Assembly: GCA_016278265.1 (NCBI GenBank)
Contig: JADQCE010000002.1
Location: forward strand, 558,001 to 622,000
Direction of reading: 5' to 3'
Source of the DNA: Halothiobacillus sp.
Lineage (GTDB): Bacteria > Pseudomonadota > Gammaproteobacteria > Halothiobacillales > Halothiobacillaceae
DNA length: 64,000 nt
The notes beneath the pieces are model-generated. The model searched no databases. It was not told the DNA's origin and saw nothing but the letters and a program-made list of their open reading frames with translations. How positions within the stretch are numbered: position 1 is the stretch's first letter; each line of letters starts with the position of its first letter. The translations under genes were made by a program, and so were the position numbers. Shown one piece after another: positions 1-64,000 of the stretch.

Positions 1-552
1 ACCCGCTGGGTGGACGGCCCGCTGACCCAGGCCGCTCGGCACGGCGCCATCTGCTACCTCGACGAGGTCGTCGAGGCCCGCCAGGACACCACGGTGGTCA
101 TCCACCCGCTGACCGACCACCGCCGCAACCTGCCGCTGGACAAGAAGGGCGAGCTGGTCGAGGCGCACCCGGATTTCCAGTTGGTGATCTCCTACAACCC
201 CGGCTACCAGAGCTTGATGAAGGACCTCAAGCAGTCCACCAAGCAGCGTTTCGCCGGGTTCGAGTTCGACTACCCGGGCGCCGACGTCGAGCGGGAGATC
301 ATTGTCGGGGAGACCGGCCTGGACGAGAACACGGCTGCCAAGCTGGTGCAGGTCGCCGACACGGCGCGCAACCTCAAGGGACACGGTCTGGCCGAAGGGA
401 TATCCACCCGGCTGCTGGTCTACGCGGCGACCCTGATCGGCAAGGGCATGGAGCCGGCGGAGGCGGCACGCATGGCCATGGTCGTGCCGCTGACCGATGA
501 TGCCGACATCCGGGATACGCTGTATCACGCCATCGACACCGTCTTCGGCTGA
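1..552 (+). CDS. cbbQ: CbbQ/NorQ-family MoxR-type AAA+ ATPase (5' end missing)
   Basis: This is the C-terminal part of a MoxR-type AAA+ ATPase; the frame is open to base 1, so the start and the Walker A loop lie outside the window. Visible are the Walker B region ending in LDE (ICYLDEVVEA), a sensor-1 asparagine in LVISYNPGYQS, and a conserved basic stretch DLKQSTKQRF typical of CbbQ/NorQ/GpvN. In the family, a CbbQ hexamer with one CbbO forms a RubisCO activase that strips inhibitory sugar phosphates from the active site. The vWA partner gene starts 16 bases downstream with a GGGGA ribosome site, so the two are surely co-transcribed. NorQ (nitric oxide reductase) is the alternative name; the CbbO-like partner makes CbbQ more likely, although no RubisCO gene is visible. 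Confidence 0.85.
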   Translation, partial: TRWVDGPLTQAARHGAICYLDEVVEARQDTTVVIHPLTDHRRNLPLDKKGELVEAHPDFQLVISYNPGYQSLMKDLKQSTKQRFAGFEFDYPGADVEREIIVGETGLDENTAAKLVQVADTARNLKGHGLAEGISTRLLVYAATLIGKGMEPAEAARMAMVVPLTDDADIRDTLYHAIDTVFG

Positions 553-568
553 GCCGGGGAGCCGACCG

Positions 569-2827
569 ATGCCCAAGGACTCGACCCGTCAGGCCTATCG
601 CGACCGCTTCAAGTGCGGCTTCGACCAGGCCCGAGAGATCTTCGATCCCTGCCTGAGCAACGCCCTGGAGAAGCTGGCTTCGGACCAGGCCATGGATGAC
701 TTCCTCCAGGGCGCCAACCTGCTGTGCATGATGGGGCAGGGCGTCGAGCCGGTATTGATCTATTTGGAGGAGGGGCCGGATACCGCCGCACTGGTGGGCG
801 AGGCCATGATCGGGGATCTGGCCCACTACGCTTACAAGCTGGCCACGTCCACCAACGCTCCGGCGGTGGTGCCGTTCCTGCAGTCCATGCTCTCCGTGTC
901 GCGGCGGCTGGAAAGCCGTGACGCCATGCAGGCCTTTCTCGATCTCGGCCTGGAGCTCATGCGCGAGACCACGCCGTCGATCCATGGTCATCATGCCATC
1001 CACCCCAGCCCGGTGCTGGATCGCTTTTTCGAGACCGCGCCCCGGGTGCTGGCCTGGCTCAACCTGGCCGGGCTGGCCAACTGGGCCCGCTTCGGCGCCC
1101 GGGTGCATGCCAACGACCCCGATGCCCTGAAGGCCTTCTTCGGCCTTGATTCGGCGGACAGCCGCACCGTGCTTCAGCGCGAGAGACACGGCACCCTGCT
1201 TGCCGACAACGAGCGCCGCCTGGGCTACTACCTGCAGGCCCTGTGGGCGTCCGACGAGCCCCTCGTGCCGTACCCGACGCTGGAGGCGGAGACCCCGCAG
1301 CGACCGTACTTCGACGAGTACGGGCTGCGTGTTCCCGATCTCTTCGACGATCACGGGAGCATCCCGGGCATCGATCGTTACCGGGCACTGCTTGCCCACA
1401 TGATGGCTCACCGGCAGTGGAGCGGGACGATCGTCGCCGATAACTACAGCCCCATGCAGCGACTGGCCATGGAGGTCTTCGAGGATGCCCGGGTGGAATA
1501 TCTGGCGATGGCACGTTACCCGGGCCTGCGTCGACTCTTCCTGGCCCTTCACCCCCGGGTGGAGGCGGACGCCTGCGACCCCGCACGGCAGTCTTGCGTT
1601 AACCACCGGCTGATGATGCTTTCCTACGCGCTGCTCGATCCCGGCGGCCACGGGTACGAGGACACGGTCATCGACGAGTTCGTGGCCCGATTCCACGAGC
1701 ACATGGCGGAAGGTAACTCGCGCACTCGGGATGCCGCCGAGCAGGGCGTGGCCTTCATGGCACGCACCCGACGGCCGTCGGATGCCTTCGCCGAGGTGTG
1801 GTTTCCGTCCGAACGGGTCGAGTTCCGGGATGACAACCGCCACCTGTGGCGCTTTATCGAGGAGGGCGACGAGGAGGAACTGTTCGACCTCGGAGCGAAC
1901 GCCGACGCCGAGGAGCCCCGACCGGAGGCGGGGCTGCCGCCACGGCTCTACCCGGAATGGGACCCGGCCGCCGGGCTCCATCGCCCCGACTGGGTGAGCG
2001 TTTTCGATAGTCTTCAGCCGGCCGGTCATGCCGGGCAGGTCGACCGGCTTCTGGACCGCCATCGCGGCCTGGTACGTCAGCTCGAGCAGGTGGTCGAACT
2101 GCTCCGCCCCCAGCATCGCGAACGGATTCGCTACCAGGAGGAGGGTGCCGAGCTCGACCTCGACGTGGCCGTCCGCTCGATCATCGATCTGCGCAGCGGG
2201 GTGGAGCCCGACCCGCGCGTCAACTTCGGGCACCGGCACGCCGAGCGCGACGTCAGCGTCTCGCTGCTGCTCGACCTGTCGGCCTCGGTCGCCGAGCGAC
2301 CGGCAGGTTCATCCCAGACCGTGCTCGAGCTGAGCCGCGAGGCCGTGACCGTGCTCGCTCAGGCGGTCGACACCGCCGGCGACCCGTTGGCCATCGCCGG
2401 CTTCGATTCCAATACCCGCCACGAGGTGCGCTACCGGCACATCAAGGGGTTCGACGAACCCTGGGGGCGTGACGTCAAGGCGCGGCTGGCCGCCATGGAA
2501 GCGGGGCTGTCCACGCGTCTGGGGGCGGCGCTGCGGCATGCCGGGCACTTCCTGTCGCATCGGCGCAACCAGAAAAAGCTGCTGCTCGTGCTGACCGATG
2601 GCGAGCCGCACGACGTCGACGTGAAGGACCCGAAGTGGTTGCGGGCCGATGCGCGCCAGGCGGTCGTCGAGCTCGAGGGTGAGGGCATCTTTGCCTGGTG
2701 CATCAATCTCGACCCGAAGGCCGACGAGTACGTGGCGGACATCTTCGGCCACCGCTACACCATCATCGATCACGTCGAGCGCTTGCCCGAAGTATTACCC
2801 CGCCTGTTCGTGCAATTGACCGGTTGA
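569..2827 (+). CDS. cbbO: CbbO, vWA-domain RubisCO activase adaptor
   Basis: Encodes about 752 residues. I chose the ATG at 569 (MPKDSTRQAYRDRF) because it follows GGGGA by 8 bases; an upstream in-frame ATG lies inside cbbQ. The N-terminal two thirds is the helical CbbO/NorD region. The C-terminal part is a von Willebrand A domain with a MIDAS site: DLSAS (D-x-S-x-S) and later LTDGEPHD. In characterised systems the MIDAS of CbbO contacts an acidic residue of RubisCO while the CbbQ ring supplies ATP-driven remodelling. The acidic stretch before the vWA domain (EEGDEEELFD, residues about 430-440) is usual for the family. A NorD role cannot be excluded from sequence alone. Confidence 0.85.
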   Translation: MPKDSTRQAYRDRFKCGFDQAREIFDPCLSNALEKLASDQAMDDFLQGANLLCMMGQGVEPVLIYLEEGPDTAALVGEAMIGDLAHYAYKLATSTNAPAVVPFLQSMLSVSRRLESRDAMQAFLDLGLELMRETTPSIHGHHAIHPSPVLDRFFETAPRVLAWLNLAGLANWARFGARVHANDPDALKAFFGLDSADSRTVLQRERHGTLLADNERRLGYYLQALWASDEPLVPYPTLEAETPQRPYFDEYGLRVPDLFDDHGSIPGIDRYRALLAHMMAHRQWSGTIVADNYSPMQRLAMEVFEDARVEYLAMARYPGLRRLFLALHPRVEADACDPARQSCVNHRLMMLSYALLDPGGHGYEDTVIDEFVARFHEHMAEGNSRTRDAAEQGVAFMARTRRPSDAFAEVWFPSERVEFRDDNRHLWRFIEEGDEEELFDLGANADAEEPRPEAGLPPRLYPEWDPAAGLHRPDWVSVFDSLQPAGHAGQVDRLLDRHRGLVRQLEQVVELLRPQHRERIRYQEEGAELDLDVAVRSIIDLRSGVEPDPRVNFGHRHAERDVSVSLLLDLSASVAERPAGSSQTVLELSREAVTVLAQAVDTAGDPLAIAGFDSNTRHEVRYRHIKGFDEPWGRDVKARLAAMEAGLSTRLGAALRHAGHFLSHRRNQKKLLLVLTDGEPHDVDVKDPKWLRADARQAVVELEGEGIFAWCINLDPKADEYVADIFGHRYTIIDHVERLPEVLPRLFVQLTG

Positions 2828-2997
2828 ATGGTCCTCGAGTGCGCCGGTGGTGGGCTACGGTGCCTGCCGGCCCGGCGGCGCCCTTCTCTGCGCGTGTCAT
2901 CGGCCAAACCTTGCCTAAACTGGTGGTGAGGAAAACGTTCCCCGCACCCGCGGCGGCTGTGCCGTCGCGGGGTGCGTCGTCCCCAGGAGAGCAAACG

Positions 2998-3561
2998 ATG
3001 AACGACGAGATCACCTTCCCTCTCGAAATCGAATTCCGGCATCTGGACCACTCCGAGGTACTGGACAACAAGATCCGGGAAAACGTGGCCAAGCTGACTC
3101 GCTACTACGATCGCATCATGTCGTGCCGCGTGGTGGTCGAACCCAGCCAGAACCGTCACAACAAGGGGAATCTTTACCACGCGCTGATCGACATCACGGT
3201 GCCGACCGGCGAACTGGTCGCCAGCCGTGACCCGGACAAGAACCACGCCCACGAGGACCCGTATGTGGCGGTTCGGGATGCGTTCAAGGCCATGCAGCGC
3301 CAGCTGCAGTCCTTCGCGGCAAAACAGCGGGGCGAGGTGAAGCATCACGAGCCGCCGCCACAGGGGCGCATCATCGAACTGCAACCGGCCACGGGCTTCG
3401 GTGTGATCCTGGCCGCCGACGGGCGGGAGGTGAACTTCACCCGCAACAGCGTGGTGGATTACGACTTCGACAAGCTCGAGGGGGGCGAGATCGTTCGTTT
3501 CGCGGAGGTGCAGGGCGAGGACGGCCCGGCGGCCAGCACAGTGCACGTGGAAGGTAAGTAA
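2998..3561 (+). CDS. HPF/RaiA-type ribosome-associated protein with C-terminal cold-shock-like domain
   Basis: 187 residues starting at ATG 2998, seven bases after CAGGAGA. Residues about 1-115 match the ribosome hibernation promoting factor/RaiA fold (FPLEIEFRHLDHSE, long helix with ENVAKLTRYYDRIMSCRVVVE, later DPYVAVRDAFKAMQRQLQSFA). Residues about 120-185 look like a small beta-barrel of the cold-shock/S1 type (GRIIELQPATGFGVILAADGREVNFTRNSV). The family binds the 30S decoding region and represses translation under stress. It is separated from cbbO by 170 bases, so it probably has its own promoter. It differs from long HPF, whose C-terminal domain is a dimerisation domain. Confidence 0.75.
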   Translation: MNDEITFPLEIEFRHLDHSEVLDNKIRENVAKLTRYYDRIMSCRVVVEPSQNRHNKGNLYHALIDITVPTGELVASRDPDKNHAHEDPYVAVRDAFKAMQRQLQSFAAKQRGEVKHHEPPPQGRIIELQPATGFGVILAADGREVNFTRNSVVDYDFDKLEGGEIVRFAEVQGEDGPAASTVHVEGK

Positions 3562-3606
3562 GACAACGACCCGTTGAGCGATCGCCCCGGTTTCGTTGTC
3601 CCGGGT
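3562..3606 (+). terminator. Possible terminator after the HPF-like gene
   Basis: GACAACGA at 3562-3569 pairs with TCGTTGTC at 3593-3600, with weaker inner pairing (CC/GG), and TTTTT follows within a few bases (3606-3610). The stem begins at the last bases of the stop region. The inner loop is long, so termination efficiency is uncertain. Confidence 0.4.
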
Positions 3607-3662
3607 TTTTCGTCGTCCCGGGTCTGGCTCGTGGTCATGGCCGGGATTGCGCACTGGGGAGA

Positions 3663-4076
3663 GATGCCGTCCACGCGAGTGAACTCTGCAATCAGGGAGG
3701 GATCACCATTGGTGCCGACGAGGTTGCCCAGGACGTCGTGATGTTCATGCGTAAGCCACACGTCGGTGACGCCGTGGTGGTGGAGGACGGCCGCAAGCCG
3801 GTGGGCATTGTCACCGACCCTGACCTAATGCCGGACGTTCTGATCCCGGGTCTGGCGGCCGAGGACCTCGCTGTGCGGGATGGCGCCTCGGCCCCCTCTG
3901 TCCACCGTGGAGTCGGGTGACAGCCTGTTCGCCGCCATGATCGCCATGATCGCCATGATCGCCATGATCGCCATCTCGGTTACGGCTACCTGAAGGTGGC
4001 TGCGGAGAAATCGTTCCTCGAACACTGGATCGCGGTGTTTTTCGAGGGCAAGGCGCGGCTGTCCAGCCGCCGCTGA
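3663..4076 (+). pseudogene. Decayed CBS-domain protein gene
   Basis: From about 3663 one frame reads like the start of a two-CBS-domain protein: ELCNQGGITIGADEV, then MRKPHVGDAVVVEDGRK and PVGIVTDPDLMPDVL. This corresponds to the usual LMRxHHVGDLVVVE...PVGIVTDRDL of the family. The frame hits a stop at 3918-3920 just where the second CBS domain should begin; TVESGDSLFAAM, the expected continuation, appears in another frame. It then runs into a 9-bp tandem repeat. After the repeat the first frame gives an unrecognised tail (GYGYLKVAAEKSFLEHWIA) ending at 4076. No complete product can be made, so I read it as a frameshifted, truncated remnant. Confidence 0.6.
3937..3972 (+). repeat. 9-bp tandem repeat, four copies of ATGATCGCC
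   Basis: Four exact head-to-tail copies of ATGATCGCC, within the decayed CBS gene. In one frame it encodes M-I-A repeated. A unit of 9 does not itself shift frame, but it marks replication slippage in a region without selection. Confidence 0.95.
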
Positions 4077-4085
4077 GCCCGGCGG

Positions 4086-4595
4086 TCAGCCCCGCCGGAA
4101 GTATTCCCCGCCGCACTCGGGGCATTTCGGCACCGGGCCGAAGGTGTCGTGATGCACGATCGCGCCGCATTCGACGCATTTGAGCCGCTTGGGGCTGGTG
4201 ACATGACCGGCCCGCCACTCGCGCGGCTGGCTGCGCTCGGCCTCGACGCGGAGCTGCTCGAGGGTGACGTCGGTGTGGTCGGCGATCGACAGCAGCTTCG
4301 AGCCGATGTCACCGGCCCAGTCGCGCAGCGTGTGACGAATGCTTTCGCCCTCGGTGGCTAGGCTTTCGCGGGTGTGTTCCAGGTCGTCCTTGACCGCTTC
4401 GACGATCTCGTGGCGGTAATCGGGCGTGTCGAGTCCTGCCGCTTCTTCATCGGCCAGCTGAGCGATGCGGGCCCGATTGGCGGGGCGGTTCTCGGGTTCG
4501 TCGAGCAGGCGGGCGTAGATTCGTTCGAGCAGCTGGTAGTAGCCATGTCGCAGGGCGTTATATGTCTCGCTGTGCTCGTGCTGGTTGTGGGTCAT
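4086..4595 (-). CDS. Zinc-ribbon protein (DUF1451-like)
   Basis: About 169 residues. I take the ATG at 4595 (MTHNQHEHSETYN) because GGAG lies just upstream; a longer reading adds 18 unconserved residues. The N-terminal 120 residues are charged and helical. The C-terminus has two CxxC pairs, CVECGAIVHHD and CPECGGEYFRRG, forming a zinc ribbon. This matches the DUF1451 family, which has no established function. It is divergent from leuS, with 175 bases between the two starts. Confidence 0.7.
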   Translation of the reverse strand: MTHNQHEHSETYNALRHGYYQLLERIYARLLDEPENRPANRARIAQLADEEAAGLDTPDYRHEIVEAVKDDLEHTRESLATEGESIRHTLRDWAGDIGSKLLSIADHTDVTLEQLRVEAERSQPREWRAGHVTSPKRLKCVECGAIVHHDTFGPVPKCPECGGEYFRRG

Positions 4596-4767
4596 TCGCT
4601 CTGGTCTCCGTCTTGCCGGCTGGATGGACCACGCCCGCGTCGGCGTCATGCGTGCCGAGTCGTGCAGGGGGTGGCTCCTTTCGGTATTCTAGTCGCCTTT
4701 ATCGTGGCCGATTGCAGGCCGTCTTGCCAGTCGGGCAATTAAAACGCACCCAAGGTAGACCCCCTAG

Positions 4768-7244
<2,477 letters not shown>

Positions 7245-7245
<1 letters not shown>

Positions 7246-7832
7246 TGGATACGACCCGGGCTAGGACGACCCGCTCGCACACCGGCATGCGTGCCGTTTC
7301 CCGTGCCTTTTTCCTGGGGCTGGCCATGGCGGTGGCGGCGGTAACGCTGGTCACCTCGGGCTGCGGCTATCAGTTGCGGGGCGTGACCGAGGTCGACCCG
7401 ACCTTCGAGCGGGTGTATGTCTCGGGGCTGTCGAAATCGAGTCCGGTCTATCGCACGCTGGCGGCCGAAATCGGTAATTCGCAGGCCGTACTGGTCGACG
7501 ATCGACGCGACGCCACGGCCCGGTTGGTGGTCGAGAGCGATGCGGTCGAGCAGCGCGCCTCGGTGGTCGACCCGAGTGCCGACGTGCGCCAGTACGAGTT
7601 GCTGCACGAGTTGCGTTACCACATCGAGCTGCCTGACGGCTCACGCACTCCCAGCCGCAAGATCAGCCAGGCCCGTAACTACAACTACGATCCGACTGGC
7701 GTGCTGGCGTCGTCCAGCAACGAGGGACAGATCCGTCGCGAGCTGGGTGAACTGGTGGGGCAGTTGTTGTTCTACCGCCTGCTCGCGCCGATCGATCCCG
7801 ACACCCTGATCGCGCCCGCCAACGGTCGCTGA
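7245..7832 (+). CDS. lptE: LPS-assembly lipoprotein LptE
   Basis: 195 residues. A hydrophobic signal segment ends in a lipobox LVTSGC with Cys40, followed by GYQLRG, the typical start of mature LptE (RlpB). LptE is an outer-membrane lipoprotein that plugs LptD and helps insert LPS. The ATG overlaps the last base of the leuS stop; an internal ATG (residue 15, MRAVSRAFFLG) would give a more ordinary signal peptide and may be the true start. The order leuS-lptE-holA is conserved in gammaproteobacteria and supports the call. Confidence 0.88.
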
Positions 7833-7839
7833 GCCCCAA

Positions 7840-8865
7840 GTGCTCGCCAAGCCGCAGGAATTCGAGCAGCGTCTCGCCCGGGGCCTGGAATCCCTGTATG
7901 TCATCGGCGGTGATCAGCCGTTGCTGGTCCAGGAAGCGCGAGACGCCATCGTCGCCAAGGCCCGCGAAGCCGGTTGCGAGGAGCGACTGCGCTTCGAGGT
8001 GGACGGCAAGTTCGACTGGGGGGCGCTGGAAAGCCAAGGGGCCAGTCTGTCGTTGTTTGCCAGCCAGCGGATCATCGACCTGCGCATGCCGGGCGGCAAG
8101 CCGGGACGGATTGGATCGAAGGCGTTGAGCACGCTGGCCGAGCGGGTCAAGGGTGGCGGCGAGTCCGACGTCTGGATCGTGAGCCTGCCAAGGCTGGACA
8201 ACCAGTTGCAGAAAAGCGCCTGGTTCAAGGCGCTGGCCGGGGCGGGGATTGCGGTGCGGTTCATCGACGTGCCGCTGGCGCAACTGCCCGCCTGGATCAC
8301 CCGGCGGGCCGCGGCACAGGGGGTGCGTCTCGAGCGTGATGCGGCCGAGTTGATTGCCGGGCGCGTCGAGGGAAACCTCTTGGCCGCGGCCCAGGAGATC
8401 GAGAAACTGGCGTTGATGGACATCGAGGGCCCGGTGGATGCGGCCCGCGTCGCCCAGGGCTTGGCCAACCAGTCACGAGTCGATACCTTCGCATTGAGCG
8501 ATGCGGTGCTCGATGCAGATCGCGAGCGCGGGCTGTACCTGCTTTCTCGCCTGCGGGCCGAGGGCACCGAGCCGCTGTTGATCCTGTGGGTGGTCGCGCG
8601 CGACCTGCGCGCGCTGGTCGCGCTGGCAGGCAACGATCAGGCCGGTTTCAAGAAGACCCGGATTCCGGCCTTCCTCGCCCGACGCTACCAGGCACGAGCC
8701 CGGATGCTGCCGGCGGGCAACTGGCAGCGATTGCTCGCCGGTTGCGCGGAGGTCGATCGCTGCATCAAGGGCCTGGGCGAGGGGTGCAACACGGCCGACG
8801 GCGGTGCCCGGGTGTGGGCCTTGCTCGACCGGGTGATCTTGCACGCGACCCGCCCGGGACATTGA
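7840..8865 (+). CDS. holA: DNA polymerase III delta subunit
   Basis: 341 residues starting with GTG at 7840, seven bases after the lptE stop. The delta subunit opens the beta sliding clamp within the clamp loader. Family features are the N-terminal nucleotide-binding-like fold starting LYVIGGDQPLLVQEARDAI, the aromatic-rich middle (LPRLDNQLQKSAWFKAL) and the C-terminal collar domain (RYQARARML...NWQRLLAGCAEVDRCIKG). It lacks a Walker A motif, as expected for delta. The context leuS-lptE-holA is conserved. Confidence 0.92.
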   Translation: MLAKPQEFEQRLARGLESLYVIGGDQPLLVQEARDAIVAKAREAGCEERLRFEVDGKFDWGALESQGASLSLFASQRIIDLRMPGGKPGRIGSKALSTLAERVKGGGESDVWIVSLPRLDNQLQKSAWFKALAGAGIAVRFIDVPLAQLPAWITRRAAAQGVRLERDAAELIAGRVEGNLLAAAQEIEKLALMDIEGPVDAARVAQGLANQSRVDTFALSDAVLDADRERGLYLLSRLRAEGTEPLLILWVVARDLRALVALAGNDQAGFKKTRIPAFLARRYQARARMLPAGNWQRLLAGCAEVDRCIKGLGEGCNTADGGARVWALLDRVILHATRPGH

Positions 8866-8989
8866 ATCCCGTGAATGGCCCCGCGAGTAGCCCAACGAAG
8901 GGCCCGGGCCCGCATCACGAGCCATAACCGAATCCATGTCGAGCGCGCCCCGGCGTCTCGTCTCGAACCTGATCAGGAGATAGCGACCG

Positions 8990-10258
8990 ATGGCCAACGA
9001 CAAGAGCGTCACCGAGACCATTCAGGCGATGGGGCAGGCGGCCCGCCGCGCAGCACGAGCGCTGTCCCGTGTCGATACGCAAATGAAGAACGCCGCCTTG
9101 CTGGCCATCGCCGACCAGCTGGTTCAACACGCCGGCACCCTGATCGAGGCCAACAAGAAGGATCTCGAGGCGGGCCGCGCCAACGGACTCGACGAGGCGA
9201 TGATCGATCGCCTGGCCTTCGATGCTGCCGGCATCGAGAAGATGGCCGAGGGTGTGCGGCAGATCGCCGCTCTGCCGGACCCGGTCGGTGAGATCACCGA
9301 CACGGTGTTCCGTCCATCGGGCATCCAGGTCGGCCGCATGCGCGTGCCGCTGGGCGTGATCGGCATCATCTACGAGTCGCGGCCCAACGTGACCATCGAT
9401 GCGGCCGCGCTGTGCCTGAAATCCGGCAACGCCACCATCCTGCGTGGCGGTTCCGAGGCGATCCACAGCAACCAGGCACTGGCCGCCTGCATCCGCGACG
9501 GGCTCGAAGCCACCGGCCTGCCCGCCGAGACAGTGCAGATTGTTGGCACCACCGACCGCGAGGCGGTCACGGCGATGCTCCACAGCCCCGAGGCGCTCGA
9601 CGTGATCATCCCGCGCGGCGGCAAGGGGCTGGTCGCGCTGGTCTCGCGCGAGGCACGCATGCCGGTAATCAAGCACCTCGACGGCGTCTGCCACGTCTAC
9701 ATCGACCGGGACGCCGATCTCGACAAGGCCAAGGCGATCGCGGTCAATGCCAAGACGCATCGCTACGGCGTCTGCAACGCCATGGAGACACTCCTGGTCG
9801 ATCAGTCGGTGGCCGAAACGGTATTGCCGGATCTGGCCCAGCGCTTCGGCGAGCTCGACGTCGAGCTGCGCGGCTGTGAGCGCTCGCGCGCCATCGTCCC
9901 CTCGATGAACGCCGCGACCGAGGCCGATTGGGGCGAGGAATACCTCGGCCCGATCCTCGCCGTCGCCGTCGTTGACGGGCTGGATGCGGCGATCGAGCAC
10001 ATCGAGACCTACGGCTCGCATCACACTGACTCGATCGTGACCGAGAACTACACCACCGCGCGGCGTTTCCTGCGGGAGGTCGACTCGGCCTCGGTGATGA
10101 TCAACGCCTCGACCCGCTTTGCCGACGGCATGGAATACGGCCTGGGCGCCGAGATCGGCATTTCCACCGACAAGATCCACGCCCGCGGCCCGGTCGGGCT
10201 CGAGGGGCTGACCTCGCAGAAGTTCATCGTGCTGGGCAACGGCGAGACGCGGCACTGA
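8990..10258 (+). CDS. proA: Glutamate-5-semialdehyde dehydrogenase (gamma-glutamyl phosphate reductase)
   Basis: 422 residues; ATG 8990 follows CAGGAGA. NADPH-dependent reduction of gamma-glutamyl phosphate in proline synthesis. The aldehyde-dehydrogenase superfamily fold is clear: [35 protein letters not shown], and the catalytic cysteine in [11 protein letters not shown] at about residue 234. Length is normal. proB is not next to it. nadD follows after 10 bases, an arrangement common in proteobacteria. Confidence 0.96.
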
Positions 10259-10268
10259 GCGCCACGCG

Positions 10269-10892
10269 ATGATCGGTATATTCGGCGGCACCTTCGACCC
10301 GGTCCACATCGGCCACCTGCGCCTGGCGACTGAAGTGGCCGAGACGCTGGGGTTGTCCCAGGTTCACCTGGTGCCGGCGGCCATCCCGCCGCATCGGGGC
10401 GAGCCGCTGCTCGACCCGGCCACGCGACTGGACCTGGTGGCCCGTTCGATTGCCGATGAACCGCGGTTCGTGCTCGATGACCGGGAGCACCGGCGGGCGG
10501 GGCCGTCCTACACGGCCGATACCCTGGCCGAGTTCGCCGCCGAGTTTCCGAATGAGCCGTTGGTGCTGATGATGGGCATGGATGCCTTCAACGGCCTGCC
10601 GGACTGGCACGAGGTCGAGCGCATTCTCGAACTGGCGCACATCGCGGTCGCGACCCGGCCGGGGTCGCAGGCCGAGGGGCGGGCCGGCGAATGGCTGGCC
10701 GAGCGCCGAGCCGACCCGGCCGACCCGGCCGCCCTGGCCGCCCTGGCCGATGCACCGGTCGGACGGATCGTGCCGGTGGCCATCACCCGACTGGATATCT
10801 CGGCGACCACGTTGCGCGGGTTCATCGATCAGGGCCGATCGCTGCGCTACCTCGTGCCCGACCCGGTGGTCCGTCATTTCAGCCGTGGTTGA
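10269..10892 (+). CDS. nadD: Nicotinate-nucleotide adenylyltransferase
   Basis: 207 residues. Adenylates NaMN to NaAD in NAD synthesis. The nucleotidyltransferase signature GGTFDPVHIGHLR is at residues 5-17, and the second ATP-binding motif ISATTLRGFI is near the C-terminus. Between residues about 145 and 160 two small 9-base duplications encode ADPADP and ALAALA, in a surface region of variable length in the family. It begins 10 bases after proA and is probably co-transcribed with it. Confidence 0.95.
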   Translation: MIGIFGGTFDPVHIGHLRLATEVAETLGLSQVHLVPAAIPPHRGEPLLDPATRLDLVARSIADEPRFVLDDREHRRAGPSYTADTLAEFAAEFPNEPLVLMMGMDAFNGLPDWHEVERILELAHIAVATRPGSQAEGRAGEWLAERRADPADPAALAALADAPVGRIVPVAITRLDISATTLRGFIDQGRSLRYLVPDPVVRHFSRG

Positions 10893-10989
10893 CCGCATCC
10901 CCGGTTGGGCCGACCATTGGGCCGTTATTCAACGCTGATTTCACCCTGACTTCATTCCGTTTCAACTTTATTGGTGGCCCGATGCCGCC

Positions 10990-11421
10990 ATGCAACAGGT
11001 TTCCTTCATGAGCGCGAATCAACCGCCATCCACCCGTACCGAGCCCGTCGACCAGACTCCGGCGATGCCGGCCGACGAAATCCTCAAGCATGCCGTCGAG
11101 GCACTCGAGGGCATCAAGGCCGTCGACCTCGTGACCCTCGACGTGCGCGAGCGCTGCAATTTCACCGATTACATGGTGTTTGCCTCCGGCACCTCCGATC
11201 GCCACCTCAAGGCGATGGCGCAGGAAGTGGTCAAGGCCCTCAAGGAGCGAGGCATGCGCCCGATGAACGTCGAGGGCGATGACACGCCACAAACCGAGTG
11301 GGTGCTGGTCGACTTCATCGACGTGATCGTTCACCTGATGATGCCCGAGACCCGTGCGCTGTATCAGTTGGAAAAGCTCTGGTCCGCACCGGCCGCCGAC
11401 CCGTCCAAGCCGTCTTCCTGA
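10990..11421 (+). CDS. rsfS: Ribosomal silencing factor RsfS
   Basis: 143 residues from ATG 10990; an in-frame ATG at 11008 (MSANQPPSTR) is an alternative start and neither has a strong ribosome site. RsfS binds L14 and blocks 30S-50S joining in starvation. Family hallmarks are EALEGIKAVDLVTLDV, CNFTDYMVFASGTSDRHLKAMA and WVLVDFIDVIVHLM. The order nadD-rsfS-rlmH is strongly conserved in proteobacteria. The N-terminal 25 residues are a low-complexity extension. Confidence 0.95.
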   Translation: MQQVSFMSANQPPSTRTEPVDQTPAMPADEILKHAVEALEGIKAVDLVTLDVRERCNFTDYMVFASGTSDRHLKAMAQEVVKALKERGMRPMNVEGDDTPQTEWVLVDFIDVIVHLMMPETRALYQLEKLWSAPAADPSKPSS

Positions 11422-11427
11422 TCCTTC

Positions 11428-11898
11428 GTGCGGATCGAGTTGATCAGCGTCGGTCACAAGCTGCCCGACTGGGCGCAAGAGGGCACGCAGACGTACCTCA
11501 AGCGCCTGCCCGCCGGTTGCCCGGTTCGCCTGACCGAGATCCCGGCCGCCCCGCGCGGCAAGAACGCCGACATTGATCGGGTCAAGACGATGGAGGCCGA
11601 GCGGATAGAGCGTGCCATTCCGAAAGGGGCGCGCGTCATCCTATTCGACGAACGCGGCCGCGACCGTGACACGCGGCAATGGGCCGCCTCGCTGGGCGAC
11701 TGGCTGGTCGAGGGTCGCGACGTCGCGTTGGTGATCGGCGGTCCGGACGGCACGGCGAAATCCCTGCGTCAGCGCGCCGACGAGACCTGGCGGCTCTCGG
11801 CGCTGACCTTGCCGCACCCGCTGGTGCGTGTGCTGGTGGCCGAGCAGCTCTACCGTGCCTGGTCACTGCATCAGAACCACCCTTATCACCGCGAGTGA
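11428..11898 (+). CDS. rlmH: 23S rRNA (pseudouridine1915-N3)-methyltransferase
   Basis: 156 residues starting at GTG 11428, six bases after rsfS. RlmH is a SPOUT methyltransferase acting on helix 69 of the assembled ribosome. The sequence shows the N-terminal MRIELISVGHKLPDWAQEG, the SAM-binding loop FVIGG-like ALVIGGPDG, and the knotted C-terminus HPLVRVLVAEQLYRAW...HPYHRE, which is near-invariant in the family. Confidence 0.96.
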   Translation: MRIELISVGHKLPDWAQEGTQTYLKRLPAGCPVRLTEIPAAPRGKNADIDRVKTMEAERIERAIPKGARVILFDERGRDRDTRQWAASLGDWLVEGRDVALVIGGPDGTAKSLRQRADETWRLSALTLPHPLVRVLVAEQLYRAWSLHQNHPYHRE

Positions 11899-11949
11899 CG
11901 ACCGGGACACGCGACCCCACGGATCGGATCGAATCGTTAGAATGAAACG

Positions 11950-12594
11950 ATGAATCCCGATCCGTGTCCCGCATTGTGGTTGGCCAGCGGCTCGCCGCGC
12001 CGGCGGGAATTGCTCGAGCAGGCCGGTTTCGTCATTGCCGGGCGGGTTCATCCGTCCGGACCGGTGGACGAGTCGCTCTTGCCAGGAGAGATGGCCGATT
12101 CGGCGGTTGTTCGTCTGGCGAGGGCGAAGCTGGATGCCGCGCTGGCCGCACCGCTGCGGGCCGCCGGTGCCGTGTTGCTGGCGGCCGACACCTTGGTCGT
12201 GGGGCCCGATGGGCGGCCGATGGGCAAACCCGTCGATGCGGCCGATGCCGAGGCGATGCTGGCCAGCTTGAGTGGGCAGTGGCACCGGGTGATCACGGCG
12301 GTCGCCGTGGGTGATGGCCAATACCAACGCGATGCGGTGGTCGACTCCCGGCTGCGATTCGCTCGCCTTTCAGCGGAGACGATCCGTGCCTACGTGGCAA
12401 CCGGCGAGCCAATGGACAAGGCGGGCGGCTATGGTCTGCAGGGGCGGGCCGGCAGCTTCGTGGAGGCGGTCGACGGCGATTGCAGCGCGGTCATCGGGTT
12501 GCCCCTGGCGGCCACGTGCCGTCTGCTGGCGACGTTCGACCTTCGGCCGGCCTGGATGGAACGGGGCGACATGGACCGAGGCGACACGGAATAA
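11950..12594 (+). CDS. maf: Maf-family nucleotide pyrophosphatase (YhdE type)
   Basis: 214 residues. Maf proteins hydrolyse non-canonical or dTTP/UTP nucleotides to monophosphates. The signature SGSPRRRELLEQAGF is near the N-terminus, with AADTLVV and DKAGGYGLQGRAG following. Its position immediately before rng matches the E. coli yhdE-rng-yhdP order, which favours the dTTP/UTP (YhdE) subfamily. TAGAAT lies only 7 bases before the ATG; if it were a promoter the transcript would be nearly leaderless, but no -35 is evident. Confidence 0.92.
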   Translation: MNPDPCPALWLASGSPRRRELLEQAGFVIAGRVHPSGPVDESLLPGEMADSAVVRLARAKLDAALAAPLRAAGAVLLAADTLVVGPDGRPMGKPVDAADAEAMLASLSGQWHRVITAVAVGDGQYQRDAVVDSRLRFARLSAETIRAYVATGEPMDKAGGYGLQGRAGSFVEAVDGDCSAVIGLPLAATCRLLATFDLRPAWMERGDMDRGDTE

Positions 12595-12610
12595 CAACGA
12601 GAATTGAGTC

Positions 12611-14098
12611 ATGAGCGAAGAAGTCCTGATCAACATCACCCCGCAGGAGACCCGCATTGCGATGGTCGAGAACGGGGTGCTCCAGGAGATCAACATCGAG
12701 CGCTCACGCTCCCGCGGGATGGTGGGCAATATCTACCGTGGTCGCGTGACCCGCGTGCTGCCGGGCATGGAAGCGGCCTTCATCGACATCGGCGAGGAGC
12801 GCGCCGCATTCCTGCATGTCTCGGACGTCGAGCTGAGCCTGGCTGCCGAGACCGCAACAGAGCTTGAGTCGGCGACGCCTTCCATCGAGACGCTGCTGCG
12901 TACCGGTCAGAACCTGCTGGTGCAGGTGATCAAGGATCCGATCGGTACCAAGGGCGCCCGCCTGACCACCGAGATCACCATCCCGTCGCGTTACCTCGTC
13001 TACGTGCCCAATGGGCGCAATATCGGCGTATCCAGCCGGATCGAGGACAAGACCGAGCGCGACCGTCTGAAGACCGGCCTGGCCGAGCTGATCCTCGAGG
13101 AGGAGGGCGCGCTCGAGGGAGTCGGCGGCCTGATCCTGCGCACCGCGGCCGAGGGCGTGGAGGAAGAGCAGTTGCGCCACGACTACCGTTTCCTGCGGCG
13201 GCTGTGGAGCAATCTTGCCGAGCGTCGCCAGCAGATGACCGACCCGGGGCTGGTGTACGAGGACCTGCCGCTGGCGTTGCGGACCTTGCGGGACACGCTG
13301 GGCCAGTTCGTCGAGAAGATCCGCATTGACTCGCGCGAGACGTACCACCGGGCAATCGCCTTTGCCGAGGAGATGGTCCCGGACATCCTGCCGATCGTCG
13401 AGCACTATCCGGGCGAGCGGCCGATCTTCGAGCTGCACAACATCGAGGAAGAAATCCAGCGCGCGCTGGAGAAGCGGGTTGCTCTCAAATCCGGCGGCTA
13501 CATCGTCATCGACCAGACTGAGGCGATGACCACCATCGACGTCAATACCGGCGCCTTTGTCGGTCACAAGACGCTCGAGGAGACCATCTTCAAGACCAAC
13601 CTCGAGGCGGCCGCGGCGATCGCGCGTCAACTGCGCCTGCGCAATCTCGGCGGGATCATCATCATCGATTTCATCGACATGGCCGAACCGGAACATCGCG
13701 TGCAGGTGCACCAGGCGCTCAATCGTGCCTTGGAGCGTGACCATGCCCGCACCAAGGTCTGTGATGTCTCCACCCTGGGCCTGGTCGAGATGACCAGGAA
13801 GCGTACCCGCGAATCGCTCGAGCACGTGCTCTGCGAGACCTGCCCGGTCTGCGCCGGGCGCGGCTCGGTCAAGACCGCCGAGACGGTCTGCTACGAGATC
13901 TTCCGCGAAGTCACCCGGGATGCCCGCCAGTACCAACCCAAGTCGATGCTGGTGATCGCCAGTGCCTCGGTGATCGACCGCTTGCGCGAGGAGGATTCCA
14001 CCTCGCTGGCCGAATTGCAGGAGTTCATCGGCGTGCCTCTCAAGCTCCAGATTGACCTGCATTACCTGCCGGAGCAGTACGATATTGTTCTGATGTGA
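12611..14098 (+). CDS. rng: Ribonuclease G
   Basis: 495 residues. Endoribonuclease of the RNase E/G family acting in rRNA maturation and mRNA decay. It has an N-terminal S1 domain (residues about 35-125, GNIYRGRVTRVLPGMEAAFIDIG). The catalytic aspartates are in DVNTG (Asp310) and IIIDFIDM (Asp353), and the zinc-link cysteines are in CETCPVCAGRG (about 408-414). There is no long C-terminal scaffold, so it is RNase G rather than RNase E. It starts 16 bases after maf and is followed after 22 bases by yhdP. Confidence 0.96.
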   Translation: MSEEVLINITPQETRIAMVENGVLQEINIERSRSRGMVGNIYRGRVTRVLPGMEAAFIDIGEERAAFLHVSDVELSLAAETATELESATPSIETLLRTGQNLLVQVIKDPIGTKGARLTTEITIPSRYLVYVPNGRNIGVSSRIEDKTERDRLKTGLAELILEEEGALEGVGGLILRTAAEGVEEEQLRHDYRFLRRLWSNLAERRQQMTDPGLVYEDLPLALRTLRDTLGQFVEKIRIDSRETYHRAIAFAEEMVPDILPIVEHYPGERPIFELHNIEEEIQRALEKRVALKSGGYIVIDQTEAMTTIDVNTGAFVGHKTLEETIFKTNLEAAAAIARQLRLRNLGGIIIIDFIDMAEPEHRVQVHQALNRALERDHARTKVCDVSTLGLVEMTRKRTRESLEHVLCETCPVCAGRGSVKTAETVCYEIFREVTRDARQYQPKSMLVIASASVIDRLREEDSTSLAELQEFIGVPLKLQIDLHYLPEQYDIVLM

Positions 14099-14120
14099 TC
14101 GGGCACGCAGGAGAGGCCGG

Positions 14121-17100
14121 GTGAGCAGTGAAAGCAGCGTAAAACGCGAACGACGGCTGCGGCAGGGGTTTCGGCGCCTGCTGATGGCGGCTGCCCTGCT
14201 GCTCGTGCTGATTGCTGCACTCAGCGCCGTCTCCCGAGCGTTGCTGCCTTGGGTCGAACGCTACCAGCCGGATTTCGAGTCGGTGGTCAGCGAGGCGCTC
14301 GATGTGCCAGTACGTTTCGGCAGCCTGGACCTGCGCTGGCAGGGCTACCAGCCACAGGTGGTCTTCCGCGATGTCCGCATCGATGCCGGCCCGCGCGCCG
14401 ATGGGCTGAGCCTGGGATTGTCCTGGTGGCGCAGCCTGGTGGAACGGCGTCTGGTCGCCGACAAGATCACGCTCGATGCCCCCCGGTTTACCCTAATCCG
14501 CAATCGCGACGGCTGGGCAGTGGCCGATCTTTCCCTGGAAGGGCGCGCCGGCGTGACCGCCCAGCGAGTTTCCTGGGCCGAGGTGGAAGACCAGTTGGCG
14601 CGGCTGGGGCACTTGTCGGTGCGGGACGCGGTGGTGGAGTTCCGCGATCCCGAAGGTCGGGGCGATCGATTGACGTTCAGTCTCGCCGCCGAGCTCGATC
14701 GCGATCAGTGGCGTGCGTCGGGGAACGCCCGTCTGGCCGGGATCAGTGACGAGCCGATGCGGTTTGCCGGCGAGGGGCGCTTCGGTGAGCAGAGCCGGGT
14801 GTCTCTGTTCCTGCAGGTGAGCGACTGGAAACTGCCCCAGGTGCAGCAGCGGCTGGACCGCTACGGCGGCCCCACAGTGCGGCGCACAATGGGTGGGTGT
14901 CCCGGCGACGGCAACCCGGCCCGCTGCGAGGTTGGTATGCCGCGTATCGACACCGGGCGCCTCGATGGCCGGTTGTGGTTGGACTGGGCGCAGACGCGAC
15001 TGACCGATCTCACGGTACGGGCGGACGTGCGTAATCTTGCGGTCACCCGCGAGCAGTTGCTGGCCGAGGACGATGCCAGTCAGGCATCACTGGATCGCGT
15101 TTCGGCGACGCTTGCCTGGGCACGTGATGCCAATGGCTGGCACCTGGATGCCGAGGACGTCAAGGTCCGCCCTTCGCGTGAGGAGCCGTTGCCGACCGAA
15201 TTCGTGCGCGTGCGCGCGACCGGCGACGAGCTCTTTTTTGCCACCGATCATGCCGATCTTGGCCATCTTGCGGTGTGGCTGGCCGCCGCACCCTTGCCGA
15301 CGGATTTTCTCGAGCTGCTCGACCAGAACGTGCCGCGCGGGCAGGCGCGCGACGTGCGTCTGCGCTTCATCAAGGGCGAGCTGGTCGAGGGCTTTCTCGA
15401 TCTGCGCGGCTTTGGCAACACGACCGGCGTTCCGCTGCGCCCGGTCATCGGCACCCGCGCGGGGCGTGGCGGGGCGGATCTGACCCTGTACCGCCAACCC
15501 GGCGGCTGGCTGGCCCGAATCGACCAGCATGACCTCATCCTCGCTGTGCCGGGGATGTTCCGGGAACCGGTGAGCATTGATCGGGTGCAGGGCGATCTTT
15601 ACTGGTTGGACCCGGTAGGGTCACTCGGCGCCAGTGAACAGCCCCCGGCCGGGCTTTCGCTCTTTAGTCCCAATCTGGTGTTGGCCTCTCCCGGACTCGA
15701 CGTGGCCGGACGGTTCTTCTACCGGCAAGCCAGCGGCGAGCAGCCGGGCTACCTGGGAGTCGACACCGGCTTTGCCGTCGACGACACGCGCGGGATTCCG
15801 GGCTACCTGCCGCGCCACGTGATTGGTCCTCGGACACTCGACTGGCTCGATGCCGCCCTCGAGGGTGAGGGCGCGCAAGGTCGGATCGACCAGGGACGTT
15901 TCATCTTCCACGGTGACCCGGCTCGCGCGCCGTTCACGGATGGCGGCGGCTACTTTTCGGTGGTGTTCGACTACCACGACCTGACGCTGCCCTATCGACC
16001 GGGCTGGCCGGCACTGACCGAGGCCAGCGGCAACATGGCCTTCGTCAACAAGCAGTACCACGTCGATGTCGAGCAGGGCCGGGTCGGGCCGGTGCCGGTC
16101 GGTGGTTCGCGCGTGAGTATCTTTGATCTCGATGAACCCAAGCTTCAGATCGCAGTCGACCGGCCGGTGGCGATCGACGCGCTTCTTGAAGGCCTTGGAC
16201 AGACCCCGTTGATCGACGCCGGGGCGCTTGCCGGCTTCTCGGGGCGTGGCGAGGGGCAGTTCACCCTGGATGTATTGATCGGTCTGACCTCGGGTTCGCC
16301 GCCACCCTCGGCGTCCGGGGCGTATCGGTTTGCCGGTCATCGGCTTTCCGTCGCCGACGATCGGTTCGTGTTCGAGGACGTCTCCGGCCCACTGCGTTTC
16401 GCGGACACGCGCTTCACCGCTGATGCCCTGTCGGGTCGTTTCCTCGGTGAGCCGTTCCGCGCACAGGTCGATTCGCTTGCCGATCGTTCCGCCACCCGCA
16501 TCCAGGCGAGCACCCGCTTTACACCGACCGGGCTCTCGACGGTGCTGGGGCCGGTCGGTCAGACGGCGGTCGCCGGGGCGCTGATCGACAGCCTTGACGG
16601 CGAGACGGACGTCGGCGTGCGCGTCGACATCCCTCATGGTGGAGGCGGCGGTGTCGGGATCCGATTGGAAAGTGGCCTGGTCGGCTGGCAGAGCCGACTG
16701 CCGTCCCCGCTGGAAAAGCCCGCGCCGATCAGTTGGCCGCTGACGGTCGACCTGGACGTGCGCAACGGGGGGCTGCGCGCACTGTCGGCGCGTCTGGAGG
16801 GAGCCCAGACCTGGCGTGCCGACCTGGGTTTCGACGAGGGCGGTTCGCTGGCGAGAACCCAATTGGGTAACCGGTCTTCGGTCGGTGAGTCGACCGGCGA
16901 AGGGGCGTCGGCGACGCATCGCATCGGCCTGACCCTTAAGGCGCTGGCGATCGACCCCTGGCTCGACTGGTGGGCATCGGTCGAGTCGAGTGGGGGGGCG
17001 GCGACCAGCGGCACCAAACCGGGCCAAACCTGGTGGGTTGACGCCCGCATCGGTCGGCTGAGCTTCGGCGACTGGTGGCTCGATGCAGTGACAGCCGGTT

Positions 17101-18116
17101 GGTCGACCCGTGCCGATGGCTGGTGGCTGGGTGTTTCGGGCGAAGAGAACCGTGGCGAGCTGAGGTTCTCGGCGGGCAGTTCCACGGCGGCCGGGGCCCT
17201 GGAGGGGCAGTTTGATCGGCTGCGCCTGCATCGCGAGTCGACATCGACGGACAGCGAGCCGACGCCGCCACAGGCATGGGATCTGGTCACGCTCCCGACC
17301 GCCCGTTTCACGGTCGACTCCCTGACGGTCGACGAGCTTCGGCTTGGCCGGTTGGACCTGGAGTCGCGGCCCGAGAACAGTCACTACCGAATTGACCGGG
17401 TCGACTGGCAGCCGGTGCCGAGCTTGAGCGTGTCGGGGAGTGGCCGGGTGGAAAATGGTGTCAGCGAAGCCCCCCGGGGTCAGCGGACCCGTCTGTCCCT
17501 TTCCATTGCCGGCAACGATCTCGGGACGGCGATCGCGGCAATTAACGGCTATTCACCCATCCAAGGGGGCAGGGTCGATGAGGGGCAAGTGACCATTGCC
17601 TGGCCGGGCAGTCCGTCGAGTTTCCATGTCGGTCGAGCCGCAGGCAATGGCCGCTTTCTCCTGTCAGAGGGGCAGCTCAAGGGTATCGATCCGGGCGCCG
17701 GCCGGTTGGTCGGGTTGATGAGCCTGGGGGCGCTGGCAGACCGGTTGCGTTTCGATTTCCGCGATGTCACCCGTGAGGGGCTGTACTTCGAGACCCTGGC
17801 TGGAAATTGGCGTCTTGACCGCGGACGGTTGATCGTCGATCCGCTCGAACTGATCAACCCGTCGTTGAGCGCCCTGATCGACGGTGAGCTGCAGCTAGTC
17901 GACCGGCGGCTCGACCTGACGGCGCGAATCTACGCCGATTTTGGCATGCTTCTGCCGCTGATCGGCACGGTCGCTGGCGGTCCGCTGGTCGGCGGGGCGG
18001 TGCTGGCGCTGCAGGAAACGTTCAGGCAACTGGATCAGGCCCCGGAGCCATCGGTCACCTACCATGTTGGGGGATCATTCGAACAGCCCGCGGTCACTAG
18101 AGGGGGCACACCATGA
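14121..18116 (+). CDS. yhdP: YhdP, AsmA-like envelope phospholipid-transport protein
   Basis: 1331 residues starting GTG. One transmembrane segment (about 14-38, LLMAAALLLVLIAALSAVS) anchors a very long beta-rich periplasmic part. The C-terminus carries the AsmA-2/DUF3971-type signature (GAGRLVGLMSLGALADRLRFDFRDVTREGLYF and DLTARIYADFGMLLPLIG). In E. coli, YhdP works with TamB and YdbH to move phospholipids to the outer membrane. Several Gly/Ser-rich stretches occur between 900 and 1150. The last four bases overlap the next gene (ATGA). Confidence 0.92.
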   Translation: MSSESSVKRERRLRQGFRRLLMAAALLLVLIAALSAVSRALLPWVERYQPDFESVVSEALDVPVRFGSLDLRWQGYQPQVVFRDVRIDAGPRADGLSLGLSWWRSLVERRLVADKITLDAPRFTLIRNRDGWAVADLSLEGRAGVTAQRVSWAEVEDQLARLGHLSVRDAVVEFRDPEGRGDRLTFSLAAELDRDQWRASGNARLAGISDEPMRFAGEGRFGEQSRVSLFLQVSDWKLPQVQQRLDRYGGPTVRRTMGGCPGDGNPARCEVGMPRIDTGRLDGRLWLDWAQTRLTDLTVRADVRNLAVTREQLLAEDDASQASLDRVSATLAWARDANGWHLDAEDVKVRPSREEPLPTEFVRVRATGDELFFATDHADLGHLAVWLAAAPLPTDFLELLDQNVPRGQARDVRLRFIKGELVEGFLDLRGFGNTTGVPLRPVIGTRAGRGGADLTLYRQPGGWLARIDQHDLILAVPGMFREPVSIDRVQGDLYWLDPVGSLGASEQPPAGLSLFSPNLVLASPGLDVAGRFFYRQASGEQPGYLGVDTGFAVDDTRGIPGYLPRHVIGPRTLDWLDAALEGEGAQGRIDQGRFIFHGDPARAPFTDGGGYFSVVFDYHDLTLPYRPGWPALTEASGNMAFVNKQYHVDVEQGRVGPVPVGGSRVSIFDLDEPKLQIAVDRPVAIDALLEGLGQTPLIDAGALAGFSGRGEGQFTLDVLIGLTSGSPPPSASGAYRFAGHRLSVADDRFVFEDVSGPLRFADTRFTADALSGRFLGEPFRAQVDSLADRSATRIQASTRFTPTGLSTVLGPVGQTAVAGALIDSLDGETDVGVRVDIPHGGGGGVGIRLESGLVGWQSRLPSPLEKPAPISWPLTVDLDVRNGGLRALSARLEGAQTWRADLGFDEGGSLARTQLGNRSSVGESTGEGASATHRIGLTLKALAIDPWLDWWASVESSGGAATSGTKPGQTWWVDARIGRLSFGDWWLDAVTAGWSTRADGWWLGVSGEENRGELRFSAGSSTAAGALEGQFDRLRLHRESTSTDSEPTPPQAWDLVTLPTARFTVDSLTVDELRLGRLDLESRPENSHYRIDRVDWQPVPSLSVSGSGRVENGVSEAPRGQRTRLSLSIAGNDLGTAIAAINGYSPIQGGRVDEGQVTIAWPGSPSSFHVGRAAGNGRFLLSEGQLKGIDPGAGRLVGLMSLGALADRLRFDFRDVTREGLYFETLAGNWRLDRGRLIVDPLELINPSLSALIDGELQLVDRRLDLTARIYADFGMLLPLIGTVAGGPLVGGAVLALQETFRQLDQAPEPSVTYHVGGSFEQPAVTRGGTP

Positions 18117-18961
18117 GCGAGCCGAAGCCGACCGTCGCCGTCGTGCAAATCAATGGCCGATCCGACTGGGACAGCAATCGTCCGGTCGTGGAGCGGTTGA
18201 TCGCCCAAGCGGCGGACGGCGATGCCAGCGTGGTCGTGCTGCCGGAAAACCTGCTCGCGATGCCGTCCGACCCGCGCGAGCTGATTGGGATGGCGGCGAC
18301 GGACACCCCGCGGGCGGTTCGCGACCTCACGTCATGGGCGACGCTGTATGGGGTCTGGCTGGTGGCCGGCACCTTGCCGTTTGTCCCCGACGATCCGGGG
18401 GACAGCCATCGGGTCGCGTCGCGAACCCTGGTGATCGATGCACAGGGCAAGGTGGTCGAGCACTACGACAAGATTCATCTGTTCGACGTGGTGCTGCCGG
18501 ATGGTGAGAGTTACCGCGAGTCGAATACCTTCGTCGCCGGGGATCGACTGGTGGTCGTCGATACACCGGCCGGGCGGTTGGGGCTGGCGACCTGCTTCGA
18601 CCTGCGCTTTCCGGAGCTGTTCACCCATCTTGCCGAGGCCCGCGCGGACTGGTTCTGCCTGCCATCGGCCTTCACCCGGCCGACCGGCGAGGCGCACTGG
18701 CACGTGCTCCTGCGCGCACGTGCCATCGAGAACAGCGCCTGGGTGGTGGCCGCCGCGCAGGTCGGGCGTCACGCCGATGGCCGTGAGACGTATGGTCACA
18801 GCCTGGTCGTCGACCCCTGGGGGCGGGTGCTGAAGGATGCCGGTGACACCGCCGACTGCGTTCGGTTTGCGCGTTTCGATTACCCCTGGCTGCAGGGGCT
18901 GCGGCAACGCTTCCCCGTACGGGAGCTGCACCGCCCGGCGCTGTTCGCCGGCGGGCGGTAG
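18113..18961 (+). CDS. Carbon-nitrogen hydrolase (Nit1/NIT2-type amidase)
   Basis: 282 residues; its ATG overlaps the yhdP stop. The nitrilase catalytic triad is visible: Glu45 in VVLPENLLAM, Lys120 in YDKIHLFDV, and Cys161 in LGLATCFDLRFPEL. The DVVLPDGESYRES stretch is typical of the Nit1 branch, whose members hydrolyse deaminated glutathione. Adjacency to rng-yhdP is common in gammaproteobacteria, where tldD follows; here a DAHP synthase follows instead. Confidence 0.88.
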   Translation: MSEPKPTVAVVQINGRSDWDSNRPVVERLIAQAADGDASVVVLPENLLAMPSDPRELIGMAATDTPRAVRDLTSWATLYGVWLVAGTLPFVPDDPGDSHRVASRTLVIDAQGKVVEHYDKIHLFDVVLPDGESYRESNTFVAGDRLVVVDTPAGRLGLATCFDLRFPELFTHLAEARADWFCLPSAFTRPTGEAHWHVLLRARAIENSAWVVAAAQVGRHADGRETYGHSLVVDPWGRVLKDAGDTADCVRFARFDYPWLQGLRQRFPVRELHRPALFAGGR

Positions 18962-19018
18962 ACCGTCATCATCATGGCGCAAATCCCGCTTGGCCTTTAC
19001 CATGGCACAACGAATTCC

Positions 19019-19041
19019 CGTCCGGTCGCTACGACCGGACG
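19019..19041 (+). promoter_or_regulatory. Perfect 10-bp hairpin in the DAHP synthase leader
   Basis: CGTCCGGTCG at 19019-19028 and its exact complement at 19032-19041, loop CTA. It ends 24 bases before the start codon. There is no T run after it, so it is not an ordinary terminator. It may be an operator, an mRNA structure affecting translation, or a terminator for the nitrilase transcript that lacks a U tract. Confidence 0.5.
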
Positions 19042-19065
19042 CACATATCGACTAGTTGAGAAAAT

Positions 19066-20154
19066 ATGACCGTACAGACCGACGACCTGCGCATCGAGGA
19101 GATCCACCAGTTGACCCCGCCCGAGGTCTTCCGCACCGAGTATCTGCTCTCGGAAACGGGCGCCGAGACGGTGGATCACGCGCGTCGGACCATCCAGGAC
19201 ATACTCGACCGTCGTGATGACCGGCTGATGGTGGTCATGGGGCCGTGCTCGATCCATGACGTCGATGCCGCACGGGACTACGCCGGCCGGTTGCGCGAGC
19301 TGGCCGACGAGGTCAAGGACGACGTGTTCCTGGTGATGCGGGTCTACTTCGAGAAGCCGCGCACCACCGTCGGTTGGAAGGGGCTGATCAACGATCCGGA
19401 TCTCGACGGCAGCTTCAATATCAACAAGGGACTGGGCGTGGCCCGTCATTTGCTGGTCGACCTGGCCGAAATGGGCGTGCCGACGGCCACCGAATACCTC
19501 GACCTGATCAGCCCGCAGTACATCTCGGACTCGATCTCCTGGGGCGCGATCGGGGCGCGGACCACCGAATCGCAGGTCCACCGTGAACTGGCCTCGGGGC
19601 TTTCCTGTCCGGTGGGCTTCAAGAACGGCACCGATGGTGGCCTGCGCGTGGCGATCGACGCGATCCGTGCCTCGGCCCGCCCGCACCATTTCCTCTCGGT
19701 GACCAAGGCGGGACGCTCGGCGATCTTCGCCACCAGCGGCAACCCGGATTGTCACATCATTCTCCGCGGTGGCCGCAGCACCAACTACGACGCAGCGAGC
19801 GTCAGCGAGGCCCTTGAACAGCTCCGCCAGACCGAGATGCCCGAGCGGTTGATGATCGATTTTTCTCACGCGAACAGTCAGAAGCAGCACGCCCGGCAAA
19901 TCCAGGTGGCAGAGGACGTCGCGGCGCAGATCGCCGGTGGCAATGCCGGCATCGTTGGCGCGATGGTCGAAAGCCACCTGATCGCCGGTCGCCAGGACGT
20001 GGTCTCCGGCAAGCCGCTGACCTACGGCCAAAGTATTACGGACGCCTGCATCGGCTGGGATGACAGCCGGGCCGTCATTCATCGTCTTGCCGAGGCGGTG
20101 CGAATCCGTCGCGCCGGCGGCGGTGTGCTCGACGAGTTGCCGGAACATGGCTGA
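19066..20154 (+). CDS. aroG: 3-deoxy-7-phosphoheptulonate synthase, class I
   Basis: 362 residues. Condenses PEP and erythrose-4-phosphate, the first step of the shikimate pathway. Typical class I sequence: VVMGPCSIHDVDAARDYA, MRVYFEKPRTTVGWKGLINDP, LRGGRSTNYDAASV, and DFSHANSQKQ with conserved metal ligands. The sequence does not tell which aromatic amino acid inhibits it, so the symbol marks the family only. Its leader holds a strong hairpin, and its last eight bases overlap the next gene. Confidence 0.95.
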   Translation: MTVQTDDLRIEEIHQLTPPEVFRTEYLLSETGAETVDHARRTIQDILDRRDDRLMVVMGPCSIHDVDAARDYAGRLRELADEVKDDVFLVMRVYFEKPRTTVGWKGLINDPDLDGSFNINKGLGVARHLLVDLAEMGVPTATEYLDLISPQYISDSISWGAIGARTTESQVHRELASGLSCPVGFKNGTDGGLRVAIDAIRASARPHHFLSVTKAGRSAIFATSGNPDCHIILRGGRSTNYDAASVSEALEQLRQTEMPERLMIDFSHANSQKQHARQIQVAEDVAAQIAGGNAGIVGAMVESHLIAGRQDVVSGKPLTYGQSITDACIGWDDSRAVIHRLAEAVRIRRAGGGVLDELPEHG

Positions 20155-21868
20155 TCGGGCGATCAGTCGTCGCCCCGCCATTCGCGCCTGGCGACGTACC
20201 TGGCAACGCGCCGGCACCGGTCTGTTGCTCGGCTTTGCCTTGCCGTTGTTGGGTTGGACGACCGTCTCGCCGGCGGCCGTCTCGCCCGAGATCGAGGCGC
20301 TGATCGAGTCGGTCGACGACCAGACCATGGCCATCGAGCAACTGACCGTGGCGCCTGCCGGGGCATGGGTGGCCCGATCACTGACGGTCGAATCGCTCGC
20401 TCAGCTCGACCAGTCCGACTCCTCGCTCCTGCGTCGAGAGTCATCCGAAGCGGGCGGACGGCTCTGGATTGGCGGCTTGCCGGCGGATCTCGACGGCGAC
20501 TCCCTGCGTGTGGCTGGAGCGATGGTCGATAATGAGGCCGGCGTGCGGCTCGAACGGGAGGTCATCCGTGAGACGCCGGCCTACCAGCGCCTGTCGAACC
20601 GCCTGAACGAAGTGCAGGCCGAGGCCCGTGCATTGGCCGTGGCGTTGGAAGAGAACACGTTGCGTCGCCGAATCGCCCGCGATCAACTGGCCGCCTTGTC
20701 GCCCCGCGACGGGGATCTTGGTTCGTTGTGGCGTGACGACGGTCCGGTAGACGAATTGATGTCGCGATTGACCGACGAGCGTCGCGCGCTGCTCGATCGA
20801 CAGGCGGCGATCCACGAGGATATCGACGCGTTGCGCGCCGCACTCGACGAGTTGGCCGGTCAGGCGCCCGGCTGGCGGATCGGGGTGGCACTCAATCAAG
20901 CCGATCTCGAGCCGGGTGCCGAGGCCCTGCGGCTGGAATATCGCGTCGAGAATGCCGGCTGGGAGCCGATCTACCGGGCGCGGCTCGATACCACCGAGCG
21001 ACAGGTCGATTGGCGCATGACCGCCCGGGTGCATCAGCAAACCGGCGAGGATTGGCCGGCGGTGCCGATGACCCTGGTTACCAGCGATCAGCGCCGTTTC
21101 TACCCGGTGCCGGAGCTCTCGCCATTAACCATCGGCTTTATCGACCCGGACAAGGGCGCACCGGTTCGCCCGATGGCCCAGAGCGCGTTGATGCGCAGCG
21201 ATTCAGCCGGCCTTGCCGAGGCGGGACGCATCGAGGATCAGACCGGTTTTGCCACACGCATCGCCGTGAACAAGCCGGCCGCGATTCCCAGCGGCGAGGG
21301 CGGGGTGAACCTGGTGGTGCTGGAACAGCCGCTCGACGCCGAGATCTCGTTGCGGATCGCCCCGCAAATCGATCGCGATGCGGTGGTGGTTGGTCGGTTT
21401 GTCCCCAGTATCGTCAATCCGTTGCCGTCCGGACGGTGGGAAATCCATCGGGACGGACAGCAACAGGCGGGTCTCTCCCGCCCCGCGCTGCAGCCCGACG
21501 AGCCGGTCGAGTTGAGCTTTGGCGTCGACCCCCGACTGGTCGTCGACTACCAGGCCCAGCCGGACGAGCGGGCGGAGCACGGGGTGATCGGCAAGTTCCG
21601 GCAGATCGAACGCCGCCGCCAGGTCACCGTGACCAGCCGCCATCAGACGGACGTGCCGGTGGTCGTGCTGATGCGGATGCCGACGCCGCTGGATGCCGAT
21701 ATCGTGGTCGAGGCGCTCGCGGAAACCGACACCCCGACCGAACGCCAGTTCGATGGCCAGAAGGGTGTCTGGGCCTACGAGCGCAAGCTGGCGCCCGACG
21801 AATCCTGGAAGATCGACTTCGGCTACCGGGTGCGCTGGCCCGAAGACAAGCAGATCTCGCCGTTCTGA
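20147..21868 (+). CDS. Exported DUF4139-domain protein (MuiA-like)
   Basis: 573 residues from the ATG at 20147, which lies inside the end of aroG. There is an N-terminal signal segment (GLLLGFALPLLGWTTVSPAAVS). A coiled-coil-like central region (residues about 140-240: RLNEVQAEARALAVALEE, then ERRALLDRQAAIHEDIDALRAAL) is followed by a beta-rich DUF4139 domain (LEYRVENAGWEPIYRARLD, QTGEDWPAVPMTLVTS, WKIDFGYRVRWPEDK). The family includes mucoidy-inhibitor MuiA; its biochemical role is unknown. The C-terminal PEDKQI motif is typical. Confidence 0.8.
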   Translation: MADRAISRRPAIRAWRRTWQRAGTGLLLGFALPLLGWTTVSPAAVSPEIEALIESVDDQTMAIEQLTVAPAGAWVARSLTVESLAQLDQSDSSLLRRESSEAGGRLWIGGLPADLDGDSLRVAGAMVDNEAGVRLEREVIRETPAYQRLSNRLNEVQAEARALAVALEENTLRRRIARDQLAALSPRDGDLGSLWRDDGPVDELMSRLTDERRALLDRQAAIHEDIDALRAALDELAGQAPGWRIGVALNQADLEPGAEALRLEYRVENAGWEPIYRARLDTTERQVDWRMTARVHQQTGEDWPAVPMTLVTSDQRRFYPVPELSPLTIGFIDPDKGAPVRPMAQSALMRSDSAGLAEAGRIEDQTGFATRIAVNKPAAIPSGEGGVNLVVLEQPLDAEISLRIAPQIDRDAVVVGRFVPSIVNPLPSGRWEIHRDGQQQAGLSRPALQPDEPVELSFGVDPRLVVDYQAQPDERAEHGVIGKFRQIERRRQVTVTSRHQTDVPVVVLMRMPTPLDADIVVEALAETDTPTERQFDGQKGVWAYERKLAPDESWKIDFGYRVRWPEDKQISPF

Positions 21869-21969
21869 TGCATCCGGCATGACCGGCCTGGGGCGATCCT
21901 GCAGTGAGTCGGCCCGGTTCCCTATTGCCGACTAAACCTCAATCCACGGAAAAGGACCTACCACGAAAC

Positions 21970-22602
21970 ATGCTTGATCTCGTTCTGGCCGGTGGCGGCA
22001 TGATGCTGCCCATCATCATCGCCTCGGTGATCGCCATGGCGATCATCTTCGAGCGTCTTTACACCTTGCGCCGCGCGCGCATCATGGGCGGCGACCCGGT
22101 CGGGATGGTCCGCTCCTGGCAGGGCCACGGCGGCATCACGGCAGCGCGGCTCGACGAGCTGGGTCGGGTATCGCCGCTGGGTCGAATCCTCGCAGAGGGG
22201 CTGGCCGGCAGCCATTCGGCCGAGGGCATGCGGGTCCGCATCGAGGATGCCGGCCGACATGTCGCCCACCAGATGGAGCGTTACCTCAACACGCTGGGCA
22301 CGATCGCGTTGATCGCCCCGTTGCTCGGCTTGCTGGGGACGGTGATCGGCATCATCGATGTGTTCCAGGCAATCACCGCCCACAGCGGGGCCGGGGCGGT
22401 CGCGCCGGAGCTGCTGGCAGGTGGCATCGCCAAGGCCCTGATCACCACCGCGGCCGGCATCATGGTCGCGGTGCCGGCATTCATCTTTCACCGCTACTTC
22501 CGTGGCTTGATCGACGAGTTGGTCATCGACATGGAGGCCGAGGCGATTCGCCTGGTCGACATGATCCACCCGGCGGGGCTGGGCCGGAGGCAGGCGGCAT
22601 GA
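21970..22602 (+). CDS. exbB: ExbB/MotA/TolQ-family proton channel protein
   Basis: 210 residues from ATG 21970 (MLDLVLAGGGMMLPII), preceded by AAAGGA; a longer reading begins in non-homologous sequence. Three transmembrane segments: about 8-28, 115-140 (TIALIAPLLGLLGTVIGIIDVF) and 155-180. The conserved TVIGIIDVFQ/TTAAGIMVAVPAF motifs mark the channel-forming family. It pairs with exbD downstream (4-base overlap). In this operon position in related bacteria the pair sits with lpxK and msbA; no TonB is encoded here. Confidence 0.92.
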   Translation: MLDLVLAGGGMMLPIIIASVIAMAIIFERLYTLRRARIMGGDPVGMVRSWQGHGGITAARLDELGRVSPLGRILAEGLAGSHSAEGMRVRIEDAGRHVAHQMERYLNTLGTIALIAPLLGLLGTVIGIIDVFQAITAHSGAGAVAPELLAGGIAKALITTAAGIMVAVPAFIFHRYFRGLIDELVIDMEAEAIRLVDMIHPAGLGRRQAA

Positions 22603-23000
22603 ATTTTCGCCAGCGACCACGCGAACCACTCGAGCTCAACCTGATCCCGTTGATCGACGTGGTCTTCATGCTGCTGATCTTTTTCATGCTGACGACGACC
22701 TTCGTCCACGACCGCACGCTCAAGGTGGATTTGCCGATTTCCGAATCGGGTAGCAGCGAACGCGCCGAAGTGGAAAACCACGTCATCGAGCTGGACGCAC
22801 GTGGCGAGATTGCCATCGACGGCACGCGCGTCTCCGAGCAAGATTTGCCGCGCGCGTTGGCCGAGATGGCTAATGACGGTCGTCCCGTCGTGCTCTGGGC
22901 GGATGCCCAGGTGATCAACCAGCGGGTGGTGACCGTGCTTGACCAGGCCCGACGCGCCGGCATCGACAAAATCGGCATGGGGACGACACCGCCACGATGA
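22599..23000 (+). CDS. exbD: ExbD/TolR-family protein
   Basis: 133 residues with a single N-terminal transmembrane helix (about 15-37) containing the proton-relaying Asp20 in LNLIPLIDVVFMLLIFFML. The periplasmic domain follows (VIELDARGEIAIDGTRV, RRAGIDKIGMGT). It overlaps exbB by four bases and msbA by four bases, so translation is tightly coupled. Confidence 0.93.
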   Translation: MNFRQRPREPLELNLIPLIDVVFMLLIFFMLTTTFVHDRTLKVDLPISESGSSERAEVENHVIELDARGEIAIDGTRVSEQDLPRALAEMANDGRPVVLWADAQVINQRVVTVLDQARRAGIDKIGMGTTPPR

Positions 23001-24793
23001 ATCCCGATTCGCTCACGCAGAAAGCTCACGCCGCGGCCGGTTGGGAAACCTACCGACGCCTGCTCAACTACACCTGGCGCTACATGCGGGTGCTGGTGAT
23101 CGCGATCATCGGCATGGTGATCGCGGGGCTCTCCGAAGTCGGATTTGCCGCGCTGATGAAGCCGCTGCTGGATGGCAGTTTCGTCGAGCGTGACCCGACC
23201 CTGGTGACCTGGATGCCGCTGGCGCTGTTGGGCGTGTTCCTCTTCCGCGTGATCGGCGAATTCGCCTCGAGCTACGGCATGGCCTGGGTGGGACGCTCGG
23301 TGATCCGAGATCTGCGTCACGACACCTTCGCGCAGGTATTGCACCTGCCGCCACGCTATTTCGACCGGGTACCGTCGACCGAGGTGCTCACCCGGCTGAA
23401 CTACCAGAGCGAGCAGGTTTCCGAGGCCGCCTCCAAGGCGCTCACGATCCTGATCCGCGACAGCGTGACGGTGATCGGCCTGCTGGTGTGGATGCTGTAT
23501 CTGTCCTGGCAGTTGACGTTGTTCATCTTGGTCCTGCTGCCCATCCTGGTGGGCATGGTGGCCGGCATCTCGAAGGCCTTCCGTCGTTATGCCCGGCGCA
23601 TCCAGGAATCGATGGGCAAGGTCTCGCACGTCGCCGAGGAGACCATCAGCGGCCATCGCGTGGTCAAGCTCTACGGGGGGGAGGACTACGAGAGCGCGCG
23701 CTTCGATCGCCAGAATCAATACAACTTCCGCGCCTTCATGAAGATGCAGGCAGTGCAGGCAGCCTCCTCGCCGTTGACGCAGTTCGTGCTCGCCATCGGC
23801 GTGGCCGGGGTGGTCTGGTTTGCCACCAGCGGCGAGCGCATGGACGACATCACGGTTGGCACGTTCGTCTCGTTCATCACCGCGCTGGCGATGACGCTTG
23901 CGCCGGCCAAGCGCCTGATCAACCTCAACGCCATCATCCAGAAGGGCATCGCCGCCGGCGAGAGCCTGTTCGCCCTGCTCGACGAGCCGCGGGAATCCGA
24001 GACGGGCACCCGGTCGGTCGACCGAGTGACGGGCCGAATCGCGATGGAGGATGTCTGGTTGAGTTACCGGGAGCCGGCCCCGACAGAGCCGGATGCGGGC
24101 GAATGGGTGCTGCGCGGCGTGTCGCTCGAGATCGCCGCGGGTGAAACGGTGGCCTTCGTCGGTCAATCCGGGGCGGGCAAGTCGAGCCTGATGGGGGCCT
24201 TGCCCCGTTTCGTCGAGATCCAGCAGGGCGTGATCCGCCTGGACGAGTATCGCCACGACGACCTGCCGTTGACCGACCTGCGTCGTCAGTTCGCCTACGT
24301 CTCGCAGGAGACGGTGCTGTTCAACACCACCATCGCCGCGAACATCGGCTATGCCGACGGGGCGGACTTCGACATGGACCGCGTGCGCGAGGCAGCCAAG
24401 GCCGCGTTTGCCGATCAGTTCATCGAGCAACTGACCGCTGGGTTCGAGACAAACATCGGCGAGAACGGTGTGCTGCTTTCGGGCGGCCAGCGCCAGCGGA
24501 TCGCCATCGCCCGCGCCCTATACCGCGATGCACCCATTCTGCTTCTCGACGAGGCCACCTCGGCGCTGGATACCCGTTCTGAGGGCTTCATCCAACGCGC
24601 GCTGGAGAATCTCACGCGTGGGCGGACCACGCTGGTTATTGCCCACCGCCTGTCGACCATCGAGCACGCTGACCGCATCGTGGTGATGGAGGGTGGCCGG
24701 ATCGTCGAGCAGGGTCGTCATGACGAATTGCTGGCTGCCGATGGTGCCTATGCCGGCCTGTACCGGCTGCAGTTCGCCGACCAGGCCGACTGA
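22997..24793 (+). CDS. msbA: Lipid A export ATP-binding/permease protein MsbA
   Basis: 598 residues. Six transmembrane helices in the first 320 residues, then an ABC ATPase with Walker A GQSGAGKSS, signature LSGGQRQR and Walker B ILLLDEATSALD, and the H-loop VIAHRLSTI. MsbA flips lipid A-core across the inner membrane. Linkage to lpxK (1-base overlap) and length favour MsbA over other ABC exporters. Confidence 0.95.
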   Translation: MNPDSLTQKAHAAAGWETYRRLLNYTWRYMRVLVIAIIGMVIAGLSEVGFAALMKPLLDGSFVERDPTLVTWMPLALLGVFLFRVIGEFASSYGMAWVGRSVIRDLRHDTFAQVLHLPPRYFDRVPSTEVLTRLNYQSEQVSEAASKALTILIRDSVTVIGLLVWMLYLSWQLTLFILVLLPILVGMVAGISKAFRRYARRIQESMGKVSHVAEETISGHRVVKLYGGEDYESARFDRQNQYNFRAFMKMQAVQAASSPLTQFVLAIGVAGVVWFATSGERMDDITVGTFVSFITALAMTLAPAKRLINLNAIIQKGIAAGESLFALLDEPRESETGTRSVDRVTGRIAMEDVWLSYREPAPTEPDAGEWVLRGVSLEIAAGETVAFVGQSGAGKSSLMGALPRFVEIQQGVIRLDEYRHDDLPLTDLRRQFAYVSQETVLFNTTIAANIGYADGADFDMDRVREAAKAAFADQFIEQLTAGFETNIGENGVLLSGGQRQRIAIARALYRDAPILLLDEATSALDTRSEGFIQRALENLTRGRTTLVIAHRLSTIEHADRIVVMEGGRIVEQGRHDELLAADGAYAGLYRLQFADQAD

Positions 24794-25785
24794 TGCGCTA
24801 CCCCGACTTCTGGCAACGACGCGGTCTGCTGGCCCGGCTGCTCTGGCCCCTGGGCCGGCTGGTCTGTGCCGAGGCCGCCCGTCGCCGCCGGCGCGCGGTC
24901 GGTCGGGTGCCGGAGTGCCCGGTGATCGTGGTTGGCAACTTGACCGTGGGCGGCACGGGCAAGACGCCGGTGGTTATCGCGCTGGTCGAGGCGTTGCGTG
25001 TCGCGGGCTATACCCCCGGCGTGATCAGCCGAGGCTTCGGCGTGAAGGTCGGCATCGAACCGGTCGACCTGGCCGAGGCGGTCCATCCGTCGAGCTGTGG
25101 GGATGAGCCTTGGCTGATTCATCGGCGTACCGGGGTGCCGGTAATCGTTCATCCGTATCGGCGCGAGGCCGCCCGGCAAGTCAAGGCCCGCTACCCCGAG
25201 GTCGATGTGATCGTCAGCGACGACGGGCTGCAGCATCATCGGCTGGCGCGCACGATTGAGTGGGTGGTGATCGACGGGCAGCGCGGGCTCGGCAACGGCT
25301 GGTGCCTGCCGGCCGGTCCGTTGCGTGAGTCGCCCGCGGTGTTGGACGAGGTCGATGCGGTGTTGGTCAACGGTGACGAGCCATCTCGGCACGGGGCGGG
25401 GACGCGTGGGGTACCCGCCTGGCGGATCGATTTCCGCCCGCAGGGGGTGATCGACCTGTTCGATCGAACCGAATGGCCGATCACGGAGTTGGCTGGAAAG
25501 GAACTGATTGCGCTGGCCGGCATTGGCAATCCGGCGCGTTTCTTCGCCATGCTCGAGGCACAGGGGGCAGTGATCGAGCGCCACGCCCTCGATGATCATG
25601 CCGCGCCGACACAGGCGCAGGCCCGCGCGTGGCTGGCCGATGGGCGCCCGGTTGTCATGACGGACAAGGATGCGGTCAAATGGACCGAGATGCCGACACG
25701 CGCCGGCCAGGTGCTCGTCGTGCGGGGTGGCATCGACCTACCGCCGACACTGATCGAGAATACCCTGAACACATTGCAACCATGA
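24793..25785 (+). CDS. lpxK: Tetraacyldisaccharide 4'-kinase
   Basis: 330 residues; its ATG shares one base with the msbA stop (TGATG). Phosphorylates the lipid A precursor at the 4' position at the inner membrane. The P-loop [15 protein letters not shown] and the conserved SRGFG, DDGLQHH and LALAG-type ([14 protein letters not shown]) motifs are present. The N-terminal amphipathic region ([16 protein letters not shown]) is normal for the family. Confidence 0.96.
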
Positions 25786-25849
25786 TGCCCCTGGGTCGAC
25801 CGGCTGGACGCCGCCGACGCCCCGAGGTCTCCACAAGGTGAAACCGTCG

Positions 25850-26071
25850 ATGGACAAGAAGCTGCTCGATATCCTCGTGTGCCCCGTGACCAAGGGGCCA
25901 CTGATCTACGACAAGCCGAACGACGAGTTGATCTCGCTTTCGGCCCATCTTGCCTTTCCCGTCCGTGACGGCATCCCGGTGATGCTTGAGGACGAGGCTC
26001 GCCAACTGTCCGACGAGGAATACCAGGCCTGGCGCAAGAAACATCCGGCGAAGGGAGAGACGGGCGCATGA
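25850..26071 (+). CDS. Trm112-family protein (YcaR-like)
   Basis: 73 residues. I start at ATG 25850 ([18 protein letters not shown]), which follows AAGGTG by nine bases; a GTG four codons earlier is possible. The family signature [18 protein letters not shown] is intact. Only the first cysteine of the usual CPxC pair is present, as is often seen in this branch, so zinc binding is doubtful. Position between lpxK and kdsB is the standard one. Confidence 0.9.
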
Positions 26072-26838
26072 TGGCCGAGAACGATTGGATCATCATTCCG
26101 GCACGGCATGACTCCAGCCGCCTGCCGGGCAAGCCGCTGGCGGAGATCGGTGGGCGACCGATGATCCACTGGGTCTACGAGCGAGCCGTGGCGGCTGGCA
26201 GCGAGCACGTGGTCATCGCTACCGACGATGAACGCATCCAGGAGGCGGCGGCCGAGATCGGTGCGCGCGCGGTGCTTACCAGCGAGGGGCACGAGTCCGG
26301 CACCGATCGGCTGGCCGAGGTGATCGATCACCTCGACCTCCCCGACGACACGGTGGTGGTGAACCTGCAGGGCGACGAGCCGATGATGCCACCCGTCCTG
26401 CTCGCCCAGGTGGCCAATCTGCTGCGCGCCAAGCCCGAGGCGGCGATGGCGACCCTGATGGTGCCGATCACCGGGCGTGATGAATTCCTCTCACCCGATG
26501 CGGTCAAGGTGGTGGCCAACGAACGCGCCGAGGCGATGTACTTCTCTCGCGCACCGATTCCGTTTCACCGGGATGGGGTGCCTGATTCGGGCGAGGCGGG
26601 CCTGTTTGGGTTTCGTCACCTAGGCTTGTATGCCTACCGCGCCGGTTTTCTGCGCCGCTTTGTCGCAACGGCCAGTCCTGAGATTGAGCGACGCGAAAAG
26701 CTGGAGCAGTTACGCGCTCTGTCGATGGGCGAGACTATCGCCATCGAGATTGCCGAGGTGACGCCGCCCGCCGGGGTGGATACCCAGGCGGATCTCGAGC
26801 GGGTGCGGGCGCTGATGGCCGAGGAAGTGAACGACTGA
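26068..26838 (+). CDS. kdsB: 3-deoxy-manno-octulosonate cytidylyltransferase
   Basis: 256 residues; start overlaps the trm112 stop, with an alternative ATG at 26071. Activates KDO as CMP-KDO for LPS core synthesis. Signature motifs: [44 protein letters not shown] and [14 protein letters not shown]. Ends one base before the converging membrane protein gene at 26840. Confidence 0.96.
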
Positions 26839-26839
26839 A

Positions 26840-27031
26840 TCAGTCCAGCGGACTATCGTCGGATTTGGCCTTGCGTGGCTTCTGGCGCTTGAGATAGATG
26901 AAGCCAGCCACGCCCCAGCCGACCAGGAACAGCACGCCGGCGCCGTGACCCAGCCAGAGGGTGGCGGCCATGATGCTGCCCAGGACGAGGGCGATAATCA
27001 GGAATTCGAGGGTGCTGCGCTGGATGACCAT
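26840..27031 (-). CDS. Small two-helix membrane protein
   Basis: 63 residues from the ATG at 27031 (MVIQRSTLEFLII). Two hydrophobic segments (about 8-28 and 31-49: VLFLVGWGVAGFIYL) are followed by a basic tail KRQKPRKAKSDD, which predicts a cytoplasmic C-terminus. It begins five bases after the cupin gene stop, so the two form an operon. I do not recognise the family. Confidence 0.6.
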   Translation of the reverse strand: MVIQRSTLEFLIIALVLGSIMAATLWLGHGAGVLFLVGWGVAGFIYLKRQKPRKAKSDDSPLD

Positions 27032-27036
27032 GTCGT

Positions 27037-27462
27037 TCAGGTGTTGCCGTCGCTGGAGTCGGGGGTGTCGAGGAATTCGGTATCCTCGTCGGAATAGGCC
27101 GGCTGGCAAATGCACAACAGCCGCAGCGGGACCTCGCTTCGGGTCTCGATCCGGTGCGGCTGGCCGGGGGCGATGCGGATGATATCACCCGGCACCACCG
27201 CCAGCCGCTCGTCGCCGAGTTCCAGCACCCCGGCGCCGTCGAGGATTTGGTAGACCTCCTCGGCGATGGGGTGGCGGTGCAGCCGGGTCGACCGTCCCGG
27301 CTCCACGGTCGCCTCGGCCACGCTCAGGCGCTCGATGCCGTGACGGGACGGATGCAGCAGTTCGCGCACGGCCGAGCCATCGGGGGCCGTGATCGGCTCG
27401 ACGCGGCTGCGGTGGTTGAGGTAGCTCGAGCGATCAGGCTCCGAACGCCGGCGCTTTGCCAT
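27037..27462 (-). CDS. Cupin-domain protein
   Basis: 141 residues. Single conserved beta-barrel cupin: motif 1 RLHRHPIAEEVYQILDGAG supplies two metal-ligand histidines and a glutamate, and motif 2 PGDIIRIAPGQPHRIET supplies the third histidine. The flanking sequence is acidic and disordered. Substrate unknown; resembles small mannose-6-phosphate isomerase-like cupins. Divergent from the DUF2288 gene, with about 40 bases between starts. Confidence 0.75.
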   Translation of the reverse strand: MAKRRRSEPDRSSYLNHRSRVEPITAPDGSAVRELLHPSRHGIERLSVAEATVEPGRSTRLHRHPIAEEVYQILDGAGVLELGDERLAVVPGDIIRIAPGQPHRIETRSEVPLRLLCICQPAYSDEDTEFLDTPDSSDGNT

Positions 27463-27503
27463 CGCAGGCTCTCCTTTCCGAATACATTGAACAAGGGCAG
27501 ATC

Positions 27504-27860
27504 ATGACAGAAATCTCCTCCAATCTCCCTGCGACTGGCCCGGAAGCGGTCGACGACGAGACGCTCTACGCGGAGCTCGTCGGACAGACCGCCCGGATCG
27601 AATGGGCGGAACTCGAACGCTTCTTTGCCAAGGGCCAAATCTTGAAGATCGCGCCGACCCTGGATCTCGTCGATGTCGCCATGGCGATCATTCGAGACCG
27701 TGCCGAGGCGGTCGGCACCTGGCAGGAGGCCGGTGAGATCGATGCCCTCGACACGGGTACTGCGCGACGCTGGGCAGCCGGCGAGGCGACCCTGTGGGCG
27801 GTGGTAACGCCGCCGTGGATCCTGGTTCAGGAGTCGGATGAGGCGCCCGTTCGCCACTGA
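27504..27860 (+). CDS. DUF2288 family protein
   Basis: 118 residues from ATG 27504 (MTEISSNLPATG). The core WAELERFFAKGQILKIAPTLDLVDVAMA, then WQEAGEID and TLWAVVTPPWILVQESD, matches DUF2288, a small conserved proteobacterial family of unknown function. No signal peptide or metal motif. Faces the cupin gene back to back. Confidence 0.75.
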   Translation: MTEISSNLPATGPEAVDDETLYAELVGQTARIEWAELERFFAKGQILKIAPTLDLVDVAMAIIRDRAEAVGTWQEAGEIDALDTGTARRWAAGEATLWAVVTPPWILVQESDEAPVRH

Positions 27861-27942
27861 TCCGTCTCCCCGAGGTCTCAACCCCGGCAGGGAGGCTGGA
27901 GGTGGCAATTCGTGGTCGGGTGGACTACAAGTTAGCCGGCTA

Positions 27943-28210
27943 AGGAAACTCTGCGCGGTTCGATGACGTCTCTGCGGGACCTCCAAGGGCTCAGATGCAA
28001 GGCGCAGTCCGCCGTGAAGGGCCGTCGCCCTTTACAAGGTCCGCAACGCCGCAGATGGGCCCTTGGAGGCCCGCCCGGACGGGGCTTGCGGGTTTGTCCG
28101 CACTCGGCGTTGCCGTCCCTCGACGGGCAACGAGCCCGTCTTCGGTCCGGCGCCTTGATTGCGAACAAACCCGCGAGCCAGAGATGCCATCGAACCGTGC
28201 AGAGTTTCCT
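27943..28210 (+). repeat. Large nested-hairpin inverted-repeat element, copy A (268 bp)
   Basis: Ends match over 32 bases with three differences: 27943 onward begins AGGAAACTCTGCGCGG, and the reverse complement from 28210 begins AGGAAACTCTGCACGG. Inside are two arms. Arm 1 pairs 27974-27990 with 28059-28074, enclosing a hairpin GTGAAGGGC/GCCCTTTAC (28014-28022, 28027-28035). Arm 2 pairs 28084-28102 with 28160-28178 (two mismatches), enclosing GACGGGC/GCCCGTC (28122-28140). Copies B and C are the same element in the opposite orientation. It is 69 bases upstream of nemA. No clear target duplication; no protein product recognised. Confidence 0.9.
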
Positions 28211-28279
28211 AAACAAACTCTCTTGTCGGCCCGGACCCGATCGCATGCCGGTGTCGGCAACAAACGTCTTCGAGGTTCC

Positions 28280-29377
28280 ATGAGTCAGGATTCCGTGTTG
28301 CTTACCCCGGTCACCCTCGGTGATCTTTCCCTGCCCAACCGCGTCATCATGGCGCCGCTGACCCGCTGCCGGGCGACCGTGCCGGGCAATGTCCCCAACG
28401 AGATGATGCGCACCTACTACCGGCAGCGTGCCGGGGCCGGTCTGATCATCAGCGAGGCCACCCAGGTGGTTCCTGAGGGGCAGGGGTATCCGGCCACGCC
28501 CGGCATCCACAGCGACGAGCAGCAGGCCGGTTGGCAGATGATCACCCGGGCCGTGCATGACGCGGGCGGACGCATCGTGCTGCAGCTCTGGCACGTCGGC
28601 CGTGTCTCGCATTCGGACTTCCAGCCCGGCAACAAGCTGCCGGTTGCTCCCTCGGCGATCGCCATCGACGGCGAGGGTTACGTGCCATCGGGTGAGAAGA
28701 AACCCTTCGAGACGCCGCGTGCGCTGGAAACAGAGGAAATCCCGGAACTGGTCGAGGCTTATGCCCGGGCCACCGAGCGTGCCCTTGCGGCCGGCTTCGA
28801 CGGGGTAGAGGTCCACGCGGCCAATGGGTATCTCATCGACGAGTTCCTGCGCGATGGCACCAACAAGCGTACCGATCGCTACGGCGGCTCTCTGGAAAAC
28901 CGCATGCGCTTGTTGCGCGAGGTGCTGTCGGCGGTAATCCGGGTTGCCGGCGCCGCTCGCACGGGTGTGCGCCTCTCGCCCTTGCAGCCGATGAACGGCA
29001 TGTATGACAGCGATCCCTGGGGCACCTTTTCCTATGTGGTGCGCGAGCTCAATGCCTTTGGGTTGGCCTACCTGCACATTGCCGGGATGGGTGAGGACGC
29101 GCCGGGCGAGGCAGGCCCCGCCTTTGATCTGGCCGATCTCGAGCCGCTGTTCGACGGCCCGGTGATTCGCAATTTCCAGTACGACCAGTCACGCGCCGAG
29201 CGTGACGTCGAGCAGGGGCATGCTGCGGCCGTGGCGTTCGGCGTGCCGTTTATCGCCAACCCGGATCTCGTCGAGCGTTTCCGCCGCGATGCGCCCCTTA
29301 ATGAACCCGACACCTCGACCTTCTACGGTGGGGGGGAGAAGGGGTATATCGATTACCCCACCCTGGATCAGGCGTAA
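28280..29377 (+). CDS. nemA: Old Yellow Enzyme-type alkene reductase (NemA-like)
   Basis: 365 residues from ATG 28280 (MSQDSVLLTPVTLGDL). FMN-dependent NADPH reductase for activated alkenes, N-ethylmaleimide or nitro esters. Family motifs: PNRVIMAPLTRCRA, YYRQRAGAGLIISEATQV, VHDAGGRIVLQLWHVGR, VEVHAANGYLIDEFL, RTDRYGGSLENR, and C-terminal FYGGGEKGYIDYPTL. A longer in-frame reading would start inside repeat copy A and is not conserved. The bases just before the ATG (TTCGAGGTTCC) equal the end of the 139-bp element near acnB. Confidence 0.92.
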   Translation: MSQDSVLLTPVTLGDLSLPNRVIMAPLTRCRATVPGNVPNEMMRTYYRQRAGAGLIISEATQVVPEGQGYPATPGIHSDEQQAGWQMITRAVHDAGGRIVLQLWHVGRVSHSDFQPGNKLPVAPSAIAIDGEGYVPSGEKKPFETPRALETEEIPELVEAYARATERALAAGFDGVEVHAANGYLIDEFLRDGTNKRTDRYGGSLENRMRLLREVLSAVIRVAGAARTGVRLSPLQPMNGMYDSDPWGTFSYVVRELNAFGLAYLHIAGMGEDAPGEAGPAFDLADLEPLFDGPVIRNFQYDQSRAERDVEQGHAAAVAFGVPFIANPDLVERFRRDAPLNEPDTSTFYGGGEKGYIDYPTLDQA

Positions 29378-29448
29378 GCCAATCCGAAAAAAGATCGGGC
29401 CGACAGAACCCGACACGACTGACACCACCAATCCAAAAGGGGATTCCC

Positions 29449-29958
29449 ATGCAATTCACCAAGAAAGCGATTCGTCATGCCGTGCTGGCTACCGGTTTTG
29501 CCTTGGCAGGCAACGTCGCCATGGCCGCCTCCGATGGGCCGGCAACCATCAGTGTCGACCGCCTGTCCATGGAGATGGCCCTGAAGGCCGCCCAGGCCGC
29601 GATGGAAGCGTGCCGGGACGAGGGCATCCAGATCGGCGTGACCGTGGTCGACCGCGGTGGTAACGAGCAGGTCGTGCTGCGCGATGTGCTGGCCCCGGAC
29701 CTGACGTTGCGCATTTCCAAGCTCAAGGCCTACACCGCCATGTCGTTCAACACGGCTACCTCGACCCTCGAGGAGCGTGGTCAGGGCGCTCTAGGGCACG
29801 TGCCGGGTCTGATGTTCGGTGCCGGTGGCGTGACCATCGAGGCCGGCGGCAAGACCTATGGCGCGATCGGCGTCTCGGGTGCGCCGTCCGGCGAGACTGA
29901 CGAGATGTGCGCGCGCAAGGGCGCCGAAGCCGTCGCCATGGATCTCGAGTTCCTCTGA
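29449..29958 (+). CDS. Secreted GlcG/HbpS-type (DUF336) protein
   Basis: 169 residues with a signal peptide (AIRHAVLATGFALAGNVAMA, cleavage near residue 26). The mature part is a heme-degrading-type HbpS/GlcG domain: ALKAAQAAMEACRDEGIQIGVTVVDRGGNEQVVLRD, SKLKAYTAMSFNT and GVTIEAGGKTYGAIGVSGAPSGETDE. Members bind heme or small ligands; the true ligand is unknown. Followed by a terminator hairpin at 30009. Confidence 0.82.
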   Translation: MQFTKKAIRHAVLATGFALAGNVAMAASDGPATISVDRLSMEMALKAAQAAMEACRDEGIQIGVTVVDRGGNEQVVLRDVLAPDLTLRISKLKAYTAMSFNTATSTLEERGQGALGHVPGLMFGAGGVTIEAGGKTYGAIGVSGAPSGETDEMCARKGAEAVAMDLEFL

Positions 29959-30008
29959 TCCACGTTGTCGATGACCACGCCACCACCGGGTGGACGTGGC
30001 GTCCTGCT

Positions 30009-30032
30009 GGCCCGGGCGTCGCCGGGCCTTTT
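30009..30032 (+). terminator. Rho-independent terminator after the GlcG-like gene
   Basis: GGCCCGG, loop GCGTCG, CCGGGCC, then TTTT. Lies 51 bases after the stop codon. Confidence 0.75.
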
Positions 30033-30170
30033 GCGTTTGGCCCGTTGGGCGAGTGGCGCGACGGCCGGGGGCGAGAGTTTCATTGCCGAGTCGCCGGCGC
30101 CTGCTCTTGCCGCGTATCAAGGGCTTAGCCCGGCAGGGCGCTCATGGCCGCATTTTTATGGCGCCAGGTG

Positions 30171-30199
30171 TTGACGCACCCCGGGGGGATCATTAATAT
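30171..30199 (+). promoter_or_regulatory. Sigma-70 promoter of the tRNA cluster
   Basis: TTGACG at 30171-30176, 17-base spacer, TAATAT at 30194-30199, 24 bases before tRNA-Asn. A GC-rich stretch (CCGGGGGG) within the spacer and GCCGCCCC just after the -10 recall the discriminators of stringently controlled stable-RNA promoters. Confidence 0.7.
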
Positions 30200-30223
30200 G
30201 CCGCCCCACGTCGAGAGACGTAT

Positions 30224-30299
<76 letters not shown>

Positions 30300-30301
30300 A
30301 A

Positions 30302-30378
30302 GCGCCCGTAGCTCAGTTGGATAGAGCGTGCGGCTACGAACCGCGAGGTCGGGGGTTCGAATCCTCCCGGGCGCACCA
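30302..30378 (+). tRNA. tRNA-Arg (ACG)
   Basis: 77 bases with encoded CCA. Acceptor GCGCCCG pairs with CGGGCGC; anticodon ACG in GGCTACGAACC, normally read as ICG after A34 deamination. Two bases after tRNA-Asn. Confidence 0.97.
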
Positions 30379-30383
30379 ATCAA

Positions 30384-30459
30384 GTCCCCATCGTCTAGAG
30401 GCCTAGGACACCGCCCTTTCACGGCGGTAACAGGGGTTCGAATCCCCTTGGGGACGCCA
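30384..30459 (+). tRNA. tRNA-Glu (TTC), copy 1
   Basis: 76 bases with encoded CCA. Acceptor GTCCCCA pairs with TGGGGAC; anticodon TTC in CCCTTTCACG; T arm loop TTCGAAT. Confidence 0.97.
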
Positions 30460-30525
30460 TACGGTCGGGCAGTGCGTGTCACGCGTGCTGCCTTACTTGT
30501 TGGTCACGTGGGAACGTGGTCAACT

Positions 30526-30546
30526 GCCGGGCCCAGCCCGGCTTTT
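30526..30546 (+). terminator. Possible terminator between the two tRNA-Glu genes
   Basis: GCCGGGC, loop CCA, GCCCGGC followed by TTTT. Seven bases before the second tRNA-Glu, suggesting partial termination or a processing signal. Confidence 0.5.
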
Positions 30547-30552
30547 CACTAG

Positions 30553-30628
30553 GTCCCCATCGTCTAGAGGCCTAGGACACCGCCCTTTCACGGCGGTAAC
30601 AGGGGTTCAAATCCCCTTGGGGACGCCA
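30553..30628 (+). tRNA. tRNA-Glu (TTC), copy 2
   Basis: 76 bases with CCA. Identical to copy 1 except one T-loop base (TTCAAAT instead of TTCGAAT). Confidence 0.97.
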
Positions 30629-30632
30629 TACC

Positions 30633-30675
30633 AACGAAAAAGCCCGCGCGGGTGATCCGCGCGGGCTTTTTCGTT
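30633..30675. terminator. Strong bidirectional terminator
   Basis: AACGAAAAAGCCCGCGCGG at 30633-30651 pairs perfectly with 30657-30675, loop GTGAT. It has an A run before and a T run after, so it can terminate the tRNA cluster and the converging small gene at 30690. Confidence 0.92.
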
Positions 30676-30689
30676 CCTTGGAGATCGGT

Positions 30690-30971
30690 TCAGCGTCCGC
30701 CGCCGACCCCGGGATTGCCGCCACCGATGCCGGCCCCGGCTCCCTGGCCACCGGTCGTCGGCGAGCCTCCGAGCTTGCCGTAGGCGCCTTGTTCCATCAC
30801 GCCGAGCATTTCATCGTCACCCGGGGTGTCTTCGGTCTGTTCCAGGTTTTCATCGTGGTACTGCATCAGCAGGTCATCTTCCGGGGTGGCCCAGGGGTTG
30901 GCGTGTCCGGCATGGGCGGCACCGGTCATCAGGAAGGTGCTAACTAGGGTGAAAAGGAGGGTTGATCGCAT
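30690..30971 (-). CDS. Small exported glycine-rich protein, function unknown
   Basis: 93 residues. Signal peptide (TLLFTLVSTFLMTGAAHA, cleavage before GHANPW). The mature part has an acidic middle (HDENLEQTEDTPGDDE) and a glycine-rich tail (GGQGAGAGIGGGNPGVGGGR). I recognise no family. It shares the bidirectional terminator at 30633 with the tRNA cluster. The signal peptide and a separate terminator argue that it is a real gene. Confidence 0.55.
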   Translation of the reverse strand: MRSTLLFTLVSTFLMTGAAHAGHANPWATPEDDLLMQYHDENLEQTEDTPGDDEMLGVMEQGAYGKLGGSPTTGGQGAGAGIGGGNPGVGGGR

Positions 30972-31165
30972 GGGTAAACCTCATCGGTCTGGATGTCGCT
31001 TTGCTGCCCGTAGATCTGACGGGCTAAATGTTCCGACCCATAGAAAAATAAATCGTTCCATAAGCTGTGGTCATGACCTGATGTCGCAATGGATTCGGCA
31101 GCCGGTGGTAAGGGCTGCTTTACTCGTTGCGGTCAATGCGAATCTCCACCATCGGGAGGGGTGCT

Positions 31166-31684
31166 ATGGGCACACGTACCGAAGACAAGCCGCGCGACTT
31201 CGTCATCCAGTGGCATGACGCGAGTCAGCGTCATTTCGATGTGCGCCTGGAGGTCGATGGGGCGCTCAAGTCCTGGGCCGTGCCCAAGGGGCCGTCGACC
31301 GATCCGTCCGAGAAGCGCCTTGCCATCGAGGTGGAGGATCACGCCCTCGACTACGCCGGTTTCGAGGGGGTGATCCCAGAGGGCAAATACGGCGCGGGAA
31401 CGGTGATGGTCTGGGATCGCGGCACCTATCGAAACCTCGACGAACAACAATCGGTGGCCGACGGGCTGCGAAAGGGCCTGATCGAGGTGTGGCTCGACGG
31501 CGAGAAGATCCGTGGTGGCTACGCGTTCAAGCGGATCCAGGACGGTGACAAGCCGCAGTGGTTGCTGATCAAGATGCGCGACGAGGCGGCCGATGCGCGC
31601 CGCAACCCGGTGTCCACCGAGGCGCGGTCGGTCAAGAGCGGGCGAACGCTGGACGAGATTCGGCAGCAAGAGGCGTCGGCATGA
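31166..31684 (+). CDS. Stand-alone LigD-type 3'-phosphoesterase domain protein
   Basis: 172 residues from ATG 31166 (MGTRTEDKPRDFVIQ), preceded by GGGAGGGG. Matches the N-terminal phosphoesterase module of bacterial LigD: QWHDASQRHFDVRLEVDG, LKSWAVPKGPS, then the core HALDYAGFEGVIPEGKYGAG and TVMVWDRGTY. The module removes 3'-phosphate or ribonucleotides from DNA ends. It overlaps the polymerase gene by four bases. An ATP-dependent ligase domain and Ku are not visible in the window. Confidence 0.85.
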   Translation: MGTRTEDKPRDFVIQWHDASQRHFDVRLEVDGALKSWAVPKGPSTDPSEKRLAIEVEDHALDYAGFEGVIPEGKYGAGTVMVWDRGTYRNLDEQQSVADGLRKGLIEVWLDGEKIRGGYAFKRIQDGDKPQWLLIKMRDEAADARRNPVSTEARSVKSGRTLDEIRQQEASA

Positions 31685-32571
31685 CCATGCCGAGCGATGT
31701 CTCCCAGCCCGACAAGATCCTGTATCCCGATGCCGGATGGACCAAGGCGGACGTGGTGGGCTATTACGACCGGGTGGCCGAATACATGCTGCCGCACCTC
31801 CAAGGCCGACCGCTGACCTTGCACCGCTTTCCCGACGGGATCGACCACGAGGGGTTTTTCCAGCAGGCACGGGCCAAGCATTTCGCCAATCGGGTCGGCA
31901 GCCTGCGGATCCGTCATGACGAACCGACCGGATCGGTCGACCATATCGTTTGCGAGGATGCCGACTGCCTGGCCTTTCTCGCTGACCAGGGAACACTCAC
32001 GTTCCACCGCTGGGCGGCTCGAGGTGGCACGATTGAACGGCCCGATCTGATGATCTTTGATCTCGATCCGCCCGATCGTGACATGGGCCTGCTTAAACGT
32101 ACGGCGCGTCGGGTCGCCGCGCTCATGCGCGATTGCCAGCTCTCGCCGTTCGTGATGACCACCGGCTCGTCCGGCCTGCACGTGGTCGCGCCGCTGCACC
32201 CCCGCTCGGATTTCGACGCGGTCCGTGATCTGGCCTCTCGGATGGCCGAGCACCTGGTCGCCGAGCATCCCCACGAGCTCACCACCGAGCAACGTATCGA
32301 GGCCCGCGAGGGGCGGTTGTACCTCGACGTGATGCGCAACGCCTTTGGCCAGACGGCCGTGGCGCCGTACTCGCTCCGAGCGCGTCCCGGTGCGCCCGTG
32401 GCTACACCCCTCGATTGGGTCGAGCTCGACAAGGGTGGTTTGCGGCCGGATGGCTACACGCTTGAGAACCTCTTTCGCCGTCTGGGGCAGAAGGGCGACC
32501 CCTGGGGGCGGATGTTCGAACAGGCGATCGACCTGTCCGAGGCCCAGAAGGCCTTCGACGCCCTGACGTGA
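31681..32571 (+). CDS. LigD-type primase-polymerase domain protein
   Basis: 296 residues from ATG 31681 (MTMPSDVSQPDKILYPD). Archaeo-eukaryotic primase-type polymerase as in the LigD POL module: KILYPDAGWTKADVVGYYDRVA, LHRFPDGIDHEGFFQQ, the metal-binding MIFDLDPPD, TGSSGLHVVAPL, and LYLDVMRNAFGQTAVAPYSLRARPGAPV. Fills gaps in end joining, able to use ribonucleotides. Translationally coupled to the phosphoesterase gene. Converges on the META gene with a 7-base gap. Confidence 0.88.
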   Translation: MTMPSDVSQPDKILYPDAGWTKADVVGYYDRVAEYMLPHLQGRPLTLHRFPDGIDHEGFFQQARAKHFANRVGSLRIRHDEPTGSVDHIVCEDADCLAFLADQGTLTFHRWAARGGTIERPDLMIFDLDPPDRDMGLLKRTARRVAALMRDCQLSPFVMTTGSSGLHVVAPLHPRSDFDAVRDLASRMAEHLVAEHPHELTTEQRIEAREGRLYLDVMRNAFGQTAVAPYSLRARPGAPVATPLDWVELDKGGLRPDGYTLENLFRRLGQKGDPWGRMFEQAIDLSEAQKAFDALT

Positions 32572-32578
32572 TTCTCGG

Positions 32579-33247
32579 TCAGTCGTTGATCGAGTAGGCG
32601 TCGGGCGGCGGGACCTGCTGGCATTCGCGGGTCTCTCCGTCACGCGTGAAGCGCCCTTTGGTGCCCTTGCCCCAAAACGTCATCTCTCCGTTCTCGTCGC
32701 GGTAGCGCGAGCCCGACGCGCTTTCCTCGCGCTTCATCAGGACGGTCTCGCCATCGACATTCAGCCGGATCTGGCCACGGCGAATGACGTCAAAGACCAC
32801 CGCTTGGCCCTGACAGTCGAAGTGGTAGGTCCGCGTGATCGGCTCGAGCATCATCGCCACGGTGCGGCCCTGCGCATCGCGCAACAACAGGCGCTCGCCG
32901 TCGGTGTCCCAAGCTTGAGTGTGTTCGAGTGCCTGAAGAAAGGCCGCCTCTTGCTCCATTTGCAGCTCCGAGCAGCTCTTGCGGGTCACGGTGATCGCGC
33001 CATAGCCGTCATCGTTTAACGGGCGCCGGTACTGGTTGCAGCCGGCGACCCCGCTGAGATTGCCCTCGGCGTCGACCAGCAGATCGGTGATCGAGGGATC
33101 AATGCTTTCCAGGCCGGCGACATTCGCCAGTCGCCAGTGCGTGTCGGCCGGCGGGGTGGGCGCGGCATGCGCCAGCGGGGCAAGAAGACCGGCCGCCAGG
33201 CCGAAGGCGAGGGCGCGGATGGCGCGGGTTGGAAAAAGGCTTCCCAT
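32579..33247 (-). CDS. Exported META + MliC-like (lysozyme-inhibitor) protein
   Basis: 222 residues from the ATG at 33247 (MGSLFPTRAIRALA). Signal peptide ends LLAPLAHA. Residues about 30-130 are a META/HslJ domain (THWRLANVAGLE...GVAGCNQYRRPLND...CSELQMEQEAAFLQAL). Residues about 140-220 resemble MliC/PliC inhibitors of C-type lysozyme (YHFDCQGQAVVFDVI, ASGSRYRDENGEMTFWGKGTKG, RECQQV). Cysteines in each half could form disulphides. It probably protects the envelope; the two domains are recognised by eye only. Confidence 0.65.
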   Translation of the reverse strand: MGSLFPTRAIRALAFGLAAGLLAPLAHAAPTPPADTHWRLANVAGLESIDPSITDLLVDAEGNLSGVAGCNQYRRPLNDDGYGAITVTRKSCSELQMEQEAAFLQALEHTQAWDTDGERLLLRDAQGRTVAMMLEPITRTYHFDCQGQAVVFDVIRRGQIRLNVDGETVLMKREESASGSRYRDENGEMTFWGKGTKGRFTRDGETRECQQVPPPDAYSIND

Positions 33248-33297
33248 GGGACGTGACTCCTTGTCGAGGGGTGAGTGATTGCGTTTCGCTTTGGGGG

Positions 33298-33606
33298 CTA
33301 GCCCTGTTGCGACTTGATGAAATCGTCCAGGGCCACGGCCGTTTCCCGGGGCAATTGCCGCTGCAGATCGGGGTGCAGCCCGCGGCCGGACTCCCCGGTG
33401 ATCGGCTGGGTCCAGGTCGGCTGGGTCATCGAGCGGGGCCGGCCGAGATGATCGACCTGGAAGGCATCGGCGCTGCCCTGGGAGCGCATGATCAGCGCCG
33501 GCGGCACGTCGTGGATCTCGATGACCATACCGCGCTGGTCGCCGATCTGGATTTCGCGCCCGATCAGGGGCTCGAGCAGGGTGAGAATGGTGTTCATGGC
33601 ATCCAT
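33298..33606 (-). CDS. Conserved-looking hypothetical protein
   Basis: 102 residues (or 99 from the ATG at 33597). It starts with MNTILTLLEPLIGREIQIGDQRGMVIEIHDVPPALIMRS, probably a small beta-barrel, and ends in a helical DDFIKSQQG. No signal peptide and no recognised family. It precedes the META gene by 50 bases on the same strand. Confidence 0.5.
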   Translation of the reverse strand: MDAMNTILTLLEPLIGREIQIGDQRGMVIEIHDVPPALIMRSQGSADAFQVDHLGRPRSMTQPTWTQPITGESGRGLHPDLQRQLPRETAVALDDFIKSQQG

Positions 33607-33672
33607 CGGCCGGGCGAGCGTGCTCGCGGAAATGTAGGCTAGTCTTGAAAATCCGATTGATAGACCAGTCTA

Positions 33673-33706
33673 GCGAGAGGCTCTCGCTCAAACCGCCTGC
33701 GGGCGG
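33673..33706 (+). promoter_or_regulatory. Two tandem hairpins in the nudF leader
   Basis: GCGAGAG-G-CTCTCGC at 33673-33687, then CCGCC-TGCG-GGCGG at 33693-33706, both between the divergent hypothetical gene and nudF. No T run, so more likely operator or mRNA structure than terminator. Confidence 0.35.
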
Positions 33707-33764
33707 TGTCGTCAGGTTTATCCCGACCCAATCAATCCGTGGATGGTAGCAGGAGCGACCACCG

Positions 33765-34370
33765 ATGCGTTTCGACCTCTTGACCAATGAGACCCTCTAT
33801 CGGGGATTTTTCTCCCTGCAGCGCTACCGGCTGCGCTTCGAGTATTTCGACGGCAGCTGGTCGGAGCCGATCGAGCGCGAGATCTTCGAGCGCGGCCACG
33901 CCGTGGCCGTGCTGCCTTATGACCCGGAGCGTGGCGAGGTCGTCCTGATCGAGCAGTTTCGCCCCGGGGCGCTCGATGCCCCGACCGGCCCGTGGCTGGC
34001 CGAGATCGTCGCCGGGATGATCGAGCCGGGCGAGTCGGCCGAGGACGTCGCCCGGCGCGAGTCGGACGAGGAGGCAGGGCTCGCGATCAACGAGCTCTAT
34101 CCCCTGACCCGTTACTGGGTCAGCCCGGGCGGCACCACCGAGAGCATCTACCTGTTCCTGGTCCGAGTGAACACCGCGCAGATCGATCGTGACGGCGATG
34201 GACGGGTCGACGGGCAGTTCGGGTTGGACCACGAGCACGAGGACATCCGGGTGCGGGTGGTGCCGATCGAGCAGGCGGTCGCCGACGTCGAGGGTGGGCG
34301 GATTGTGGCGGCCGCCCCGGTGATCGCCTTGCTCTGGCTCGATCGGTTGCGGTTGCAGGGAAAGCTCTGA
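33765..34370 (+). CDS. nudF: ADP-ribose pyrophosphatase (Nudix)
   Basis: 201 residues. The Nudix box GMIEPGESAEDVARRESDEEAGL is complete except that its last glutamate pair is intact as EEAGL. FRPGALDAPTGPWLAEIVAG upstream and the YWVSPGGTTE loop downstream are typical of the NudF subfamily, which cleaves ADP-ribose to AMP and ribose-5-phosphate. Start by ATG at 33765 after GGAG. Confidence 0.9.
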   Translation: MRFDLLTNETLYRGFFSLQRYRLRFEYFDGSWSEPIEREIFERGHAVAVLPYDPERGEVVLIEQFRPGALDAPTGPWLAEIVAGMIEPGESAEDVARRESDEEAGLAINELYPLTRYWVSPGGTTESIYLFLVRVNTAQIDRDGDGRVDGQFGLDHEHEDIRVRVVPIEQAVADVEGGRIVAAAPVIALLWLDRLRLQGKL

Positions 34371-34497
34371 ATGGCCGTGGTTTACCGCGGGTTCCTTACT
34401 CCGTCCGATAGGAAGGCACCGGATTTGATAGAATCCCGGGTCTTCGATTCATTGCGATCGCCCGGTTAGCCGGCTCGAATAAACACGAACAACACCA

Positions 34498-34636
34498 GGA
34501 ACCTCGAGAAACCGTCGCGAGCCGCCCGGGTGCAAGGAGCCGCGGAGCGAGTGACGAGACATATCGCCAGATAGGTGAGGAGCGAGCGCGCACGCGACGT
34601 AGCAATCGGGTGGCGCAGCAGGTTTTTCGAGGTTCC
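34498..34636. repeat. 139-bp inverted-repeat element upstream of acnB
   Basis: Left end GGAACCTCGAGAAACC and right end GGTTTTTCGAGGTTCC are inverted with one mismatch over 16 bases. Complementarity continues less perfectly inward (GCCGCCCGGGTGC against GCAATCGGGTGGC). The interior holds two direct GGAGCGAG motifs (34542, 34579 region). No coding potential. MITE-like; lies 35 bases before the acnB start and between nudF and acnB. No clear target-site duplication. Confidence 0.7.
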
Positions 34637-34671
34637 CAGAATTCATGATCACAAGCCGTTGAGGATCACCC

Positions 34672-37254
34672 ATGCTTGAAGCCTATCGCGAACACAAGGC
34701 CGACCGTGCCCAGCAGGACATCCCGCCGCTGGCACTGACTGCCGAACAGACCGCCGACCTGATCGAGTTGATCAAGAGCCCGCCGGCGGACGTGGAGCAC
34801 GACGAGCTCAAGTACCTGCTCTCCCAGCGCGTGCCGCCGGGCGTGGACAAGGCCGCCTACGTCAAGGCCGCCTTCCTGGCCGACGTGGCCCACGGCCGTG
34901 CCGAGTCCCCGCTGCTTGATCGCCATGAGGCCGTCGAGTTGCTGGGCACCATGATGGGTGGCTACAACGTCGATCCGTTGATCGAACTGCTCGACGACGA
35001 GACGGTCGGCGAGGATGCGGTCAAGGCGCTCTCCAAGTTGGTGATGGTCTACGACTCGTTCCGCGACGTCGAAGACAAGTACCGCGACGGCAGCGAGAAC
35101 GCCGGTCGGGTACTCGAATCCTGGGCCAACGCCGAGTGGTTCGAGGCCAAGCCGGCGCTGGAGGAGGAGATCGAGGTGATCGTCCTCAAGGTGCCGGGCG
35201 AGACCAACACCGACGATCTCTCCCCGGCCCAGGAGGCCTGGAGCCGCCCGGACATCCCGCTGCACGCCCGCTCGATGCTGCAAGCGAAGATGCCCGAGGC
35301 GCTGGAGACCATCAAGACGCTCAAGGAGTCCGGCCACAAGATCGCCTACGTGGGCGACGTGGTCGGTACCGGTTCCTCGCGCAAGTCCGCGATCAACTCG
35401 GTGCAGTGGCACATTGGTCGCGACATTCCGCACGTGCCCAGCAAACGCACCGGCGGCGTGGTGCTCGGCGGCAAGATCGCGCCAATCTTCTTCAACACCG
35501 CCGAGGATTCGGGCGCCTTCCCGATCGAGTGCGACGTCGATGCGATGGAGACGGGCGACGTGCTCACCATCCGGCCGTTCAAGGGCGAGATCCTCAAGAA
35601 CGGTGAGGTGATCACCACCTTCAACATGCGCCCGAGCACGCTACCCGACGAGGTGCGTGCCGGTGGCCGTATCCCGCTGATCGTCGGTCGCGGCCTGACC
35701 GGCAAGGCGCGCGAGTCGCTCAAGATGGCGCCCTCGGATGTGTTCCTGCGCGCCGAGCAGCCGGCGGATACCGGCAAGGGCTTCACGCTGGCGCAGAAGA
35801 TGGTCGGTCGCGCCTGTGGTGTCGAGGGCGTACGCCCGGGCACCTACTGCGAGCCGAAGATGGCCACCGTCGGCAGTCAGGACACCACCGGCGCGATGAC
35901 CCGCGACGAGTTGAAGGAACTGGCCTGCCTGGGCTTCTCCGCGGATCTCGTGATGCAGTCGTTCTGCCACACCGCCGCCTACCCGCGGCCGGTAGACATC
36001 GCCCTGCAGCACGAGCTGCCGGAGTTCATTTCGACCCGTGGAGGGGTTTCCCTGCGCGCGGGCGATGGCGTGATCCACTCCTGGCTCAACCGCATGATCC
36101 TGCCCGACACCGTCGGCACCGGCGGTGACTCGCATACCCGTTTCCCACTGGGTATCTCGTTCCCGGCCGGTTCGGGCCTGGTGGCGTTTGCCGCCGCGCT
36201 GGGCGTGATGCCGCTGGACATGCCGGAATCGGTGCTGGTGCGCTTCAAGGGTGAGATGCGGCCGGGCATCACCCTGCGCGACCTGGTCAACGCGATTCCC
36301 TACAAGGCGATCCAAAGCGGTCAGTTGACTGTCGAGAAGAAGGGCAAGACCAACGTCTTCAACGGCCGTGTGCTCGAGATCGAGGGGCTGCCGGATCTCA
36401 AGGTCGAGCAGGCCTTCGAGTTCGCCGACGCCTCGGCCGAGCGCTCGGCCAACGGTTGTACCGTCCGCCTCGGCCGCGAACCGATCAAGGAATTCCTCAA
36501 GAGCAACATCACGCTGCTCGAGTGGATGATCAGCCAGGGCTACGAGGATAAGCGCACGCTGGGCCGTCGCATCGAGGCGATGCAGGAATGGCTCGACAAC
36601 CCCGAACTGCTCGAGCCGGACGCCGATGCCGAGTACGCCGAGATCATCGAGATCGACCTCGACGAGATCACCGAGCCGCTGCTCGCCTGCCCGAACGACC
36701 CGGACGACATCAAGCCGCTCTCCGAGGTCGCCGGTGACGAGGTCCAGGAGGTGTTCATCGGTTCGTGCATGACCAACATCGGCCACTACCGCGCCGCCGG
36801 CAAGGTGCTGGAGTCCTACGGTGGCTCGGTGCCGACCCGCCTGTGGATCGCGCCGCCGACCCGCATGGACCAGCACCAGCTCTCCGAAGAGGGTTACTAC
36901 AACATCTTCGGCCGCGCGGGTGCCCGCATCGAGATGGCCGGCTGTTCCCTGTGCATGGGCAACCAGGCCCGCGTCGCCGACGGGGCGACGGTGATGTCGA
37001 CCTCGACGCGCAACTTCCCCAACCGCATGGGCAAGGATGCGCGCGTCTACCTGGGGTCGGCCGAGCTCTCCGCGGTGACCGCGATCCTGGGCAAGCTGCC
37101 CTCGGTCGAGGAATACCAGGAGCACGTCGCCCACCTGGCCACGATGTCGGCCGAGATCTACCGCTACCTCAATTTCAACGAGATCGAGGAGTATCAGGAA
37201 GAAGCTACCAAGGGGCTGCAGATGCTCAAGGATATCCCCGTCGTCACCGTCTGA
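34672..37254 (+). CDS. acnB: Aconitate hydratase B
   Basis: 860 residues, normal for AcnB. TCA-cycle enzyme with a 4Fe-4S cluster. Cluster ligands fit [14 protein letters not shown] and [11 protein letters not shown] near the C-terminus; [33 protein letters not shown] is typical. The N-terminal HEAT-like domain and swivel domain come first, the order characteristic of AcnB. GAGG precedes the ATG. Its upstream region includes the 139-bp inverted-repeat element. Confidence 0.97.
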
Positions 37255-37358
37255 TCGGGTTCCGTCCTAGCCCGGGCTTCCCGCCGGGGCGATATTAGCC
37301 TTGTATCCGCCGGGCAGAAACGTGATTTCCGACAGGAGACACGTTTGGCCTGGCGGTT

Positions 37359-38170
37359 TTGTTTTCTGCCACCGTCGCCAGGTTCCTCTTGACCGCCAGT
37401 TACCTCGATTTTGAGCCGCGCATCGCCGACATCCTGCCGCTGGGCCGGGAGGTGCTCTCCTGCTCACCGGACACCCCCTTCGAGGTGGCCGGTCGGATGC
37501 GCGCCAAGAGCGTCAGTTCGATAGTCGTGATCGACGAGATGGGGCCCGTCGGAATCTGGACGGAACATGACGCACTGGCGCTGGATTTGTCCTCACCGGC
37601 CTGATCCTGCCCATCGGCGAGCAGGTGGTTCGTGAGCCATGCCTTCAGTCCGCCGAATGGGGTGAGCGCGTCAAGATCGCGGTCAACCTGTCTGCTCGTC
37701 AGTTCACCGACCCGCATCTGCCCGACTCGCTCATCGCGGCCTGCGAGCAAGTCGGGGTCTCGGGCACGTCATTGACCTTGAAGATTACCGAAACGGCCTT
37801 GATGCGGGATGTGGATGCCCACGTGGCAACCATGAGCCGGTTGCGTGATGCCGGCTTCCGATTTTCGATCGATGATTTCGGCACGGGGTACTCCTCGCTC
37901 GCCTATCTGCGACGGTTCCCGCTCGATTGCCTGAAGATCGATCGGGGGTTCACCGCCGATTTGATGGACAGTGCTGATGCCCGTTCGATCGTTTCCGCGA
38001 CCATAGCCCTGGCCCACAACCTTGCGGTTGCGGGTCATCGCCGAGGGCGCGGCGAGACCGCCGAGCAATCACGCCTGCTCACCGAGCTGGGTGCCGACCT
38101 GCAACAGGGGTACTACCACGGCCGACCGGTGCCTCCCTCGGAGTTCGCCCGAACTTGGGGGGTGGATTGA
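37359..38170 (+). pseudogene. Remnant of a CBS-EAL cyclic-di-GMP phosphodiesterase gene
   Basis: 37359-37604 encodes half of a CBS pair (PLGREVLSCSPDTPFEVAGRM, VVIDEMGPVGIWTEHDALALD). In another frame, 37607-38170 gives the C-terminal half of an EAL domain (ILPIGEQVVREPC, KIAVNLSARQFTDPHLP, DDFGTGYSSLAYLRRFPLDCLKIDRGF). The E-x-L start of the EAL domain, any GGDEF domain and the first catalytic residues are missing. Near 38030 the expected VIAEG motif is out of frame (GHRRGRGETAEQ instead), so there is at least one further frameshift pair. Non-functional. Confidence 0.75.
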
Positions 38171-38286
38171 GTTAACGACGTTTACATTGAAATTCGTCGA
38201 GTCTCTGGCTAGATTGTTGATTTGGTACGGTAACAACCATATCCGTGCCCCGGTCACGTGCAGACACCCAGTCACGGAGGTGCCCG

Positions 38287-39450
38287 ATGAGCAGGCGAAT
38301 GACCATGGAGGTGGAGCCGGCCGAAGACCACGCGGTGGCGACGGATTCCCGGTTTGCTCAATTGTTGGCGCGGGCCGACATCCGTATCGACGGCGACCGT
38401 CCCTGGGACATTCGCATCCGCGATCCACGGGCGACCGATCGCATCCTTGGCTGGGGCAACCTCGGCCTAGGCGAGGCGTTCATGGCCGGCTGGGTGGAGA
38501 TCGAGCGGGTCGACGAGTTCGTCGATCGCGTATTGCGAGCCGAACTGACCCGCGAGGTCGGCCGATCCCCGCGCCTGTGGTTGCCTGCACTCAAGGCGCG
38601 CCTGCTCAACTGCCAGACTCGGTCACGCTGCTGGGAAGTGGGCGAGCGTCACTACGATCTCGGCAATGAGTTCTACCGCGACATGCTCGACCCCCGCATG
38701 ACCTACACCTGCGGGTTCTGGGGCGATGGCGCCGAGACACTGGCCGAGGCCCAGGAGCACAAGCTCGATATCATCTGTCGCAAGCTCGACTTGAAGCCCG
38801 GCCAGCGGGTGCTCGACATCGGCTGTGGCTGGGGCAGTTTTATGATCTACGCCGCCGAGAAGTACGGCGCGGAATGCGTGGGCCTGACCATCTCGAAGGA
38901 ACAGGCCGCCTTTGGGCGGGATCTAGCGGGCGATCTGCCGGTGGAATTCCGGCTCATGGACTACCGGGACGTCGACGAGCCCTTCGACCATGTGGTCTCG
39001 GTGGGCATGTTCGAGCATGTCGGCCGTCACAACTACGATGAGTACATGCAAGTCGCCCGTCGCTGCCTCAAGCCCGACGGTTTTTTTTTGCTGCATACCA
39101 TCGGCACCAATCGCGAAGGCTCACCGCCGGACCCGTGGGTCGGCAAGTACATCTTCCCCAACGGCGAGTTGCCGGCAATGCAGCAGGTCATCGACGCCTG
39201 TGAGGGGCGCTTTGTGGTCGAGGACATGCACAACTTCGGCGCCGATTACGATCACACCCTGATGGCCTGGTACGAGAACTTCGAGCGGGCGTGGCCAAAG
39301 TGGCGCGAGGAGTATGGCGAGACGTTCGGCCGGATGTGGAAATACTACCTGCAGGCCTGCGCCGGCGGGTTTCGTGCCCGTCAGATTCAGCTGTGGCAAT
39401 TCGTCCTGTCACCGACCGGGGCGCGCGGCGGCTATCGCCGCCCGGTGTGA
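38287..39450 (+). CDS. cfa: Cyclopropane-fatty-acyl-phospholipid synthase
   Basis: 387 residues from ATG 38287, preceded by GGAGG; an upstream in-frame ATG reads through non-conserved sequence. Uses SAM to cyclopropanate unsaturated phospholipid acyl chains. SAM-binding motif VLDIGCGWGSFMIYAAEKYG, bicarbonate/active-site region CGFWGDG and VSVGMFEHVGRHNYDEY, C-terminal FVLSPTG. A run of nine T bases (39081-39089) encodes GFFL in the middle of the SAM domain. Confidence 0.93.
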   Translation: MSRRMTMEVEPAEDHAVATDSRFAQLLARADIRIDGDRPWDIRIRDPRATDRILGWGNLGLGEAFMAGWVEIERVDEFVDRVLRAELTREVGRSPRLWLPALKARLLNCQTRSRCWEVGERHYDLGNEFYRDMLDPRMTYTCGFWGDGAETLAEAQEHKLDIICRKLDLKPGQRVLDIGCGWGSFMIYAAEKYGAECVGLTISKEQAAFGRDLAGDLPVEFRLMDYRDVDEPFDHVVSVGMFEHVGRHNYDEYMQVARRCLKPDGFFLLHTIGTNREGSPPDPWVGKYIFPNGELPAMQQVIDACEGRFVVEDMHNFGADYDHTLMAWYENFERAWPKWREEYGETFGRMWKYYLQACAGGFRARQIQLWQFVLSPTGARGGYRRPV

Positions 39451-39469
39451 ATCCCCCGCGCCACGAGTA

Positions 39470-39718
39470 TCAACCATTTCGTGCGCCGATTACGACCATG
39501 GCGACCAGCAGCGCCAACACCAGGCCGATGATGACCGCCAGGTCGCGCCAGTAACGCCAGTCCTCGCGTGGGTGGCGGGAAAACGACCAGCCTTGCCGGC
39601 GTGGCGGTAGCGTCGCGGGCCGAGGTGGCGCCCGGCGCTTGTCAGGCCGCTTGCGCCGACGACGCAGCGCGAGCAGGAGCATGGCGACAGCCACCAGAAC
39701 GATTAGCAACAGGTCCAT
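39470..39718 (-). CDS. Small membrane protein, unknown
   Basis: 82 residues, two hydrophobic segments (MDLLLIVLVAVAMLLLALRR and the C-terminal DLAVIIGLVLALLVAMVVIG) separated by a very basic loop (RRRRKRPDKRRAPPRPATLPPRRQG). It starts 9 bases after the PilB/GspE-like gene on the same strand. Family not recognised. Confidence 0.55.
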   Translation of the reverse strand: MDLLLIVLVAVAMLLLALRRRRKRPDKRRAPPRPATLPPRRQGWSFSRHPREDWRYWRDLAVIIGLVLALLVAMVVIGARNG

Positions 39719-39727
39719 GGTGCCCCT

Positions 39728-41521
39728 CTAGTGGTCGTTGCCGTTCTCGGGGCCACCGAGGTCCTCGAGGCGCACACGGTAGGCTTCTTCCAGTGAGGTA
39801 ATCCCCGCACGCGCCATTTCCAGGCCGTGGCGCGTCAGTGTGCGCATGCCCTTGTCCACGGCCAGCTGGCGCAGTTCCTCGGTGGTGATGCCATGGGCGA
39901 TATGGTTGGCCATGTCCCGGTCGACCACGATCAGCTCGTAGGCCATGGTGCGACCGACATAGCCGGTCTGATCGCAATGATCGCATCCGCTCGAGTGCCA
40001 GAACGTCTCGTTTTCGTCCACGCCCATGGTCTCGCGTACCAGCGGTTCGGGATGGTGCTTTTTCTTGCAGTGCGAGCAGAGGATGCGCACCAGACGCTGG
40101 GCCAGCACGCCCATGACCGTCGAGCTGACCAGATAGGGGGCGACGCCCATGTCCACCAGGCGGGTGACCGCGCTGGGTGCATCGTTGGTGTGCAGGGTGG
40201 AGAAGACCAAGTGACCGGTGAGGGCGGCCTTGACCCCGCTCTCGGCGGTTTCTAGGTCGCGTATCTCGCCAATCATGATCACGTCCGGATCGTGGCGCAG
40301 GATGTTGCGCAGCGCCCGGCCGAAGGTATAGCCGATCCCGCCATGCACCTGGACCTGGTCGATGCCGTCCATGTCGTACTCGACCGGGTCCTCGACCGTG
40401 ATGATATGCGGGTCGCCGGCCTTCACCTCCTGGAGCAGCGAGTACAGCGTCGTGGTCTTGCCCGAGCCGGTCGGCCCGGTCACCAGGATCATGCCCTGGG
40501 GCCGGGCGATCAGGTTGCGGATGATGCGCTCGTCGCTCTTGGAAAAGCCCAGCGCGTCCAGCGGCTTCAAGCCCATGTTCTTGTTCAGGATGCGGATGAC
40601 CACGCTCTCGCCGTTGAACGTGGGCATGACCGAGATACGCAGGTCCACTTCCTGCTTGCCCATGTGCACCCGGGCGTGGCCATCCTGCGGCAGGCGGTGC
40701 TCCGCGATGTTCATGCGGCCCAGGATCTTGATGCGCGCTACCACGGCCAACAATTGGGCCTTCTCGATCGAGCGGACCGTCTGCAGGGCCCCGTCGAGAC
40801 GAAAGCGCACCAGCACGTTGTCGCGGCGCGGCAGGAAATGGATGTCCGAGGCACCGCGGCTGATCGCCTGCATCAACAGCGTGTTGACCATCTTGACCAC
40901 GGGGGGACTGCTCGCCTGGTTCTCGATTTCCGGCTCGGGATTCGGCGTCGATCCCGCCTTCTCCTCGTCGTGGCGAAGGAACGCCTCGTGATCGGCGCCG
41001 ACCGATTCCACGCGGTAGGCACGGTTGATCGCACTGGCGATCTGGTGGGCCGAGGCCAGCACCGGCTCGATGCCCAGCCCGGTGTAGAAACGCAGGATCG
41101 ACAGCAGCTCCTGGTCGGTCGGTCGGGCCGAGGCCACGACCAGCACGGAATTCCGGCGGGCCAGCGGCAGCACATTGAGACGCAATGCCATCTCGTAGGG
41201 AATCTGCGCGGCGACTTCCGGTGGCGGCACGAACGCGCCGAGGTTCACCTGCGGAATGCCCAGTTGCGAACAGAGCGCCTGCTCGAGCTGTTCGGGCGAG
41301 ATGATCTTGCGCTCTACCAACCAATCACCCAGGTGGGTTGCCGGGTGATGGCGCAACGATTCCAGTGCACTCTCCAGCGCCTCGCGACTCAATGCGCCGC
41401 GCTGCACCAGTACCTCGCCCAGGCGCTGGACCCGCGCATTGCGCGCCGAATGCAGTGCTTCGTTGATGTCCGTCTCGCTGCCGATGCGCATTACCGGCAT
41501 GGCCTGGGCCGTTTCCGTCAT
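39728..41521 (-). CDS. GspE/PilB-family secretion or pilus ATPase
   Basis: 597 residues. N-terminal MshEN-type domains (residues about 30-190: LGEVLVQRGALSREALESALE; LGDWLVERKIISPEQLEQAL). ATPase core with Walker A GPTGSGKTTTLYSLL (near 350), Asp box, Walker B DPDVIMIGEIRD and a tetracysteine zinc site (CSHCKKKHH and CDHC). Powers type IV pilus extension or type II secretion. No pilin, inner-membrane platform or secretin gene is nearby, so the system it drives is unknown. The double N-terminal domain suggests cyclic-di-GMP control, as known for MshE. Confidence 0.85.
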   Translation of the reverse strand: MTETAQAMPVMRIGSETDINEALHSARNARVQRLGEVLVQRGALSREALESALESLRHHPATHLGDWLVERKIISPEQLEQALCSQLGIPQVNLGAFVPPPEVAAQIPYEMALRLNVLPLARRNSVLVVASARPTDQELLSILRFYTGLGIEPVLASAHQIASAINRAYRVESVGADHEAFLRHDEEKAGSTPNPEPEIENQASSPPVVKMVNTLLMQAISRGASDIHFLPRRDNVLVRFRLDGALQTVRSIEKAQLLAVVARIKILGRMNIAEHRLPQDGHARVHMGKQEVDLRISVMPTFNGESVVIRILNKNMGLKPLDALGFSKSDERIIRNLIARPQGMILVTGPTGSGKTTTLYSLLQEVKAGDPHIITVEDPVEYDMDGIDQVQVHGGIGYTFGRALRNILRHDPDVIMIGEIRDLETAESGVKAALTGHLVFSTLHTNDAPSAVTRLVDMGVAPYLVSSTVMGVLAQRLVRILCSHCKKKHHPEPLVRETMGVDENETFWHSSGCDHCDQTGYVGRTMAYELIVVDRDMANHIAHGITTEELRQLAVDKGMRTLTRHGLEMARAGITSLEEAYRVRLEDLGGPENGNDH

Positions 41522-41642
41522 CGTTGGTCCTCGTTACGTGATGGTCGAATCATCGCATACCGCCCGCCATATCCGCAGGCCCCGATTCCCAGCGTGGTAG
41601 GCTGCGGTCCCCTTTGTCTATTCGTACAAACCCGGTCCGTCC

Positions 41643-42104
41643 ATGAGCGAAAACCAGCCATTCTGGCGCCACAAGCGTCTCACCGAGATGACCCCGACCG
41701 AATGGGAATCGCTTTGCGATGGTTGTGCCAAGTGCTGTCTGGAGAAGGTGGAGGACGAGGGCGGCGATGTCTACTACACGGATGTCGCCTGTCATCTGCT
41801 GGACGCCGGCACCTGCCAGTGCAGCGACTACCTCAATCGCCAGACCCGTGTGCCCGGCTGCGTCTGGTTGCGTCCCGAGGACGTCGAGGAATTCGACTGG
41901 CTCCCCGCCACCTGTGCCTACCGGCGCATTGCCGAGGGGCGGGATCTGCCGCCATGGCACCCGCTGCTCACTGGTGACCCCGGCAGTACGATGAACAGTG
42001 GCTACTCGGTCGCCGGACGGGCCGTGATCGCCGAGAGCCCCGACCGCGAATCGATCGACTGGGAGGCCCACGTGGTCGACTGGCCGCTCGAGGAAAGCGA
42101 CTAA
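41643..42104 (+). CDS. YcgN-family cysteine cluster protein
   Basis: 153 residues. Conserved cysteines in CDGCAKCCLEKVED, DVACHLLDAGTCQCSDY, CVWLRPEDV and TCAYRRIAEGRDLPPWHPLLTG. This pattern defines UPF0260/YcgN, a probable metal- or FeS-binding family of unknown role. Ends seven bases before the converging P-ATPase gene. Confidence 0.85.
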   Translation: MSENQPFWRHKRLTEMTPTEWESLCDGCAKCCLEKVEDEGGDVYYTDVACHLLDAGTCQCSDYLNRQTRVPGCVWLRPEDVEEFDWLPATCAYRRIAEGRDLPPWHPLLTGDPGSTMNSGYSVAGRAVIAESPDRESIDWEAHVVDWPLEESD

Positions 42105-42111
42105 GGGACAT

Positions 42112-44436
<2,325 letters not shown>

Positions 44437-44536
44437 TGGGTCGGACCTCGAACGGGGTGGAGACAGATGTCTCGTTGGAGCCTAGACCTCAATCGGAGTG
44501 GGCGACTAACTGGTTGGTCGAGCGGTGAGGTGAGAC

Positions 44537-44968
44537 TCAGCGCTTGAGCTTGTCCTTGAGGCACTCCATGAGCAGGGTCTCGTCCGGCGGGCCACCATTC
44601 TGCTGGGCCTGCCAGAGGGCCTCGCCGAGGCAGTCGATCATCTCGTGTTCGGCCTCGAGCGGGTCGGCCTTCTTCAGGGACAGTTCCGAATGCACCGAGC
44701 GGATGCCGGCGGGCCGGTCGGTCTGCACCATCTCGCGCAGGGACAGGTGCATGCTCATGTGCAGGAAGGGGTTGGTCACGCCCATCTCCGGCGGCCAGTC
44801 GGCCTCCAGGGCGAACTCGGGCTGATCGAGCAGCGAGTGGTATTCGGGATGATCGCGGATCACGTCGAAGAGCATCTGCTCAATCGGCGCCAGCGGCTTT
44901 TTCTGTTTGCCCTTGGTCCAGGCATCGATGAAGGGCTGGCGCATCTTGCGACGGTCGCTGGAGTACAT
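44537..44968 (-). CDS. DUF1841 family protein
   Basis: 143 residues from the ATG at 44968 (MYSSDRRKMRQPFI). Matches the DUF1841 family: FIDAWTKGKQKKPLAPIEQMLFDVIRDHPEYH, NPFLHMSMHLSLREMVQTDRP, then EAEHEMIDCLGEALWQAQ and YLECLK-type tail LMECLKDKLKR. Function unknown. Begins seven bases after the nth stop, as in related genomes. Confidence 0.85.
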   Translation of the reverse strand: MYSSDRRKMRQPFIDAWTKGKQKKPLAPIEQMLFDVIRDHPEYHSLLDQPEFALEADWPPEMGVTNPFLHMSMHLSLREMVQTDRPAGIRSVHSELSLKKADPLEAEHEMIDCLGEALWQAQQNGGPPDETLLMECLKDKLKR

Positions 44969-44975
44969 GGACGGC

Positions 44976-45659
44976 TCAACTGTCGGTGGGTTCGGTGGCG
45001 TAGCGGGCGATGAGCTCGGGGCTGCATGCCTCGGTCTTGTCGCGATAATCGCACAGGTCGCAGACGATGCAGGCGCCGCAATCGGGTTTGCGCGCTTTAC
45101 AGACGTAGCGGCCATGCAGGATCAGCCAGTGATGGGCATCGAGCTGGTATTCCTTCGGGATGACCTTGAGCAGCTTGTCTTCGACGGCGCGCACCGTCTT
45201 GCCCTTGGCCAGCCCCGTGCGGTTGGCGACGCGAAAGATGTGCGTGTCGACCGCCATGGTCGGCTGGCGGAAGACGGTGTTCAAGACCACGTTGGCGGTC
45301 TTTCGGCCGACCCCGGGCAACGCCTCGAGGGCATCGCGATTGGCGGGCACCTCGCCGTCGTGGTTGTCGATCAGCTGTTGGCAAAGGGCGTAGACGTTCT
45401 TGGCCTTGGTCTTGTACAGGCCGATGGTGCGAATCGCATCGGTCAACTCGTCAAGACCCAGGTCGAGAATCGCCTGCGGCGTGTTGGCACGCTGGAATAG
45501 CGGGCGGGTCGCCTTGTTCACGCCGGCATCGGTCGCCTGGGCGGACAACACCACGGCGACCAGCAGTTCGAAGGGCGAGGTGTACTCGAGCTCGGTGGTC
45601 GGCTCGGGGCGTTGGCGCTGGAAACGGGCGAACATCTCGCGGCGGGTGCGGGGATTCAT
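44976..45659 (-). CDS. nth: Endonuclease III
   Basis: 227 residues. DNA glycosylase/AP lyase for oxidised pyrimidines. The HhH motif LPGVGRKTANVVLN carries the catalytic Lys, with the Asp in VDTHIFRVANR. The C-terminal 4Fe-4S cluster cysteines lie in CKARKPDCGACIVCDLC. Repeat copy B begins 55 bases upstream of its start. Confidence 0.95.
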   Translation of the reverse strand: MNPRTRREMFARFQRQRPEPTTELEYTSPFELLVAVVLSAQATDAGVNKATRPLFQRANTPQAILDLGLDELTDAIRTIGLYKTKAKNVYALCQQLIDNHDGEVPANRDALEALPGVGRKTANVVLNTVFRQPTMAVDTHIFRVANRTGLAKGKTVRAVEDKLLKVIPKEYQLDAHHWLILHGRYVCKARKPDCGACIVCDLCDYRDKTEACSPELIARYATEPTDS

Positions 45660-45714
45660 GCGGTCCGGTCACTCGGGAATCGGGTGGTGGGCTGCATGAT
45701 AAACTCCGCGCCTA

Positions 45715-45981
45715 GGGAAACTCTACACGATTCGATGGCATCTCTGTCTCGCGGGTTTGCCCGCAATCAAGGCGCCGGACCGAAGACGGGCTCATTGCCC
45801 GTCAAGGGAGGGCAACGCCGAGTGCGGGCAAACCCGCGAGACCCTCCGGGCGGGCCTCCACGGGCCCATCTGCGGCGTTTCAGTCCTTGTAAAGGGCGAC
45901 GGCCCTTCACAGCGGACTGCGCCTTGCATCTGGGCCCTTGGAGGTCCCGCAGAGACGTCATCGAATCGTGCAGAGTTTCCC
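45715..45981 (-). repeat. Large nested-hairpin inverted-repeat element, copy B (267 bp)
   Basis: Same family as copies A and C, reverse of A. Ends: GGGAAACTCTACACGATT from 45715 and, reading back from 45981, GGGAAACTCTGCACGATT. Arm 2 is a perfect 18-bp inverted repeat, CTCGCGGGTTTGCCCGCA (45748-45765) against 45823-45840, around hairpin GACGGGC/GCCCGTC. Arm 1 pairs 45850-45865 with 45934-45950. Sits between divergent nth and the membrane protein gene. Confidence 0.9.
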
Positions 45982-46026
45982 GATCAAAGAACCACCAGAC
46001 GGACTCGCGTCCGGGAGAATCGAAAC

Positions 46027-46578
46027 GTGGAGAAGTCATCGGGAGTCGGGCCATTGGGAACCGTCGGGGCCGTGTGGGGCGTGCTGGGCCTGTGCGCGCT
46101 GCTGCTCTGGGCGATCTACCGCCTGTCCTTCTACGCCATGGAGGCCTGGACCGGATCCTGGGCCTGGTGGCACTGGGTGTTCTTTGCCGGCTGGATGGTG
46201 TTCATGCTCTACAGCGAGGGTTACAAGGGCTTTCAGAAAGGGTTCTCGCCGCGGGTGGTCGCCCGGGCGGTCTACCTGTCTCGCCACCCGGTTGGCTGGC
46301 ATGTGCTGCTCGCGCCCCTGTACTGCATGGGCTACATCCATGCGACCAAGAAGCGCCGCATCGTTGCCCTGTCGGTGACTGCCGGCGTGGTCATGCTGGT
46401 GCTGCTGGTCGGCCTGCTGCCGCAGCCGTGGCACGGGATCGTGGATATGGGCGTCGTCGCCGGGCTTGGCTATGGGCTGATCGCGATTCTGGCCTTTACC
46501 TTGAAGGCGCTGTTGGGGCGACCGCTCGACTGGCCCACGGACGTCCCTGAAAGCGAGTCCCCTGTGGGGCAGGGCTGA
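46027..46578 (+). CDS. Four-helix membrane protein, unknown
   Basis: 183 residues starting GTG 46027, nine bases after GGGAG; a longer reading extends into repeat copy B and is rejected. Hydrophobic segments at about 10-32, 45-62, 112-130 and 140-160. Conserved-looking cytosolic loop SEGYKGFQKGFSPRVVARAV and HATKKRR. Followed after five bases by the adenosyltransferase gene. Family not recognised. Confidence 0.6.
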   Translation: MEKSSGVGPLGTVGAVWGVLGLCALLLWAIYRLSFYAMEAWTGSWAWWHWVFFAGWMVFMLYSEGYKGFQKGFSPRVVARAVYLSRHPVGWHVLLAPLYCMGYIHATKKRRIVALSVTAGVVMLVLLVGLLPQPWHGIVDMGVVAGLGYGLIAILAFTLKALLGRPLDWPTDVPESESPVGQG

Positions 46579-46583
46579 CCCAG

Positions 46584-47168
46584 ATGACGGGATCGAACCA
46601 CGAGCGCAATCGACTCTCGCGGGTGGTCACCCGCAGTGGAGACCATGGCGAGACCGGGCTGGCCGATGGCCGGCGTCTGGCCAAGGACACCGCCACCATC
46701 GAGCTGCTGGGTGAGCTCGACGAGCTCAATGCCCGCCTGGGAAGCCTGAGCGTTTCGCTGACGGGCGAGCCGGACAAGCTGGCGTTCGTCCGCGAGCAGC
46801 AGCAGGCCGTCTTTGATCTGGGTGGGTTTGTGGCGATGGGGGCGATGGCCGTGGCGAGCCAGTTGCCTTCGCTCGAGCGTCTGGATGACTGGATCAAGGC
46901 CGGCAATCGCGACCTGCCGGCGCTCAAGGAATTCATCCTGCCGGGCGGTACCGAGGCGATGGCGCGCGCGCACCTGGTGCGCACGGCAACTCGTCGTGCC
47001 GAACGCCTGGCCTGGTCCTGGTGCCAGGAAGGGGGCGATGCTCGCGAGCGTGCCCCGTTGGCTACCTACCTGAACCGGCTTTCGGATGCGTGGTTCGTGT
47101 TCGCTCGCCTACTCGATCGCGACGGCCAGCACACGGCCTACTGGCGCGGCTCAGCCGCCTCGGACTGA
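46584..47168 (+). CDS. Cob(I)yrinic acid a,c-diamide adenosyltransferase, PduO type
   Basis: 194 residues. Makes adenosylcobalamin from cob(I)alamin and ATP. PduO-type ATP site VTRSGDHGETGLADGRRLAKD at the N-terminus (residues 14 onward), then FILPGGTEAMARAHLVRTATRRAER and LNRLSDAWFVFARL. No other cobalamin genes nearby. Its last 31 bases overlap the 3' end of yihY on the other strand. Confidence 0.9.
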   Translation: MTGSNHERNRLSRVVTRSGDHGETGLADGRRLAKDTATIELLGELDELNARLGSLSVSLTGEPDKLAFVREQQQAVFDLGGFVAMGAMAVASQLPSLERLDDWIKAGNRDLPALKEFILPGGTEAMARAHLVRTATRRAERLAWSWCQEGGDARERAPLATYLNRLSDAWFVFARLLDRDGQHTAYWRGSAASD

Positions 47169-48517
47169 GTCGCGTCGCCCGGCCGCTCTGATGCCGGGTG
47201 GGTGGCTGCCAGCGTCGCCTCGCCCATGTCTTCCTCCCATTGCCGGCGGTGCTCGGCAAACCGCTGCAGTGCTGGGATGGCCTTCAGCAGTTGCGCGGGG
47301 AAGTGGGGTGAGCTGCCTTCGATTGCTTGTTCCACCGCCGCCAGGGTGATGCGCTCGCCGGGCCGTGCCGGCAGGAAGCAGGTGGTGTCGCTCGGCTCGC
47401 TGATGCGCAACAGGTTGGCCTCCACCAGCTTTTCCAGCAATGGGTCGATCCAAACGGGTGCCAGTTCCCGATAGTGTTCTACCCGCTCGGCCAGTTGATC
47501 GCGATCCGGCGGCAGTTTGCCGGCCTCGAAGCGGCGCTCGATCTCGTCTAGGAGCACGATGCCCGCCGCCAATCGCGTTCCCGGGTGAACCGGCTCGGGT
47601 TTCCCCAGTGTCAGTCGATCGCTGTGCTGCCACGCATAGCTGATGCCCGCGCCGATCAGCACGATCATCCAGGCAATTTGCAACCAGATCAGAAAGAGCA
47701 CCAGCGAGGCGAAGGCCGAATACACGGCGGTGTAAGCGGTCGATCCGGCAATCAGTCCGCCGAACACGAAGCCTAGTAGGCTCCACAGGACAGCGGCCAC
47801 CAGCCCGCCCACCAGCGCCGAGCTGGGGCGCACTCGCGTATTGGGGATGAACAGGTAAAGAAAGGCGAACGCCCCGGTCCAGATGGCCAGCGGAACGAGA
47901 TACCCGAGCCACTTGAGCAGGGTGGCCAGCACCGAGAGCTCGGCGAACTCGCGAACGCCAGGGGCGGCAAACAGGGTGGCCGTCAGGCTGCTGGCGGCGA
48001 TTACCAGCACCGGGCCGACCATGAGGACCGAGAGATAGTTGGCGAAACGGGCCGACATCGATCGCAGCTGGTGCACGTTCCAGATGCGGTTGAAGACCCG
48101 TTCGATCTTCTGCATCAGGGCGATGACCGTGAAGAAGAGCAGGGCGATGCCGACGGCACCGAGGATACCGACCCGGATATTCTCCACGAAATCGAGCAGG
48201 CGCAGCGTCAGTTCGTCCGCGGCCTCGCCCAGCGGCGCCATCAGCGAAAGCAGGAACGGCTCGATCACCGAGGCCGAGCCGAAGGCCTTGAGCACCGAGA
48301 ACGCCACCGCCAACAGCGGCACCATCGATAGCAGCGTGGTGTAGGACAGGCTCATCGCGTTGAGCTGCAGATCCCCGCGCGAGGCCGAGAACAACACACT
48401 CAAAATGGCGCGGGTCAGGCGCTGGGCGCTTCGGCCGAAATGACTGGTCGGGCGCTCATGCCATATCCAGCGTTTGGCCGATTGAAACCATTGGCGGGGC
48501 GTGAAGGGGATCATCAA
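47138..48517 (-). CDS. YihY/BrkB-family inner-membrane protein
   Basis: 459 residues. An N-terminal domain with about six transmembrane helices (LSYTTLLSMVPLLAVAFSVLKAFG, IWNVHQLRSMSARFANYLSVL, WTGAFAFLYLFIPNTRV, LFLIWLQIAWMIVLIGAGISYAWQ) is typical of YihY/UPF0761. The soluble C-terminal 180 residues with a winged-helix-like stretch are also usual. Once annotated as RNase BN, now not considered a nuclease. Convergent overlap with the adenosyltransferase. Confidence 0.88.
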   Translation of the reverse strand: MMIPFTPRQWFQSAKRWIWHERPTSHFGRSAQRLTRAILSVLFSASRGDLQLNAMSLSYTTLLSMVPLLAVAFSVLKAFGSASVIEPFLLSLMAPLGEAADELTLRLLDFVENIRVGILGAVGIALLFFTVIALMQKIERVFNRIWNVHQLRSMSARFANYLSVLMVGPVLVIAASSLTATLFAAPGVREFAELSVLATLLKWLGYLVPLAIWTGAFAFLYLFIPNTRVRPSSALVGGLVAAVLWSLLGFVFGGLIAGSTAYTAVYSAFASLVLFLIWLQIAWMIVLIGAGISYAWQHSDRLTLGKPEPVHPGTRLAAGIVLLDEIERRFEAGKLPPDRDQLAERVEHYRELAPVWIDPLLEKLVEANLLRISEPSDTTCFLPARPGERITLAAVEQAIEGSSPHFPAQLLKAIPALQRFAEHRRQWEEDMGEATLAATHPASERPGDATQSEAAEPRQ

Positions 48518-48747
48518 TCAGCCGAGTCCTTTTCGTGGCGCAGTGGGGCCGTTTGCGGTCGGGTGGGCATGGCGACAACAAGCACTGTGTCGTCGCAAGC
48601 ATACGTTGTCCCGTGAAGGCGCAGGGTCGTTCAGCATGGTGTGCCAGATCAATGCGTGTGGCACTGGCTGCGTTATCATGCTGGACCCGGCGCCATCGTG
48701 ACGCCGCTGCCGCCACGGCCTTATCGTTCGAGGGAGCTTAGCACCAG

Positions 48748-49608
48748 ATGCAAACCACACCGACGCTCACCGATGCCCCCGAGGTCCCGGTCGTCCTGGC
48801 CATTGCCGGACATGACCCCAGTGGTGGGGCCGGCATCCATGCCGACATCGAGGCAATCGTCAGTCAGGGCGTGCATCCGACCACGGTGATCACCGCGTTG
48901 ACCGTGCAGGACACGGTCAACGTGCACGGCTTCGTCCCCAGCGATCCGAAGCTCGTCATCGACCAGGCCCTGGCGGTGCTCAAGGACATGCCGGTCGGCG
49001 CGATCAAGATCGGCATGCTCGGCACCGTCGAACTGGTCGAGGCGGTCGCCTCGGTGTTGGCTCGCTACCCGGATATTCCGGTGGTGCTCGACCCGGTGCT
49101 GGTCGCCGGCGGGGGCGGTTCGCTGGCCGAGAATGCGGTCGCGGCGGCAATCGTCGAACACCTGTTCCCGCGGGCCACCATCGTCACGCCCAATGCCCAC
49201 GAGGCGCGGGTATTGGCGCCGAATGCGGCCAACCGTGATGAGCGCGGCCAGATGCTCTCGGCGCTCGGGGCGGAATACGTCCTGCTCAAGGGCGGCGACG
49301 AGCCGGGAGAGAAGGTGGAAAACTGGCTGTTTGGCGTCGAACCGCCACGGCGTTTCGTCTACGAGCGACTGGCTGGCCAGTTCCACGGCTCGGGCTGCAC
49401 CCTGTCCTCGGCCATCGCCGGGCTGATCGCCCAGGGCAGTGACCCGGTCAATGCCGTGCATGAAGGGCTCGAATACACCCACCAGACCCTGATGCACGCG
49501 GCGGCCATCGGCCGCGGCCAGCTGATACCCCACCGGCTATTCTGGGCCGACGATGAGGGTGGGACGGACATGAACGACGAACCGCCCGGCTCATCACGGG
49601 TGCACTGA
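48748..49608 (+). CDS. thiD: Hydroxymethylpyrimidine/phosphomethylpyrimidine kinase
   Basis: 286 residues. Phosphorylates HMP and HMP-P in thiamine synthesis. Ribokinase-like fold: AIAGHDPSGGAGIHADIEAI, AIKIGMLG, VVLDPVLVAGGGGSLAENA, TPNAHEARVLAP, then the anion hole GSGCTLSSAIAG. About 20 residues longer than usual at the acidic C-terminus. No TPP riboswitch hallmark found in the 230 bases upstream. Confidence 0.92.
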   Translation: MQTTPTLTDAPEVPVVLAIAGHDPSGGAGIHADIEAIVSQGVHPTTVITALTVQDTVNVHGFVPSDPKLVIDQALAVLKDMPVGAIKIGMLGTVELVEAVASVLARYPDIPVVLDPVLVAGGGGSLAENAVAAAIVEHLFPRATIVTPNAHEARVLAPNAANRDERGQMLSALGAEYVLLKGGDEPGEKVENWLFGVEPPRRFVYERLAGQFHGSGCTLSSAIAGLIAQGSDPVNAVHEGLEYTHQTLMHAAAIGRGQLIPHRLFWADDEGGTDMNDEPPGSSRVH

Positions 49609-49628
49609 ACGCCGACGAAGAGGGTTTA

Positions 49629-49976
49629 ATGGACAACGTTCGCCCCAGCACTGACATGATGCTGCGACAGCTCGACCAGATTGCCCACGAGATGCAGCAG
49701 GCCGGTCTCTGGTCTGATCAGCGACCCAGCGAGCAGGCCTTGGCCAGCCCCCATCCGTTCTGCTTTGATACCTTGGCGTTCGAGGAGTGGCTGCAGTGGA
49801 AATTCCTGCCGCAGATGAGTGATCTGCTCGACCGGTTTGGCACGCCACCGGAAAACTGCTCGATGGCACCGCTGGCCGAGCATCAATTTGCCGAACTCGA
49901 GGAAGAGACCGACCGCCTGCTGGCGGCGATCGCCGAGTTCGACAACCTGGCCTGGCATTTTTTCAACGCCCGCTGA
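49629..49976 (+). CDS. YqcC-family (DUF446) protein
   Basis: 115 residues. LDQIAHEMQQAGLWS, HPFCFDTLAFEEWLQWKFLPQMSDLL and CSMAPLAEHQF match the YqcC family of gammaproteobacteria. Small, acidic and helical; function unknown. Follows thiD by 20 bases. Confidence 0.85.
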   Translation: MDNVRPSTDMMLRQLDQIAHEMQQAGLWSDQRPSEQALASPHPFCFDTLAFEEWLQWKFLPQMSDLLDRFGTPPENCSMAPLAEHQFAELEEETDRLLAAIAEFDNLAWHFFNAR

Positions 49977-50008
49977 CGGCGGGCTCGATCGACAAGACCG
50001 GATATCCC

Positions 50009-51211
50009 ATGACCGATTCGCACCGCCCCGATCCCGACTGGTCGCTCGCGACCCAGGCCATCCGCGTCGGTCACCATCCGACCCCGGAGCGTGAACACGG
50101 CGAGCCGATCTTCACCACCTCGAGTTTTACCTTCGAGTCGGCCGAGCAGGCCGCGGCGCGCTTCGCCGGCGACGAGCCGGGCAACATCTACGCCCGCTTC
50201 ACCAACCCGACTACGCGCATCTTCGAGGAGCGCCTGGCGGCGATGGAAGGGGGCGAGGACTGTGTCGCCACCGCCTCGGGCATGGCCGCGATCCTGACCA
50301 CCTTCATGGCGCTGTGCGAGGCCGGCGACGAGGTGGTGGTCGCCCGCCAGGTCTTCGGCACGACCAAGGTGCTGTTCGACAAGTACCTGGCCAAGTTCGG
50401 CCTGGTGGTGCACTGGGTGGACCTGACCGATTGGTCTCAGTGGGAGGCCGCCGTCAACAAGCGCACGCGCCTGCTGTTTATCGAGACGCCCTCGAATCCC
50501 TTGACCGAGGTGGCCGACATCCGCCAGCTGGCGGACCTGGCCCATGCATTTGAGGCGGCGCTGGTGGTGGACAACTGTTTCTGCACGCCGGCTTTGCAGC
50601 GGCCGCTGAGCCTTGGGGCGGACATCGTGATTCACTCGGCAACCAAGTTCCTCGACGGGCAGGGGCGCGCCATCGGCGGCGCCGTGGTGGGTGACGCCGA
50701 GCGGGTGGGCAAGGAGGTGCGTGGCTTTCTGCGTACCTGCGGGCCGACCATGGCGCCATTCAATGCCTGGATCTTCGCCAAGGGCCTGGAGACCTTGAAC
50801 CTGCGCATGGAGGCCCACAGCCGCCATGCCCGCGAGGTGGCCGACTGGCTGGTGGCCCACGAGAGGGTCGCGAAGGTGCATTTCCCGGGACTCGCTGACC
50901 ACCCTCAGGCGAAAATCATCGCCAAGCAGCAGTCCGGCCCGGGGGCGATCGTCTCGTTCGTGGTCGAGGGTGGGCGCGAGAAGGCCTGGGAGGTGATCAA
51001 CCGCACTCGGATGCTCTCGATCACCGCCAACCTCGGCGATACCAAGACCACCATCACCCATCCGGCGAGCACCACGCACGGTCGATTGAGCCCCGAGGCA
51101 CGCGCCGAGGCGGGGATCGACGAGGGATTAATTCGCCTGTCGGTGGGGCTCGAGGATCCGCAGGACATCATCGCCGACCTGGCGCGCGGGCTGGGCGACG
51201 CCATCGATTGA
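50009..51211 (+). CDS. metZ: O-succinylhomoserine sulfhydrylase
   Basis: 400 residues. PLP enzyme making homocysteine from O-succinylhomoserine and sulfide. Cys/Met metabolism family: FTTSSFTFESAEQAAARFAGDEPGNIYARFTNP, and the PLP-binding Lys213 in SATKFLDGQGRAIGG; C-terminal RLSVGLEDPQDIIADL. The SSFTFESAEQAA start and TRMLSITANLGDTKT favour MetZ over MetB. Close to thiD and YqcC, likely same transcript. Confidence 0.9.
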   Translation: MTDSHRPDPDWSLATQAIRVGHHPTPEREHGEPIFTTSSFTFESAEQAAARFAGDEPGNIYARFTNPTTRIFEERLAAMEGGEDCVATASGMAAILTTFMALCEAGDEVVVARQVFGTTKVLFDKYLAKFGLVVHWVDLTDWSQWEAAVNKRTRLLFIETPSNPLTEVADIRQLADLAHAFEAALVVDNCFCTPALQRPLSLGADIVIHSATKFLDGQGRAIGGAVVGDAERVGKEVRGFLRTCGPTMAPFNAWIFAKGLETLNLRMEAHSRHAREVADWLVAHERVAKVHFPGLADHPQAKIIAKQQSGPGAIVSFVVEGGREKAWEVINRTRMLSITANLGDTKTTITHPASTTHGRLSPEARAEAGIDEGLIRLSVGLEDPQDIIADLARGLGDAID

Positions 51212-51230
51212 GGGCGGGCGCTCCCGCGGT

Positions 51231-52142
51231 CTATTGCACCTGCACCAGGTCGCCGCGCTCGACCGATCGATTTCCCTGATAGCGCACCGTCGCGTCGTTC
51301 TCGCCCAGGAACGTGACCCGGGCCTCTCCCAGGTTCATCGGTTCGCGAACCGGTCCGGCAGTGATTTCCATGACAGGACGAGTCAAGAGATTGACGCCGA
51401 GCGAGTCGGTCGGTACGCCCGGTTCGACGACGATCAAGCGATCGCTGGCGGCCAGCCCGTCGGCTCGTCCAAGATCGATCCGCAGGTCGGTGCCGCCGGC
51501 GCGACTTTCGGTGGACAGCACCCGCCCGACCAGCGGCCGGCATTCCAGCGTGTCGAGCACGTGTTGCGCCACCGTCTCGATCGCGGCATCCAGCGACTGA
51601 CCCCAATCGCTTTCCCAGAAGCGGGTCGAGTCCGCGGCGATCTCGGGCGAGAACGGTTTGCCGTCGGTGGTGGACAGGTCAATCCGCCAGGTATCCAGCC
51701 GCGCGCCCCGGGCGCCATCGTCCAGGGTGGCAGTAAGCTGTCCGCCGCGAGGCTCGTAATGATCGGGCAGCAGGACGATGCCCGAGGGGCGGCCCTCGGT
51801 GCCAACGTCGCTCGCCACCAGGCGCAGGAAGTAGGGCGCGCCATGGCGGGAGAACGCGTCCATGGCGGGCTCCAGCCCCTCGCTTCGGGTGGGCGGGGTG
51901 ATGTCGACCACCTGCTGTCCGGCCGCTTCCAGCCGGCTCGCTAGCCGGTCGGCGAGTGCCGCTGGGAGCCCCCTGACGTCCCCGGGCTCGTGGGTGAGTC
52001 GGGCCTCGGTCATGACCAGCCGGTGATTGGCTTGGCAGTGTTCGGAGCCGGTTGCCGGCGCGGCGGTTGTCGCGATCGGCAGGAGTAGGCCGGCGGCGAA
52101 TGCCAACCAGGTCGTGCGGCGCGTGACGGGGTGTCCGGTCAT
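51231..52142 (-). CDS. Exported FlgT-like protein
   Basis: 303 residues from the ATG at 52142 (MTGHPVTRRTTWLAF); ATGs 15 and 24 bases upstream are alternatives. Signal peptide (AFAAGLLLPIATTAAPA). The C-terminal 100 residues resemble the FlgT C-terminal barrel (GRVLSTESRAGGTDLRIDLGRADGLAASDRLIVV). FlgT builds the H-ring of sodium-driven flagella in vibrios. No flagellar genes are near, so the call is tentative. Converges with metZ. Confidence 0.45.
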   Translation of the reverse strand: MTGHPVTRRTTWLAFAAGLLLPIATTAAPATGSEHCQANHRLVMTEARLTHEPGDVRGLPAALADRLASRLEAAGQQVVDITPPTRSEGLEPAMDAFSRHGAPYFLRLVASDVGTEGRPSGIVLLPDHYEPRGGQLTATLDDGARGARLDTWRIDLSTTDGKPFSPEIAADSTRFWESDWGQSLDAAIETVAQHVLDTLECRPLVGRVLSTESRAGGTDLRIDLGRADGLAASDRLIVVEPGVPTDSLGVNLLTRPVMEITAGPVREPMNLGEARVTFLGENDATVRYQGNRSVERGDLVQVQ

Positions 52143-52361
52143 GGGTGGTCTCGGCATTGGGAGCATGGTAATCAGTGATCGTGGGTGTTCAGCGTATCTC
52201 TGGAAGCACGAGATGTGCCATCGCTCCTTTTGGCGGTCCCGGTTCGGTGATCGGGCAATCGGTCGAATGGCTGCTTGAGTCGATCGGGGCGAAGCGAATG
52301 GGAAAAGACCTGCGACCAATACCCGGACTATACCGGGGTGACTCGAGTCGGGAGGGCTGAT

Positions 52362-53972
52362 ATGTCGGGGAACGGCGCCTGGAATCGTGTTTTCGAATGG
52401 GGCTGGTTGCCACTGTTCCTGCTGGTGACGACCGTCGCGCTGCTGACGCGACCGCTGATGCCGGTCGACGAGACGCGCTACCTCGGCGTCGCCTGGGAGA
52501 TGTGGCAGTCGGGCTCGTGGGTCGTGCCGTTGCTCAACGGCGAGCCCTACAGTCACAAGCCGCCGCTGTTGTTCTGGCTGATCCACGCTGGTTGGGCGGT
52601 GTTCGGCGTCAACGACATCACGCCGCGGCTCGTTGCCCCGGCCTTCGCGCTGGGCAGCCTGTTCCTGATCCGCGCCGTTGCCCGTCGGTTGTTCCCGACT
52701 CGGCCGGTCATTGCCAGCCTGGCGCCCTGGATTCTCGCCGGGACGATCTACTGGCTGGGTTTCGCCACCATGACGATGTTCGATCAGCTGGTGGTCTTCT
52801 TCGTCCTGCTCGGCATTTTCGGCCTGCTTGAACTGGGACAGGGCCGTCGTCGCGGCTGGTTGTGGCTGTTTCTGGGGACGGCGCTGGGGGTGCTTGCCAA
52901 GGGGCCGTTCGCCCTGATCTACCTGGTGCCACCAACGGTTGTCGCCCCTTGGTGGGCCGGGGTGGGGGTGTCCTGGCGCTGGTTCTTCCAGGCCGGCGCG
53001 GTCGGGTTCCTCGGCTCCTGCATGGCGCTCGGTTGGGCGCTCTGGGCGGCCCAATTGGGTGGGCCCGCCTACGCCGAGGCAATACTCTGGGGGCAGATGG
53101 CCGGGCGGGCCGTGGACGCCTTCGATCATGCCCAGCCCATCTACTACTACGTGTGGATGCTGCCGCTGCTGTTTCTGCCGTGGACACTGATCCTGCCCGG
53201 TTTGCTGCGACGCGTGTGGAAGGGTCGCGGATCGGGCCAATCGGTCTGGCCCGACCCGCGGTTTGCCCGACTGATGCTGGCCTGGGTGCTGGTGCCGTTC
53301 GGTCTGTTGTCGCTCGCTTCGGGCAAGTTGCCGCACTATCTGCTGCCGGTGATCCCGGCGCTGTCACTCGCCACGGCGGCCTTGCTCGCCGGCCTGGTCG
53401 AATCGCCGCAGGCATTGCGCAGCCGGGCGGTGGCCGTCTTCTGGTGCGTGACGGGGCTGGTGCTCATCGTGCTGCCCTGGTCGACGAGTCACGGGCTGAC
53501 CGCCATGCTGCCGGGCGGGGTAAGTGCCGTGGGCGTGGCGTTGCTGCTCGGTGGCGCCTGGCTGTGGGTCGCTCGTCGAGGGCCGCGGCAGGTGGTGGCG
53601 GTGGCGCTGGCCACCGGTGTCGGAATGGTCCTGCTTCACCTGGCGTTGCTGCCGTTGCGCCCGGCCTTCGACTTCAAGTCGTTCGCGACGCGGGTCGGCG
53701 AGTTGCAGCACGGCGGCCATCCGATCGCGTTTGTGGGCAAGTATCGCGACGAGTACAACTTTTACGGCCGGCTGAGCCAGCCGGTGGTCGAGCTGGGCGG
53801 CGAGGCGGCCGCGAAGGAGTTCTGCTCCGCCTCGCCCGACGGTATCGTGGTGCGGCGCCTGCGGGGGGCGGTGCCGCCCGAGGCGCTCGTCTCGACCCAG
53901 TTTCGCAGCAAGCACGACGTGGCCCTGCCATGTTCCGCTCTGGCGTCATCGAATCGTACCGAGGCTCCTTAA
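52362..53972 (+). CDS. ArnT/GT83-like glycosyltransferase, membrane
   Basis: 536 residues from ATG 52362 after GGGAGG. GT-C type: eleven or so hydrophobic segments and the conserved luminal acidic motif PVDETRY at residues about 35-41, followed by PLLNGEPYSHKPPLLFWLIH and GVLAKGPFALIYLVPP. ArnT transfers L-Ara4N to lipid A; the substrate here is not established. The last eight codons (SSNRTEAP) and the stop are made by a solitary end of the repeat family, so the native C-terminus may have been replaced. Confidence 0.8.
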   Translation: MSGNGAWNRVFEWGWLPLFLLVTTVALLTRPLMPVDETRYLGVAWEMWQSGSWVVPLLNGEPYSHKPPLLFWLIHAGWAVFGVNDITPRLVAPAFALGSLFLIRAVARRLFPTRPVIASLAPWILAGTIYWLGFATMTMFDQLVVFFVLLGIFGLLELGQGRRRGWLWLFLGTALGVLAKGPFALIYLVPPTVVAPWWAGVGVSWRWFFQAGAVGFLGSCMALGWALWAAQLGGPAYAEAILWGQMAGRAVDAFDHAQPIYYYVWMLPLLFLPWTLILPGLLRRVWKGRGSGQSVWPDPRFARLMLAWVLVPFGLLSLASGKLPHYLLPVIPALSLATAALLAGLVESPQALRSRAVAVFWCVTGLVLIVLPWSTSHGLTAMLPGGVSAVGVALLLGGAWLWVARRGPRQVVAVALATGVGMVLLHLALLPLRPAFDFKSFATRVGELQHGGHPIAFVGKYRDEYNFYGRLSQPVVELGGEAAAKEFCSASPDGIVVRRLRGAVPPEALVSTQFRSKHDVALPCSALASSNRTEAP

Positions 53973-53994
53973 GGAACCTCGGTACGATTCGATG
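53947..53994. repeat. 48-bp near-perfect palindrome: solitary repeat end facing copy C
   Basis: 53947-53970 is the inverse of 53971-53994 with one mismatch (24-bp arms). The right arm is the left terminal repeat of copy C (AAGGAACCTCGG...). The left arm is therefore an extra, opposite terminal repeat, perhaps from a second, deleted copy. The TAA stop of the ArnT-like gene straddles the centre. Confidence 0.9.
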
Positions 53995-54243
53995 GCACCT
54001 CTGGCTCGCGGGTTTTTTTGTTCGCAATCAAGGCGCCGTGCTGAAGGTGGGCTCATTGCCCGGCGAGGGGCGGCAACACCGAGTGCGGGCAAACCCGCGA
54101 GCCCATACGGGCGGGCCGCCAAGGACCCATTTGCGGCGTTGCACTCCTTGTGAATGACCACCGCCATTCACGGCGGACTGCGCCTTGCAACTGGGCCCTT
54201 GGCGGCCCGCAGAGGGCACTATCGAATCGTACCGAGGTTCCTT
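53971..54243 (-). repeat. Large nested-hairpin inverted-repeat element, copy C (273 bp)
   Basis: Same orientation as B. Terminal repeats AAGGAACCTCGGTACGATTC are identical for 23 bases at both ends but differ from A and B at four or five sites, changed together at both ends. Arm 1 pairs 54111-54129 with 54192-54210 (one mismatch in 19) around GTGAATG/CATTCAC (54150-54171). Arm 2 (from 54003) is weaker because of a T7 run. Followed directly by TATAAT of the likely gltX promoter. Confidence 0.88.
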
Positions 54244-54249
54244 AACCTC

Positions 54250-54255
54250 TATAAT
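54250..54255 (+). promoter_or_regulatory. Probable -10 box for gltX
   Basis: TATAAT, seven bases after the end of repeat copy C. With a 17-base spacer the -35 (TCGTAC) would fall in the terminal repeat, so the element may supply part of this promoter. The -35 match is poor. Confidence 0.4.
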
Positions 54256-54329
54256 GTCCGCTTTGTCCCGGCTGGGGCGGGCCGCGCCCCGCCATCCGCG
54301 ACCACGTTTCCGCTGTTCCCGAGGTATCG

Positions 54330-55733
54330 ATGACCGTTCGCACCCGCTTCGCCCCGTCGCCCACCGGCTACCTGCACATCGGCGGCGCCCGTACGGCCCT
54401 GTTCAGTTACCTGTTCGCGCGCCGCCACGGCGGCGAGTTCGTGCTGCGCGTGGAAGACACCGACCGCGAACGGTCGAATCCCGAATCAGTCAACGCGATT
54501 CTCGAGGGCATGACCTGGCTGGGGCTGGACTACGACGAAGGTCCGTTCTACCAGACCGAGCGCATGGATCGTTACCGCGAGGTGATCGACCAGCTGCTCG
54601 TCGAGGACAAGGCCTACTACTGTTACGCCACCCGCGAGGAGCTCGACGCCCTGCGCGAGGCGCAGATGAAGCGTGGCGAGAAGCCGCGCTACGACCGCCG
54701 CTATCGCGATTTCACCGGCACGCCACCGGAAGGCGTCAAGCCGGTGGTGCGTTTCAAGAACCCGCTCGATGGGCTGGTGGTGGTCGAGGATGCCATCCGC
54801 GGCCGGGTCACGTTCCGCAACGACGAGCTCGACGACCTGATCATCGCGCGCGGCGACGGCACCCCGACCTACAACCTCACGGTGGTGGTCGATGACATGG
54901 ACATGCAGATCACGCATGTGGTGCGCGGTGACGATCATCTCAACAACACGCCACGCCAGATCAACCTCTACCGGGCGTTGGGTGTCGAACCGCCGGCGTT
55001 CGCACACCTGCCGATGATCCACGGCCCGGACGGGGCAAAGCTCTCCAAGCGCCACGGGGCGGTCAGCGTGGTGCAATACCGCCACGACGGCTTTTTGCCC
55101 GAGGCGTTACTTAATTACCTGGTACGCCTGGGCTGGTCGCACGGTGACGAGGAGATCTTCTCTCGCGCCGAGCTGGTGCAGCTGTTCGATCTCGTCGATG
55201 TCAATCATTCGGCCTCGAGCATCAACCCGGAAAAGCTGCGCTGGCTGAACCAGCACTACATGCGCGAGCTGCCGGTGGCCGACGTGGCCGCCGAACTGCG
55301 CTGGCACCTCGGCCACCTTGGCATCGACCCGGATGAGCAGGGGCCGAAGCCGACGGCGATCGTGCCGGCCTACGTCGATCGTGTGCACACGCTGGTCGAG
55401 ATGGCCGAGGAGGCCCAGCCGTACTACCAGGATGCCGTCGAACCCGATCCCAAGACGATGGAGAAGCTGGATGCGTCGGCGGCAATGGTGGTCGACGCGC
55501 TGCTCGTTGCTCTGGAGGACGAATCGGTTTGGGAGAGCAGCGAGATGCTGGAGTCGGCGGTCAAGGGCGTGGCGAAGACCCTCGATCTCAAACTCGGCAA
55601 GGTGGGGCCGGTGCTGCGACTGGCCCTGCTGGGGCACACGTCGTCGCCGAGTTTCGGGGTGATCCTCGAGTTGATGGGCCGCGTGCGCAGCCATCAGCGC
55701 CTCAACGCCTTCCGGGAACGGATCGGTTCGTGA
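54330..55733 (+). CDS. gltX: Glutamyl-tRNA synthetase
   Basis: 467 residues. Class I synthetase: PSPTGYLHIGGARTALF contains HIGH-type HIGG at 16-19, and KLSKR (KMSKS) is at 237-241. Length and a C-terminal anticodon-binding domain fit a standard bacterial enzyme. Two tRNA-Glu genes occur elsewhere in the window. Its stop is one base before the start of the following sensor gene. Confidence 0.96.
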   Translation: MTVRTRFAPSPTGYLHIGGARTALFSYLFARRHGGEFVLRVEDTDRERSNPESVNAILEGMTWLGLDYDEGPFYQTERMDRYREVIDQLLVEDKAYYCYATREELDALREAQMKRGEKPRYDRRYRDFTGTPPEGVKPVVRFKNPLDGLVVVEDAIRGRVTFRNDELDDLIIARGDGTPTYNLTVVVDDMDMQITHVVRGDDHLNNTPRQINLYRALGVEPPAFAHLPMIHGPDGAKLSKRHGAVSVVQYRHDGFLPEALLNYLVRLGWSHGDEEIFSRAELVQLFDLVDVNHSASSINPEKLRWLNQHYMRELPVADVAAELRWHLGHLGIDPDEQGPKPTAIVPAYVDRVHTLVEMAEEAQPYYQDAVEPDPKTMEKLDASAAMVVDALLVALEDESVWESSEMLESAVKGVAKTLDLKLGKVGPVLRLALLGHTSSPSFGVILELMGRVRSHQRLNAFRERIGS

Positions 55734-55734
55734 T

Positions 55735-57897
55735 ATGAGAATCGGGGCCATGCGACCGGCGTTACCGATCACGGTCGCATACCTGCTGCTGGCCTCCCTG
55801 TGGATATGGGTCACCCAGTGGCTCCTTGGGCGGCTGGGCGGGGCCCATTGGGAAATATCCACGGCGGGGCTCGTCTTCGGCGAGATCTTTGTGCTGGTGA
55901 CCGGGGCCGTGCTCTACGTGCTGGTCGACCGCTTGACCGCCGCGCGTCAGGGCGTTGTCGATTTCGGCCCGGGGCGAGTGCGGGCCCGTCAGGGGTGGCT
56001 TATCGCTATGCTGATCGCGCTGGTGCTGATCGCGGTAATGCAGATCTTTATCGCGGCGGTGGCGGCCCGGCAATACGCCCCCCTGTTGCTGGACAAGGCC
56101 CAGCGTGAAGTGGCCAACTTGGCGGCCATTCGCGCTATTGAACTGGATAACTGGATTGACGAGCGCGACCAGCAGGTCGACTCGGTGGCGCAACGACGCG
56201 ACTGGCTCAAGGATTGGGTCGCCAGCCTCGACGAGGGCGAGGTGGATGGATTCCCGGATGACCTGCGTCGCGGCAGCCTGGTCAGCCGATTTCGCTCGAT
56301 CACGCTCCTGAATCCGGATCGCACCCCGCAACTGCAGACGGGCGCGACCAACGTGGTGCCGCCGGATATGCGGCATTTCGATCAGGCGGCGGTCACGGGC
56401 GAGGTCCACACCGTGACTCGCTTCACCCACGGTCGAGGTGGTGCCGACCTGTTCTGGATTCTTCCCGTCTATGACGATCGCACGGCCGTTAGTCGGGGGC
56501 CGTGGTATCTCATGTTCTGGACCCGGCTGAATACCGAGAGCCTGTTGTCGGACGCCGAGGATGACGGTTTGCAGGTGCGTGCCGGCGAGGGCCTGCGGAC
56601 CCTGCTGATTAACGCCCCGGCCGACCCCTCCACCGGCTCGAGTTTCTGGCCCATGCTGGTGCTTGACCCCAGGGACGAATCCTCGACGGTCAGCGAGACA
56701 CCGGCGGCGATCGTCGACCGCCTGAGGGTGGGTCTGTCGCAAACCGGGGCAACCTCGGATGCCGAAGACGGGGCCGGCGAAGGGGTTACCCGGATCGAGG
56801 GCGCTGACCGTGTCTACGCTACCGTCGCAGTCGATCGCCTTTCCTCCCGTCTGCTCGTGTTGCAGGACCGTCGCAAGGTGCTCGCGCCGGTCGATCAGCT
56901 GGAAAAATGGCTGAGCCTGACGGCCATGCTGTCGACGCTCGGCCTGTTTGCCGCGCTGCTGTTCCTGTGGCGCTATTTGCGCGGGCGCTACGGCGCCCGG
57001 AGCGCGCATATCGTTCGCGAGCGTGACTTCTGGCACCACGCCTGGTTGGACATGCCGGCGCTGGGCCTGATCGAAATCGAGCCACGGCGATTGCATGTGA
57101 TTGTCGCCAACCGCCAGGCAGCCGATTGGTTCGGTCGAGCCCGCGAAACCCTGGTGGGCACGCCGTTATTCGATCTGTTCGAACCCACTGATCCCGCCTC
57201 GCCGCTGGCCGGGGATCCCGAAACCATCTTGCCGGCCTATTTTGCCCGCGGCGCAGTCGACCGCGTGGCCCTGGAGGGTCGAGTATCGGGACAAGGCGCG
57301 GTTGGCCCGATGTGGCTGGAATTGCGTGTACTGCGTGACAGCGAGGGGCAGCCACAGCGGATGATCGGCATGCTGCGCCCGGCGCGCGCGACCGATGACA
57401 CCGCGTTGCGCGCGCAGATCGATCACCTGACGGCCCGCTGTGCGCTGTTGCCGGCGTCCGAGCGTGCGGTGCTGGGCGCGGCGCTGGCCGAGCAGCGAAC
57501 CAGTCCGTTCCTCGATGTCCGCACGATTTCCCTGGCGACCGCACAGATCCACGATCGCGCGGCGCTGATCGCCTACCTGGAGGCCCACCTCCCCGAAAGC
57601 CTGCGCCATCACCAGGCGTTGTTGCGGCCGTTGGCAGATGAACTGGGCCGGGTGCTGGTCAGTGGCGAGGGGCGCTGGGTGCACAGTGACGCCGGCGATT
57701 CCGCCGAGGTCGTCGGTGCCGGCAATGCTGCGATCATCAACGCCGTCGGGCACAGCGTGGTGATGCTGCCCGAACCGGTGCGCGAAGAGGGTGTGGTCGC
57801 CGTGCGGCTTTACATCAGCCAGGACCGGTGGGAGATCACCCCCGGCCTGTTCAAGGCGATCGAGCGACTCCACCAGGTCTGCACGACGATCAACTGA
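55735..57897 (+). CDS. Membrane sensor-like protein with PAS domain, no recognised output domain
   Basis: 720 residues. Two N-terminal hydrophobic stretches (about 7-30 and 40-62), a third at 86-108, then a periplasmic domain (about 110-390; QREVANLAAIRAIELDNWIDERDQQVDSVAQRRDWL resembles Cache/CHASE receptors), a transmembrane helix at about 392-415, a PAS-like domain (about 430-545; LDMPALGLIEIEPRRLHVIVANRQAADWFGR), and an unrecognised 170-residue tail. I see no histidine kinase, GGDEF, EAL or methyl-accepting motif. Probably co-transcribed with gltX. Confidence 0.6.
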   Translation: MRIGAMRPALPITVAYLLLASLWIWVTQWLLGRLGGAHWEISTAGLVFGEIFVLVTGAVLYVLVDRLTAARQGVVDFGPGRVRARQGWLIAMLIALVLIAVMQIFIAAVAARQYAPLLLDKAQREVANLAAIRAIELDNWIDERDQQVDSVAQRRDWLKDWVASLDEGEVDGFPDDLRRGSLVSRFRSITLLNPDRTPQLQTGATNVVPPDMRHFDQAAVTGEVHTVTRFTHGRGGADLFWILPVYDDRTAVSRGPWYLMFWTRLNTESLLSDAEDDGLQVRAGEGLRTLLINAPADPSTGSSFWPMLVLDPRDESSTVSETPAAIVDRLRVGLSQTGATSDAEDGAGEGVTRIEGADRVYATVAVDRLSSRLLVLQDRRKVLAPVDQLEKWLSLTAMLSTLGLFAALLFLWRYLRGRYGARSAHIVRERDFWHHAWLDMPALGLIEIEPRRLHVIVANRQAADWFGRARETLVGTPLFDLFEPTDPASPLAGDPETILPAYFARGAVDRVALEGRVSGQGAVGPMWLELRVLRDSEGQPQRMIGMLRPARATDDTALRAQIDHLTARCALLPASERAVLGAALAEQRTSPFLDVRTISLATAQIHDRAALIAYLEAHLPESLRHHQALLRPLADELGRVLVSGEGRWVHSDAGDSAEVVGAGNAAIINAVGHSVVMLPEPVREEGVVAVRLYISQDRWEITPGLFKAIERLHQVCTTIN

Positions 57898-57927
57898 TCC
57901 GTTCCGCGGCATCCGAAAACGAAAACG

Positions 57928-57958
57928 CCCCGTGTCGATCCGATCGGCACGGGGGTTT
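57928..57958 (+). terminator. Terminator after the PAS sensor gene
   Basis: CCCCGTG at 57928-57934 pairs with CACGGGG at 57948-57954, with partial inner pairing around TCGATC/CGATCGG, then GTTTGT. It also faces the end of mrpG. Confidence 0.6.
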
Positions 57959-57985
57959 GTCATTCGGGGCGTGCGTTGCAAGGCG

Positions 57986-58336
57986 CTACGGGCTAGGCGG
58001 CTCGTTGTCTTCGGCTGCCTTGCCGGCCGATTCATGGCGTGGATTGTCGCCGGAGAGTTCCCGGTGCATGCCGGCGCGCGCCATTAACAGCGCGCTGATC
58101 GGCGCGGTCAGGAAGAGGAAGACCAGGATCAGGATCTCGTGGACCGAAAGGTTGCCGCGACTGGAGAAGTACATCGCCGAGGCCAGCAGGATGCTGCCCA
58201 CCCCAAGGGTCGAGGCCTTGGTCGGCCCATGCAGCCGCATGAAGAAGCTCGGCAGCTTGGCCAGGCCCAGCGAGCCGAGCAGCACGAAGGCGGCGCCGAA
58301 CAGGATCAGGAAACTGACGATGAGTTCGAAAAGCAT
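57986..58336 (-). CDS. mrpG: Mrp-type Na+/H+ antiporter subunit G
   Basis: 116 residues, three hydrophobic segments. The MrpG/MnhG core FVLLGSLGLAKLPSFFMRLHGPTKASTLGVG is clear. Last gene of the antiporter operon; ends facing the sensor gene terminator. Acidic tail (GDNPRHESAGKAAEDNE) is longer than usual. Confidence 0.92.
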   Translation of the reverse strand: MLFELIVSFLILFGAAFVLLGSLGLAKLPSFFMRLHGPTKASTLGVGSILLASAMYFSSRGNLSVHEILILVFLFLTAPISALLMARAGMHRELSGDNPRHESAGKAAEDNEPPSP

Positions 58337-58349
58337 GATGGCCTCCGGG

Positions 58350-58619
58350 CTATTCGACGATGTCGCCGCGAATCAGGTATTTGCTCAAGGCCACCGTGGT
58401 GATGAAGCCCAGGACGGCGATCAGGAGCGCCGCCTCGAAGTTGATCGAGGTCTCGAACCAGATGCCCAGGGCGATCAGCAGGGCGATGGCGTTGATCGAC
58501 ATCGTGTCGAGGGCGAGCACGCGATCGGTCTGGTCGGGGCCCTTGAACAGGCGGTAGGTCGCAAGCCCCATCGCGATGATGATCAGGACCAGGGCGATGC
58601 CGAGACTGACGTGGATCAT
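58350..58619 (-). CDS. mrpF: Mrp-type Na+/H+ antiporter subunit F
   Basis: 89 residues, three transmembrane helices. MrpF signature YRLFKGPDQTDRVLALDTMSINAIALLIALGI. Overlaps mrpE by four bases. Confidence 0.92.
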   Translation of the reverse strand: MIHVSLGIALVLIIIAMGLATYRLFKGPDQTDRVLALDTMSINAIALLIALGIWFETSINFEAALLIAVLGFITTVALSKYLIRGDIVE

Positions 58620-59152
58620 GATTCTGCCCCCGGGGTTGATGAGGAACGCGCGGTGCGCTGGTCGGGCTGGCCGAAGATCCGCATCAGGCGCGACTCGTAG
58701 CGCTGCTTGATCCCGGCGATCTCCTCGCTCAGGTCATCGGCGTGCAGGGCATGCACCCACAGCCGGCTCTGGTCGGGGCTGATCCGGCAGGAAACCGTCC
58801 CCGGCGTGAGCGTGATGGTCGCTGCGAGGATGCTCACTGGCAGCGGCCCCTGCAGGTCGAGTTCCATCTCGAACAGTTGCGAGCGCAACGCGCGGTTGGG
58901 GCCAAGTACCTGGCGGGCGACGACGAAATTGGCGCGGATGATGTCGACCACCACGATGCCCACATAGCCCAGCAGCGCGACGGGGCTTTTTACCCCGGCG
59001 CGGATCTCCCAGAAGCGATGCGTGATCCAGGGGATCACCAGCGCGACGATCGCGCCCATGACGATCGTGCCGGGATGGATGCTGTTGTTGATCACCAGCC
59101 AGCTGATCAACAGGACCAGGCTGAGCAGCGGTTGAGGCAGGATGCGACGCAT
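58616..59152 (-). CDS. mrpE: Mrp-type Na+/H+ antiporter subunit E
   Basis: 178 residues; N-terminal two transmembrane segments then the MrpE domain (VSILAATITLTPGTVSCRISPDQSRLWVHALHADDL). Abuts mrpD with no spacing. Confidence 0.92.
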   Translation of the reverse strand: MRRILPQPLLSLVLLISWLVINNSIHPGTIVMGAIVALVIPWITHRFWEIRAGVKSPVALLGYVGIVVVDIIRANFVVARQVLGPNRALRSQLFEMELDLQGPLPVSILAATITLTPGTVSCRISPDQSRLWVHALHADDLSEEIAGIKQRYESRLMRIFGQPDQRTARSSSTPGAES

Positions 59153-60772
59153 TTAGTGTTTACCTCCCTCGTAATCCGGGTAATCCTGGCCGAACTTGCC
59201 CGGGGCGGTCTCCGGCAACAGGATGCCGTCAGGCATCACCGCCTCCAGGTAACCCGACGGCGTCGTGATCTGCACGGCCGTCGTCTCCAGCCAGTCGGAT
59301 AGCGGCTGGGCACCCACCACCATCACGGTGGCGATCGCGAGCGGTGCGATGCTCAGGGCCAGACCCGGCATGGGCGTGCGCGCGTCACGCGGGGTGGAGT
59401 GAGCCGGGTGACCCGGTGTGGCCTGCGACTGATAGAACAGTCGGCTGCCCGTGCGCGCCAGGGCGATCACCATGATCAAGCCGCTGATCAATACTACGGC
59501 GAAGATCGGTGCCATCAGCGGGCTCTCGACCGCGGCGGCCAGGATCATCACCTTGCCGAAGAAGCCGGTCAGCGGCGGCAGGCCGGCCATGGCGATCGCG
59601 TAGGCGAAGAACAGCGACCCCACGAGAACCGCGTGCGGCATGGGCGGCGCGGCCTCGATGCCGTCGCCCGCCTCGGGGCGGTGGCGCATCAGCAGCCCGG
59701 CGAGCAGGAAGAACCCGGCGGAGAGCACCGTGGTGTGGATCCAGTAATAGAGTGCGCCGCTGATCGCGAGTTCGCGCTCCGAGCCGGTCACCAGGCCCAG
59801 GGCGATCAGGATGGTGCCCACCGAGGCCACGATCAGGTAGGCCACCTGGCGGCGGAGAGTGCGCCCGGCCACCACGCCCAGTGCCGCGAGCAGCAGGGTG
59901 ATCAGGCCCAGCCACAACAGCCAGGGCGCGATCAGCGCGGTGGTCTCGACCAGCCCGCCGATTGTGTTGCCCGACAGCATGACCGAGTCGACCCGCAGCA
60001 CCGAGTAAAGCCCCACCTTGGTCATGATCGCGAACAGGGCGGCCACCGGGATCGAGGCGTAGCCATAGGCCCCGGGCAGCCAGAGGTACAACGGAAAGGC
60101 CGCGCCCTTGATCAGGAACACCGTGAACAGCAGGAAGATCGCCGTGGTGACGATCGGCACCGCGTCCGGGGCGATCTGGGGCAGCTTGAGCGTGATGTCG
60201 GCGAGATTCAGGCTGCCGACGGTGCCGTACAGCGCGCCGACCGCGAACAGGAACAGCGTCGAGCCGATCAGGTTGACCACCACGTAGTGAAAGCCCGCCC
60301 GGGTGCGCTTGCGACCGTTGCCGTGCAGCAGCAGGCCGTAGGAGGCCAGCAGCAGCACCTCGAAGAACACGAACAGGTTGAACAGGTCACCGGTGAGGAA
60401 CGCGCCATTCAGGCCGAACAACTGCGCCTGGAACAGGGCGTGAAAGTGCGGGCCGGCACTGTCCTCGTCGCGGCGCACCGCGTAGAGCAAGGACAGCATC
60501 GCGATGATCGAGGTGAGCACCACCATCAGGCCGGACAATCGGTCGAATACCCAGACGATGCCGAAGGGCGCGGCCCAGCTGCCCAGCTCGATCACCTGCG
60601 GAGTGTCGCCCTGACCGCCGAGCAACAGCCCGACGCTCACGACCAGCAACACGGCCACGCCGGCCAGGCTGATGCCGCGCGACAGGCCGGGCGCCCGCCT
60701 GCCGGTCATGGCGAGGACCGCCGCCAGGGCGACCGGCAGCAGGACCAGCAGGGTAATCAGGTTGGCGGTCAT
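59153..60772 (-). CDS. mrpD: Mrp-type Na+/H+ antiporter subunit D
   Basis: 539 residues, about 14 transmembrane helices, homologous to the proton-pumping NuoM/N subunits. LLASYGLLLHGNGRKRTRAGFHYVVVNLIGSTLFLFAVG and IKGAAFPLYLWLPGAYGYASIPVAALFAIMTKVGLYSVLR hold the conserved lysine and glutamate of the channel. Overlaps mrpC by four bases. Confidence 0.94.
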   Translation of the reverse strand: MTANLITLLVLLPVALAAVLAMTGRRAPGLSRGISLAGVAVLLVVSVGLLLGGQGDTPQVIELGSWAAPFGIVWVFDRLSGLMVVLTSIIAMLSLLYAVRRDEDSAGPHFHALFQAQLFGLNGAFLTGDLFNLFVFFEVLLLASYGLLLHGNGRKRTRAGFHYVVVNLIGSTLFLFAVGALYGTVGSLNLADITLKLPQIAPDAVPIVTTAIFLLFTVFLIKGAAFPLYLWLPGAYGYASIPVAALFAIMTKVGLYSVLRVDSVMLSGNTIGGLVETTALIAPWLLWLGLITLLLAALGVVAGRTLRRQVAYLIVASVGTILIALGLVTGSERELAISGALYYWIHTTVLSAGFFLLAGLLMRHRPEAGDGIEAAPPMPHAVLVGSLFFAYAIAMAGLPPLTGFFGKVMILAAAVESPLMAPIFAVVLISGLIMVIALARTGSRLFYQSQATPGHPAHSTPRDARTPMPGLALSIAPLAIATVMVVGAQPLSDWLETTAVQITTPSGYLEAVMPDGILLPETAPGKFGQDYPDYEGGKH

Positions 60773-61140
60773 GCGCGCGGCTCCCTTCGGCGGTCGATCA
60801 CCCGGTCGGCCTGCGGGATGTGCGTGCCGTCGACATGGTCGTTGCCCAGCGCGGCGCGGGCCTTGAGGGCCAGCACGATGACGAAGGCGGTCATGGCGAA
60901 CGCGATCACGATGGCGGTCAGTACCAGTGCCTGGGGCAGGGGATCGGCGGACTGCTCGGTGGCGCCCACCACGGCCGGCGCGGCGGTGTGCAGCCGGCCC
61001 ATGGTGAACAGGAACAGGTTGACGCCGTAGGACATCAGGGTCAGACCCAGAACCACCGGGAACGTCTGGGCGCGCAGCACCAGGTACACGCCGGCCCCGG
61101 TGAGCACGCCGATCAGTAGGGAAATGGCCAGGTTGGTCAT
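60769..61140 (-). CDS. mrpC: Mrp-type Na+/H+ antiporter subunit C
   Basis: 123 residues, three helices, NuoK-like. [36 protein letters not shown] and [28 protein letters not shown] are typical. Overlaps the mrpA/B gene by four bases. Confidence 0.94.
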
Positions 61141-64000
61141 GCGTCTCTCCCCCCGCGGGTCGGGTTGCTGGCGGGGCTTGCTTCGATGGATGCGTAGTCG
61201 GGGTGCTCGACCGCGTGATCGGTCAGGCGGCCGAGGTTGAGCAGGATCAGCATGGTCGAGCCGACCACCACCAGGAACACGCCCAGGTCGAAGGCGATGG
61301 CCGAGGCCAGGTGGATCTCGCCGACTACCGGCAGCGTGAAGTGCCAGGTCGCCGAGGTGAGGAACGGCACGCCCACGATCGTGGCAACCAGCCCGGTGCC
61401 CAGTGCGATCAGGATCCCCGCCCCGATGATGCCGTGGATCGGCAGGTGCAGCTTGCGCTCGGCGGTCTCGATGCCGTTGGCCATGTACTGCGCGACCAGG
61501 GCGCCGGCCACGATCAACCCGGCGATGAAGCCACCGCCCGGCTCGTTGTGCCCGCGCAGGAAGACGTAGACGCCGAACAGCAGGGTGAGCGGCAGGATGA
61601 TCTGCGTGAAGGTGCGCAGCATCAGCGGGTGCGGATCATCGCTCCAGGCGCGTCCGAACGGGTCGCGCCGCGACGAGGGCAGCGACAGGTTGTGCAGCAT
61701 GGCGAAGATGCCCAGCGCGGCCAATGCCAGCACCGTGATCTCGCCGAAGGTGTCGTAACCGCGGAAGTCGACCAGGATCACGTTGACCACGTTATGGCCC
61801 CCGCCGCCGGGCACGGAATGCTCCAGGAAATAGCCCGAGATGGTCTCGAACGGCCGGCTGATGATCGCGTAGGTCAGCGCCGCAATGCCGCCGCCGATCA
61901 CCGTCGCGATCCCGGCATCACGCCAGCGGCGGGCAGGCGAAGAGAGCTTGCGGCTCTGCTGCGGCAGGTAGAACAGCGCCAGTAGCAAGAGGATCATGGT
62001 CACCACCTCGACCGACAGCTGCGTCATGGCGAGATCCGGTGCCGAGAAGCGCGCGAAGATCATCGCGACGCCCAGCCCGACCACGCTCATGGTGATCAGC
62101 GCGAACAGGCGCTGGCGGTGACCGATCACGGTGACCAGGGCGGCGACGATGATCAGCAACATGCCCAGCCAGGTCACCCAGTCGCCGCTGTCCTCGACCG
62201 TGCCGCGGTCCAGGGCCGCTTGCACACCCGGGAGACCAACGGTCTGGATGTAGCCGACCAGTCCGGCGATCAGCGAGAAGACCAGCGTGAGGATCACGAT
62301 TCGGCCCAGTCGACCGTTGTCCAGCCCGCCCGTGACGCCCGATCCGGTGCGCATCAGCAGCTCCATGAGGCGGTTGTAGACCGAGCGCGCGTCGAGATGT
62401 GCCAGCGAACGGGCATGCCAGCGGAAGATCGGCGCGCGGTTCAGGTAGAGCAGCAAGCCGCCGATTAGGGCGATCGCGCTCATCAGCAGCGGCAGGTTGA
62501 AGCCGTGCCATAGCGCCAGGCTGTACTCGGGCGGCTCGGCCTGCAGCACACCGGTGACGGCCACGTGCAGCAGCGGGCCGACCACGAGCGCCGGGAGAAT
62601 GCCCACGGCGAGACAAAGCACGACGAGCAGATCGATCGGGCGCTTCATCATGCCGCGTGGCTCGTGCGGCTTTTTCGGCAGGTCGCCGTCGGGCTTGCCA
62701 AAGAAGGTGTCGTGCACGAAGCGCAGCGAATAGGCCACCGACAGCAAACCACCCAGCGAGACCAGGATCGGCAGCAGCCACACCGGCCCGATGTCGCCGG
62801 CGACCCGCACCGACTCGGTGAAGAACATTTCCTTGGAGAGAAAGCCGTTGAACAGCGGCACGCCGGCCATCGCCATCGCCGCGATCATGCCCAGCGCGGC
62901 GGTGTGTGGCATGTACTTGACCAATCCGCCCAGGCGACGCATGTCGCGGGTGCCGGTCTCGTGGTCGACGATGCCGGCGACCATGAACAGGCTCGCCTTG
63001 AAGGTGGCGTGGTTGATGATGTGGAAGATGCCCGCCACGGCGGCCAGTGGCGTACCGAAACCGAACAAGAGCGTGATCAGGCCTAGGTGACTGATGGTCG
63101 AGTAGGCCAGCAGCCCCTTGAGGTCATGCCGGAACAGCGCGGTATAGGCGCCCAGCAGGAAGGTGATCAGGCCCGCGGTGGAGACGATGATCACCCACAG
63201 CTCCGTGCCGGCCAGCGCCGGGAAGAAGCGCGCCAGCAGGAAGATGCCGGCCTTGACCATCGTCGCCGAGTGCAGGTAGGCCGACACCGGCGTCGGCGCG
63301 GCCATGGCGTTGGGCAGCCAGAAGTGGAACGGGAACTGCGCGGATTTCGTGAACACGCCCAGCAGGATCAGGATCAGTGCCGGGGCATAGAGGTCGTGGT
63401 TCTTGATCAGCTCGCCGGACGCCAGCACATCGGTCAGCTCGTAGGAGCCGACGATGTGACCGAGAATCAGCACGCCGCCGAGCAGGGCCAGCCCGCCGGC
63501 CCCGGTGATCGCCAATGCCAGGCGCGCGCCGTAGCGGGCCTCCTTGCGATGCTGCCAGTAACTGATCAGCAGGAAGGAGGCCAGCGACGTGAGCTCCCAG
63601 AAGATGACCAGGTTGATCATGTTCTCGGAGAGCACCACGCCCAGCATCGAGCCCATGAACATCATCATGTAGGCGAAAAAGCGTCCCATCGAATCGTTGG
63701 GCGACAGGTAGTAGCGGGCGTAGACGACGATCAGCAGGCCGATCACCAGGATCAGCCCGGTGAACAGCAGCGACAGGCCATCGAGGCGGAAACCGAAGGA
63801 CAGCCCGGCGGCCTCGATCCAGGCATGCGAGGTGGCCACGGGCATCTGGCCGACGTGTAGAGCGACCAGCCAGGAGAAGAGCGCCAGGGCAGCCAGCGTG
63901 GCACCACCGGCCACCCAGGCAGCCGCATAACGGTTGATGCGGGCGCTCCAGGCCGCCAATGGGGCGGCCAGGAACGGCAGCAAGACGACTGCGGCCAAGA
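61137..64000 (-). CDS. mrpA: Mrp-type Na+/H+ antiporter fused subunits A and B (start cut off)
   Basis: At least 953 residues. The frame is open at the window edge; the first visible residues ([17 protein letters not shown]) are almost the usual N-terminus, so only a few codons are missing. NuoL-like channel ([63 protein letters not shown]) covers the first two thirds. The C-terminal 150 residues are MrpB-like ([27 protein letters not shown]). This A/B fusion is the usual form in many proteobacteria. Confidence 0.93.

Follow-up and report, generated by a model that had tools for sequence, protein, structure and literature searches.

Organization of the Locus

The window analyzed in this study is a 64,000-nucleotide stretch of DNA from Halothiobacillus sp., in which a gene for a GT-C glycosyltransferase is located upstream of gltX and is directly followed by an intact MITE-like element. 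The features relevant to this analysis are listed below.

52362–53972, + strand: GT-C glycosyltransferase gene (ArnT-like, PMT_2), based on translation, Pfam PF13231 and orthologs
53948–53963, + strand: 16-nt core of a solitary repeat end, ATCGAATCGTACCGAG, an exact inverted copy of the element's own terminal inverted repeat (TIR), 0 mismatches
53964–53968, + strand: GCTCC, to which native GCCCC and TIR GTTCC fit equally with one mismatch each; codes for Ala-Pro as in genome G009
53969–53972, no strand: left TTAA, target-site duplication and native stop TAA; a single TTAA at the empty site in G009
53973–54241, + strand: intact MITE-like element of 269 bp, GGAA...TTCC ends, TTAA on both sides
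53973–53993, + strand: left TIR, rare GGTACG variant
54221–54241, − strand: right TIR, same GGTACG variant
54242–54245, no strand: right TTAA, the other copy of the target duplication and native 5′ edge of the gltX leader
54250–54255, + strand: TATAAT, a −10-like hexamer inside conserved CCTCTATAATG, 5′ of gltX, based on conservation
54330–55733, + strand: gltX, glutamate–tRNA ligase (TIGR00464, 557 bits vs. a cut-off of 290)
45716–45980, + strand: second copy of the MITE family in the window
27944–28209, − strand: third copy of the MITE family in the window

The translated glycosyltransferase ends in ...CSALASSNRTEAP*, with the TAA at 53970–53972. Its match to the ArnT equivalog (NCBIfam NF009784) is only 115 bits, far below the cut-off of 567, which supports the name ArnT-like for the gene rather than ArnT. 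In several genomes of this genus, the segment CCTTAACCTCTATAATG (54240–54256) on the gltX side is conserved. The inserted MITE cuts it off from GCCTGCGAAAC, the native upstream sequence, of which G009 and G007 have conserved copies and G008 a nearly conserved one. The hexamer TATAAT within CCTCTATAATG is present in G009, G007, G008, and G005, with CCTCTATAATT in G010, and may be the −10 element of the gltX promoter; a promoter scan found no complete sigma-70 site around it. Elsewhere in the window, a near-identical 79-bp pair (30384–30462 and 30553–30631, 99%) looks like tandem tRNA genes.

The first-pass annotation of this DNA reported a 48-bp palindrome at 53947–53994, and we confirm it as a spacerless inverted repeat centered on the TTAA at 53969–53972. 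A repeat search gave arms at 53942–53970 and 53971–53999 (90%), the right of which recurs at 54221–54245 (100%), and the 20-mer TCGAATCGTACCGAGGTTCC was found at 53949 (1 mismatch), 53973 (− strand), and 54222, compared with 0 occurrences in shuffled sequences. The right half of the palindrome is the left end of the intact element.

A MITE Family With YTAR-Type Targets

The element is short, lacks a transposase gene, carries TIRs, and occurs in multiple copies, with a TTAA/TTAA duplication here, a single TTAA in G009, and YTAR-type targets across the family. Family members have a modal length of 266 bp, start with GGAA and end with TTCC (ends GGAANCTCTGCACG), and are flanked by 4-bp YTAR-type sequences. 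About 20–25 related copies are present in the whole genome. Of the 11 genomes searched in the genus, 10 carry the element, and it was found in 2 of the 4 genera searched within the Halothiobacillaceae, the nearest named record being a Halothiobacillaceae MAG; plasmid and phage collections gave no matches. Family statistics are based on fetched copies, 115 of which were analyzed as paired copies, and 30 of these have identical 4-bp flanks against a shuffled mean of 8.8. CTAG, TTAG, TTAA, and CTAA are frequent targets, with CCAG, CTTG, and CAAG also seen. A PiggyBac-like strict TTAA target was rejected because the family uses YTAR.

IS5 elements have GGAA ends, and the family resembles the IS5 group in these ends, in being short and non-autonomous, and in its 4-bp target duplication of the YTAR type, which is the IS5 target motif (PMC10359306). 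It differs in that no transposase with the MITE ends was found in the genus: a search for PF01609 (DDE_Tnp_1) across the 11 genomes returned a single match, which was rejected as the autonomous partner since its ends are unrelated. An IS5-type transposase is the putative mobilizing enzyme of the MITE.

Some members of the family are reduced. A solitary MITE end in another part of the genome (C10:869559) is a cut-down remnant without TTAA, and L142 (G000:C18:385643–385756) is an internally deleted derivative of ~108 bp that carries the rare GGTACG terminal repeat. The window copy itself has a T7 run at 54010–54016 arising from a 4-base insertion, with GGGTTTTTTTG where other copies have GGGTTTG. 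Apart from the concerted change of its hairpin arms among copies, described below, the element is largely ordinary.

The Empty Site and the Native Stop Codon

The closest ortholog, in G009 (protein identity 89%), has no MITE at the site. Its gene end GCGCCTGCGAAACAAGCCCCTTAA continues directly into CCTCTATAATG and gltX with one TTAA, so that the empty site consists of one CCCCTTAACCTCTATAATG. Identity to G009 is 547/600 in the upstream flank and 380/401 in the downstream flank, but only 19/31 in the last stretch. G007 and G008 are arranged like G009, with GCCTGCGAAAC in common (GCCTGCGGAAC in G008), and the stop codon is at the same place in all three, as TAA in G009 and G007 (CCTTAA) and TAG in G008 (CCTTAG). 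Therefore, the TAA is the native target site, and the proposal that the repeat supplied the stop codon is ruled out.

The suggestion of an insertion at the 3′ end of the gene, by contrast, agrees with the empty site in G009, and the C-terminus does differ from that of orthologs without the repeat (LASSNRTEAP* in the window, LAPAKQAP* in G009). Eight codons (SSNRTEAP) had been attributed to the repeat, of which about six (SSNRTE) are repeat-like, whereas the final AP matches G009. Native CCTGCGAAACAA (Pro-Ala-Lys-Gln) has been replaced by TCATCGAATCGTACCGAG (Ser-Ser-Asn-Arg-Thr-Glu), followed by Ala-Pro-stop as in G009.

In G005, an independent MITE right-end relict (L026) is located at the same TTAA between the ArnT-like gene and gltX, indicating that this target has been hit more than once.

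Sequence of the Solitary End

The 16-nt core of the solitary end occupies the place of a CTGCGAAAC-type sequence in G009, G007, and G008. In the best parse, the gene end is native up to 53947, followed by 16 nt of the inverted own TIR (53948–53963) and then native GCTCCTTAA, with a total of 5 mismatches, all of which fall within the native parts. Parses using the ends of other copies have a median of 8 mismatches, and random templates from the window give at least 9, so that a nearby reverse-complement template accounts for the cluster of changes. The repeat variant CCTCGGTACGA is absent from all other copies among the 115 paired, and GGTACG, found in 2 of the 115, recurs only in the short derivative L142. 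Just inside the arm, GCGTCATCG resembles the common MITE end ACGTCATCG, and native GCGCC explains it about equally well. Since the core matches the element's own rare TIR variant without a mismatch, these comparisons favor copying from the neighboring repeat by template switching. Counting against it are the resemblance of GCGTCATCG to the common MITE end and the left end of L132, which ties at a total of 5 mismatches; in addition, nearly the same sequence would be left by an older MITE of which only the end survives.

Covariation of the Arms Across Copies

Changes in one arm of the MITE are commonly accompanied by changes in the other. Non-consensus positions of the TIRs shared by the two arms number 272, as opposed to 148 confined to one arm, and the arms agree at 0.938, compared with 0.786 after shuffling. 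Pairing holds for 96.5% of cells in a 76-copy alignment, where double changes occur in 38 of 79 pairs; double-changed cells number 362, vs. 102 in shuffles and at most 56 with partners slid, although these counts are not probabilities, because kinship among the copies inflates shuffle-based significance. Covariation is seen in several of the inner stems as well as in the terminal one.

A selected transcript should tolerate GT over AC mismatches on one strand, whereas copying at the DNA level predicts equality of the strands. For pairs predicted on both strands, the mismatch counts are similar in magnitude (GT 46, AC 73), and the predicted folding energy is about the same for either strand (mean MFE −182.7 and −180.5). 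This equality points to arm copying at the DNA level rather than to RNA function, and template switching is a plausible cause of the stem covariation. Template switching is a documented route to arm copying (PMC8794818, PMC8604942, PMC7202029) and a described source of compensatory changes (PMC8794818).

Origin of the Solitary End

Taken together, these observations indicate that a non-autonomous, IS5-like MITE with YTAR-type targets integrated at the TTAA holding the native stop of the ArnT-like gene. As the empty site shows, duplication of the TTAA preserved the stop codon on the left and the leader of gltX on the right. The solitary end is most likely an inverted copy of the adjacent TIR made by template switching, and not the result of another transposition event. 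While the DNA was being replicated, the nascent strand would have switched to the adjacent inverted terminal repeat and copied ~16–20 nt backwards into the last codons (PAKQ to SSNRTE), so that a weak inverted match in the native sequence (CGAA, CCTTAA) became an almost perfect palindrome. The same process of arm copying may also have produced the stem covariation of the MITE and its equality on both strands. We give this combined reading, from the insertion to the covariation, a probability of roughly 50%.

Alternatively, the solitary end might be what remains of an earlier MITE insertion at this TTAA, a possibility that we regard as a serious competitor, if somewhat short of even odds. A second MITE would have inserted into the flanking target, or a tandem pair would have formed, and a deletion starting inside the gene and reaching the first copy's right end would have left ~25 nt that happened to keep the frame and the stop; the tandem pair having lost its inside, as proposed in the first-pass annotation, is a live rival within this scenario. 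The relict in G005 lends it weight, as the very same TTAA has been hit repeatedly, and an outward-facing end across a shared 4-bp target is found in three of 114 other paired copies (L126, L115, and L205). The orthologous site of L126 (in G006) lacks everything in G000, while L115 and L205, both in G002, derive from other subfamilies. However, the relict would have to share the GGTACG variant, which is rare (2 of 115 paired copies), and the deletion would have to end in frame (about 1 in 3) and within 25 nt of the MITE end. Further, no clear internal MITE sequence is left beyond the perfect TIR, unlike in L205. As a separate observation on L126, this compound lies between two CTAG sites, yet its inner junction is TTAA.

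Selection for an RNA device, in which the palindrome or the whole element would serve as an intrinsic terminator, a 3′-end hairpin of the glycosyltransferase mRNA, or a structured RNA, appears improbable. The very stable RNA hairpin noted earlier at the stop codon is indeed predicted, with 53940–54030 folding at −49.1 kcal/mol (shuffled mean −23.9 kcal/mol, z −7.8) and the stop codon in a UUAA loop; the whole element folds at −181.8 kcal/mol and covaries strongly. In a long transcript, pairing with the distal repeat is predicted to compete with the local hairpin. However, the two strands show about the same covariation and stability, unlike for a transcript-specific RNA, and RNA selection was rejected for want of a clear strand asymmetry. 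An intrinsic terminator requires a GC-rich stem followed by a T run, and a terminator scan called no site in 53940–54030; the T run at 54010–54016 does not follow the stem, and the insertion that created it is private to the window copy in the alignment. A terminator role therefore probably does not explain why the structure exists. Rfam matches were all far below their gathering scores, so that the MITE was not assigned to a known RNA family, and the miRNA names among these matches reflect generic hairpin similarity. It is more improbable still that the inverted copy arose as an artifact of library preparation or assembly. Fold-back chimeras create inverted copies, and the genome is a 23-contig draft, but the palindrome arms differ (GGCTCC vs. 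GGTTCC, GGCGTC vs. GGTGCC), the gene remains in frame, and other genomes have comparable solitary ends.

Comparison With Known Repeats

ERIC, Correia/NEMIS, YPAL, and the Coxiella QMITE are hairpin-forming bacterial MITEs. The family described here is likewise small, multi-copy, mostly intergenic, and folded into a hairpin along the whole element; it differs from them in its own sequence, its 266-bp branched fold, and its restriction, within this search, to 2 of the 4 genera of a single bacterial family. As in Rickettsia palindromic elements and codon-adding MITEs (PMC10969869), a palindromic repeat contributes residues to a protein, but here the contribution is only about six codons at the extreme C-terminus, with the MITE outside the ORF and the native stop kept. 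The proposed event also resembles quasipalindrome mutations, as described in PMC8794818 and PMC7202029, in which a cluster of changes produces a near-perfect inverted repeat beside an existing arm. What sets the present case apart is that the template would be the end of an inserted transposon and that the outcome is a rewritten C-terminus.

Implications

The change in the glycosyltransferase product itself is probably minor. The locus provides a clean case, with an empty-site ortholog, in which a small transposon hit a stop codon and the stop survived through the target duplication. A more general view, which is tentative and which we consider rather doubtful at present, is that template switching at replication forks both homogenizes the arms of these MITEs and writes MITE ends into neighboring genes; if so, a hairpin transposon would create codons at the C-terminus of a protein while itself staying outside the reading frame. 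With more than 100 copies, strongly covarying stems, and no clear strand preference, the family is a good natural dataset on the question of whether selection or template switching gives rise to compensatory changes in bacterial hairpin repeats.
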